A stretch of DNA of 41,014 nucleotides, taken from a bacterium (lineage in GTDB: Bacteria > Pseudomonadota > Alphaproteobacteria > Rhizobiales > JAKIUO01). The position numbers were made by a program, and so were the translations under genes. A model generated the notes under the pieces. It was not told the origin of the DNA, made no database searches, and worked only from the letters and a program-made list of their open reading frames with translations. Position 1 is the first letter of the stretch. The number at the start of each line of letters is the position of its first letter. This document shows, one piece after another, positions 1-41,014 of this stretch. The DNA is taken from assembly GCA_024228495.1 (NCBI GenBank), contig JAAETJ010000978.1:1-41014 (forward strand). The letters run 5' to 3'.

Positions 1-228
1 GGTTACAATCCGGTTGTGCCTATTTTACGCGGACACTGCACACACTGCTCGCGCCAAAACAATCAACCCGGCGCAGCAATGTCACGCGTCGGCACGACCC
101 GTGTAAAGCCCCCCAATCGACATCTTGGCTATGTGATTCCCTGGTATGGGCTTGCTCTTGCGCTGTTGGGGGTTTATGGCTTTTTTCTATACAGCAATAG
201 ACGAAAAAGCATCGAGGACGAGATTTGA
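1..228 (+). CDS. SURF1 family protein, C-terminal part
   Basis: This is the 3' end of a gene that enters from the left edge. The last 45 residues match the end of SURF1, the inner-membrane factor for cytochrome c oxidase assembly: a TRV-x-PPNRHLGYV stretch, then one hydrophobic membrane segment (about YGLALALLGVYGFFLY) and a short basic tail. SURF1 proteins have two membrane segments with a periplasmic loop; only the second is inside the window. The stop codon overlaps the TTG start of thrC, so the two genes are probably co-transcribed. Residues before about position 75 fit the family poorly in this frame, while the next frame (from position 2) reads FYADTAHT, closer to the usual text. A frameshift upstream is therefore possible. 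Confidence 0.7.
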   Translation, partial: GYNPVVPILRGHCTHCSRQNNQPGAAMSRVGTTRVKPPNRHLGYVIPWYGLALALLGVYGFFLYSNRRKSIEDEI

Positions 229-1643
229 AATATACAAGCACACGTGGCGAGGCTCCCGTTCAAGGGTTCGAGGATGTTCTGTTGGCGGGACTGGCAACTG
301 ATGGCGGTCTTTATGTGCCCCAAGACTGGCCAAAATTTACAAAAGATGAGATCAGCGATTTTGCGGGGCTGCCATATACGGAATTGGCGTTGCGCGTCAT
401 CACGCCATTTGTCGGTGATGAAATCCCTTCTGATGAGTTGAAAGAAATGGTCGATGATGCCTATGCAGGTTTCTCCCATAAGGCCATTGCGCCGCTTATC
501 CAGCTTGATAGCAATGACTTTCTTCTTGAGCTGTTTCACGGGCCGACTCTGGCGTTCAAGGATTTTGCCATGCAGTTGTTGGCCCGTTTGATGGACCGGG
601 CACTGGCCAAACGTGGACGCCGCGCGACGATTGTCGGGGCAACCTCTGGTGATACGGGCGGGGCCGCTATTGAGGCTTTTCGCGGTCGTGACAATATTGA
701 TGTGTTTATCCTGCATCCCCATAATAAGGTCACCGAAGTACAGCGCCGTCAGATGACGACCCCCACTGAAGACAATGTTCACAATATCGCGCTTGAGGGT
801 AATTTTGATGATTGTCAGGCCCTGTTGAAATCAATGTTCAACAATGCCTCCTTGCGCGATGAGCTACAGCTGGCCGGGGTCAATTCGATTAACTGGGCGC
901 GCATCATGGGGCAGATCCCCTATTATTTTGCGGCCGCGACGGCTCTGGGTGCGCCATCACGCGACGTCGCGTTTTGTGTGCCCAGCGGTAATCTTGGTGA
1001 TATTTTCGCAGGTTTTGTGGCCAAAAAACTTGGCCTTCCTATTAATAAGTTGGTGATTGCCACCAATGCCAATGATATATTGGCGCGTACGCTGGAAACC
1101 GGGCGCTATGAAACTAAAGCGGCGATTGCCACTGACAGTCCCAGCATGGATATTCAGGTATCGAGCAATTTTGAACGCTTGTTGTTTGAGCTGTCAGGCG
1201 AGGACAGTGTATGGCTGAACGGCTTTATGAGGCAGTTTGGCGACACTGGTACAGGCTTACTGTCTGACAGCGTATTTGATAAATTTAGCTCCTTGTTTGC
1301 AGCCCATCGCCTTGATGATCAACAGACCGGTGAAACTATCGCACAGATCCAGCGAGAGAGTGGATATATGGCTGATCCGCACACGGCCGTTGGTCTGGGG
1401 GTTGCTGCTTTGGCGCGAAGCAAGGGCGAGGTGGTTGCCTCGACCCCGATGGTCACATTGTCAACGGCGCATCCGGCGAAATTTCCTGATGCCGTGGATA
1501 AATCTCTGGGCGTTCAACCTTTTCAGCCCGAGATCATCGTTTCGCAAAAGAACCTATCCGAGCGCTATGACGTGTTGGCGAATGATTTCTATCTTGTTGC
1601 CGATCACATCAAGAAACACGCGCGTGTCGTCGCGAATTCCTGA
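225..1643 (+). CDS. thrC: threonine synthase
   Basis: Threonine synthase converts O-phosphohomoserine to threonine with pyridoxal phosphate, the last step of threonine synthesis in the cytoplasm. The 472-residue protein has the typical beginning KYTSTRGEAPVQGF. The PLP-lysine motif is HGPTLAFKDFA, with the lysine at residue 112. It also has the SGDTGGAA and PSGNLGD phosphate- and cofactor-binding stretches. The length is normal for the family. The start is a TTG at 225 that overlaps the TGA of the upstream SURF1 gene; no ATG nearby would keep the conserved N-terminus. In many alphaproteobacteria an M16 peptidase gene follows thrC. Here a GNAT acetyltransferase follows directly, about 130 bp downstream. 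Confidence 0.96.
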   Translation: MKYTSTRGEAPVQGFEDVLLAGLATDGGLYVPQDWPKFTKDEISDFAGLPYTELALRVITPFVGDEIPSDELKEMVDDAYAGFSHKAIAPLIQLDSNDFLLELFHGPTLAFKDFAMQLLARLMDRALAKRGRRATIVGATSGDTGGAAIEAFRGRDNIDVFILHPHNKVTEVQRRQMTTPTEDNVHNIALEGNFDDCQALLKSMFNNASLRDELQLAGVNSINWARIMGQIPYYFAAATALGAPSRDVAFCVPSGNLGDIFAGFVAKKLGLPINKLVIATNANDILARTLETGRYETKAAIATDSPSMDIQVSSNFERLLFELSGEDSVWLNGFMRQFGDTGTGLLSDSVFDKFSSLFAAHRLDDQQTGETIAQIQRESGYMADPHTAVGLGVAALARSKGEVVASTPMVTLSTAHPAKFPDAVDKSLGVQPFQPEIIVSQKNLSERYDVLANDFYLVADHIKKHARVVANS

Positions 1644-1770
1644 AAATCTGCTAGAGTTTTGTTAGCCAGCTGGCATGTGATTTGCTCCATCTGGCTATAT
1701 CAGTTTTTTCAGGGAGAAGTTTTGCGGGATTAACTGATTGATCACGGATGAAACAGGCAGGGGGCGGTTC

Positions 1771-2352
1771 ATGGCTTTTTTGAAAAGCGCGAACAAAAAT
1801 GACACGGGATCTGCCCTGTTTGGGGAAAGCTTGACCCTGCGTGCTCCAAAGACCAGTGATTTTGACCAATGGGTCGACCTGCGCCTTGCCAGTGAACCGT
1901 TTTTGCGCCCCTTTGAACCTAGTTGGAGCACTAGCGAGTTGACGCGGCGCAGTTTTCGCAAACGTATTGATTTTTACAAACGATCCTCGCGCGATGGCAC
2001 AGGCTATTCATTTTTTCTCAAATCGCGCGAAAACGAGCAAATACTGGGCGGTTTGACCCTGTCAAATGTCAGATATGGGGTGATTAGCTCCGCCTCGATT
2101 GGTTATTGGATCGGCCAACCCCATGCCCGGCAAGGCCATATGAGCGAAGCTGTGCAGATCTTGTTGCCGTTTGCCTTCAAATCACTACACCTGCATCGGT
2201 TGGAGGCTGCATGCCTCCCACAGAATGAGGCATCGGTCGCGTTACTGCAAAAAAACGGATTTAAACAAGAGGGCATCGCGCGCAAATATCTGCGGATTAA
2301 CGGTGTCTGGCAGGATCATTTGCTATTTGCTCTGCTTGAAGACGATTATTAA
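1771..2352 (+). CDS. GNAT acetyltransferase, RimJ/RimL type
   Basis: This is a predicted cytoplasmic N-acetyltransferase using acetyl-CoA, of the RimJ/RimL (ribosomal-protein N-terminal acetyltransferase) subgroup. Visible family features are the opening LTLRAPKTSDFDQW, the central strand ASIGYWIG, the acetyl-CoA loop around QPHARQGHMSEAV, and the ending RLEAACLPQNEASVALLQKNGF followed by a YLRINGVWQDH tail. The ATG at 1771 is chosen because a G-rich ribosome binding site (GGGGGCGG) lies just before it. A TTG at 1738 in the same frame would add 11 residues. The substrate cannot be read from the sequence; the rimJ name is by subgroup only. It lies between thrC and a cyclic-di-GMP protein, an arrangement that gives no further clue. 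Confidence 0.88.
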   Translation: MAFLKSANKNDTGSALFGESLTLRAPKTSDFDQWVDLRLASEPFLRPFEPSWSTSELTRRSFRKRIDFYKRSSRDGTGYSFFLKSRENEQILGGLTLSNVRYGVISSASIGYWIGQPHARQGHMSEAVQILLPFAFKSLHLHRLEAACLPQNEASVALLQKNGFKQEGIARKYLRINGVWQDHLLFALLEDDY

Positions 2353-2497
2353 ACTTAATAATCTTGTACTTGACACTGTTTGGCCGAAATTTCAGTGCGT
2401 CTTAGACTTGAAAGAACACGACATGGGTAGTGAGCGGGGTGGTTTCTCTTGAATCCACCAGGCGTTCGAAATTTCAGGAAGTTAAGCAGTTAATTTT

Positions 2498-5400
2498 ATG
2501 ATGTGGTGTCTATACATTAGCAATCTTTTGAGGAGAGGCGTTTTTTCGCATGTGATGATGCTTGGGCTGGTTGCTCTCGTGTCCATGTTTGTGCATGGGT
2601 CAGCGATGGCGCTGGAACCGATTGCTATTACGGGTACCAAGGATGTCATCGATATTTCTGAGCGTGGAGTGTTTTATGAAGGGCGCGGCGATCGTTTGCA
2701 GGTCGAGACCGCAGCTGGTCGTGACGGTATTGCCGGGCGCATGTCTGTGCGCGCACGCCAATCGGGCAGTAACCCACGTTGGGTCGTTTTCGCGCTACAC
2801 AATGCCACCAACCAAACCATTGAACAGTGGTTGACGGCGCAACGATACAGTCTCAATGATTCCAAGTTTTTCAATCCTGATCTTGATAAAGCGCGCATTG
2901 GCGCGGTGACGCCATCCGTTGGCTTTGCCCCAGAGCGGGTATCATCCGACAATACAGACATTTTTTCACTAAGCGTCGAGGCCGGGGCGACGGTGACCTT
3001 TGTCGTCGAATTGTCGGGCAAGACCTATCCGCGTTTGTCGCTTTGGAACGTCAAGGCATTCGAGAAAAAGCGCCGTAACGGGCATTTGTTCAACGGTATA
3101 TTGCTTGGCATTACCGGCATTATGGCGATCATTTTATCGGCTCTGTTTGCCGCCAATCATAAGGCTATGTTCCCGGCAGGCGCGCTCGTCATCTGGGTTG
3201 GGCTTGCCTATATGTGCGCGGAATTTGGCTTCTTGCAAAAGCTGTTTAGTCTATCCACCGATGGCAATGCTATTTACCGCGCCGCCAGCGAAGCCGCGTT
3301 TGCTACATCACTGGTCAGTTTTTTATATATATTCTTGTCTTTGCGACTTTGGCATGGATGGATCAGGCTGTTTTTTATTAGCTGGATCCTGGCGCAAGGG
3401 GCGCTCGTCTTGCTGGCTTTTGCCGATGCGCCATTGGCGAGTTCGCTGGCACGGCTTAGTTTTGGCGCGATTGGCGTGATCGGCGGCCTGTTTATTCTCT
3501 ATCTTGCATTCCGCGGCCAAAGCCGGGCTCTATCACTTATGCCGACCTGGCTGTTATTTTTGGTCTGGCTGTTTGGCATGGGTGTGACCATTAATGGTCT
3601 GTTGTCTGGTGATATGGTGGTGACGGCGATGAATGCCGGGCTGGTGTTATTGCTGGCTCTGTTCGGCTTTACGGTCACGCAATTTGCGTTCTCAGCGATG
3701 GACCATACGGGCAAGGGGCCAGCCAACCGGTTTTACTTTAATGGTCAGGCCATTGAGGGGGCGGGGGCCTGTGTCTGGTACTGGGATGCCCGTCATGACA
3801 CCATCGAGGTTGGCAAAGAGGTAGAAGAAGCTTTGGGTCTCTCCTGGGGAACCCTGTCGGGATCCTTTGACGATTGGCTTGATTATTTGCACCCCATAGA
3901 TCGTGAACGTTTCTCTCTCATGCTGCTTGGTGTCAAGGAGCGCAATGGTGGCCCTGTGAGTATTGATTTTCGCATGCGTCGTTCGGACGGGACCTATCTT
4001 TGGTATGATTTGAAGGCGCATACCGATGACTGGGTCAAGGCGCGGACCTTGACGTGCGTTGGTCTTCTCTACGATGTCACCAGTACAAAGCGGGCCCATG
4101 AACGATTGGTCCGTGATGTTGTGAATGACAGTTTGACGGGGCTTCCTAATCGAGAAATTTATGCTGACAGGTTAGCAACGGCGGTGATGCGTGTGCGACA
4201 AGAACGCGCAGCTCCTCCTGCGGTTTTGTTCATTGATCTGGATCGCTTCAAGAATATTAATACCAGATTTGGTATGGGAGTTGGGGACACCATGTTGTTG
4301 ACCGTGGCGCGCCGGTTGGCTCGCTATTTACGGCCTCAAGATGCTTTGGCCCGGATCGCTGGAGATCAGTTTGCCATATTGATGCTCACCGAAACCGGAA
4401 CCAATCAGGTCACTCAATTGGCAGAACGGGTGCGCAAGGCGCTACGCGGTCCCATCAAAATCTCCGGCGAAGACGTGATCCTCACCAGTTCCATTGGCTG
4501 TAGCATTTATTCTGATCTTCAGTGCACTGGTGATCGCTTGTTTCGCGAAGCGGAATTCGCCATGTATCGAGCCAAACGATTGGGCACAGATCGTATTGAA
4601 TTATTCAAGCCAGACATGTTGTCGGACCGCGATGATCGGGTGGCGTTGGAAAGTGATTTGCGACAGGCAGTCGGGCGCGGCGAATTGAAGATATTCTACC
4701 AGCCCATCATGCGACTGGCGCGCGGTGAACTGGTTGGGTTCGAGGCGTTATTGCGCTGGGAACATCCAGAATTTGGAGCCATCAGCCCCGATGAATTTAT
4801 TCCTATTGCGGAAGGCAATGGTACGATCCTTGATCTGGGAGCATTTGTTCTCGATCAGGCATCGCGTGAAGCAGCGCGCTGGCAGCGTATCGTTCCGGTG
4901 AACGAAAAGCCATTATTTGTCAGCGTCAATGTTTCCAGTGGGCAATTGTTCAGTGAAGAGCTGGTGCTTGATATTCGCCATATCCTGTCGCGTCAAAATC
5001 TGCCGCAAGGGGCATTGCGCCTTGAGGTAACAGAATCTATCGTGATGGAAAACCCTGAACAGGCAATCGATATTTTGCACACGCTTAAAGCACTGGGTAC
5101 TGGTCTTTCAATGGATGACTTTGGCACGGGCTATTCCTCCTTGAGCTATTTGCTGCGCTTCCCCTTCGACACCATTAAGGTCGATCGTGAAATCCTCCAG
5201 TATCGCAATAATGAAGAGGCGGGTGCCGTTATTTTGCGATCTATCGTTGCGTTGGTCCATGAACTCAACAAGGATGTGGTCGCCGAAGGTATTGAGACCG
5301 ATGAAGACGCTGCGTATTTACGTTCTATCAAATGCGATTATGGACAAGGCTTTTACTATGGCGAAGCCATGAGTGCCGCTGAGGTTCAAAACTTGCTGAA

Positions 5401-5713
5401 AGCCTTGGTGAAGTCAGGCAAGCTCGTGCTGCAACCGACTAAAAAGAAAGCCAGGAAAGCCCCGCCTGCTCCGATTGAAATCGCCACGATCGAGACAGCA
5501 CCCAACAGGCAAATGACATCGCCCCAAGCCACACCGGGAAGAACGGAGCCCGCACCAGTTCCTGCGCCCCCGTCTACGCCTACACCTGTGTCACCGCCCT
5601 CTCCTGCATCCAAGGGCGCTCCGGCTCGGCCGGATGCAGTTCCAGCCGCCAATCCATCGCCCAATCAACCCCCCGTCAGTGCTAAATCTATCCCCAACCG
5701 GAAAAGTGGTTAA
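2498..5713 (+). CDS. membrane PAS-GGDEF-EAL cyclic-di-GMP phosphodiesterase
   Basis: This is a 1071-residue signalling protein. A signal peptide (cleavage likely after SAMA, about residue 38) is followed by a periplasmic beta-rich domain (about 40-193). Next come seven or so membrane helices (about 194-405, resembling 7TMR-DISM receptors), a PAS domain (about 420-540) and a GGDEF domain (about 545-705). An EAL domain (about 718-965) and a Pro/Ala-rich tail of about 95 residues complete it. The cyclase motif is AGDQF (621-625) and the metal loop reads LDRFKNINTRFG, so cyclase activity is unlikely. The RPQD inhibitory-site pattern stands five residues upstream. The EAL domain looks intact: EAL at 749-751, LEVTES, DDFGTGYSS from 873, KVD, AEGIE and GQGFYYG. 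I infer an active phosphodiesterase controlled by an envelope signal. It could plausibly influence flagellar motility. Confidence 0.93.
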   Translation: MMWCLYISNLLRRGVFSHVMMLGLVALVSMFVHGSAMALEPIAITGTKDVIDISERGVFYEGRGDRLQVETAAGRDGIAGRMSVRARQSGSNPRWVVFALHNATNQTIEQWLTAQRYSLNDSKFFNPDLDKARIGAVTPSVGFAPERVSSDNTDIFSLSVEAGATVTFVVELSGKTYPRLSLWNVKAFEKKRRNGHLFNGILLGITGIMAIILSALFAANHKAMFPAGALVIWVGLAYMCAEFGFLQKLFSLSTDGNAIYRAASEAAFATSLVSFLYIFLSLRLWHGWIRLFFISWILAQGALVLLAFADAPLASSLARLSFGAIGVIGGLFILYLAFRGQSRALSLMPTWLLFLVWLFGMGVTINGLLSGDMVVTAMNAGLVLLLALFGFTVTQFAFSAMDHTGKGPANRFYFNGQAIEGAGACVWYWDARHDTIEVGKEVEEALGLSWGTLSGSFDDWLDYLHPIDRERFSLMLLGVKERNGGPVSIDFRMRRSDGTYLWYDLKAHTDDWVKARTLTCVGLLYDVTSTKRAHERLVRDVVNDSLTGLPNREIYADRLATAVMRVRQERAAPPAVLFIDLDRFKNINTRFGMGVGDTMLLTVARRLARYLRPQDALARIAGDQFAILMLTETGTNQVTQLAERVRKALRGPIKISGEDVILTSSIGCSIYSDLQCTGDRLFREAEFAMYRAKRLGTDRIELFKPDMLSDRDDRVALESDLRQAVGRGELKIFYQPIMRLARGELVGFEALLRWEHPEFGAISPDEFIPIAEGNGTILDLGAFVLDQASREAARWQRIVPVNEKPLFVSVNVSSGQLFSEELVLDIRHILSRQNLPQGALRLEVTESIVMENPEQAIDILHTLKALGTGLSMDDFGTGYSSLSYLLRFPFDTIKVDREILQYRNNEEAGAVILRSIVALVHELNKDVVAEGIETDEDAAYLRSIKCDYGQGFYYGEAMSAAEVQNLLKALVKSGKLVLQPTKKKARKAPPAPIEIATIETAPNRQMTSPQATPGRTEPAPVPAPPSTPTPVSPPSPASKGAPARPDAVPAANPSPNQPPVSAKSIPNRKSG

Positions 5714-5910
5714 ACCCTCTCGACTGTTGCTCTTGACACGATACATAGGGTATGAGCGCAGTCTGATTATTTGTTTGAGTAGTTTGTAATGTTCAATGAT
5801 TAAAATTGAAGAGCAGTTAGGGGCATATGTGGTTAGAATCGGCAATATAATGCCCTGAGCAGGGCAATTTACCGCTTAAGATTTTAGTGTGAAACAGGTG
5901 GAGTTCACAA

Positions 5911-7245
5911 ATGTCGAGAAAATATTTTGGAACCGATGGAATTCGGGCGCAAGCCAATTCATTCCCAATGACGTCTGATGTGGCCATGCGCGTGGGTATG
6001 GCTGCTGGCAAGATTTTTACCACAGGAAATCATCGCCATCGCGTGGTGATTGGTAAGGATACGCGACTATCGGGTTATATGCTGGAATCGGCAATAGTCG
6101 CAGGCTTTACCTCCGTTGGCATGGATGTCTTTCAACTCGGCCCCATGCCAACGCCAGCTGTTGCCATGCTCACTCGTTCCCTGCGCGCTGACCTTGGTGT
6201 GATGATTTCAGCATCTCACAATGTTTATTCGGACAATGGTATCAAACTATTCGGACCTGACGGTTTCAAGCTGTCTGATGAAACCGAGCTGGAAATTGAA
6301 AAATTTATGGATGGCGATATCAATTCTTTGCTATCTGCGTCCTCGAAACTGGGCAGAGCAAAGCGCATTGATTCCGCGCAAGAGCGTTATATAGAATTTG
6401 CCAAACGGACTTTGCCGCGCAATCAAAGTTTTGATGGTATGCGGATCGTGATCGATTGCGCCAATGGGGCAGCTTACAAGGTTGCTCCTGATGCCTTGTG
6501 GGAGTTGGGTGCCGAGGTCATTAAAATCGGTGTCGATCCTGATGGTTTCAATATCAACAAAGATTGTGGTTCGACTCATACGTCTTTATTGAGCCAGAAG
6601 GTCAAGGAAATGCGAGCCGATATAGGTATCGCGCTTGACGGCGATGCTGACCGGATGCTGATCGTGGATGAAGAAGGCCGTGAGATTGATGGTGATCAGA
6701 TCATGGCGGTGATTGCTGAAAGCTGGCTGGAAAAAGAGCGACTGACCGCTGGCGGAGTGGTCGCCACAGTGATGTCTAATCTGGGGCTTGAGCGTTATTT
6801 GAACGGGCTTAATCTTACGCTTGAACGCACACTGGTCGGGGACCGCTATGTGGTCGAATATATGCGCAAGCATGGGTTCAATGTTGGCGGCGAGCAGTCA
6901 GGTCACATTGTCTTGTCTGATTTTAGTACCACGGGTGATGGGTTGGTTTCAGCCCTGCAGGTGATGTCGGTGGTTGCCAAAAGCGGCAAGACGGTTTCAG
7001 AAGTCTGCAGTAAATTTGAACCGGTTCCTCAATTGCTCAAAAATGTTCGTTACAAGAGTGGCGAACCTTTGAAGAAAAAACAGGTTATAGAGGCCATTAG
7101 TGATGGTGAACAAAGACTCGGCAAAGCCGGTCGCCTGGTGATTCGCCCCTCTGGCACGGAGCCGGTCATTCGCGTGATGGCTGAGGGCGATGATCAGCAG
7201 CTCGTCAATTCTGTTGTCGGTGAGATATGCGATGCGCTTCGTTAG
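5911..7245 (+). CDS. glmM: phosphoglucosamine mutase
   Basis: GlmM interconverts glucosamine-6-phosphate and glucosamine-1-phosphate on the way to UDP-GlcNAc, the precursor of peptidoglycan and lipopolysaccharide. The 444-residue protein starts [10 protein letters not shown]. It has the phosphoserine loop ISASHN, with the active serine at residue 102 (the same number as in E. coli GlmM). The magnesium-binding loop DGDADR is at 243-248, the sugar-binding GGEQSGH is present, and the C-terminal phosphate-binding loop is [15 protein letters not shown]. Its length is standard. A good ribosome binding site (GGTGGAG) precedes the ATG. It overlaps the convergent uracil-DNA glycosylase gene by four bases at the 3' end. 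The usual alphaproteobacterial neighbour ftsH is absent upstream. Confidence 0.97.
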
Positions 7246-7877
7246 AGTTCTTTACGAATGAGCTTGAAGATGTCTTCGAACATGGATTTGGTGAGGCGGC
7301 GGGTGTTCAGATTGTAGCGCGAGCAATGATAGCTATCGATGAGGATCAGCTGGTTGTCTAGTTGATGGCGTGCACCATGCTTGAAGGGATATTCGACTAG
7401 TCTCTTGTTTTGCGTCCGCACAATACTATCATGAGAAATTTTACCCAGTGCCATAATGACTTTAAGCGCCTTTGTTTGCTTGATGCGTTGGTCCAGGAAC
7501 GGGCGGCAGGCATTAATTTCAACACCAATTGGTTTATTTTGCGGCGGCACGCAGCGCACCGCATTAGTGATCATGGTATCGATGAGTTCAACGCCATCAT
7601 TAGCTCTGGCTTGGTAGTGGCCAGTTGCAAAGCCAAATTCCAGCAGCATTTCATAGAGCAGGTCGCCGGCTGCATCACCCGTAAAAGGGCGCCCCGACCA
7701 ATTGGCACCCTTGAGCCCGGGGGCGAGGCCAACGATCAGCAAGCGTGCTGAGCGAGCGCCAAAGGAGGCGACGGCACCATTGAAAAAATCTGGGTATTTT
7801 TGTTGATTGGCGCGCCGGAACTCGACAAGGCGCGGACAGATATGGCAGTTTTTTGGAGCTTCTGGACGGGTTTCCAT
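7242..7877 (-). CDS. family 5 uracil-DNA glycosylase
   Basis: A predicted iron-sulfur uracil-DNA glycosylase of the UDGb (family 5) type, which removes uracil and other deaminated bases from DNA. Four cysteines in the family positions (11, 14, 109, 124) should hold the 4Fe-4S cluster. The conserved core [22 protein letters not shown] is followed by the NAVRC segment. The C-terminal motif reads [15 protein letters not shown], where many relatives have HPS in place of HCS; I believe the cysteine variant is common in alphaproteobacteria. The length of 211 residues is normal. The gene is convergent with glmM, with a four-base overlap, so it is expressed separately, from a promoter near 7.9 kb that I cannot pinpoint. 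Confidence 0.9.
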
Positions 7878-8012
7878 CGATAGCGATTTCTTCTATTCAA
7901 AAAAACGTCAACCTAGCATCTGATGATGCCCGATCCTTGAGGAATATGAATAGAGGGCAATGCCGTTAGAAATCAATATCTCACGTGCAATATTTCTCTA
8001 GATACCTTCAAG

Positions 8013-8588
8013 TTAGTCTCCGAAATCGTCTTTAATGTTCGTTGGTTCAACTGCGGCGTGTTCTTTGTGTCCGATAAGTGCGGCGAGTTCATTGATTTCG
8101 ACAAACTGATCGGCCTGGCGGCGCAAATCATCGGCAATCATGGGAGGAGAGGTGCTAAGGGTCGAGACGACGCTGACCCGTTTGCCGCGGTATTGCAGGG
8201 CCTCGACAAGAGCGCGAAAATCTCCATCTCCAGAGAAAATGACGATATGATCCAGATGCTCTGCAAGGGTCAAGGCTCCAACCGTTAGCTCGGTATCCAT
8301 ATTTCCCTTGATTTTGCGGCGTCCAGCGCTATCAGTAAATTCCTTGGTAGGTTTGGTGATCATAGTATATCCATTGTAATCTAGCCAGTCGATTAACGGC
8401 CGAATCGAGGAATATTCCTGATCATCAGTAATTGCAGTATAGTACAATGCTCGAATAAAATGAGAGTTATTCTCGAAAAACTTAAGTAGTCTTTTATAGT
8501 CTATTTCAAGTCCGATATTTTTAGTTGTGGCGTATAGATTTGCGCCATCAATAAAAAGTGCGGTCCTTTCATTCTTGTTTAATTTCAT
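8013..8588 (-). CDS. NYN domain (LabA/DUF88-like) putative ribonuclease
   Basis: A single NYN domain, a PIN-like nuclease fold, fills this 191-residue protein. The acidic residues expected for metal binding are visible: D14 in FIDGANLY, D97 in GNMDTELTV, and D120/D122 in FSGDGDF. The family includes LabA from cyanobacteria and many uncharacterised bacterial proteins; an RNase activity is inferred from the fold, not shown. The short C-terminal tail after residue 170 is charged and probably disordered. It is divergent from folK, with an AT-rich 232-bp gap between. The arrangement NYN gene / folK / rpoZ / rsh is, to my knowledge, conserved in alphaproteobacteria, which suggests a housekeeping role. 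Confidence 0.85.
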   Translation of the reverse strand: MKLNKNERTALFIDGANLYATTKNIGLEIDYKRLLKFFENNSHFIRALYYTAITDDQEYSSIRPLIDWLDYNGYTMITKPTKEFTDSAGRRKIKGNMDTELTVGALTLAEHLDHIVIFSGDGDFRALVEALQYRGKRVSVVSTLSTSPPMIADDLRRQADQFVEINELAALIGHKEHAAVEPTNIKDDFGD

Positions 8589-8820
8589 GGTATTTGTTCT
8601 TTTTTTAATGGAACTATATTTTTAATGTCACTATGTATTGGGTAAAAGGTCAAAGTATACTCTGTATGCGTGAATTATAGGCTTTGATCTACAGTTATGT
8701 ATAGTGATTTAATTTACAAAATTCAATCCTGAATTAGAAAGATTCTTAGCTTTTGATGAAAGATCTAAGTGAATATCAGATTACCAATGTTTTCGTCATC
8801 GTTTCTCGGGGTAAAATCAA
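8589..8820. promoter_or_regulatory. divergent intergenic region between the NYN gene and folK
   Basis: This AT-rich 232-bp gap must hold the promoters for the leftward NYN gene and the rightward folK-rpoZ genes. I see no unambiguous -35/-10 pair and no long inverted repeat, so no individual site is called. Confidence 0.4.
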
Positions 8821-9396
8821 ATGATTCTGATTGCACTGGGCGGGAATATGCCCGTAGAAAACCAATCACCCGTGCAAACATTGCGCTGGGCGATTGACGA
8901 AATGGCAAAGTATCAGATTTATGTTATGTCAATTTCATCCTTCTATTGTACGAAGCCGGTCGGACAAGCAGGGCAGTCTGATTATATCAACGCGGTTGTT
9001 CGTGTGCGGGTGGCAATGGGGCCGGCCAATTTGCTAAAAAATCTAAAAATGATCGAAATGGCAGCAGGGAGAGGTACGCAACCTGTTGCTTTGCGAGCAC
9101 GTTGGGGGCCTCGGCCACTGGATCTCGATCTTGTTGATTATAAAAAAATAGTGACGGGGAATTTTCAAGTATGTAGCCGTTACAGCATGGTGACAAAGGT
9201 ATCAAGGGTTTCTCAGCTAGGGCGTTGTGAGCTTGTTTTGCCACATCCACAGGCGCATCTGCGGCCCTTTGTAATTCGGCCAATTATCGACATAGCGCCG
9301 TTCTGGCACCATCCGGTAACCGGTTTGTCGGCACTTTCTATGTGGGCATTGATCAAAAACAAGCCCGAGGGAAGTATCATTCACGAGCTTCCTTGA
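8821..9396 (+). CDS. folK: 2-amino-4-hydroxy-6-hydroxymethyldihydropteridine pyrophosphokinase
   Basis: HPPK transfers pyrophosphate from ATP to hydroxymethyl-dihydropterin in folate synthesis. The protein begins MILIALGGNMP, the usual GxN start. It then shows SSFYCTKPVGQAGQSDYINAV and the family signature WGPRPLDLDLVDY, which holds the metal-binding aspartates. HPQAHLRPFVIRPIIDIAP follows. At 191 residues it is somewhat longer than many HPPKs because of an insertion of about 15 residues after LDLDLVDY (around GNFQVCSRYSMVTKVSRV). It is the first gene of the rightward folK-rpoZ-rsh stretch, with 237 bp before rpoZ. Confidence 0.93.
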   Translation: MILIALGGNMPVENQSPVQTLRWAIDEMAKYQIYVMSISSFYCTKPVGQAGQSDYINAVVRVRVAMGPANLLKNLKMIEMAAGRGTQPVALRARWGPRPLDLDLVDYKKIVTGNFQVCSRYSMVTKVSRVSQLGRCELVLPHPQAHLRPFVIRPIIDIAPFWHHPVTGLSALSMWALIKNKPEGSIIHELP

Positions 9397-9633
9397 GAAG
9401 TTTGGCAAACACCAGGAAGGATCGTTCCGAGCAAGTATATTTTTTACCAACAGGGCAATTCGGCGCTTGCATGTGATGCGAAATTTGCATAAATACAAGG
9501 TGATATATGATCTCTGGTCCGGGGGCGTGTGATGGTGCTTGTCTTGAAAAGACATAATGGTCTTTTTGTGCTGGCTGTTGATGCTCTCTCATGAGACAGA
9601 AATTTTGAACCACCTTTACGTGAGGAACGCTCT

Positions 9634-10053
9634 ATGGCCCGAGTTACTGTCGAAGACTGCATTGATAAAGTCTCCAACCGGTTTGAACTTATTTTGCTGG
9701 CAGGGCATCGCTCGCGGATGATTTCGGCTGGTGGAGAGCTGACGCTTGAGCGCGACAATGATAAAAACCCGGTTGTTGCGCTACGCGAAATTGCTGAAGA
9801 GCGGATTTCTCCAGAGGACATGAAAGAAGACCTCATTCACTCCTTGCAAAAACATGTGGAAGTTGATGAACCAGAGGCAGAAGCTGCTCCATTGCTGACC
9901 AGCAATCTGCATCAGCGTTCAGAGCGTGTTATTCTTGGTCAGGACGATGCAGCCGGTGATGCGCCAACTCCTGAAATCATGACGGAAGATGAGCTGCTGC
10001 GTGGCATGGAACGTTTGGTTCCTGTCGAAAGCAATGGCCGCAAACGCCGTTAG
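9634..10053 (+). CDS. rpoZ: DNA-directed RNA polymerase omega subunit
   Basis: The omega subunit binds the beta' subunit of RNA polymerase, helps its assembly and, in many bacteria, forms part of a ppGpp binding site. The first 65 residues are the conserved domain: [34 protein letters not shown], and [11 protein letters not shown]. The remaining acidic tail is longer and more variable, as in other alphaproteobacteria (139 residues in total). It sits 98 bp before the ppGpp synthetase/hydrolase gene, a pairing conserved widely and functionally sensible. Confidence 0.96.
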
Positions 10054-10151
10054 AAAAACTCTTGTTATCAAGGCTATAACGATGAAGTTTTTATTGTCTT
10101 GGTGTTAGATTTGATAGCAGTCCGAATTTGAATGAAGGAGTTATTTGGAAG

Positions 10152-12389
10152 ATGATGGGCCGAGATGAGCTCGTAGATCGCGTATCCAAATATAATCCCG
10201 AGACGAACAAGGCGCTAATTGCCCGCGCCTATGATTTCGCACAAGATGTGCACGATCACCAGACACGCAAATCGGGTGAAAAATATTTTATTCATCCCAA
10301 GGCCGTCGCTGAGATACTCACAGAACTAAAGCTAGATGATGCGACCATTGCCACAGGTCTGCTGCACGATACGATTGAGGATACGAGAGCCACTCGCGAA
10401 GAAATCAACAAATTATTCGGCGACGAAATAGGCGCATTGGTTGATGGGGTGACCAAGTTGGATCAGCTTGATCTCGTGACCAAGAAGGCTGAGCAGGCTG
10501 AGAATTTCCGCAAACTGTTGATAGCCATTTCGAGCGATGTACGCGTGCTGCTTGTCAAGCTCGCTGACCGTCTCCACAATATGCGCACCATGGAGCATAT
10601 GCGCGATGACCGCCGCCGTCATATATCTCGTGAGACCATGGAGATTTATGCGCCGCTTGCCGGGCGTATGGGTATTCAGTGGTTGCGCGATGAATTGGAA
10701 GATTTGTCATTCCGCTGGCTCTATCCCGAGGCTTACGAAACTATATTGGCGCGCCTTGAAAAATTGCGCTCCAGCTATTCCAGGTTGATTATCGAGGTTG
10801 AAAAAGAGCTGCACCTCAAGCTTGAGGAATACGGCATTGATGCCTTGGTGACGAACCGCGAAAAAAAGCCTTTTTCGATCTGGCGCAAAATGGAAAACCG
10901 GCAGATTGCTCTCGAGCAGCTTTGCGATATTTACGGGTTCCGGGTGATTACCAAATCCGTCGAGGATTGCTATCGGGTGCTTGGTGTCATTCATACCACC
11001 TGGCAGATCGTGCCGGGGCGCTTCAAGGATTATATCTCGGTTCCCAAATCAAACGATTATCAGTCCATTCATACTACCATCATTGGTCCAGAGCGCCAGC
11101 GGGTCGAATTGCAGATCCGCACAGAAAAAATGCACGAAGTTGGGGAGTTTGGCATCGCTGCTCATACGCTTTACAAAGAGAGTATTGAGGATGAAAGCAA
11201 TGGTAAACAACATCCCAAGCATGATTTGTTGCAAGACAGCAGCGCTTACCAATGGCTAAGGCAATTGGTTGATATGCTGCGTGAAGGAGATAACCCCGAA
11301 GAGTTTCTCGAACATACCCGTTTGGAGCTGTTTCAGGATCAGGTCTTTACTTTCACCCCCAATGGCGGGCTGATCGTCTTGCCGCACGCTGCCACGCCGA
11401 TTGATTTTGCCTATGCGGTTCATACCGATATTGGCGATACGTGCATCAGTTGCAAAATCAATGGCCGCCCCATGCCGCTTGTCACCAATCTTAAAAATGG
11501 CGATGAGGTCGAGATCAATTGTGCAGAGGGACATATGCCCCCTGCTGCCTGGGAAAATATCGCGGTGACCGGAAAGGCCAAAGCGGCGATCCGGCGCTCG
11601 ACGCGTGCTTCCATGCAAGAGCAATATGGTCGACTGGGGCACGAGATTATTATTCAGGGCTTTGCCTTTGCCGAACGCAAATTCACAAAAACCCTGCTGG
11701 AGGAAAAGCTTTTTCGTTTGCCCCAGGGCTCGGTGGTCGAGGTTTTTGCTGCCGTTGGCCGAGGTGAGCTGGCCGTGGATCTGGTGATTTCAGCGCTTTA
11801 TCCTGATTATGTGGCAGATGATGACAGTGATGTCAGTGTTATGAAGGCTGCCGGTCACGGAGAAGGTGGCTGGCTTGGCAAGACCATGGGGCTGAAATTC
11901 TTGTGGGCCGGGCAACCAGAAACCATTGGACCGGGCAGTGGCATTCCTATTCGTGGTACGCCGGATGATATGCCCATTCGCTTTGCGCCCAAAGGGGGAG
12001 CGTTGCCCGGTGAACGCATCGTTGGCATCATGACGCAAGGAGAGGGTATCATTATTTACCCGATTCATGCCAAGGCCTTGCAGAAATATGATGACCAGCC
12101 AGAGCGATGGGTCGATGTGACCTGGGATATTCAATCCGAAAGCCGCGAGCGTTTTCCAGCCCTCATCTCGGTGACCACCTATAATATGCCGGGGAGTTTG
12201 GCGCGGATTGCCCAGCTGATTGGTGAGGCGGATGCCAATATTGATAAATTACGAATGGTCAGACGGGCAGTGGATTTTACCGAAATGATGATCGGGCTGG
12301 AAGTCTGGGACATCAAGCATCTCAATCGTATTGTCGCCGGGATCAAGGCTATGAAAATTGTTAATCGTGTTTTTAGAATTCAAGGTTAG
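10152..12389 (+). CDS. rsh: bifunctional (p)ppGpp synthetase/hydrolase
   Basis: This is the single long RelA/SpoT homologue that makes and degrades ppGpp in the stringent response. Domains in order: HD hydrolase (about 20-180, with H72-D73 in LLHDTIEDT), synthetase (about 215-350; REKKPFSIWRKM, then GRFKDYISVPK and YQSIHTT), TGS (about 400-460, VFTFTPNGG), a helical region, and a C-terminal ACT domain (about 665-745). Both catalytic halves look complete. The start chosen is ATG 10152, 11 bases after AAGGAG and matching the family's MM-x-ELVxRV opening. An upstream TTG at 10128 would put the ribosome binding site inside the gene. It follows rpoZ and is followed by DUF2062, as in other alphaproteobacteria. 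Confidence 0.96.
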   Translation: MMGRDELVDRVSKYNPETNKALIARAYDFAQDVHDHQTRKSGEKYFIHPKAVAEILTELKLDDATIATGLLHDTIEDTRATREEINKLFGDEIGALVDGVTKLDQLDLVTKKAEQAENFRKLLIAISSDVRVLLVKLADRLHNMRTMEHMRDDRRRHISRETMEIYAPLAGRMGIQWLRDELEDLSFRWLYPEAYETILARLEKLRSSYSRLIIEVEKELHLKLEEYGIDALVTNREKKPFSIWRKMENRQIALEQLCDIYGFRVITKSVEDCYRVLGVIHTTWQIVPGRFKDYISVPKSNDYQSIHTTIIGPERQRVELQIRTEKMHEVGEFGIAAHTLYKESIEDESNGKQHPKHDLLQDSSAYQWLRQLVDMLREGDNPEEFLEHTRLELFQDQVFTFTPNGGLIVLPHAATPIDFAYAVHTDIGDTCISCKINGRPMPLVTNLKNGDEVEINCAEGHMPPAAWENIAVTGKAKAAIRRSTRASMQEQYGRLGHEIIIQGFAFAERKFTKTLLEEKLFRLPQGSVVEVFAAVGRGELAVDLVISALYPDYVADDDSDVSVMKAAGHGEGGWLGKTMGLKFLWAGQPETIGPGSGIPIRGTPDDMPIRFAPKGGALPGERIVGIMTQGEGIIIYPIHAKALQKYDDQPERWVDVTWDIQSESRERFPALISVTTYNMPGSLARIAQLIGEADANIDKLRMVRRAVDFTEMMIGLEVWDIKHLNRIVAGIKAMKIVNRVFRIQG

Positions 12390-12588
12390 TTTTTCCCCTG
12401 GTGGCTCCGGTTATCCCATTTCTATTGGCAGAACTTGAGGTCCAAGATGGAGCTCTTATATGAACGAGGGGTGAGGCTATTTGGCACGTGGTATCTAAAG
12501 CCAAGGCGCCTAAAATAGCAAAAGGCGCACATGTAGCTGTGTTTGTTTTCGTTTTCATAGTATCAAAACTTTCAAAAAGGTATTTCAG

Positions 12589-13164
12589 ATGCTGTTTGAT
12601 CGGCGAACTCCTCCCAAACTCAAGGAAAAAATACGGGTTGCCGTCTGGCCGCGTCGTAACTGGAAGCGCTCGATCCGCTATGTGTTGACGCGTATATTAC
12701 GGCTGCGCACGGCATCCAGCGCCATCGCCAGAGGTGCGGCTGCTGGTGTATTGGTTTCTTTTACGCCGTTTTTGGGATTTCATTTCATCCTGGCGGGATT
12801 GCTTGCATGGACCATGCGCGGCAGTATCATCGCCTCTGCCCTTGGCACATTTTTTGGCAATCCCTTGACCTTCCCCTTTATCTGGATTGGCACCTATCAG
12901 CTTGGCAATCGTTTGCTTGGTCTTGAAACAAAACTGACAGGCGATGGTCTTACCGGGCAGATCAAGGATATGAACACCAACATAACAGACTCTTCCTGGG
13001 ATAATCTGTGGTCAGCGGTTGAAATGCTATGGCCTGTCATGCTCAAACCCATGGCAGTTGGCGGGGTGATAATGGGGCTGGTCGCGGGGCTTGTTTCCTA
13101 CTATCTTGTCAAGAAGTTGGTCGGTGCTTATCAGGTTCGCCACGAGGTTGATCAGCCGGCTTGA
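12589..13164 (+). CDS. DUF2062 membrane protein
   Basis: An integral membrane protein of the DUF2062 family, of unknown function. The N-terminus is strongly basic (about residues 8-45, RRTPPKLKEKIRVAVWPRR). Hydrophobic segments follow around residues 48-75 (the family's GAAAGVLVSFTPFLGFHF region) and 80-105 (ASALGTFFGNPLTFPFIW). A C-terminal membrane helix lies around 150-175. In alphaproteobacteria DUF2062 typically lies between rsh and pdxJ, as here. A 199-bp gap separates it from rsh; pdxJ follows after 30 bp and is probably co-transcribed. Confidence 0.87.
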   Translation: MLFDRRTPPKLKEKIRVAVWPRRNWKRSIRYVLTRILRLRTASSAIARGAAAGVLVSFTPFLGFHFILAGLLAWTMRGSIIASALGTFFGNPLTFPFIWIGTYQLGNRLLGLETKLTGDGLTGQIKDMNTNITDSSWDNLWSAVEMLWPVMLKPMAVGGVIMGLVAGLVSYYLVKKLVGAYQVRHEVDQPA

Positions 13165-13194
13165 TCGCAAAACGAAGCGGCAGGAGTGTTCGCT

Positions 13195-13980
13195 ATGAGT
13201 TTATCGCAAGAAAAGCCTCCCCATCTGCGGCTGGGTGTCAATATTGATCATGTCGCTACCATCAGAAATGCGCGCGGCGGCGGGCATCCCGATCCTCTTA
13301 AAGCAGCTATTCTGGCGATTGATGCGGGGGCTGATGGTATTACCGCTCATTTGCGTGAAGATCGTCGCCATATCAGCGATGAGGATATCGAAAAACTTCG
13401 TTCGCAGATTCCTTCTCCGCTTAATCTGGAAATGGCCGCAACGATCGAAATGCTGGGTATTGCCGTGCAGTGCAAGCCGCATGCCTGCTGTCTGGTACCT
13501 GAAAAACGTCAAGAACTCACCACTGAAGGTGGGCTTGACGCGGTGGCCGGGCACAACCACTTGACCCCCTATGTTAAACAGCTTGTGGATGCCGGGATCC
13601 GTGTATCCATGTTTATTGACCCAGATTTTGCCCAGGCTGATGCCTCGCACTCAATGGGTGCCGATGTGGTGGAAATCCATACGGGCACTTATTGCGAAGC
13701 CGTCATTGCGGGGGATCGGCGAGAAATCAGCGCTGAACTTGAGCGGATCAAAAAAATGGCGACCTATGCGAGCAGCCTCGGGCTTGAAGTGCATGCAGGT
13801 CATGGCTTGACCTATGAATCGGTTGGGCCGGTTGCGGAATTGCCAGAGATTGTTGAGCTGAATATTGGACATTTCCTTATTGGAGAAGCGATCTTCGGGG
13901 GGCTTGATAGCTCGATCCGTCGTATGCGTGCGTTAATGGACAAGGCACGAGCCGAGAGTGGAGGGCAAAAAAGCGCCTGA
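13195..13980 (+). CDS. pdxJ: pyridoxine 5'-phosphate synthase
   Basis: PdxJ condenses 1-deoxyxylulose-5-phosphate with 3-amino-2-oxopropyl phosphate to make pyridoxine phosphate, in the cytoplasm. The TIM-barrel signatures are clear: LGVNIDHVATIRNARGG, GITAHLREDRRHI, NLEMAATIEM, CLVPEKRQELTTEGG, HAGHGLTYE, and ELNIGHFLIGEAIF. The length is 261 residues. ATG 13195 is chosen because CAGGAG ends eight bases before it; a GTG at 13186 in the same frame overlaps that ribosome binding site. It lies directly upstream of acpS, the common pdxJ-acpS pair. Confidence 0.97.
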   Translation: MSLSQEKPPHLRLGVNIDHVATIRNARGGGHPDPLKAAILAIDAGADGITAHLREDRRHISDEDIEKLRSQIPSPLNLEMAATIEMLGIAVQCKPHACCLVPEKRQELTTEGGLDAVAGHNHLTPYVKQLVDAGIRVSMFIDPDFAQADASHSMGADVVEIHTGTYCEAVIAGDRREISAELERIKKMATYASSLGLEVHAGHGLTYESVGPVAELPEIVELNIGHFLIGEAIFGGLDSSIRRMRALMDKARAESGGQKSA

Positions 13981-14031
13981 AGTTAGGGCCGTTTTTGTTA
14001 TCTTGATATGAATTGGGAGCTTTGAGCGCAT

Positions 14032-14433
14032 ATGATCCTTGGCCTTGGCAATGACCTCATCGATATTCGGCGCATAGAAAAAGTCATCGATAAATATGGC
14101 GAGCGTTTTCTTGAGCGTATTTTCACACCTATTGAACGTGAAAAGTCAGAGCGCCGGGCTGGACGTGTAGCATCCTATGCCAAAAGATTTGCTGCCAAGG
14201 AAGCTTGCTCCAAGGCTCTTGGTACCGGATTGGCGCAGGGGGTTTATTGGCGCGACATGGGGGTTGTCAATCTGCGTTCTGGCAAGCCGACCATGAATTT
14301 GTCGGGGCGGGCATTTGAGCATCTGGAGGCGTTGGTGCCGTTGGGTCATGATCCCAGAATTGATCTCACCATTACCGATGATTTTCCACTAGCACAGGCT
14401 ATTGTCATCATATCAGCAGTTCCCAAGGCATAA
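14032..14433 (+). CDS. acpS: holo-[acyl-carrier-protein] synthase
   Basis: AcpS attaches the 4'-phosphopantetheine arm of coenzyme A to acyl carrier protein, which is required for fatty acid synthesis. The family motifs are [13 protein letters not shown], with the metal ligand D8, and [16 protein letters not shown], with E57. The 133-residue length is standard. It is the middle gene of the pdxJ-acpS-lepB-rnc-era run that links cofactor, lipid and export functions in proteobacteria. Confidence 0.96.
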
Positions 14434-14551
14434 AACGGGGAGCTGACTGGTACCGCCAATTATTTGCCATCACTATATATAAAGGATATAGGGCAGGGAG
14501 GTCACTTCCTGTTTTAAGTAAAATCTGGTCGGGCAGAAGGAATGTCATTTG

Positions 14552-15307
14552 ATGGATGCGGAAATGGAGACTCTCGAAAAAACGTCCTTTCTCGGCAGCA
14601 TTATTGATGTTGCCAAGATTGTTGCCATGGCGATCATGATTGCCCTGTTTATCAGGGTTTTTGCCTTTCAGCCTTTCAATATCCCGTCCGGTTCCATGAA
14701 ATCGACCCTGCTGGTGGGGGATTATCTGTTTATTTCCAAATTCAGTTATGGCTATAGCCGCTATTCTTTTCCCTTCGATGTGAAATTATTTGAAGGACGG
14801 ATTTTTGGGTCTTCGCCGGAGCGCGGCGATGTAGCGGTCTTTCATTATAACAAGGTCGACTATATCAAGCGAGTAGTCGGTTTGCCGGGAGACCGGGTCC
14901 AAATGCGCGATGGGCGCATGTACCTGAATGAAAAGCCGGTGGATCGCAAAGCTGGTCTGCCCTTTGAGATCACTAATTTCTATGGTCAAAAACGTTTCGT
15001 AAAACGCTATATCGAAAGCATGCTTAACGGTAAAACCTACCAAACGCTGGATATTACCGAGAACGGCTCTGGTGATAATACGCGCGTCTATACGGTGCCA
15101 TCCGGGCATTATTTCATGATGGGTGATAATCGCGATAATTCGAGCGACAGTCGATTTAGCTCCCCTATAGGTTTCGTACCCGCACAAAATCTGATAGGCA
15201 AGGCTCAATTCTTGTATTTTTCCCATGCCGATATGGCCCGCGCCAACAGCTATTTTGATCGATTTGATCTTGTCCGCTGGAAGCGTCTGTTTACCTGGAT
15301 CAAGTGA
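14552..15307 (+). CDS. lepB: signal peptidase I, first copy
   Basis: Type I signal peptidase cuts signal peptides from exported proteins on the outer face of the inner membrane. A cytoplasmic N-terminus is followed by one membrane segment (about residues 15-37). Box B is NIPSGSMKSTLLVGDYLF with nucleophile Ser48, and DYIKRVVGLPGD carries general-base Lys106. GDNRDNSSDSR lies near the end. It is a complete serine-lysine enzyme of 251 residues. ATG 14552 is used; TTG 14549 immediately before it is an alternative. A second lepB lies 65 bp downstream in the same direction. Confidence 0.95.
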   Translation: MDAEMETLEKTSFLGSIIDVAKIVAMAIMIALFIRVFAFQPFNIPSGSMKSTLLVGDYLFISKFSYGYSRYSFPFDVKLFEGRIFGSSPERGDVAVFHYNKVDYIKRVVGLPGDRVQMRDGRMYLNEKPVDRKAGLPFEITNFYGQKRFVKRYIESMLNGKTYQTLDITENGSGDNTRVYTVPSGHYFMMGDNRDNSSDSRFSSPIGFVPAQNLIGKAQFLYFSHADMARANSYFDRFDLVRWKRLFTWIK

Positions 15308-15372
15308 TCAGGTACATAGATTATGGGGGATCATAACGGTAAAAAAGGGCGCGGCTCTGGAAAGTAAACAAT

Positions 15373-16131
15373 ATGGCGATGAATGAAACTACAAGCACCA
15401 AGAAACCAGCGAGCGACTTGGGGGATACGGTGCGTATTGTCGTCCACGCTCTTATCCTTGCACTGCTAATTCGTATATTCTTGTTTCAGCCCTTCAATAT
15501 TCCGTCTGGTTCCATGAAGGAAACTTTATTGATTGGCGACTATCTGTTCGTTTCGAAGTTCAGCTATGGCTATTCTCGTCACTCCTTGCCCTTTAGTCCG
15601 CAGCTGTTTTCCGGGCGGATATGGAGTAGTGACCCCAAGCGCGGTGATGTAGCCGTGTTTAAAAATCCTTATACGGGAGAAGATTATATCAAGCGCGTGA
15701 TTGGCCTGCCCGGCGATGAAATTCAGATGATTGATGGTGTTTTACATATTAATGGGGTTTTTGTACCCAAGAAGAAGGTCAAGGATTTTCTTGGCCGTGA
15801 CCGCCGCGGCATCAGGCGAAAGATCCCCCGCTATCAAGAAACACTCCCCAATGGGGTGAGTTATTTCGTGCTGGATGAGCTTCGATCCGGTCCACTCGAT
15901 ACGACGCGGGTGTATAAAGTTCCCGCAGACCACTTTTTCATGATGGGTGACAATCGAGACAATTCAACCGATAGTCGCGTCGACAATATGGTTGGACCGG
16001 TACCGTTGGTCAATTTTGTCGGTCGTGCCGATCGTTTGTTCTTTTCTGTCGATGAGGCGGGTAGCTGGTTAAAATTCTGGAACTGGCCTTCCGATATTCG
16101 CTGGACACGTATTTTTTCTGCGGTCAAGTAA
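15373..16131 (+). CDS. lepB: signal peptidase I, second copy
   Basis: A second type I signal peptidase follows the first in tandem. It keeps all catalytic features: one N-terminal membrane segment (about 20-40), NIPSGSMKETLLIGDYLF with Ser47, DYIKRVIGLPGD with Lys107, and GDNRDNSTDSR. The two copies agree closely around boxes B to E. They differ in the periplasmic beta-domain between about residues 120 and 175, where this copy has a basic insert (KKKVKDFLGRDRRGIRRK). This points to an old duplication in which the substrate-facing part has diverged. Both are likely active and co-transcribed with rnc-era downstream. Confidence 0.94.
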   Translation: MAMNETTSTKKPASDLGDTVRIVVHALILALLIRIFLFQPFNIPSGSMKETLLIGDYLFVSKFSYGYSRHSLPFSPQLFSGRIWSSDPKRGDVAVFKNPYTGEDYIKRVIGLPGDEIQMIDGVLHINGVFVPKKKVKDFLGRDRRGIRRKIPRYQETLPNGVSYFVLDELRSGPLDTTRVYKVPADHFFMMGDNRDNSTDSRVDNMVGPVPLVNFVGRADRLFFSVDEAGSWLKFWNWPSDIRWTRIFSAVK

Positions 16132-16210
16132 TGGATGGTGTTGCCTGAACTAAGCATCTGATATTTTTGCGAAAAAAATTATTTGATTAAAAACAGCTTT
16201 GGACGCTCCT

Positions 16211-16909
16211 ATGAGACTGAAACAACTCCAGGAAAAGATCGGCTATACGTTCATAGATCGCACTTTGCTTGAAAAAGCTGTTATTCATGCCAGTGCCCGC
16301 GAGAAAAAGCGCCAGTCCGAAGATAATGAGCGGCTGGAATTTCTGGGTGACCGGGTGCTCGGTCTCAGTATTGCGCAATTGCTCTATGCGGAATTTCCGA
16401 TGGCGCCCGAAGGGGAACTGGCGCGCCGCTTTAATCGCCTTGTTCGCAAAGAAACCTGCGCGCTGGTCTCAAAGAATATGGATCTTGGCAATCATCTCAT
16501 ATTGAGTCAGTCAGAAAAAACCGCCGGCGGGACCCGCAATATCAATATATTGGGTGATGCCTGTGAGGCGGTACTTGGCGCGGTCTTTATTGATGGGGGA
16601 TTTGCCCCTGCCAAAGAATTGATATTGCGTTTTTGGAGCCCGCTGCTATTAAATGCCGATGAAATACCGGTCGACCCCAAAACCGCGTTGCAAGAATGGG
16701 CACAGGGAAATCATTTAAAACTGCCGCGCTATGTGGAAGTTTCGCGCTCTGGTCCAGATCATGAGCCGGTTTTTGTAATGCAGGTGATTGTCGAGCGTAT
16801 TGCTCCGCAATCTGGTCAGGGCAATTCAAAACGTCTGGCTGAGCGAGAAGCGGCTGCTGCATTATTGATCCGCGAGGGTGTATGGAAAGAGAATCAGATC
16901 TATGACTAA
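16211..16909 (+). CDS. rnc: ribonuclease III
   Basis: RNase III cuts double-stranded RNA in rRNA maturation and mRNA control. The catalytic signature NERLEFLGDRVLGL and the second acidic site GDACEAVLGAVFIDGG are intact. A C-terminal double-stranded RNA binding domain begins near DPKTALQEWAQ and ends near the AEREAAAALL helix. ATG 16211 gives 232 residues; a TTG at 16199 would add four, and neither has a strong ribosome binding site. The stop codon lies inside the start region of era (ATGACTAA), so the two genes overlap by eight bases and are translationally coupled. Confidence 0.96.
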   Translation: MRLKQLQEKIGYTFIDRTLLEKAVIHASAREKKRQSEDNERLEFLGDRVLGLSIAQLLYAEFPMAPEGELARRFNRLVRKETCALVSKNMDLGNHLILSQSEKTAGGTRNINILGDACEAVLGAVFIDGGFAPAKELILRFWSPLLLNADEIPVDPKTALQEWAQGNHLKLPRYVEVSRSGPDHEPVFVMQVIVERIAPQSGQGNSKRLAEREAAAALLIREGVWKENQIYD

Positions 16910-17813
16910 CAAATCCGAGCAACCCCGCTGCGGGTTTGCTACACTGATCGGCGCGCCCAATGCCGGGAAATCCACCCTCACCAATCATCTCGTTGGCACC
17001 AAGGTGTCAATCGTCACCCATAAGGTGCAAACCACAAGAGCACGGCTGCGCGGTATCTTGATGGAGGGCGATGTGCAGGTTGTGCTTGTGGATACGCCTG
17101 GTATATTTGTGCCGCGCCGCCGTTTGGATCGTGCCATGGTGGATGCCGCCTGGTCGGGAGCGCGCGAGGGCGATGTGATCTTGTGCATGGTGGATGTGGA
17201 ACGTGGTCTTAGTGCTGATGTTGAACGTATCTTGAAGGGAATGAACGATCTCGATGGCCTCAAGGCGCTGGTGCTCAACAAGATTGATAAAACCGGCAAG
17301 GACACACTGCTAGCTCTTACCAAACAGATTTCCGAACTGGTAACGTTCGATGAGACCTTCATGGTTTCGGCTCTGCGTGGTCATGGGGTCAATGATCTTA
17401 AAAACTGGTTGGTTGAAAAAATGCCAGTCGGACCGTGGCATTTTCCTGAAGATCAGTTGGTGGATGCGCCCATGATGTTGACCGCCGCCGAGATCACCCG
17501 TGAAAAAATCTATTTGCGCCTGCATCAGGAATTACCCTATGCCTCGACCGTCGAGACGACCGAATGGAAGAATCTCGATAATGGTTCGGTACGCATTGAG
17601 CAGACCATCTTTGTGGAGCGCGATAGCCAAAAAATGATCGTGTTGGGGAAAGGCGGGCGTTCCATCAAGGCGATCTCGCAAGAAAGCCGTCATGAGTTGG
17701 CCGAAATTCTCGATATGCCAGTGCATCTGTTTCTGTTCGTTAAGGTTCGTGAAAACTGGGGCGATGATCCAGAGCGATATCGCGGCATCGGTCTTGACTT
17801 TCCCAAGGAATAA
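16902..17813 (+). CDS. era: GTPase Era
   Basis: Era is an essential GTPase that binds 16S rRNA and helps mature the small ribosomal subunit. The GTPase motifs are GAPNAGKS (17-24), DTPG (64-67) and NKID (126-129). The C-terminal KH domain is recognisable by IVLGKGGRSIKAI. The 303-residue length is normal. ATG 16902 is chosen because the family begins a few residues before the CGFATLIGAPN strand, and because the ATG overlaps the rnc stop. A GTG at 16878 in the same frame would lie inside rnc and is less likely. Confidence 0.96.
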   Translation: MTNKSEQPRCGFATLIGAPNAGKSTLTNHLVGTKVSIVTHKVQTTRARLRGILMEGDVQVVLVDTPGIFVPRRRLDRAMVDAAWSGAREGDVILCMVDVERGLSADVERILKGMNDLDGLKALVLNKIDKTGKDTLLALTKQISELVTFDETFMVSALRGHGVNDLKNWLVEKMPVGPWHFPEDQLVDAPMMLTAAEITREKIYLRLHQELPYASTVETTEWKNLDNGSVRIEQTIFVERDSQKMIVLGKGGRSIKAISQESRHELAEILDMPVHLFLFVKVRENWGDDPERYRGIGLDFPKE

Positions 17814-17985
17814 AAGTCGACGAATACAAATGTCCTCGCCGGACAGGAAGCTTGCACCGGGGACCAGTCCCTTGACCCCACATCTCTAAAATAGGGTCGC
17901 AAAGAGACGAGTCCTTTGTCGCCCGCTGCGCAAGCGTTCTGTCTGAATGGACATTTTTTCAACTGTGCAAAGGATACCATTTCAA

Positions 17986-18699
17986 ATGCAATGGTGTGAT
18001 ACCGGCATCATCATCTCTACACGCCGCCATGGCGAAACGAGCGTGATCGTTGATTTGTTGACGCGAGATCACGGGCGTCATAGCGGCATGGTGCGTGGGG
18101 GGCGCTCCAAACGCCATCGTCCGGTTTTGCAGTTGGGAAATCGGGTCGGGGCGGATTGGAAAGCGCGATTGCCGGAGTATCTTGGCATGTATATTCTTGA
18201 GCCAGAAAAACTGCGTAGCGCTCTTGTTATGGATGACCCTGCCAAACTGCTCGCCTTGCAATCGGTATGTGTGCTTGCCGGGCAGGTTGCCGAGCGTGAA
18301 CCTCATCCTGGACTGTTTGATGCGACCGAAATTTTGATTGCCGCTTTGGCGGGAGACGAACCCTGGCAACCGATGTTTGTCATGTGGGAGCTTGGGCTGC
18401 TTGGAGAGCTGGGTTTTGGTCTTGATTTGACAGTTTGTGCTGTAACCGGCTCGAGCGATGAGTTGATTTATGTATCGCCGCGCTCGTTACGAGCTGTGTC
18501 GCGGCAGGTGGGGGAGCCTTATCATGATCGATTGCTGCCTTTACCCTCATTCCTGATCAACAGTAACATGTCAGAAACCAGCCACACTGATATTAAATCT
18601 GGTTTGGAACTAACCGGCTATTTCCTGCAAAAATATTTTTCAGAGATGAAACAGCAAGACCTTCCCGAGATACGCCAAAGGTTATATTCATGTCTATGA
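17986..18699 (+). CDS. recO: DNA repair protein RecO
   Basis: RecO works with RecR to load RecA on single-stranded DNA during recombinational repair. The N-terminal OB-fold shows the usual opening QWCDTGIIISTRRHGETSVIVD, then RGGRSKRHRPVLQLGN. The C-terminal helical domain follows, with WELGLLGELGFGLDL. ATG 17986 matches the family start and has an AAAGGA site about ten bases before it. An upstream ATG at 17947 would add 13 unmatched residues. The protein is 237 residues. It follows era after a 172-bp gap, in the usual rnc-era-recO order. The parC gene often found next is absent. Confidence 0.92.
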   Translation: MQWCDTGIIISTRRHGETSVIVDLLTRDHGRHSGMVRGGRSKRHRPVLQLGNRVGADWKARLPEYLGMYILEPEKLRSALVMDDPAKLLALQSVCVLAGQVAEREPHPGLFDATEILIAALAGDEPWQPMFVMWELGLLGELGFGLDLTVCAVTGSSDELIYVSPRSLRAVSRQVGEPYHDRLLPLPSFLINSNMSETSHTDIKSGLELTGYFLQKYFSEMKQQDLPEIRQRLYSCL

Positions 18700-19048
18700 A
18701 TATTATGGGCAAGCATAAAAACTTGATTACACACAATAAAAATCGGATGTAATTTAAAAGTTATTTTATTGCTAGCATTTGTTTGCATTTACTATTGGTT
18801 AACCATATAGTCACAGGCAGACCGAACATGAAAGGTTGACCCGATCCTGGAAGGAACGGGGAGTGATGGGGCCTGAAAATAGACACAAATGAAAGTCAAT
18901 TCATTGATAGTTGAACTCCACTGATTCTTTAAGCCTTTTGGTTTATTGGGTGCGTGGAATTTTACTGTCAACGTGCACTTGTCATATCGTCAGTTTTCAA
19001 GTGACCAAAATTAAAACAGTATATCTTTTTTAGAGAGGGAGATTCTAC
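18700..19048. other. 349-bp intergenic region
   Basis: No convincing gene is present. A 20-codon ATG frame overlapping the recO stop (from 18690) has no supporting features. A TTAA-N7-TTTA pattern occurs near 18756-18770, but the region is AT-rich and the match may be chance. The right part should carry the promoter and leader of the small secreted-protein gene at 19049, whose ribosome binding site (AGAGAGGGAG) is strong. Confidence 0.4.
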
Positions 19049-19405
19049 ATGAAGAAAATTATTGCCGCTACTGCTGGTGTTATCGCACTTGGTTTTGCAA
19101 GTTCCGCAATGGCCGCCTCAATGATTGGTACATGGGAATGGAATGGCTATCAGATTACATGTGCTGAAGGTGGTGCTAATGGACTTAGCTGTAAAGTAGA
19201 TTCTGGCCCAAGTAATGTTGGCATGGAAATGGTTGAGTCCAAGATCATGGAAAAAGATGGTGCCCATGTTGGTCGCATCAAGCATCCTGTAGACGGTAAA
19301 TCATACAATGCCCAGATGAAGTTTGATGGTGATGACAAAGTTGTCATGACTGGCGCAACTGACGATGGTGCTAAAGCTTCTGGTACTTTCACTCGCAAGA
19401 AGTAA
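19049..19405 (+). CDS. small secreted protein, DUF2147-like
   Basis: A 118-residue exported protein of unknown function. A clear signal peptide covers residues 1-22 (basic MKK start, hydrophobic core, AMAA cleavage region). The mature part opens MIGTWEWNGYQI, has two cysteines (in ITCAEG and LSCKVD) that could pair, and contains SGPSNVGMEMVESKIMEKDG, GRIKHPVDGKSYNAQM and a C-terminal ASGTFTRKK. This reads like the short GxW...GKIKHP...YN proteins related to DUF2147; the link is from memory of the pattern and is tentative. It has its own strong ribosome binding site and is closed by a perfect terminator, so it is a single-gene transcript, probably well expressed. Confidence 0.75.
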   Translation: MKKIIAATAGVIALGFASSAMAASMIGTWEWNGYQITCAEGGANGLSCKVDSGPSNVGMEMVESKIMEKDGAHVGRIKHPVDGKSYNAQMKFDGDDKVVMTGATDDGAKASGTFTRKK

Positions 19406-19446
19406 GCGATTTTTCCATTTATTGCGAAAAACTTTAGATTGAAAAC

Positions 19447-19480
19447 GCCCCCGGGAGGTGATCCCGGGGGCATTTTTTTA
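19447..19480 (+). terminator. rho-independent terminator of the small secreted-protein gene
   Basis: A perfect 10-bp GC-rich stem (GCCCCCGGGA / TCCCGGGGGC, loop GGTGA) is followed by ATTTTTTTA. It begins 42 bp after the stop codon at 19405. Confidence 0.93.
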
Positions 19481-19558
19481 GGTTATATTTTATTTGAAGC
19501 TCGATGTTATTGAAGCAGCGCTTCTCAAAACACTTCGCTTAAAAAATCTCCTGCTTGA

Positions 19559-19957
19559 TCAGGTGGTTGTTGATGAGCGTCTCGACAACATCCAGTAGAC
19601 GAGGCCAAACACCAGGAACAGTAAGCCAACCTGCCAAAAGCGGACGGAAAGACCAAAGTCAAAAGCTCTTGGATTAGCAAACATGGCAAAACCTGGCGCT
19701 TCCATTCCCAACATTGGTGCCATCACTTCGCTTCCAAGAAAAAAGGCTGCAAAACCAAGCAGGCCTTTGCCTAGAATATTGATGCGACCGCGCTCTTCGG
19801 CATTGTCCATATCAGATCCGCCGCGTCCCGAGATAAGGCTTTTCCAGTTAAACAATATAACTAATAGGCCGATCAGGATCAGCCCGTTCGCTACATAAAG
19901 AAATGACTTCATATAAGGCATCATGTCGGACATTATGCCCATCATTAACATTTTCAT
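19559..19957 (-). CDS. small membrane protein of unknown function
   Basis: A 132-residue protein with three predicted membrane segments: about residues 18-37 (FLYVANGLILIGLLVILF), 62-82 (LGKGLLGFAAFFLGSEVM), and 105-126 (SVRFWQVGLLFLVFGLVYWM). The N-terminus is methionine-rich (MKMLMMGIMSDMM). A charged loop (SGRGGSDMDNAEERGR) joins the first two segments, and the C-terminus is short with RRSSTTT. I do not recognise the family. The ATG at 19957 is supported by GGGAGGAA about nine bases before it. The gene converges on the secreted-protein gene, whose terminator lies about 80 bp beyond its end. Confidence 0.7.
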   Translation of the reverse strand: MKMLMMGIMSDMMPYMKSFLYVANGLILIGLLVILFNWKSLISGRGGSDMDNAEERGRINILGKGLLGFAAFFLGSEVMAPMLGMEAPGFAMFANPRAFDFGLSVRFWQVGLLFLVFGLVYWMLSRRSSTTT

Positions 19958-20195
19958 ATTTCGTTCCTCCCATTAGAACCTGTGCAGGCGCTGTGCTGCT
20001 TTACTCATTTTACTGTAATTGGTATTGAATAGGCGAAGCTTTTTCTTTCTTTTCAGTATTATAGTGAGGTGTACTCGCGCTTTTATATTTTGCATACCAA
20101 CCGCACAGACCCTATCACGGTTGATAAGAGATCAAAAGGGGATCGGGGCAAATAAACAGCCTGGCCCCCTGTTTTCGCACCAGAAAGCATTATCC

Positions 20196-20313
20196 ATGCT
20201 TATCGGTGTTTACAAAGAAATTAGAAACCAGGAATATCGCCTTGGCTTGCCCCATACAGGCGTTTCTGGCAGGCGGAGATGATTATTTAGACCAAGGAAC
20301 GGCAATTGACTGA
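20196..20313 (+). pseudogene. alanine dehydrogenase N-terminal relic
   Basis: From the ATG at 20196 the frame reads MLIGVYKEIRNQEYRLGL, which closely follows the N-terminus of alanine dehydrogenase (usual form MRIGVPKEIKNNEYRVGLTP). It then runs to a stop at 20280. In the next frame (20269-20313) the text AGGDDYLDQGTAID resembles the family's downstream segment, a D-x-DY-x-x-x-GA-x-I pattern. About 30 codons between the two are missing. A further scrap, EKRFEKA at about 20311-20335, fits the following helix. I infer a gene relic left after deletions and frameshifts. The rest of the enzyme is absent. The surroundings (19958-20195 and 20340-20700) hold no other recognisable gene. Confidence 0.6.
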
Positions 20314-20438
20314 AAAGAGATTCGAAAAAGCCAAAAAAAAGCATCAAAACCTCCTCAATGTTGTTAACAATAAGGCAGATGAGTCGTTCATGACCTAGTA
20401 AGAGAGGGAATTGGCATGATGTGAATAACTTGTAACTA

Positions 20439-20490
20439 ACTGAAAATCTGTAGTATTTTGTAAATTTTCAGTGTTGCAATCATACGCAAC
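20439..20490. repeat. two adjacent inverted repeats in a non-coding stretch
   Basis: ACTGAAAAT (20439-20447) pairs perfectly with ATTTTCAGT (20464-20472), and GTTGC (20473-20477) pairs with GCAAC (20486-20490). They lie about 210 bp before the 43-residue membrane peptide gene and could be RNA structure or operator sites. No function is assigned. Confidence 0.4.
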
Positions 20491-20700
20491 AGTTTTTAGT
20501 ATGCAAATAATTGAATATTATGATATAGTTGGCTCTGGTTTCGTCGTTCATCGTGAAATAAGCGAGGGAATCAACGCATCCTCACTATGGGGAGCATCGC
20601 TGCCTTCCTAACGGAACGCAGCTTATGTGATGCACATGAAGCTAGATTCAAGATTAATGTTCTTGTGCATCTGGCAAACTTGAAAATGGAGGTTACTCCA

Positions 20701-20832
20701 ATGAATAATACGTCAAACAACGAACCACTTATCGGACTTGGACTTGAAAGCCTGATTGCTCTAACATTTGCCGCCGGGATGTTTTCCCTCGCATTGTTGA
20801 GCCCTGTCCTCCATTTGTGGCTTCCTTTCTAA
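20701..20832 (+). CDS. 43-residue single-pass membrane peptide
   Basis: A short gene starting at ATG 20701, preceded by a consensus GGAGG (20688-20692) at eight bases, a spacing ideal for translation. The peptide has a polar start (MNNTSNNEPLIGLGLES) and one hydrophobic helix of about 23 residues (LIALTFAAGMFSLALLSPVLHLW) ending in LPF. The frame is open back to 20587, but the upstream codons show no coding character and the ribosome binding site points to 20701. A 13-bp-stem hairpin about 125 bp downstream could end the transcript. I do not know the family. Small membrane peptides of this form often modulate a larger membrane complex, but nothing here says which. Confidence 0.55.
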   Translation: MNNTSNNEPLIGLGLESLIALTFAAGMFSLALLSPVLHLWLPF

Positions 20833-20955
20833 TTCACTGTTGATTTTACAACAGATTCAGTAACACACACACTCAAGCGGCCTCACAGCAGGTCGCATTT
20901 AGTTTACGGCGGCGATATGCAGCCCTGAACGGATTGGTGTTACATTAGACAATTT

Positions 20956-21005
20956 GACCCGATACAGCGCGTGTTATGAGCGTGGCTGTGTCGGGTCTTC
21001 ATTTT
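20956..21005 (+). terminator. strong hairpin, probable terminator
   Basis: GACCCGATACAGC (20956-20968) pairs with GCTGTGTCGGGTC (20985-20997), a 13-bp stem with one G-U pair and a 16-base loop, followed by TTCATTTTG. It probably ends the transcript of the small membrane peptide, or belongs to a small RNA; the T-run is imperfect. Confidence 0.55.
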
Positions 21006-21133
21006 GTGTAGCGCTCACATATTGTCATCCCTTCCTGTTAAGTAACCCCAATGGATATGCCACAGGGGATTCCCAAATCAGCAAAAGTCTGAATCAATGT
21101 TTGTTAACCAAAACATGTATTGATGAAATCCCG

Positions 21134-21220
21134 ATGCCCCCAGATATCACGGCGCTGTTTTGTTGGCTTGATGATTCGACAAAAGTCTATGAGGAGTGGG
21201 AAGGAGAGCAGGAAGTAACA
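21134..21220 (+). pseudogene. transposase N-terminal fragment, IS982-like
   Basis: From ATG 21134 the frame reads MPPDITALFCWLDDSTKVY followed by EEWEGEQEV. This resembles the N-terminus of IS982-family transposases (an IT-x-LFC-x-x-DDF-x-K pattern). After about 28 residues the similarity stops, and the frame runs into the palindromic repeat at 21243. The catalytic domain is missing, so this is a relic. Recognition is from pattern memory and should be checked by a profile search. Confidence 0.5.
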
Positions 21221-21242
21221 ACCTCGGGTCTGGCACATATTA

Positions 21243-21280
21243 CTCCCTCTCCCGTGGGGAGAGGCTCGGGATGAGGGGGG
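21243..21280. repeat. short palindromic dispersed repeat, copy 1
   Basis: CCTCTCCC (21246-21253) and GGGAGAGG (21257-21264) form a perfect 8-bp stem with a GTG loop, followed by a G-rich tail ending in six Gs. This is the form of a common dispersed palindromic repeat seen in many proteobacterial genomes. A second, less perfect copy is at 27558-27593. It lies seven bases beyond the end of lipB. Confidence 0.6.
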
Positions 21281-21286
21281 TAAGGT

Positions 21287-22027
21287 TTAGAGTGATGTTC
21301 GATCTTCCATAATCTCATTGACCGGAGACCCAAACACCTCGGTAAAGGCGTCCTTTAGCGCGCTATCAACTTCTTGGATTGAAACATCAATGCCTAGATC
21401 ATGAAGGCTGGTGACGCCATGCCCGCTGGCCTCACCAGTGATACCGCAAGGCACGATGCCCGAATAATGCTCAAGATCCGGGCAGACATTGAGCGACAGA
21501 CCATGGAAACTCACCCAGCGGCGCAAGCGAATACCAATCGCCGCGATCTTGTCTTCGCATATTCGACTATTGACCGGCGGTTTGTCCGGCCTTGCGACCC
21601 ATACGCCAACCCGTTCGTCGCGGATTTCTCCCACTACGTCAAAATGTTCTAGGGTTTTGATCACCCAGGCCTCCAGAGAGGTTATCAGAGTTCGTACATC
21701 TTTGCCGCGCTGATTGAGATCAAGCATGACGTAACAAATACGCTGGCCGGGTCCATGATAGGTATATTGCCCGCCGCGCCCCACATCAAACACCGGAAAA
21801 CGCTGATGGCTCAAAAGGTCAGTCCACCTGGCACTGGTGCCAGCAGTGTAAAGCGGAGGGTGTTCGAGCAACCAGATCTGTTCGGCTTCTTCTTGCCGGT
21901 GAATGGCCGCCACATAGCGCTCCATGTTTTTGAGCGTGTGCAAATAGTTCATGTCAGCACCAAATTGGCGCCAGTCAACTGCGCGCAATGAGGACTGTTT
22001 TGCAAATTGTTGTAAAGACTTTACCAA
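21287..22027 (-). CDS. lipB: octanoyl-[acyl-carrier-protein]:protein N-octanoyltransferase
   Basis: LipB moves octanoate from acyl carrier protein to lipoyl domains, the first step of lipoic acid synthesis. The family signature [13 protein letters not shown] is at 83-95. The catalytic pair Lys160 ([17 protein letters not shown]) and Cys194 (YSGIVPCGI) is present. The 246-residue length is slightly above the family norm because of an extended N-terminus. The start is TTG 22027; a perfect AAGGAGG (22035-22041 on the minus strand) lies seven bases before it. The gene is divergent from the FliN-like gene, and the 156-bp gap holds both promoters. Confidence 0.94.
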
Positions 22028-22183
22028 ACGCTAACCTCCTTGCGAGATGTTGAACCTACATAGATTGTTTGTGCGCCTTTAGCAAAGGGCCATAGTAAGT
22101 ATTTTTTGATCCGTTTGTATGCAATACCTTAAAAAGGCGTCGCAGTTGCAGCGGTCAGTTGTCACCATAAGCCAGGGTCACCC

Positions 22184-22417
22184 ATGCGCGCTATTGATAA
22201 GATTGAAGTTGAGCTGTCAGTTGTTCTTGGTCGAACCGATATGCCGATCGCGCAGCTGTTGCGGCTGGGGCGCGGGGCTGTCATCATGCTCGATGATAAT
22301 GATAGCGAAGAGGTCGAAATCGTTGTTAATAATGCCCATTTTGCCAAAGGTCAGGTGGTTGTCAAAGATCAGCAAATCTGTGTGGAAGTCCGCGAACAAG
22401 AGCAGATTGATCCCTAG
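22184..22417 (+). CDS. single-domain FliN/SpoA-like protein
   Basis: A 77-residue protein made of one surface-presentation-of-antigens (SpoA/FliN C-terminal) domain: IEVELSVVLGRTDMPIAQLL, LGRGAVIMLDD, EVEIVVNNAHFAKGQVVV and a short acidic end. FliN forms the switch ring of the flagellar motor with FliM and FliG. It resembles the C-terminal half of the fliN product at 30555-30956 (same LGRT, VVL and VNN positions) but lacks its acidic Pro-rich N-terminal region. It is detached from the flagellar cluster and is followed by a terminator. It may be a second switch component or a modulator of the switch; which one is not shown by the sequence. Confidence 0.85.
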   Translation: MRAIDKIEVELSVVLGRTDMPIAQLLRLGRGAVIMLDDNDSEEVEIVVNNAHFAKGQVVVKDQQICVEVREQEQIDP

Positions 22418-22537
22418 CAATTTCTCGATGCGTTATGTTTAAAATCTAATGTCCACGTCCAGGGTTAGATCCTCCGTTTCAGACGGACCGCTACAGCGCA
22501 TAGCGAAGGAGCTATATACACGCACATAAAATGAAAG
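22418..22537 (+). ncRNA. possible small RNA or structured 3' region
   Basis: Between the FliN-like gene and its terminator lie about 120 bp with two small hairpins: TCCGT/ACGGA, which presents a CCTCC next to the loop, and TAGC/GCTA. Together with the terminator this has the shape of a short alphaproteobacterial small RNA carrying an anti-Shine-Dalgarno CCTCC. It may equally be just a structured 3' untranslated region. Confidence 0.25.
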
Positions 22538-22565
22538 ACCGGGTGTTCTTGGTGGCCCGGTTTTT
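22538..22565 (+). terminator. rho-independent terminator after the FliN-like gene
   Basis: ACCGGG (22538-22543) pairs with CCCGGT (22556-22561), followed by a run of five Ts from 22561. Confidence 0.8.
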
Positions 22566-22580
22566 CAATACTCTTTTTTT

Positions 22581-22727
22581 GTAACTCCCAAGCTACCCGG
22601 CAGTTCTCAGTTTCTGGATGAGGCCATCGGGCTTAACCGAGAGGGTGGCAAGGATTCGACCTGTTGCAGATTGTTGTCCTTGTGCCCTTTCTGGCCGCCG
22701 CTCATTATGCCCGACATGCCGCGAAGG
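22581..22727 (-). pseudogene. decayed C-terminal coding fragment with IS-like end
   Basis: On the minus strand an open stretch of about 44 codons ends SATGRILATLSVKPDGLIQK + LRTAG and a stop at 22593-22595. The stop is followed at once by GTAGCTTGGGAGTTAC (22596-22581). This copies the layout of the element at 24183-24419, where a coding fragment also ends with its stop inside a GCTGGGGAGTTA-type end. I infer a relic of the 3' end of a related insertion sequence. No start codon or upstream part is left. The following 22728-23000 stretch holds only palindromes. Confidence 0.4.
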
Positions 22728-22821
22728 CTACCGTTGCGTTTCAATGTTGAGGGTGCGATTGATAAAAACTCCAAGCTATTCCTTGATAGAAAGAGTCTCA
22801 AAATGATTCGTTTTGTGACGA

Positions 22822-23038
22822 ATTACATGTAATATTTCTCGCGAAACGGCACCATTATTGTCAAGTTACAAAAGTAATTTTATCAAACATACGGATTTGC
22901 GCAATTCAATAAAACTAGTGACATTACAACGATTTAAGTTGTAATATTGCGTTGTGAGTGTTGTCTGGTTTTTGGCTGATGTTTCGCCTCTACTCCCCCT
23001 AAAAGTAAACGATGTGTAAATCGTAACTTAGCGATTTA
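22822..23038. promoter_or_regulatory. cluster of palindromes in the leader of the outer-membrane gene
   Basis: Three exact palindromes lie within 220 bp: ATTACATGTAAT (22822-22833), ATTACAAC-N7-GTTGTAAT (22923-22945), and TAAATCG-N8-CGATTTA (23017-23038). The first two share ATTAC/GTAAT arms, as repeated operators for one dimeric regulator would. They lie 190-410 bp upstream of the outer-membrane protein start. The regulator is unknown and no promoter is clear. Confidence 0.45.
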
Positions 23039-23231
23039 TTCACCAATTTTATTTATGATTCTTATCAAGTGGTTCGTATGTGTGGAACTGCTCAGTACGG
23101 CGTATTGGAGCGTTCGGTCTTACTCCTTGTATTGCATTTTTTTAAAGACATGAAGGCAACCAGCAGAAGTCAAAACGGCTTTGGTGATGTAGTTCCAATG
23201 CAAGTTTATGCAATAATAAGGAGAATGTGTG

Positions 23232-24053
23232 ATGGTTATACGGAGTACAATTGCTGGCGTTGCCGGTATTGTGATGATGGTTGCCGCTGGCACCACCCCG
23301 GCTACTGCTCAAGGAGCATGCCTGGCTGGTTGTGACGGTGCAACAAACTGGAATGGTTTTTGGCTCGGTGCAGGTATTGGCGTTAACGCTGATATGATCG
23401 GTCATGAATACAGTACTGCTACTGTAGCTGCCCCTACGGTTGTAACAGGTACTGGCTTTGATGAGAGTCGTGGCGCAGACGGTTTCTTTGGGACAGTTGG
23501 TCTTGGTTATGACTGGCAGGTTCGTGATCGTTTTGTGCTTGGTGCTTTTACCGATTTTGATTTCGGTATCTCAGAACATAAAGAAGCCGATTATTTTGGA
23601 ACAGCCGGACCCTATGGATGGGATATGGAACGTAATAGCACCTGGACGATTGGTGCTCGCGTTGGTCTTTTGACGTCAAACACTTCAATGCTTTATGGTC
23701 TCGTCGGCTATTCACGAACCAGTTATGATATAGCTGTGACGGAAGACGACGGTGCAGGCAATGCTTTCACAATCGGAAGAGATATTGACTTCAGTGGCTT
23801 CGTCGTAGGCGCTGGTCTTGAGCAGAACCTTGGAAACGGGTTCTCTTTGAAAGGCGAATATCGCTACACCAACTATGGTGAAGAAAGCTTTGGCGGTGCC
23901 ATAACTAATTTGGCAGGTACCGATTTGGAAACAGATTCTTTTGATCTGGATAGCCATTCTTTCCGTCTGACACTAGCTTACAAATTTGCGCGTGGCGGAA
24001 ATGTTGTCGAAGAAGTGTCTTACAAAGACATGGCTCCTGCTCCTTACAAATAG
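23232..24053 (+). CDS. outer-membrane beta-barrel protein (Omp25/porin-like)
   Basis: A 273-residue exported protein with a signal peptide of about 26 residues (cleavage after ATAQ). The rest is an eight-stranded type barrel with alternating hydrophobic strands: WNGFWLGAGIGV, FFGTVGLGYDWQV, FVLGAFTDFDFGI, TWTIGARVGLL, SMLYGLVGYSRTSYDIAV, GFVVGAGLEQNLGNGFSLKG + EYRYTNYG. It ends HSFRLTLAYKF plus a short polar tail. The form is that of alphaproteobacterial Omp25/RopB-like surface proteins. The start is ATG 23232, eight bases after AAGGAG (23218-23223). The long palindrome-bearing leader and the very strong terminator suggest a highly expressed, regulated single gene. Confidence 0.85.
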   Translation: MVIRSTIAGVAGIVMMVAAGTTPATAQGACLAGCDGATNWNGFWLGAGIGVNADMIGHEYSTATVAAPTVVTGTGFDESRGADGFFGTVGLGYDWQVRDRFVLGAFTDFDFGISEHKEADYFGTAGPYGWDMERNSTWTIGARVGLLTSNTSMLYGLVGYSRTSYDIAVTEDDGAGNAFTIGRDIDFSGFVVGAGLEQNLGNGFSLKGEYRYTNYGEESFGGAITNLAGTDLETDSFDLDSHSFRLTLAYKFARGGNVVEEVSYKDMAPAPYK

Positions 24054-24145
24054 GTTATTGACAGTTAGATCAACGCAAATCTTTTCAAGCATCTGGTGCA
24101 AGGCACAAGAAACAGAAGCTTAGAGAAAAGAGGGTTAGAAATTAA

Positions 24146-24180
24146 AAAAATGTCCCCCCGGAAACCGGGGGGACATTTTT
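24146..24180 (+). terminator. very strong rho-independent terminator of the outer-membrane gene
   Basis: A perfect 16-bp stem, the GC part TGTCCCCCCGG / CCGGGGGGACA with AAA loop, flanked by A5 and T5 that extend the pairing and supply the T-run. Confidence 0.95.
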
Positions 24181-24182
24181 GC

Positions 24183-24419
24183 TAACTCCCCAGCTTATTT
24201 CCCCGATCCTGCCAAATAGCTTTTTTTCTGAATCAATGGGACATGGCTGATGACATTGAAAAATTGCTTGAAATCATTGCTGTCGGCTTTCGAACTATGA
24301 ATGGTGCCCAAAACTTCGCCACCCTCCGGTCCTTCATATCCTCCGCCAGAAAACAGGGCCTCAATATCCTCGCCGCTCTGCAAAATCCGGAAATGCTGGC
24401 TGTTTAAGCTGGGGAGTTA
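24183..24419. mobile_element. 237-bp element with perfect 15-bp terminal inverted repeats
   Basis: TAACTCCCCAGCTTA (24183-24197) recurs exactly inverted as TAAGCTGGGGAGTTA (24405-24419). Inside, a plus-strand frame from 24243 to a stop at 24405-24407 encodes 54 residues, MADDIEKLLEIIAVGFRTMN then a SSARKQGLNILAALQNP-like end. This reads like the C-terminal end of a transposase, possibly of the IS66 type, with its stop inside the right repeat. I infer an internally deleted, non-autonomous insertion sequence. No 8-bp target duplication is visible. Its right end interrupts another transposase fragment (24418-24525). The minus-strand frame 24195-24383 is a shadow. Confidence 0.6.
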
Positions 24420-24525
24420 AAGCCGGTGCAAATCTGCGGCTTCGCAAACACCTCTCCCCAACAACTTCCTTAAATTTTTCCTCGACAGAAAGGTAGAGTG
24501 AAATAAGATAAATCTGCGATTCCAT
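24418..24525 (-). pseudogene. transposase N-terminal fragment interrupted by the 237-bp element
   Basis: On the minus strand, ATG 24525 follows GGAGGGTTACCCC. It opens a frame reading MESQIYLISLYLSVEEKFKE and ending LRSRRFAPAL. This resembles the first 35-40 residues of DDE transposases of the IS982/IS4 kind, where FAPALTDSEV normally follows. The text breaks off exactly at the inverted repeat of the 24183-24419 element, which points to insertion into this gene, the remainder being lost. The 24526-24641 stretch holds no gene. Confidence 0.5.
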
Positions 24526-24641
24526 GGGGTAACCCTCCATGTTGGATAATGGGCGGTTGTATAACAACCTTACGAAATCACGTTACGTTCCCTATGTGAA
24601 CTGAAAAAAGTTGAGACTGGCGTAAGCTTCATTGGTTGCCC

Positions 24642-25223
24642 TTACAGCCAGCTCACTTCTTGTCCCTTGATGACCAGAACACGATCTTGCGGGGCGTCCA
24701 GAAAGGCCACGTAATTATCGGGGCATTTGGCCAAATAGCCTTGCAGGACGCGGCTCACACCGGCATGGGCGGCAACGATGGTGTCGCGTTCCAACTCGTG
24801 AAACCAGTTGAGGACGCGTTTGGAGAGCATGGCATAACATTCGCCGCTCGGAATGACATAGCCCCAGCTATCATCAAACCGATCCATCACATCTTGTGGG
24901 CGGGCCTCGCGTAATTCTTCCCATGTATGGCTGGAAAATTCGCCATAATTGAGTTCTTTCAGGCGGTCATCCATTTGAAAATCTTCGACCGGCAGGCCAA
25001 GGGATTTGCGGATCAGCTTCATGGTTTCGCGGGCCCGATTAATAGGGCTGGAAACAAAATCAAAGTTATGCAGATCAGCAACGAGGTCGCGTAGTTTACT
25101 GGCGTTGCCTTCGACTTGCGACTGCCCGAGACGATTCATGGGTATATCGGTCTGCCCCTGTAAACGGCCCAAGGCATTCCAGTCAGTCTGGCCGTGTCTT
25201 ATGAGGTATAGCGTTGGTTTCAT
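24642..25223 (-). CDS. histidine phosphatase family protein
   Basis: A phosphoglycerate-mutase-like phosphatase (GpmB/CobC type) of 193 residues. The phosphohistidine motif is LIRHGQTDWN (H10). The second conserved arginine follows in SSPINRARETM, the catalytic acid region is LKELNYGEFSSHTWEEL, and the second histidine is in VAAHAGVSRVLQG. These enzymes act on small phosphorylated metabolites; the substrate cannot be told. It lies 20 bp downstream of fabI in the same direction, so the two are probably co-transcribed. I recall a similar pairing near fab genes in other alphaproteobacteria. Confidence 0.9.
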   Translation of the reverse strand: MKPTLYLIRHGQTDWNALGRLQGQTDIPMNRLGQSQVEGNASKLRDLVADLHNFDFVSSPINRARETMKLIRKSLGLPVEDFQMDDRLKELNYGEFSSHTWEELREARPQDVMDRFDDSWGYVIPSGECYAMLSKRVLNWFHELERDTIVAAHAGVSRVLQGYLAKCPDNYVAFLDAPQDRVLVIKGQEVSWL

Positions 25224-25243
25224 TGACTTGATCAGCCCTATGC

Positions 25244-26068
25244 TCAGGGCTGTTTTTGATCGGTTCTAATGTCGGGAGTATCTTCCGCTTTCATGCCAAC
25301 GACATGATAGCCACTATCGACATGATGGATACAGCCGGTCACAGCACGTGATAGATCAGACAAAAGATAAAGTCCTGCATCGCCTACTTCATCGATTGTA
25401 ACCGTGCGCCGCAACGGTGAATTATATTCATTCCATTTGAGGATATAGCGAAAATCAGAAATGCCTGAGGCGGCCAGTGTCTTGATGGGACCAGCTGAAA
25501 TGGCATTGATGCGGATTTTTTGTTTACCAAGATCTTCCGCCATATAGCGCACGCTGGCTTCAAGGGCTGCTTTTGCGACCCCCATAACATTGTAATGCGG
25601 CATGACTTTCTCGGCGCCATAATAGGTCAGGGTTAACATCGAGCCGCCATCTTTCATAAGCTTTTCAGCACGTTGTGCAACAGCCGTGAACGAGTAGACG
25701 GAGATTTGCATGGTTTGGGCGAAATTATCTGCGGAGGTGTCAACATAGCGACCATTCAACTCGTTTTTATCTGAAAAACCAATGGCATGGACGACAAAAT
25801 CGATCTTGCCCCATTTTTCTTTCAGTTCCGCAAAGACGGCATCTAATGATGTTTCAGATGAGACATCGCATTCGATCACAATATCTGATCCGAGCTGTTC
25901 GGCGAGCGGGCGCACTCTTTTTTCCAGCGGACCGCCCTGATGGGTGAGGGCGATTTGCGCCCCCTCGCGGTGCAAAGCTTGCGCGATACCCCAGGCGATC
26001 GACATTTTGTTGGCGACCCCCATGATCAGGCCGCGCTTGCCAGTCATCAGGTTTCCTGTTGCAGTCAT
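25244..26068 (-). CDS. fabI: enoyl-[acyl-carrier-protein] reductase (NADH)
   Basis: FabI reduces trans-2-enoyl-ACP to acyl-ACP, the last step of each fatty-acid elongation cycle. Features: KRGLIMGVANKMSIAWGIAQ (nucleotide-binding loop of the SDR fold, FabI form), HAIGFSDKNEL, LTLTYYGAEKVMPHYNVMGV with catalytic Tyr159 and Lys166, and GPIKTLAASGISDF. At 274 residues it is typical for alphaproteobacterial FabI. ATG 26068 is chosen because the family begins near MTGKRGLI and a G-rich site precedes it; the frame stays open 51 codons further without family match. It diverges from rimO, with 161 bp between. Confidence 0.95.
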   Translation of the reverse strand: MTATGNLMTGKRGLIMGVANKMSIAWGIAQALHREGAQIALTHQGGPLEKRVRPLAEQLGSDIVIECDVSSETSLDAVFAELKEKWGKIDFVVHAIGFSDKNELNGRYVDTSADNFAQTMQISVYSFTAVAQRAEKLMKDGGSMLTLTYYGAEKVMPHYNVMGVAKAALEASVRYMAEDLGKQKIRINAISAGPIKTLAASGISDFRYILKWNEYNSPLRRTVTIDEVGDAGLYLLSDLSRAVTGCIHHVDSGYHVVGMKAEDTPDIRTDQKQP

Positions 26069-26229
26069 ATGCACCCCATCCCATTTTGCAAACTTTGATT
26101 GAACATTGCCGCATCCTACACTTTTCGGCTCCTGAATCCAGTCAAAGAGTATTTCTGAATATGGCGATTGGCGAATGTGCACCAAATCGGGCTTGACGGG
26201 GCGTGTTGCACCTGTACACAAGACTTCCT

Positions 26230-27597
26230 ATGGAACAAAAACCAAATAAAATAGGTCTTGTCAGTTTGGGTTGCGCAAAGGCACTTGTGGACAGTGAGCG
26301 TATCATTACGCGCTTGCGCTCCGAGGGCTATGAAATCGCTCCAGATTATGGACGTGCCGATCTGGTCATCGTCAATACCTGCGGGTTTCTTGATAGTGCA
26401 CGGGCGGAAAGCCTTGATGCCATTGGTGAGGCCATTGAGGAAAATGGGCGGGTTATTGTCACGGGTTGTCTGGGACTGGCCGAGCCGATGATCCGTGAGA
26501 AATATCCTGACGTGTTGGCCGTCACCGGGCCACATCGTTATGAAGAGGTGATCAATGCGGTACATGAAGCGCTGCCGCCTGCCGCAGATCCCAAGCAGAT
26601 TTTGATGCCGCCCGCAGGTCTGAAGCTAACGCCGCGCCATTATGCTTATCTCAAGATTTCTGAAGGCTGCAATCATTCCTGTTCTTTTTGTATCATTCCG
26701 CAAATTCGCGGTAAACTGGTCAGCCGCCCCGTTGGCGAGGTTTTGCGTGAGGCTGAAAAACTGGCTAATACCGGCGTCAAAGAGCTATTGATCATCTCGC
26801 AGGACACCAGCGCTTATGGTGTTGATCTGAAATATCAGGCCGATGAATGGCGGGGACGCGAGGTGAAAACCCGTCTCACGGAATTTGCTGATGCGCTTGG
26901 CGATCTGGGCATCTGGATCCGTATGCATTATGTCTACCCTTACCCCCACGTTGACGAGCTTTTACCGTTGATGCAGGAAGGGCGCATTTTACCCTATCTG
27001 GATGTGCCGTTTCAACATGCCAGCCCGCGCTTGCTAAAAGCCATGAAGCGCCCCGGCGACAAGGAGAAAATGCTGGATCGCTTGCATAAATGGAGATTGG
27101 AAGTGCCGGATCTTGCGGTGCGCTCGACCTTTATCGTTGGCTTTCCCGGTGAAACAGATGAAGACTTCCAAATGCTGCTTGATTGGCTGCGTGAGGCAAA
27201 ACTGACAAGAGTTGGTTGCTTCACCTATGAGGATGTGGCAGGAGCTCCTAGCAATGCATTTGGTGATCAACTGCCAGAAAAAATCAAGAAAGAGCGCTAT
27301 GAACACTTTATGGAAGTGCAGCAAGAAGTCAGTGCGCAAGTTCTCGCATCCCGTATTGGCAAAATCGTCGATGTGATCGTTGATAACGCTGACGAACAAG
27401 GCGCCATCGCTCGCTCCAGTTGGGATGCACCTGAAGTGGATGGCAATGTGTATATCGATGATGGTGGTGAGTTATCGCCGGGTGATATGGTGCAGGTCAA
27501 ACTGACTGACGCCAATGATTACGACATGTGGGGTAAATTGGCAGAACGAAAAATCTGCCCCTCTTCCAAGGGGAGTGGGTTAGGGAGGGAGGGTTAG
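26230..27597 (+). CDS. rimO: ribosomal protein S12 methylthiotransferase
   Basis: RimO adds a methylthio group to an aspartate of ribosomal protein S12 using two iron-sulfur clusters and S-adenosylmethionine. The N-terminal cluster cysteines are at 15, 51 and 80 ([28 protein letters not shown]). The radical-SAM CxxxCxxC is at 147-154 ([17 protein letters not shown]). The family motif [10 protein letters not shown] follows, and a TRAM domain ends the protein. ATG 26230 is used; a TTG at 26203 would add nine residues. The last 15 residues (from about [10 protein letters not shown]) are encoded by a palindromic dispersed repeat and are not part of the family, so the C-terminus has been extended by the repeat. 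Confidence 0.95.
27558..27593. repeat. short palindromic dispersed repeat, copy 2, inside the rimO 3' end
   Basis: CCCCT (27558-27562) and AGGGG (27569-27573) form the stem, followed by the same type of G-rich tail as at 21243-21280. It is less perfect than copy 1 and runs through the last codons of rimO. Confidence 0.5.
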
Positions 27598-27656
27598 AAC
27601 TCAAATAGTTTAAAAGAATTCTCGTATTCCACAGAATTTTTCAAAAAGGATAGACA

Positions 27657-28613
27657 ATGGTCACTGCTGACCAACTCAATGAAGCGCGCAAAATTGTTTA
27701 TGCGAGCATGCAGCCAACACTGCAAACACCCTGGCCGCTTTTACAAGAGCATTTGGGCGTTGAGGTGTGGGTGAAGCATGAGAACCACACACCGACCGGC
27801 GCTTTCAAGGTTCGTGGTGGTCTGGTCCTGATGGCGCAGCGTCAGCGAGACGGGCTGACAAATGGCATTGTCAGCGCGACGCGTGGAAATCACGGGCAGA
27901 GCCTGCCTTTTGCAGCGCGGCAATATAATATCCCGGTGACGATTGTTGTTCCAAAAGGCAATAGTGTTGAGAAAAACAAGGCCATGCAGGGGCTTGGCGC
28001 GACTCTTGTTGAATTTGGACAAGATTTTAATGAGGCGTTTGATCATGCGATAGCACTGTCAGATGAGCGCCAGCTTGATCTGATCGGCTCATTCATTCCT
28101 GAACTTGTGCAAGGCGTTTCTACCTATGGAGCCGAGCTTTTTGAAGCTGCGGATGAACTAGATACGGTCTATGTACCTATCGGCATGGGATCAGGCATTT
28201 GTTCCTTGATTGGTGTGCGCGATTTGATGGGATTGAAGACGGGAATTGTTGGCGTGGTGTCACAAAATGCCAATGCTTATGCCCTGTCATATAAGACAGG
28301 GGCAGTGACCGCCACAAATTCTGCAGATACGTTTGCCGACGGTATAGCGGTGCGCATTCCGCATCCTGCAGCTCTTGAAATTATCCTAAAAGGGGCGGAC
28401 CGTATTGTTGAGGTCACGGATGGGCAAATCGCGCAGGCAATGCGTTTATATTTTACGCATACCCATAATATTGCAGAAGGTGCAGGAGCAGCGGCGCTTG
28501 CGGGTTTGATCATGGAGCGTGACAAATTGCAAGGCAAGCGCGCCGGCGTGATCTTGACCGGCGGCAATATTGATATGGATCTGTATCAAAAGGTGTTGGC
28601 CAAAGGCATCTAG
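27657..28613 (+). CDS. threonine dehydratase-like PLP enzyme
   Basis: A fold-type II pyridoxal-phosphate enzyme of 318 residues, of the threonine/serine dehydratase group that yields 2-oxobutyrate or pyruvate plus ammonia. The PLP lysine is K51 in HTPTGAFKVRGGL. The substrate loop is ATRGNHGQSLPFAA and the phosphate-binding glycine loop is PIGMGSGICSL. It lacks the C-terminal ACT regulatory domain of biosynthetic IlvA, so it is the short, catabolic-type form. EutB-like dehydratases of hydroxyectoine breakdown belong to the same group, but no ectoine genes are nearby. A 59-bp gap separates it from rimO. Confidence 0.85.
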   Translation: MVTADQLNEARKIVYASMQPTLQTPWPLLQEHLGVEVWVKHENHTPTGAFKVRGGLVLMAQRQRDGLTNGIVSATRGNHGQSLPFAARQYNIPVTIVVPKGNSVEKNKAMQGLGATLVEFGQDFNEAFDHAIALSDERQLDLIGSFIPELVQGVSTYGAELFEAADELDTVYVPIGMGSGICSLIGVRDLMGLKTGIVGVVSQNANAYALSYKTGAVTATNSADTFADGIAVRIPHPAALEIILKGADRIVEVTDGQIAQAMRLYFTHTHNIAEGAGAAALAGLIMERDKLQGKRAGVILTGGNIDMDLYQKVLAKGI

Positions 28614-28632
28614 TTTGGCGGTTGAAAACTGA

Positions 28633-29034
28633 TTAGCCTTCAGGGCTATCACTCTTTTTGCTGGCAAGATGTTTTTCATAATCAGGTAGATTTTGGCAGG
28701 TCTGAAGAAAATCGTTTTTGGCATTTTTAAAGAATTTTGTGGCGCTTTTCAAATTGGCAACGGACTCTTTTTTTATTGATCTTGTCAGCGATGGTCAGGT
28801 TGCGTTGTTTACGAACAGCAATGCCGAATCTTTTTAAAATATTGATTTTTAAATCGGGGCATGAGTGTTCATCAACGGCTCATATCGATTACAAATTTCA
28901 ACATCAATCGGATCACCCGCTTTCATACCCGTTTTTTTCAACTTCAATGGTAAATAATTTGCGGATATTGGCCGTGGCTTTTGATAATCCGAGCTGTTTG
29001 CATTGAAGGTCGTCGGGTACCTTTTGGCTTTTGC
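28633..29034 (-). pseudogene. frameshifted gene relic of unknown function
   Basis: Three open stretches with coding character lie in different frames on the minus strand. First is 29034 to 28849 (contains SANYLPLKLKKTGMKAGDPI, then DVEICNRYEPLMNTH). Second is about 28880 to 28768 (PDLKINILKRFGIAVRKQRN, LTIADKINKK). Third is 28767 to 28633 (ESVANLKSATKFFKNAKNDF, then a QTCQNLPDYEKHLASKK end and stop). The switch between the second and third falls in a run of seven As, a typical indel site. I infer one former gene of about 130 codons broken by two frameshifts. I do not recognise the product. It lies just downstream of flbD on the same strand. Confidence 0.4.
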
Positions 29035-29103
29035 TCACATAAGAGGTTCGCTCCTGCAGATAGATCTGGAATAGCTTGTTCTGCCGTGAGCGCAAAGCAA
29101 CCA

Positions 29104-29130
29104 GGTTCTATAATCTTCGATTATAGAACC
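29104..29130. repeat. perfect hairpin over the flbD stop codon
   Basis: GGTTCTATAATC (29104-29115) and GATTATAGAACC (29119-29130) are exact complements around a TTC loop. The left-hand end of flbD, including its stop, is inside the stem. There is no T-run, so it is a stability or processing hairpin rather than a classic terminator. Confidence 0.6.
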
Positions 29131-30494
29131 GGGCGCATTTCGCCTGGTTTGGGGATGGCAAGCCCATCACCTGAGTATTGATTGAGTTTGTTGCGCAAGG
29201 TGCGGATTGAAATACCCAGAATGGTTGCGGCATGGGTGCGATTACCAAGGCAATGATGCAGAGTGTCTATGATGAGATCACGCTCGACTTCTGCAACGGT
29301 TTGACCTACGAGTGATTGCGTCACGGCCTGTGCTGTTTCGGCTGCCTTTGCTGCGATGTGATTGGTTTCGCTAGCAGCCGCGCTCGTCACCAACGCCCCG
29401 TCGGGCAAGCGGATGGCGCCGGCTTCAATGGTGTCACCTGATGATAGCAAGACGGCGCGATGCAAGGTATTTTCCAGCTCTCGAACATTGCCGGGCCAGG
29501 AATTGTTCATGAGGTTTTGGGTGGCTCCATCGGAAAGAGGTCGCGCGGGCTGGCCGTTGGCAGCGGCGTATTTACTGGCAAAATAGTTGGCCAGTGCGAG
29601 AATGTCACCGGGGCGCTCGCGCAGAGGCGGGATATTCAGATTGACCACGTTCAAACGATAAAGCAGATCCTCGCGAAAACTGCCATCGCGCACTGCCTCG
29701 GCTAGATCGCGGTTGGTGGTGGCGAGAATGCGAATATCAACTTTCACCGGCGTTGTGCCGCCGACCCGGTCAATCACCCGCTCTTGTATGGCCCGTAACA
29801 GCTTGGCTTGCAGGCGTACATCCATTTCGGAAATCTCGTCGAGTAGCAATGTACCGCCATTTGCTTCTTCAAACTTGCCTATGCGCCGCGCCATAGCGCC
29901 GGTGAAGGCGCCTTTTTCATGCCCGAAGAGTTCTGATTCAAGCAGGTTTTCAGGGATAGCCGCGCAATTAACGGAGATAAAGGACTGGGTGGAGCGCTTT
30001 GATTTTTGATGCACATATTTAGCTAGTACTTCCTTGCCCGTACCAGATTCACCGGTGATCAACACGCTGGCATCGGACGCGGCTATTTGACTGGCCAGAT
30101 CAATGACGCTTTTCATGCTTGGATCCTGATAGATCATGTCGCTTTTATCGGTGGAAACCGCTTCAAGAACGGCGGCAATAAGATCAGGATCGGGAGGCAG
30201 AGGGATAAACTCCAGGGCTCCACCGCGAATGGCATTGACAGCAGCGGTGCTATCGGCATCAACACCACAAGCTACCAGAGAGACATGAATGTATTCGCTG
30301 GCAAGACGTTGCACCAGATCGGCAACATCAAAGGCCACATCGACCATCAACAGATCAGCCCCGTTTCCCGAGCGGAGCTCCATCATGGCGCTTTCAATCG
30401 AGGGGGCATGGGTTACTTTTGCACCGCGGTCCATGGCCATTTGTGTGGCCGTGGTGAGATTTCCGTTCAGGCTGCCAACAATCATCAATCTCAT
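29121..30494 (-). CDS. flbD: sigma54-dependent flagellar regulator FlbD
   Basis: FlbD activates late flagellar genes at sigma54 promoters and, in Caulobacter, represses fliF. An atypical receiver-like domain (1-110) is followed by the AAA+ activator domain, with Walker A GESGTGKE (148-155), the sigma54-contact loop GAFTGA (195-200), and Walker B TLLLDEISEMD. A Fis-type helix-turn-helix closes it (about 415-440, TLHHCLGNRTHAATILGISI). The N-terminal domain is degenerate compared with NtrC, as in other FlbD proteins. ATG 30494 has GGAG eight bases before it. It is the last gene of the fliF-fliG-fliH-fliN-flbD operon, in the same order as Caulobacter. A probable target, a sigma54 promoter, lies before fliK in this window. 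Confidence 0.93.
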   Translation of the reverse strand: MRLMIVGSLNGNLTTATQMAMDRGAKVTHAPSIESAMMELRSGNGADLLMVDVAFDVADLVQRLASEYIHVSLVACGVDADSTAAVNAIRGGALEFIPLPPDPDLIAAVLEAVSTDKSDMIYQDPSMKSVIDLASQIAASDASVLITGESGTGKEVLAKYVHQKSKRSTQSFISVNCAAIPENLLESELFGHEKGAFTGAMARRIGKFEEANGGTLLLDEISEMDVRLQAKLLRAIQERVIDRVGGTTPVKVDIRILATTNRDLAEAVRDGSFREDLLYRLNVVNLNIPPLRERPGDILALANYFASKYAAANGQPARPLSDGATQNLMNNSWPGNVRELENTLHRAVLLSSGDTIEAGAIRLPDGALVTSAAASETNHIAAKAAETAQAVTQSLVGQTVAEVERDLIIDTLHHCLGNRTHAATILGISIRTLRNKLNQYSGDGLAIPKPGEMRPVL

Positions 30495-30554
30495 CTAAGG
30501 TCTCCAACTACATATTTATTTGTTTTATCAAGGCTCGCAATCGCAATCAGGGGG

Positions 30555-30956
30555 TTAGCCAGATTGGTTGCCACGAATAATCTCAGTCATGGTGATCCCG
30601 AGGCGTTCTTCTACCAGGACCACTTCACCGCGTGCGACAAGGCGGTTATTGACCAGGATATCAACGCTTTCCCCGACTTTTCTGTCCAGCTCAACCACAT
30701 CGCCCTTGGAAAGAGCGAGCAAGTCGGTGACTTCGATTTGGGTCCGCCCCAACACAACGGTGATATTGACGGGAATGTCATAAAGAGCTTCGAGACCAGA
30801 GGCAACACCCGCAGCAGGAGCTTGTATCTCTGGATCGGTGGTTGCTGGCATGTCTCCATCGGCCATAGCTTCGCTGAATTCGTTAAGCGCCAGTTTTGGA
30901 TCCGGGCTTTGCAGTTCCACAATCTCTGGGGGAGGGGTTGTGATCTCGGTTGTCAT
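30555..30956 (-). CDS. fliN: flagellar motor switch protein FliN
   Basis: FliN forms part of the cytoplasmic C-ring that receives the chemotaxis signal and docks export components. The first 55 residues are acidic and proline-rich. The C-terminal SpoA domain reads ALYDIPVNITVVLGRTQIEV, LLALSKGDVVELDRKVGESV, DILVNNRLVARGEVVLVEER + LGITMTEI. The start codon overlaps the end of fliH by four bases, so translation is coupled. A shorter paralogue lies far away at 22184-22417. Confidence 0.94.
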   Translation of the reverse strand: MTTEITTPPPEIVELQSPDPKLALNEFSEAMADGDMPATTDPEIQAPAAGVASGLEALYDIPVNITVVLGRTQIEVTDLLALSKGDVVELDRKVGESVDILVNNRLVARGEVVLVEERLGITMTEIIRGNQSG

Positions 30957-31630
30957 TGCATTGTACTCCCCGTTTTATCAGCTGCTTCACTCTGCTGCGT
31001 TTCTGTATTTGAATACAGGCAGGTTTCAATCAATCGCTCGATATCGGCGTATAATTTATCGGTATTTTGCTCGATACCACCTTCGTTCCATGTGAGGCGG
31101 CAATTGCCCCCCTCAATGGTTTGGTCTTCCACAGTCACCAGCGCACTTTGCTGGCCATTGCGTTCCATGACGGCATTAAGGCGTGGTTGCAGGGCAGGCG
31201 CCAGATGAGGGGCGACATGCAAGCGCAGCTCTGTTTTATCTGGCAACATTGACAGGCTTTCTAGAAAAAACATCTCCACATGCTCCAGCGGATGCCGCAC
31301 CAGAAGACTACCCGCAAGTTTGTTGGCGATGGTCATGGCAAGTAGCAAAGAGGCGGAGCGCGCCTCGCGGAGTTCCGCATCTATTTCACTCTGTAGCGTT
31401 TCCTTCGTCTGGATTATCTGGTCAAGCATTTTATGCAGCTCGTGTTCCAGTGTCTTGTCGCTTTCAATTCGTCCGGCTTCAAAGCCTTCTTCATAGCTTT
31501 GCGCTTTGACACGTTCCAGTTCCTGAGCGTGATCCAGCTTTAATTGCTCCACTTTATCATAGGCGATGGGGGGAGGGGCTGCGGGGGCGTCCAGCAGTGT
31601 ATCAAACATAAATTTAGCGGGCGTGCTCAT
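30953..31630 (-). CDS. fliH: FliH-like flagellar assembly protein (FlbE)
   Basis: FliH binds the export ATPase FliI and tethers it to the C-ring. The order fliG-fliH-fliN-flbD matches Caulobacter, where this gene is called flbE. The 225-residue protein has a variable N-terminus, then a Glu/Gln-rich coiled coil (about 27-90, with YEEGFEAGRIESDKTLEHEL). A C-terminal FliH/V-ATPase E-like domain follows (about 95-205, with ANKLAGSLLVRHPLEHVEMF and a C-terminal GGNCRLTW strand). Assignment rests on this pattern and on position rather than on strong motifs. There is a 93-bp gap to fliG and a four-base overlap with fliN. Confidence 0.85.
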   Translation of the reverse strand: MSTPAKFMFDTLLDAPAAPPPIAYDKVEQLKLDHAQELERVKAQSYEEGFEAGRIESDKTLEHELHKMLDQIIQTKETLQSEIDAELREARSASLLLAMTIANKLAGSLLVRHPLEHVEMFFLESLSMLPDKTELRLHVAPHLAPALQPRLNAVMERNGQQSALVTVEDQTIEGGNCRLTWNEGGIEQNTDKLYADIERLIETCLYSNTETQQSEAADKTGSTMQ

Positions 31631-31723
31631 AATGGTTTTACCAAAGTTGAAAATGTGATTGTTACAAGATGAGGCTCAAACGTCGATGGAGCCAGTTGGT
31701 TGTTCAAATAGTGCCTGATATCA

Positions 31724-32779
31724 TCAATAGACCAGTTCATCATCGCCTCCTCCCTTGGAGATGACGATCTCGCCGCGATCGGCGAGGGTTTTGGCTGTGG
31801 AGATCATCAGGTTCTGGGCATCATCAACCTCTTTCAGGCGTACCGGCCCCATCACTTCCAGGTCGTCGCGTAGCATATTGCCAGCGCGCTCAGACATATT
31901 ACCAATGAAGAATTCGCGTACTTTTTCCGACGTTCCCTTGAGTGCCAGCGTCAGGTCCGTTTTTTCGATTTGGCGCAGCAAGGTCTGTATCGAAACATTG
32001 TCAAGTTTGGCAAGATCATCGAAAGTGAACATTAGGACCTTAATCTGTTCGGAGGCTTCACGATCCAATTCATCCAATTTTCCAATGAACCGGTTTTCGG
32101 TCTGACGATCAAAATTATTAAAAATTTCCGCCATCAGTTCATGTGAGTTGCGCTGACGGGAGCGGGCCAGATTACTGATAAACTCTGAGCGCAGCGTATC
32201 TTCAATCTTGCCAAGGATTTCTCGCTGCACAGGCTCCATGGCCAACATGCGCTGCACCACTTCCATTGCCAGTTCATCTGGCAAATTACCAAGCACACCA
32301 GCAGCATGATTGGTGGCGATGCGCGAGAGGATCACGGCTACGGTCTGGGGGTACTCGTTTTTGAGATAGTTGGTTAAAATCGGTATACTCACATTCGAGA
32401 GTTTTTCCCACATGTTGCGACCGGCAGGCCCGCGTATCTCTTCCATGATCAAGGTCAGCCGGTCTTCTGGCAGATATTCGGACAATAAGCGTTCAGTGGT
32501 TTCATAATTGCCATGGATGGACCCCGAGATCGACATTTGCGAGATGAAATTACTGAAAATATATTCGATCAGCTCAGGGCGGATATTCCCCAATGTTGCC
32601 ATGATCTGCGAAATTTCAGTAACCTCGCCATCATCAAGCTTTTTCCAGATCGGTTGACCATAATCTCGACCAAGGGCCAGCAAGAAGACCGCTGATTTCT
32701 CGACACCAGACATGGCGTCAAACTCATTAGCTGGACTGTAGAGAGCGGTTGATGCGTGTTGTTCAGCGGTGCTTTCCAT
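31724..32779 (-). CDS. fliG: flagellar motor switch protein FliG
   Basis: FliG couples the rotor to the stator and sits on the FliF ring. The N-terminal domain (about 20-120) has GVEKSAVFLLALGRDYGQPI and binds FliF. The middle domain (about 120-210) has HAAGVLGNLPDELAMEVVQR, the EHPQ-like FliM-binding region in divergent form. The C-terminal domain (about 215-340) has LMFTFDDLAKLDNVSIQTLL, LALKGTSEKVREFFIGNMSE and RAGNMLRDDLEVMGPVRLKE + VDDAQ, with the alternating charged residues needed for torque. The length of 351 is normal. Its ATG overlaps the fliF stop by one base (TAATG). Confidence 0.96.
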   Translation of the reverse strand: MESTAEQHASTALYSPANEFDAMSGVEKSAVFLLALGRDYGQPIWKKLDDGEVTEISQIMATLGNIRPELIEYIFSNFISQMSISGSIHGNYETTERLLSEYLPEDRLTLIMEEIRGPAGRNMWEKLSNVSIPILTNYLKNEYPQTVAVILSRIATNHAAGVLGNLPDELAMEVVQRMLAMEPVQREILGKIEDTLRSEFISNLARSRQRNSHELMAEIFNNFDRQTENRFIGKLDELDREASEQIKVLMFTFDDLAKLDNVSIQTLLRQIEKTDLTLALKGTSEKVREFFIGNMSERAGNMLRDDLEVMGPVRLKEVDDAQNLMISTAKTLADRGEIVISKGGGDDELVY

Positions 32780-34470
32780 TATGCTGCCTCCTCTGCAGCT
32801 ATGGCTTCTGGCACACCATCAGCGTCCATCCATTGACGAAGGACAGCAACGGAATCTGTTGGGCTGCTGTCGACGATTGCGCCAATTTCCTGAACGGCGG
32901 ATGCTTGAATATCCCCACTGATGCGCGCGTTTTTAATGACGTCTGAGGTATCGTTTTTCTGGTTTTCGAGTGCGAGAGTATTGTTGCCTTCAACCAAAGG
33001 TTGGCCATCACCATTGACGAAGACATGATTACCGTTCTCATCGGTTGTCAGCACAAGTTGTTCGTCTACGGTCGTTTCTTCAGGGGTAATGATCCGGCGC
33101 ACAAGAGGCCGCACGACAAATAGCAAAACCAGGCTTGAGAGGATGAACAAGATAGACAACTCGGCGATATGAAAATAGTCAGTCTTGGCGAGATCAAAAA
33201 AGCCGCTTTCTGTTTCCTTGATCTCAGGAACGTCGCCGGGTTGCGCAAATCTAAGATTGACGACATGCAGCAAGTCACCCCTGCCTTTATCAAAGCCCAT
33301 GGCGCTCTTGACCAGCGTGCTGATTTTTTCGAGTACCTGTTTTGAGCGCTCCTTGTAGATCGGCCTGCCATCGGCTCCAACATTATAGTCGCCATCGACC
33401 AGAACGGCGACTGACAAACGCTTCAGGCGGCCACTTTCAAAGGTCTGGGTTTTCGTTGTGCGTGAAATCTCGTAATTAACGATCTCTTCGGTTTTTTTGC
33501 TGCCCTCGGTGTCTTTATCGCTGCCAGCTGCTGCTGCATCAGCACCTGGCAATTCTGTTCCGGCGGAAACACCTTGATTACTGGCAGTTCTCGATGAGTT
33601 CGAGCTGTTTTCGCGGTTTTGCGTAGAGCGGACAACGCGCTCATCTGGGTCGAAGCGATCAGACGTCTGGGTGATGGTGTTGAAATCCAGTTCGGCCGTG
33701 ACCCGGATACGAACCCGGTCTTTTCCAACCACAGAGGAAACTATTTCCTCGATTTTCTTGCGCATGCGGGTTTCAACGCCAAGCGTACGTTCCTCCGCTT
33801 TGGCGCTAACCAGCCCGTTATCGTTGGGGCTTCCACTGGCCAGCAGGCGGCCTGTATCATCGACAATCGATACGTGAGTGGGTTGCAAGCCCTCAATGGC
33901 CGAGCCAACCAGATGTTGGATCGCAGCGATTTGAGCGCTTTCCAGATTGCCTCTTGTTTTAAGGATGATGGAGGCACTCGGCAGAACTTTTTCTCTCGAG
34001 AATATTTTGCGTTTTGGAATAACCAGATGCACCCTAGCTCGTATGACCCGGCGCAAGGACCGGATCGTGCGGGCAAGCTCCCCTTCAAGCGCTCTTACAT
34101 GATTGATGTTTTGCACAAAGCTGGTGGTGCCCAGTGAGCCGGTCTTATCAAAGATTTCGTAGCCAACAGCACCACCGGTTGGCAGGCCCTCTTCAGCCAG
34201 CTCCATGCGCAAGCGCAGGATGCGGGATTTCGGTGCAAGAATAACAGCCCCATTCTGACGGACCTCGTGGGGAATGTTCATACCTTCCAGCTTTTTGATG
34301 ACGCCCAGGCTGTCATCGAAGTCGAGGTCCGAAAACAGAACGGACATGGTTGGCGCCGAAAATTGCATCATCAAATAGATGAAAAAACCAATCAGCCCCG
34401 CAGCAACGGCTCCCATCGCCCCTATTCTTGCTGCGCCGATGGTTTTTATAAATTCGGTAATTGAGTTCAC
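32779..34470 (-). CDS. fliF: flagellar MS-ring protein FliF
   Basis: FliF forms the membrane-supramembrane ring, the first flagellar structure assembled. The protein has an N-terminal membrane helix (about 15-40, IGAMGAVAAGLIGFFIYLMM). The two ring-building domains follow (LFSDLDFDDSLGVIKKLEGM; RVHLVIPKR; ASIILKTRG). There is a Ser/Gly-rich loop, a second membrane helix (IAELSILFILSSLVLLFVVR), and an acidic C-terminal tail with the FliG-binding segment. Start: GTG 34470 (NSITEFIKTIGAARIGAMGA follows) fits the family and has a GGAAA site. An ATG at 34602 in the same frame would add 44 unmatched residues. From the GTG the protein has 563 residues. A CtrA-like box and a palindrome lie upstream. 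Confidence 0.95.
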   Translation of the reverse strand: MNSITEFIKTIGAARIGAMGAVAAGLIGFFIYLMMQFSAPTMSVLFSDLDFDDSLGVIKKLEGMNIPHEVRQNGAVILAPKSRILRLRMELAEEGLPTGGAVGYEIFDKTGSLGTTSFVQNINHVRALEGELARTIRSLRRVIRARVHLVIPKRKIFSREKVLPSASIILKTRGNLESAQIAAIQHLVGSAIEGLQPTHVSIVDDTGRLLASGSPNDNGLVSAKAEERTLGVETRMRKKIEEIVSSVVGKDRVRIRVTAELDFNTITQTSDRFDPDERVVRSTQNRENSSNSSRTASNQGVSAGTELPGADAAAAGSDKDTEGSKKTEEIVNYEISRTTKTQTFESGRLKRLSVAVLVDGDYNVGADGRPIYKERSKQVLEKISTLVKSAMGFDKGRGDLLHVVNLRFAQPGDVPEIKETESGFFDLAKTDYFHIAELSILFILSSLVLLFVVRPLVRRIITPEETTVDEQLVLTTDENGNHVFVNGDGQPLVEGNNTLALENQKNDTSDVIKNARISGDIQASAVQEIGAIVDSSPTDSVAVLRQWMDADGVPEAIAAEEAA

Positions 34471-34603
34471 TTTGTTTCCAATTAAGTTTTTTGGCTTTTG
34501 CTGCATCAAAAAAGGGTTTGCGAACAGTTGCATAAGCCCCTTGGGCGGCTGCTTTTCAAGCTGGCTTGATAACAAGGCGGATTGAAAAACAGCTGTAGGC
34601 AAA

Positions 34604-34625
34604 ATTTACCGCTAAAACGGTAAAT
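34604..34625. promoter_or_regulatory. palindromic operator candidate upstream of fliF
   Basis: ATTTACCG (34604-34611) and CGGTAAAT (34618-34625) are exact complements around CTAAAA. The site adjoins the CtrA-like box, the place where Caulobacter FlbD represses fliF. FlbD binding is inference. Confidence 0.45.
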
Positions 34626-34635
34626 AGGGGATTAA
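34621..34635 (-). promoter_or_regulatory. CtrA-like box upstream of fliF
   Basis: The minus strand reads TTAA-TCCCCTA-TTTA, matching the CtrA consensus TTAA-N7-TTAA with one mismatch and the right spacing. The Caulobacter fliF promoter is a class II, CtrA-dependent promoter, and sciP, the CtrA antagonist gene, is the next gene upstream. Confidence 0.5.
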
Positions 34636-34922
34636 CAATAGGAAGAAATTGCCGGGTGAAATTGGAAATTTTGTAAGCCAGCGCATATGGGGGGGCAAGG
34701 CGATTACGACTGGTGAGAAAGTCTTAAGGGATGGGGTGCTGGGCGCTATGCAAGAATGCAAAACGGGCGTCTAAGCATATTTATTGGAGGAAAATACGCA
34801 AAGGACACCCGTTTATTGGACAGGGACGCAAAAACAAAGCCTGTCCGAATTCGGTAAGTATGATCATGCCGCAAAAAGATAAATCGTTCCTGAATCAACG
34901 GTCATTTTTTTGCGATATGAAT
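34636..34922. other. intergenic region between sciP and the fliF promoter
   Basis: No gene is supported. Two inverted repeats are present: AAACGGG (34761-34767) with CCCGTTT (34808-34814), extended by further partial pairing, and GGACAGG (34818-34824) with CCTGTCC (34840-34846). They may end the leftward sciP transcript or be RNA structure. A plus-strand frame at 34731-34973 lacks coding character. Confidence 0.35.
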
Positions 34923-35213
34923 TTATTTCATGGTTGGCCGGGCCCGAAGGTCCTGAATACGCGTCGTGCGTAGACCTTTGACACCATGAGAACTCAATGT
35001 GCGCTGCCAGCTAAGGAATTCCTCAACAGACAAGCGATATCGATCACAGGCATCTTCCAGAGAAAGGAGGCCACCACGTACCGCAGCGACCACTTCGGCC
35101 TTGCGACGGGTCACCCAACGACGGGTGTTTGCAGGAGGAAGGTCTGCAATACTCAAAGGACTGCCATCCGGGCCAATGACAAATTTAGCGCCCGCTCTAT
35201 ACTGTTCGGTCAT
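34923..35213 (-). CDS. sciP: CtrA inhibitor SciP
   Basis: SciP (DUF1153) is a small helix-turn-helix protein that binds CtrA at promoters and blocks RNA polymerase recruitment, limiting CtrA-driven flagellar and cell-cycle genes. The 96-residue product shows the family pattern KFVIGPDGSPLSIADLPPAN, RRWVTRRKAEVVAAVRGGLL, SLEDACDRYRLSVEEFLSWQ, HGVKGLRTTRIQ. ATG 35213 matches the family start MTE; GTG 35222 would add three residues. It lies between the fliF operon and flgD, all on one strand. CtrA itself is not in the window. Confidence 0.92.
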   Translation of the reverse strand: MTEQYRAGAKFVIGPDGSPLSIADLPPANTRRWVTRRKAEVVAAVRGGLLSLEDACDRYRLSVEEFLSWQRTLSSHGVKGLRTTRIQDLRARPTMK

Positions 35214-35558
35214 GTTACTCACTACTAAAAATCAAGACCATATATACCATCGAACCAAATCAGTGACGACGTCACGATAAGCAAGGTCCTCAAACGAAGG
35301 CGATCAAAGGTATTACTCATTTACGAAGTGGTAGTATAGGCAGCACTGTTTAAAGATCGCGTGAACGCAGACCTTAACAGCTGGGAAAATCTATCCCGAA
35401 ATTGTATCGTGTTGATACGAGGGGCACTGATTAAGAGGCTGTAAATCATAAATCAGCGTAGCAAGGCTCTGATTTATAGCTCATTTATTGATATTTTGGC
35501 CAATGCGGAAAAAACACTGTCTGCGTGATCATTTATTAGTTGATGAGTGCTTTAAGGG
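35214..35558. promoter_or_regulatory. intergenic region upstream of sciP
   Basis: These 345 bp hold no gene. Visible structure: GTGAC-N3-GTCAC (35263-35275) about 50 bp before sciP, and ATAAATCAG (35448-35456) with CTGATTTAT (35469-35477) just beyond the end of flgD. The first may be an operator of sciP; the second may stabilise the flgD transcript. No full CtrA box was found. Confidence 0.35.
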
Positions 35559-36239
35559 CTAGCTGCTGGTGCGAATTTCCGAGATGTCATCGACGCTAAA
35601 GCGCGTTCCATTGACGAGCAGGATAGGAATATCACCGCTCATGTCGACCCCATCGACGATACCACGCACAGAAACATTGACGGGGATCGGGTTTTCAGCA
35701 GCATCTCTTGCAGTGACGGTGAGAGTATAATTTCCGGACGCTGCTGTGCTGCCAGTGGAGGTTGTGCCATCCCATGAAAAACTGCCATCCCCTGCGGTCA
35801 GAGCTCCCTCACTCGAAAAAACTTCATCTCCATTGGCATCTTTGATGACATAGGTGACGTTTTCACTGCCAGCGGGAATATTGAGACCCCAATTAGCGGA
35901 ACCATTGGCAAGCATAGTGGTATTGCCGGCAGAGTTGATTTCCTTGCCCATATAGCCAATGACGGAAAGCGATGCGTTGGCTGCTGACAGGCTAAGCAAG
36001 GCTTCAAGTTTCTTGTTGGATTGCAAGAGCTGCTCGACCTCTGAATACTGGATCAGCTGTTGAGTCATCTCATTAGTATCGAGCGGTTTTGTCGGGTCCT
36101 GATTTTGCAGCTGTGTTGTCAGTAGTGACAAAAAGGTGTCAAAGTTTTCGTCAACGGTCTGTGCGCCGGTCACCGAAGAACTTGACCCACTATTGATGGT
36201 TTGTTTGGCGGTGGCAATGGCGGCGGCGATATCAACCAT
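35559..36239 (-). CDS. flgD: flagellar hook cap protein FlgD
   Basis: FlgD caps the growing hook and directs hook subunit assembly; it is exported by the flagellar type III system. The 226-residue protein has a conserved N-terminal region with NFDTFLSLLTTQLQNQDPTK + PLDTNEMTQQLIQYSEVEQL. A beta-sandwich core follows, with the FlgD Ig-like fold (VTYVIKDANGDEVFSSEGAL, GDGSFSWDGTTSTG) and a C-terminal VDGVDMSGDIPILLVNG strand. It follows fliK on the same strand, 102 bp apart, and is probably in the same sigma54-driven transcript. The hook gene flgE, often next, is not present here. Confidence 0.94.
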   Translation of the reverse strand: MVDIAAAIATAKQTINSGSSSSVTGAQTVDENFDTFLSLLTTQLQNQDPTKPLDTNEMTQQLIQYSEVEQLLQSNKKLEALLSLSAANASLSVIGYMGKEINSAGNTTMLANGSANWGLNIPAGSENVTYVIKDANGDEVFSSEGALTAGDGSFSWDGTTSTGSTAASGNYTLTVTARDAAENPIPVNVSVRGIVDGVDMSGDIPILLVNGTRFSVDDISEIRTSS

Positions 36240-36341
36240 GTTCGTATTCCTTGGCTTTTTCCTGCACGGCCCAAAGCTCCTGTCAGGATGATTGTCTCTT
36301 GTTCAACAGTTTCGAAGCGGCCTCGCTCCGTGAGGCGGCGG

Positions 36342-38042
36342 CTATATACTAATATCAAGGCCACCGTTCATATTGAGCGTTCTATTGACGACCGGTTCGT
36401 CACCCTCTTGGTCCCTATGGTTCTCGTCGGTGTCTGGCATTCCATCAGCTTGTGATGACTCGGCTTGTTGTTTGTTTTGATTTTCATCTTTGAGAGAAAA
36501 ACTCAGTGATCCATTGCGGCTATCGAGCCCGGCATTATTCAGCGAACGCTCAAGCTGGCGTGCATCCTGGCGCAACAGATCAAGGGTTTCTGGTTTCTCG
36601 ACGGCAAGATGGGTTATGGTCTGGCCATCGCGGCCAATTTCGAGGCGAACATCAATACGTCCAAGTTCTGGCGGGTCCAGACGGATGTTAAAGCGCTGAT
36701 GTCCCGCATTGGCCTGAGAGGCGATATGAACGGCAATATTATTGAGCGGCACTGGTGGCAGAGCTGGATTATTCGACGTTGGTGCAAAGCCCGTGATGCC
36801 AGGGGGGCGGGCTATATCGCCGGTCGCTGCCATCGACGTGGTCGGTACCATTCCATCGACTGTTTTGGCGCTGTTTTGAGCGTTTTCTATCCCTTGGGGC
36901 GAGAAGATGTTCTGCGCAATGGGTTTAAGTCTTTGCATCAGCGAGGCGGGGCGAGCTTCACCAGCACCAGAGGATGTTCTCTCTGGTGCTGGTGAAGCGG
37001 TTTGTGTCATAGGAGCGTCGCGCTCGATCTTGACTGGTGCATCCTTTACAGGCGCAGCCACTGACGTCGGCGCTTTATTGATTGTACCAGCGTCGAGAGC
37101 GGTGAATTCACGAGGATTGGCTTGAGCCGGACTTGCGCTCTGGGGGGCGGGTGCTGCTTCACCATTTGTTTTCGTCGCGACATTGCCAGTTTTTGCGTCT
37201 GGCTCTATTTTGGCGCGCGCTAGTATCGCGTCGTCGGTCGTGAGGCTCGGCTTTGCGATCACTTGCTCAGGAGGCGGATTGTTGACCGGAGCGGGCGATT
37301 GAACATTGTCGTTATGAATAATTGGGGTTTCAATCGATGGCTGAGGTTGCGGATTAATTGCGGTGATCGCGGGTTGAGCTGTTGTGCCTTCGCCAGCTGC
37401 GATGGATGCTGTACCATTGGCGAGCGGCGCTGTGCTCCCGGAGGCAGCTGGTTGCGCCAGATCGTCTTGCGCGACGGTCACAGCGGGGGAAGCCACTGCC
37501 GGGGAAAAGCCGATTGTACCAGCTGGATTTGTTTGAGTGGCGACGGGCTGGTCGCCAGCCCCTGCTATACTAATTGGTCCGGTTATGGTGTGAGGTTCAA
37601 TCCGACCAGCGACGGCAGTAAGGTTTTCAGCAAATTTTGGTACGGGTTGGCTTTCTAGCGAAGGGCTCACTGGTTCGGCGCTGAGATCAGCTGGCAATGC
37701 ATCTGGTTTTGAGGGGGCAGGGGCAATACCATCAGTTGCAGCTTGACCATCAGTTGCAGCTTGTTCACCAACGAGAAGTGGATCATTTGCGGCCAGTGCC
37801 AATAAGGCGGCGGGCAGGGCTTCAGGCGGTGGCGCAGCGAACAGGGCAGATGCCAGATCATTTTCTGCTGGTTGTTGATCGCTCAGGGCAGTGCCTTCAT
37901 TCGGTTGCGTGTCGAGCAGGCTGGCAAAAGGCGCGGCTTCGCCTGGTCCAGATGACCCCGGACAATTTTTACAACCTGCTACACTTGTATTAACTGGTGA
38001 GGTGCCCGCATTTGTAACTGCGAGAAAATGAGCATTTACCAT
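36342..38042 (-). CDS. fliK: flagellar hook-length control protein FliK
   Basis: FliK measures hook length and switches the export gate to filament substrates. The long N-terminal region (about 1-430) is low-complexity, rich in Ala, Pro, Thr and Gln, as expected for the ruler part. The C-terminal Flg_hook domain (about 430-530) reads IASQANAGHQRFNIRLDPPE, LGRIDVRLEIGRDGQTITHL, DLLRQDARQLERSLNNAGLD and ends with an acidic, Asn-rich tail. A perfect 18-bp tandem repeat occurs at 37728-37763. The start is preceded, about 75 bp upstream, by a sigma54-type promoter. The identification relies on the C-terminal domain and on position next to flgD. Confidence 0.88.
   Translation of the reverse strand: MVNAHFLAVTNAGTSPVNTSVAGCKNCPGSSGPGEAAPFASLLDTQPNEGTALSDQQPAENDLASALFAAPPPEALPAALLALAANDPLLVGEQAATDGQAATDGIAPAPSKPDALPADLSAEPVSPSLESQPVPKFAENLTAVAGRIEPHTITGPISIAGAGDQPVATQTNPAGTIGFSPAVASPAVTVAQDDLAQPAASGSTAPLANGTASIAAGEGTTAQPAITAINPQPQPSIETPIIHNDNVQSPAPVNNPPPEQVIAKPSLTTDDAILARAKIEPDAKTGNVATKTNGEAAPAPQSASPAQANPREFTALDAGTINKAPTSVAAPVKDAPVKIERDAPMTQTASPAPERTSSGAGEARPASLMQRLKPIAQNIFSPQGIENAQNSAKTVDGMVPTTSMAATGDIARPPGITGFAPTSNNPALPPVPLNNIAVHIASQANAGHQRFNIRLDPPELGRIDVRLEIGRDGQTITHLAVEKPETLDLLRQDARQLERSLNNAGLDSRNGSLSFSLKDENQNKQQAESSQADGMPDTDENHRDQEGDEPVVNRTLNMNGGLDISI
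37728..37763. repeat. perfect 18-bp tandem duplication inside fliK
   Basis: ACCATCAGTTGCAGCTTG occurs twice in direct succession, adding six residues (a doubled GQAATD-type unit) to the ruler region. Such a unit can expand or contract by slippage without frameshift. Confidence 0.85.
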
Positions 38043-38116
38043 CTAAATTTACAGCCGACCTTACGGGAACAACTGACCCTTGCTAAATTAACCATAACGC
38101 TATGTGGGAATATGAT

Positions 38117-38132
38117 TGCAAGGCTGGGACCA
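38117..38132 (-). promoter_or_regulatory. sigma54 (-24/-12) promoter of fliK-flgD
   Basis: The minus strand reads TGGTCCCAGCCTTGCA. The invariant GG and GC are separated by the required ten bases and the TTGCA element is exact; the -24 element deviates in the CAC part. The start of transcription would be near 38105, about 60 bp before the fliK ATG. FlbD, encoded in this window, is the expected activator. Confidence 0.65.
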
Positions 38133-38306
38133 TTTTGAATATTAATAAAAAAAGGCGTAAACATGCATGTGATGGAGCAACTAGTGAACGGATAAGGCAA
38201 TATTTGCAGATGGCTAGTGGGCAGTATTTTCCGCCCGAAAGGTCATAATTGCCGGGACGCGCAGGCAGCATTTCCCAATTATAACTTTCGTGCGTATATT
38301 GCTCAC

Positions 38307-39551
38307 ATGAACCAGATTGATTTTACCAATGTCCTTGATGACGAGTTGCGCGGCGAGCTTGAACTTGCCCGTGCGGCGCTATGCCTTGATGAGCCAGCGG
38401 GTTCACAAAGGGTGGTCGTCGCGATGTCAGGAGGTGTTGATAGCTCGGTGACGGCGGTGCTACTCAAATATTGGGGCTATGATGTCGTTGGTATCACCTT
38501 GCAGCTCTATGATTTTGGTGAAGCGGTCAAAAAGCCAGGAGCATGTTGCGCTGGCGTCGATATTCGCGATGCCCGTGCGATTTGCGCAGCCCATGATATT
38601 CCTCACTATGTACTCGATTATGAAAGCCGCTTTTCCAATGATGTGATGGAACAGTTCGCCGACAGCTATCTGAAGGGCGAAACGCCGGTTCCCTGTATCT
38701 TGTGCAATCAGGAAATCAAATTCAATCACATGCTCGAAGCGGCACGTAATCTGGGCGGTGTGGTGATGGCAACGGGCCATTATGTGCAAAGCCGACCAGA
38801 CGATCTAACGGACATGAACGCCAACTGGCAGATGCATACCGCTATTGATGACAGCCGGGATCAGAGCTATTTCCTGTTCGCAACCCAAAAGAGTGAGCTG
38901 CGTGAGTTGCGTTTCCCGCTTGGGGGCTTACACAAATCGTCAGTGCGGCATCTGGCATTGGCTTTTGGTCTGAAGGTCGCCGACAAACCTGATAGTCAGG
39001 ATATCTGCTTTGTGCCAAACGGTAAATATGGGGATATCATTGAGCGTTTGCGTCCCGGCACTGTGCGACCTGGTGATATTGTTCATATTGATGGGCGGGT
39101 GTTGGGGCGTCATGATGGCATTATCCATTATACCATCGGGCAGCGGCGCGGTTTGAAAGTAGCGGTGGGCGAACCGTTGTTTGTGATCAAACTGGATGCG
39201 CAAAACAATATTGTGCAGGTGGGTCCGCGTGAAGCCTTGCTGGTCAATCTGATTGCTCTGCGCGATGTCAACTGGCTTGGCGATGTTTCGCTCGATGATC
39301 TGCCACTCGACGGGTTGGATCTCAGGGTACGTATCCGTTCGACAAGTGAGCCGGTACCAGCAAAGCTGTTTATGGAAAAAGGCCAGCTTCTTGTCACGTT
39401 GGATAATGGAGATTTCGGCGTTTCTTCGGGCCAGGCATGTGTTTTCTACGAGGAAAACAAGACGGGATCGCGCGTTTTGGGAGGTGGTTGGATTGCCGGT
39501 GCATCAGTGTCCTCAGACGTAAAATTGTGGAAAAGGGAAGATATTCAATAA
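38307..39551 (+). CDS. mnmA: tRNA-specific 2-thiouridylase MnmA
   Basis: MnmA puts the 2-thio group on U34 of tRNAs for Lys, Glu and Gln, taking sulfur from a cysteine persulfide relay. Features: the PP-loop VAMSGGVDSS (about 38-47), the first catalytic cysteine Cys133 in ILCNQEIKF, GHYVQS, DQSYFLF, and the second catalytic Cys234 in DSQDICFVPNG. HYTIGQRRGL follows, with a C-terminal beta-barrel. ATG 38307 gives 414 residues, in line with the family. Upstream in-frame codons to 38217 carry no family features and overlap the divergent fliK promoter region. Confidence 0.96.
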   Translation: MNQIDFTNVLDDELRGELELARAALCLDEPAGSQRVVVAMSGGVDSSVTAVLLKYWGYDVVGITLQLYDFGEAVKKPGACCAGVDIRDARAICAAHDIPHYVLDYESRFSNDVMEQFADSYLKGETPVPCILCNQEIKFNHMLEAARNLGGVVMATGHYVQSRPDDLTDMNANWQMHTAIDDSRDQSYFLFATQKSELRELRFPLGGLHKSSVRHLALAFGLKVADKPDSQDICFVPNGKYGDIIERLRPGTVRPGDIVHIDGRVLGRHDGIIHYTIGQRRGLKVAVGEPLFVIKLDAQNNIVQVGPREALLVNLIALRDVNWLGDVSLDDLPLDGLDLRVRIRSTSEPVPAKLFMEKGQLLVTLDNGDFGVSSGQACVFYEENKTGSRVLGGGWIAGASVSSDVKLWKREDIQ

Positions 39552-39790
39552 AAAATCAAGTTCTGGGCACATTTTCGCGGTAATGCGACATCGTTAGCAC
39601 TTTAAAGCGGTGTAAAAGTCGAGTATATTGCGTATAAGCAGTCTGTCCTGTTCAAAAGCTGATGTTTTTTGACTTGGCGAGGCATGAATAACGGCAAACG
39701 GTGCACTTTAGCGGCACTATAAGGCAAGCAGTCAGTTCGTTTCTGGCGTTGTCTTGGATATTTGCGAAGCCATGGATAGGGAGTTGAGAG
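39552..39790. other. 239-bp gap between mnmA and the methyltransferase gene
   Basis: I see no gene, terminator or clear repeat here. It should carry the promoter of the methyltransferase gene, but no convincing -35/-10 pair stands out. Confidence 0.35.
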
Positions 39791-40516
39791 TTGTCTGAAT
39801 CAACCGACATATTAAGCACGTCAACTGTGCGCAATGCTTACAAGTTATGGGCGCCTGTTTACGATCAGACCTTTGGTATCATGGTACGTGCCGGTCGTAT
39901 ACGGGCCGTCAAACATATCAATAATTCGAAAGCTGGACGGGTTTTGGAAGTCGGCGTCGGTACCGGACTTTCCCTGCCGCACTACCGCACGGATCTCGAA
40001 GTCACGGGCATTGATCTTTCGCCTGAAATGCTGGAAAAAGCCCAGGACAGGATGCAGAATAAGAATTTGACCCATGTCGATGATCTCCTTGTAATGGACG
40101 CCTCTGATCTGGATTTTCCCGATAACAGCTTCGATACTGTGGTCGCCATGTTCGTTATGACTGTGGTACCTGACCCGGTTGCGGTGATGCGCGAGCTGCA
40201 ACGGGTGTGTGCACCTGGCGGCGAAGTGCTGCTAGTCAATCATTTTAGCGCTGATGAAGGTGTGCGTGGGTGGGTCGAGCAAAAAATGGCATCGTTCAAA
40301 TCAACCGGTTTGTGGAACCCGGAATTTCCCGTCGATCGCGTGATGGTTTGTGATGAGCTTGAATTGCGTGAAAGTTACGATTTGCATCCGTTTGGCCTGT
40401 TCAAATTGCTGAGCTTCACTAAACTTGAGGATGAGATGGCGCGAAATGACAAGCAACGCTTAACAACACGAGCTACCACGCAATATGCCCCCTCAACTGC
40501 TCAGGCGGGCCTCTAA
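39791..40516 (+). CDS. pmtA: PmtA-like SAM-dependent methyltransferase
   Basis: A class I S-adenosylmethionine methyltransferase of 241 residues. Motif I is VLEVGVGTGLSLPHY (from residue 51), followed by TGIDLSPEML, then DASDLDFPDNSFDTVVAMFV and CAPGGEVLLVNHF. The opening NAYKLWAPVYDQTFG and the overall layout match PmtA, the phosphatidylethanolamine N-methyltransferase of Rhodobacter/Rhizobium type that makes phosphatidylcholine from phosphatidylethanolamine at the membrane. The start is a TTG at 39791, with a GGGAG site about nine bases before it; no ATG is available nearby. Substrate assignment is by subfamily resemblance; other UbiE-like roles cannot be excluded. Confidence 0.8.
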   Translation: MSESTDILSTSTVRNAYKLWAPVYDQTFGIMVRAGRIRAVKHINNSKAGRVLEVGVGTGLSLPHYRTDLEVTGIDLSPEMLEKAQDRMQNKNLTHVDDLLVMDASDLDFPDNSFDTVVAMFVMTVVPDPVAVMRELQRVCAPGGEVLLVNHFSADEGVRGWVEQKMASFKSTGLWNPEFPVDRVMVCDELELRESYDLHPFGLFKLLSFTKLEDEMARNDKQRLTTRATTQYAPSTAQAGL

Positions 40517-40644
40517 ACGGCCTGCGAGAGCGGCGCGCGATGATGGTCGCCCGGTAGCGCGAGCGCCTCAAACCTTGAGACACTATCCGTTTTCACCTGA
40601 TCGCTCAAAAGCCTTTGGAGCCACCAGGTTTTGTTTTTATCGGG

Positions 40645-40673
40645 TTGACAATCCAGCCCCACTTTTCTAATAG
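40645..40673 (+). promoter_or_regulatory. promoter of tRNA-Met
   Basis: A perfect -35 TTGACA (40645-40650) is followed after 17 bases by TAATAG (40668-40673), a weak -10. The tRNA begins about 23 bases downstream. Confidence 0.5.
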
Positions 40674-40695
40674 GCTATGATCTCTTTGGAGATAT

Positions 40696-40772
40696 GGCGG
40701 AGTAGCTCAGTTGGTTAGAGCAGCGGAATCATAATCCGCGTGTCGGGAGTTCAAATCTCTCCTCCGCTACCA
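40696..40772 (+). tRNA. tRNA-Met (CAT)
   Basis: A full cloverleaf of 77 nt with encoded CCA. The acceptor arm is GGCGGAG/CTCCGCT (the first pair G-U), the D arm AGCTCAGTTGGTTAGAGC, the anticodon stem GCGGA with loop ATCATAA (anticodon CAT), and the T arm has GTTCAAATC. The sequence follows alphaproteobacterial elongator tRNA-Met; the initiator form is excluded by the paired first bases and the anticodon stem, while tRNA-Ile2 (lysidine) is less likely. An integrase gene ends seven bases beyond it, so its 3' end is the likely attachment site. Confidence 0.95.
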
Positions 40773-40778
40773 ATATTT

Positions 40779-41014
40779 TCAATGACTTAGCTTACCTCCT
40801 TCCTGTTTAAATCCTGTAATTTCGGCCGTTTGCGGGAGTTTTGCGGGAGTTTCCCGAAAACGCCCCTTTAAAACAACCAGTTCCGGCTTTCGACCATCGC
40901 TGTCACAGACACTATTTGAAGCTTCAATCAGCTTTGTAAGTTCAACTGCAGAATAGTGAGTTGTGATTCTGCCTGATCGATGACCCAGCAAATCCTGACG
41001 ATCTTCGAAGCTGA
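40779..41014 (-). CDS. tyrosine recombinase/integrase, C-terminal part
   Basis: The C-terminal 77 residues of a phage-type integrase; the gene runs off the right edge. The last catalytic region is visible: FEDRQDLLGHRSGRITTHYS, containing the conserved LGH histidine-arginine motif and the nucleophilic tyrosine in HYS, followed by AVELTKLIEASNSVC and a variable tail. Such enzymes integrate prophages and genomic islands at tRNA genes. It stops seven bases from tRNA-Met, convergent with it, the normal arrangement when the tRNA 3' end is the attachment site. The rest of the element lies outside the window. Confidence 0.88.
   Translation of the reverse strand, partial: SFEDRQDLLGHRSGRITTHYSAVELTKLIEASNSVCDSDGRKPELVVLKGRFRETPAKLPQTAEITGFKQEGGKLSH

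Follow-up and report, generated by a model that had tools for sequence, protein, structure and literature searches.

A probable single-copy, internally deleted remnant of an ISBst12-type IS66 insertion sequence beside a porin-like gene block

Short DNA segments with perfect inverted ends raise the question of whether they still move or are what is left of a larger insertion sequence. In the window analyzed here (a 41,014-bp stretch of alphaproteobacterial DNA, contig JAAETJ010000978.1), a sequence-only reading had described a non-autonomous 237-bp element with exact 15-bp inverted ends at 24183-24419, nested in another transposase and perhaps belonging to a family of small elements mobilised in trans. 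Our preferred interpretation, which we regard as likely, is that this element is the single-copy remnant of an ISBst12-type IS66 insertion sequence that has lost its middle, lies at a rearrangement junction, and is probably immobile.

Ends and extent of the element

The left (24183-24197, + strand) and right (24405-24419, - strand) terminal inverted repeats both read TAACTCCCCAGCTTA and are exact inverses of each other with zero mismatches, as had been read. No other exact 15-bp inverted pair separated by 50-600 bp is present in the window. Among 200 dinucleotide-preserving shuffles, nine contained at least one such pair; taken alone, the repeat pair is only mildly improbable and not decisive. 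The 237-bp element is nevertheless certain, because both of its halves are homologous to other copies in its own genome.

The extent of 237 bp held for the inverted repeats and probably fell one base short at each side for the whole element. In this genome, seven other ends match the element over at least 50 bases, and all of them read GTAACTCCCCAGC, with an outer G before the repeat. Two further end-sequence matches, each with one mismatch, stand outside this count and have A (C133) and G (C326) before the repeat. The window element lacks the outer G at both ends; C precedes the left repeat and T, read inward on the other strand, precedes the right repeat. Judged by these other copies, the true termini probably lie one base further out, at 24182-24420 (239 bp, + strand). 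We take G as the terminal base because 8-base direct repeats bound the 174-bp elements of G012, a genome of the same order described below, at that position. For the ISBst12 group, ends are expected to start with GTAAC or GTGAC; both window ends read TAACTCCCCAGC, without the outer G found in the seven compared ends.

No 8-bp target duplication is present, whether the boundaries are set at 24182-24420 (flanks CATTTTTG and AGCCGGTG) or at 24183-24419 (flanks ATTTTTGC and AAGCCGGT). This absence bars membership of the element among intact IS66/ISBst12 elements, not descent from one. The duplication can be lost from a remnant that lies at a rearrangement junction, and such a position would explain the absence here.

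Two-part origin of the element

In a blast search of the 237 bases against their own genome (5.10 Mb in 1254 contigs), we found 35 matches at E <= 10: the window copy itself at full length (1-237) and 34 part-length matches. The left half matches C123 (element positions 1-101, 96%) and C390 (1-98, 94%), and the right half matches C803, C150, and C195 (102-237, 95-96%), with partial matches in C214 (129-237, 99%) and C1200 (188-237, 98%). The C123 match ends at 101 and those of C803, C150, and C195 begin at 102, which places a deletion junction at 24283-24284 of the window, with no bases common at the join.

The left end in C123 continues as a transposase-like N-terminal frame (MADDIEKLLEINAVQGEQIGALQALVTELE). 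At C803, the right half is preceded by ..VPFTNNLAERDLRIMKVRQKISG, and the C-terminus encoded there matches PF03050 (DDE_Tnp_IS66; E 2.7e-9, 37.3 bits against a cut-off of 23.1). No IS66 match was obtained in Pfam for the C123 frame; that it encodes the N-terminus of this transposase is suggested by its location next to the end and by a by-eye likeness to the N-termini of relatives. Because the two halves match separate left-end and right-end copies, with C803 continuing into an IS66 C-terminus, we interpret the window element as an IS66-type element without its middle. These homologies support the earlier proposals of a non-autonomous derivative of a transposase-bearing element and of an internal frame derived from a transposase.

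That frame (24243-24407, + strand) opens with an ATG at 24243 and, as noted from the sequence, stops inside the right repeat (TAA, 24405-24407). Compared with the C123 and C803 translations, it is a 54-aa in-frame fusion of about 14 N-terminal and 40 C-terminal transposase residues. The 54-aa ORF has no Pfam match at E <= 1, and, read as 70 aa, the frame scored weakly against two unrelated families (E 0.13 and 0.17), in neither case reaching the cut-off. In plasmid records, the 54-aa query found nine matches, each below 60% identity and some annotated as IS66, and the element DNA found none. A functional 54-aa protein is not favored, given the lack of a Pfam match and the fact that the frame is kept after one in three internal deletions anyway; the ORF is a warning against calling such a stub a gene.

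A full-length parent was not found in the own assembly, which is fragmented: none of its eight PF03050 matches is an intact transposase with such ends. The long intact frames in C273 and C728 have no such ends in the loci inspected, and the other matches are partial or broken. Some copies lie at contig ends, and an unassembled parent is possible. The same genome holds two other two-ended, internally deleted IS66-type derivatives, both with GTAACTCCCAAGC ends: one of 324 bp (L076:238-561, in C281), with flanking octamers alike by eye at five of eight bases, and one of 903 bp (L026:1153-2055, in C1079), with octamers alike at six of eight. Another IS66 transposase match (L023, C1011:19337-19927) has four in-frame stops, all TAG, and is probably decayed. 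Among 150 relatives searched with the element DNA, with at most five candidates scored per genome, three matched: the own genome, G012 (79% over the right half), and G108 (29 bases, E 8e-4); none of the four congeners gave a match.

The layout of the parent is taken from relatives found by protein search, for which 46 of 80 loci were examined (those left out were mostly repeat copies from the same genomes), 10 were translated, and duplications were read in four. Ends like those of the window element occur in all four; exact 8-bp duplications are present at L123 (1550 bp) and L124 (1440 bp), and none at L127 (1533 bp) and L159 (1552 bp). In L123, L127, and L159, the 1.53-1.55 kb between the ends is taken up by one frame of 482-490 aa, which is the single-ORF arrangement of the ISBst12 group as seen in relatives. 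The longest frame in L124 has only 406 aa, and that copy may not be whole. A further copy, annotated as an IS66 family transposase on plasmid p192_1 of Bradyrhizobium sp. 192, has CCGAACCG on both sides. These five share the GTAACT ends of the window element's parent type, and their transposases are similar at the C-terminus (57-70% over the matched part in the four loci, 57.5% on the plasmid). They differ from the window element in their length of about 1.44-1.55 kb and long transposase frame; exact 8-bp duplications are present in three of the five and absent in two.

A characterized counterpart is ISDge4, which its authors place in the IS66 family, ISBst12 group. Its termini are GTGACTACTCAGCA and GTAACTGCTCAGCA, and it has a single transposase ORF and a direct repeat of 8 bp (PMC12898284). 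Its ends are of the same kind as those of the window element, and its 8-bp repeat and single ORF are like those of the relatives above. ISDge4 is, however, complete, with a 449-aa transposase, and its transposition was observed, whereas the window element has lost almost all of the gene and lacks a duplication. The ends, the single ORF, and the 8-bp repeats in these relatives and in ISDge4 lead us to regard the parent as an IS66 element of the ISBst12 type. Such a parent would have measured 1.44-1.55 kb, as in the relatives, with one transposase gene and ends starting GTAACT. The deletion would have removed everything between codon 14 and the final 40 codons of the gene, so that both ends and the in-frame 54-aa stub remained.

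Flanking blocks and the probable rearrangement site

Homology breaks at both edges of the element. On the left lies a block (22994-24181) that is kept elsewhere in congeners and contains an outer-membrane beta-barrel (porin-like) gene (23229-24053, + strand; PF13505, E 4.2e-14). The gene is followed by a terminator-like hairpin (24146-24180, + strand; 16-bp perfect inverted repeat) that is kept in G001, G002, and G004. Homology to the block stops at 24181, one base before the element, in these three congeners, and a 71% match extends to 24183 in G003. In all four congeners, the porin block is on contigs other than those with the right-hand block; the sequence that follows it, read in G001, G002, and G004, is alike in the first two and different in G004. 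The region beyond the porin block thus appears variable in any case, and the loss of congener homology past the terminator may have an ordinary cause. All four congeners retain the right-hand block from about position 24640 onward, and no empty site for the element was available among them.

Between the element and the right-hand block, we found the 5' part of an IS982-like insertion sequence (24421-24623, - strand), cut off at the element's right edge. Positions 24417-24623 match C636 at 95%, and parts match C216 (82%) and C504 (84%). The transposase frame continues in C636 (RSRGFAPALSDVEHITIELFGEYQGHGNDKA) and C216 and breaks at the element's edge in the window, so the claim that the right edge adjoins a broken second transposase was borne out. 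Nesting inside another transposase was rejected; only the right flank is transposase-derived, and the left flank is the end of the porin-gene block. The fragment has no Pfam match. Its plasmid relatives comprise 34 records, each below 60% identity; among the 20 listed, most are annotated as IS982 family, and the rest are called transposase or lack an annotation. TTAAAGCC occurs both at the element's edge and in the C636 sequence, so the outer base may have gone in a microhomology join.

The similar end noticed at 22581-22596 was confirmed. It forms the right end of another, related remnant of IS66 type (22581-22785, - strand), which has the end GTAACTCCCAAGC on one side only. Positions 22580-22655 (96%) and 22678-22737 (85%) match the C1079 element, 22738-22785 are matched by none, and congener homology resumes at 22786-22787. 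This remnant sits between the porin block and a left block (21314-22431) that is on other contigs in congeners. Two segments between the fliN-like gene and this remnant recur elsewhere: 22445-22516 in the own genome (C300 and C531) and 22514-22579 in the congeners G001 and G002.

A miniature family with the same ends and the status of the window element

In G012 (which we take to be the MAG Alphaproteobacteria bacterium Dive100_bin2.65, of the same order), we found a 174-bp, AT-rich element (30% GC) with the ends GTAACTCCCCAGCTT (e.g., L064:198-371, L059-L063, and L202-L210). Nine complete copies were recovered, of which eight have exact 8-bp duplications and the ninth has four of eight bases alike; many more copies lie at contig ends. 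This copy number is a lower bound, as blast scored 40 of 161 candidates, all 40 of which matched and nine at whole length. Allowing one mismatch, we counted 147 occurrences of the end pattern in about 3.0 Mb, compared with two of the reversed control. Among 397 genomes of the order, the 174-bp element was found in G012 only (at most two candidates scored per genome), and a scan for short pairs of ends also returned G012 only. Pairs at the spacing of the window element occurred in none of the 397; the pattern had the terminal G and so could not match the window element itself. One truncated 174-bp copy (L065, G012:C120:20471-20702) is followed directly by an IS66-type right end, as if an IS66-type element had inserted into the miniature.

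The terminal repeat TAACTCCCCAGCTT of the G012 element is identical to that of the window element. In contrast to the latter, the G012 element is amplified, has 8-bp duplications, and carries the outer G; internally, the two have only chance matches of 7-8 bases. Compared with the IS66-type right end of its own genome, it likewise has only the terminal 15 bases in common. Miniature inverted-repeat elements (MITEs) that arise by internal deletion are classed as type I and those that keep only the ends as type II (PMC6382973). The G012 element is thus of the ends-only kind (type II), and the window element is of the internal-deletion kind (type I). That elements with these ends form a family mobilised in trans, as the sequence-only reading suggested, is well supported in G012. 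For the window copy the suggestion is unsupported because no target duplication and no second copy of the junction were found; the outer bases are changed as well, and no intact transposase with such ends was detected in its genome.

The window element does resemble a type I MITE in being short (239 bp), in its perfect 15-bp terminal repeats, and in having a 54-aa stub in place of a functional transposase. It could have moved here as a unit through a transposase acting in trans and later lost its duplication and outermost bases, and elements with the same 15-bp ends did move and multiply in G012. We consider this unlikely for the window copy: only one of 35 matches in the own genome spans the full length, none of the four congeners gave a match (at most five candidates scored per genome), the target duplication that marks movement as a unit is missing, the outer base is changed at both ends, and the G012 element has only the end repeats in common with it. 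Alternatively, the 239 bp may never have been one element with a middle, if a rearrangement fused separate left-end and right-end remnants by chance. Such remnants are common in this genome, the site has a rearrangement junction on both sides, and the outer flanks do not match. Yet the ends are in the correct order and orientation and the reading frame is kept; an internal deletion would be expected to give this arrangement, whereas a fusion would give it only sometimes, which leaves chance fusion quite improbable. A chimeric join within repeats during assembly is very improbable; although the assembly has 1254 contigs and an estimated contamination of 4.52%, with several copies at contig ends and both edges coinciding with synteny breaks, the halves are 94-99% rather than 100% identical to other copies, and the 101/102 join has no common bases to mislead an assembler.

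We therefore return to the remnant of an ISBst12-type IS66 element as the likely explanation. Against it stand the presence of both ends in perfect form, as in a still-mobile miniature element, and the absence of any complete parent copy from the own assembly. The site would be one at which the porin block, located elsewhere in congeners, ends at the left edge and the truncated IS982-like element begins at the right edge; in the order of events that we infer, the deletion would have taken place here rather than before arrival. The element is probably immobile, because it has no functional transposase and its outermost base is changed at both ends. A 250-bp ISCca4 remnant in Cardinium differs in belonging to the IS982 family, and the Cardinium genome also has an amplified MITE and intact parents, in the part of PMC9769881 that deals with them.

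The window element is a real but ordinary object of little significance in itself; it accounts for the two IS66-type remnants and the IS982-like fragment that surround the porin-like gene block. In the relevant parts of PMC12898284, PMC9769881, PMC3281130, PMC3189936, and PMC6382973, MITEs from several IS families are described and none from IS66. Among the open-licence papers listed in literature searches, we found no IS66-derived MITE described in a title or start of abstract, which is weak evidence of absence. It is conceivable, though doubtful, that the window element is an early-stage ISBst12/IS66-type MITE with ends still recognizable by a transposase in trans, and that the amplified G012 element, which has 8-bp duplications and shares the 14-15 bp ends, is the finished product; if so, the two would show the birth and amplification of IS66-type MITEs. 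The more useful by-product is the G012 family with ISBst12-type ends, which makes trans mobilisation by an IS66-family transposase testable.
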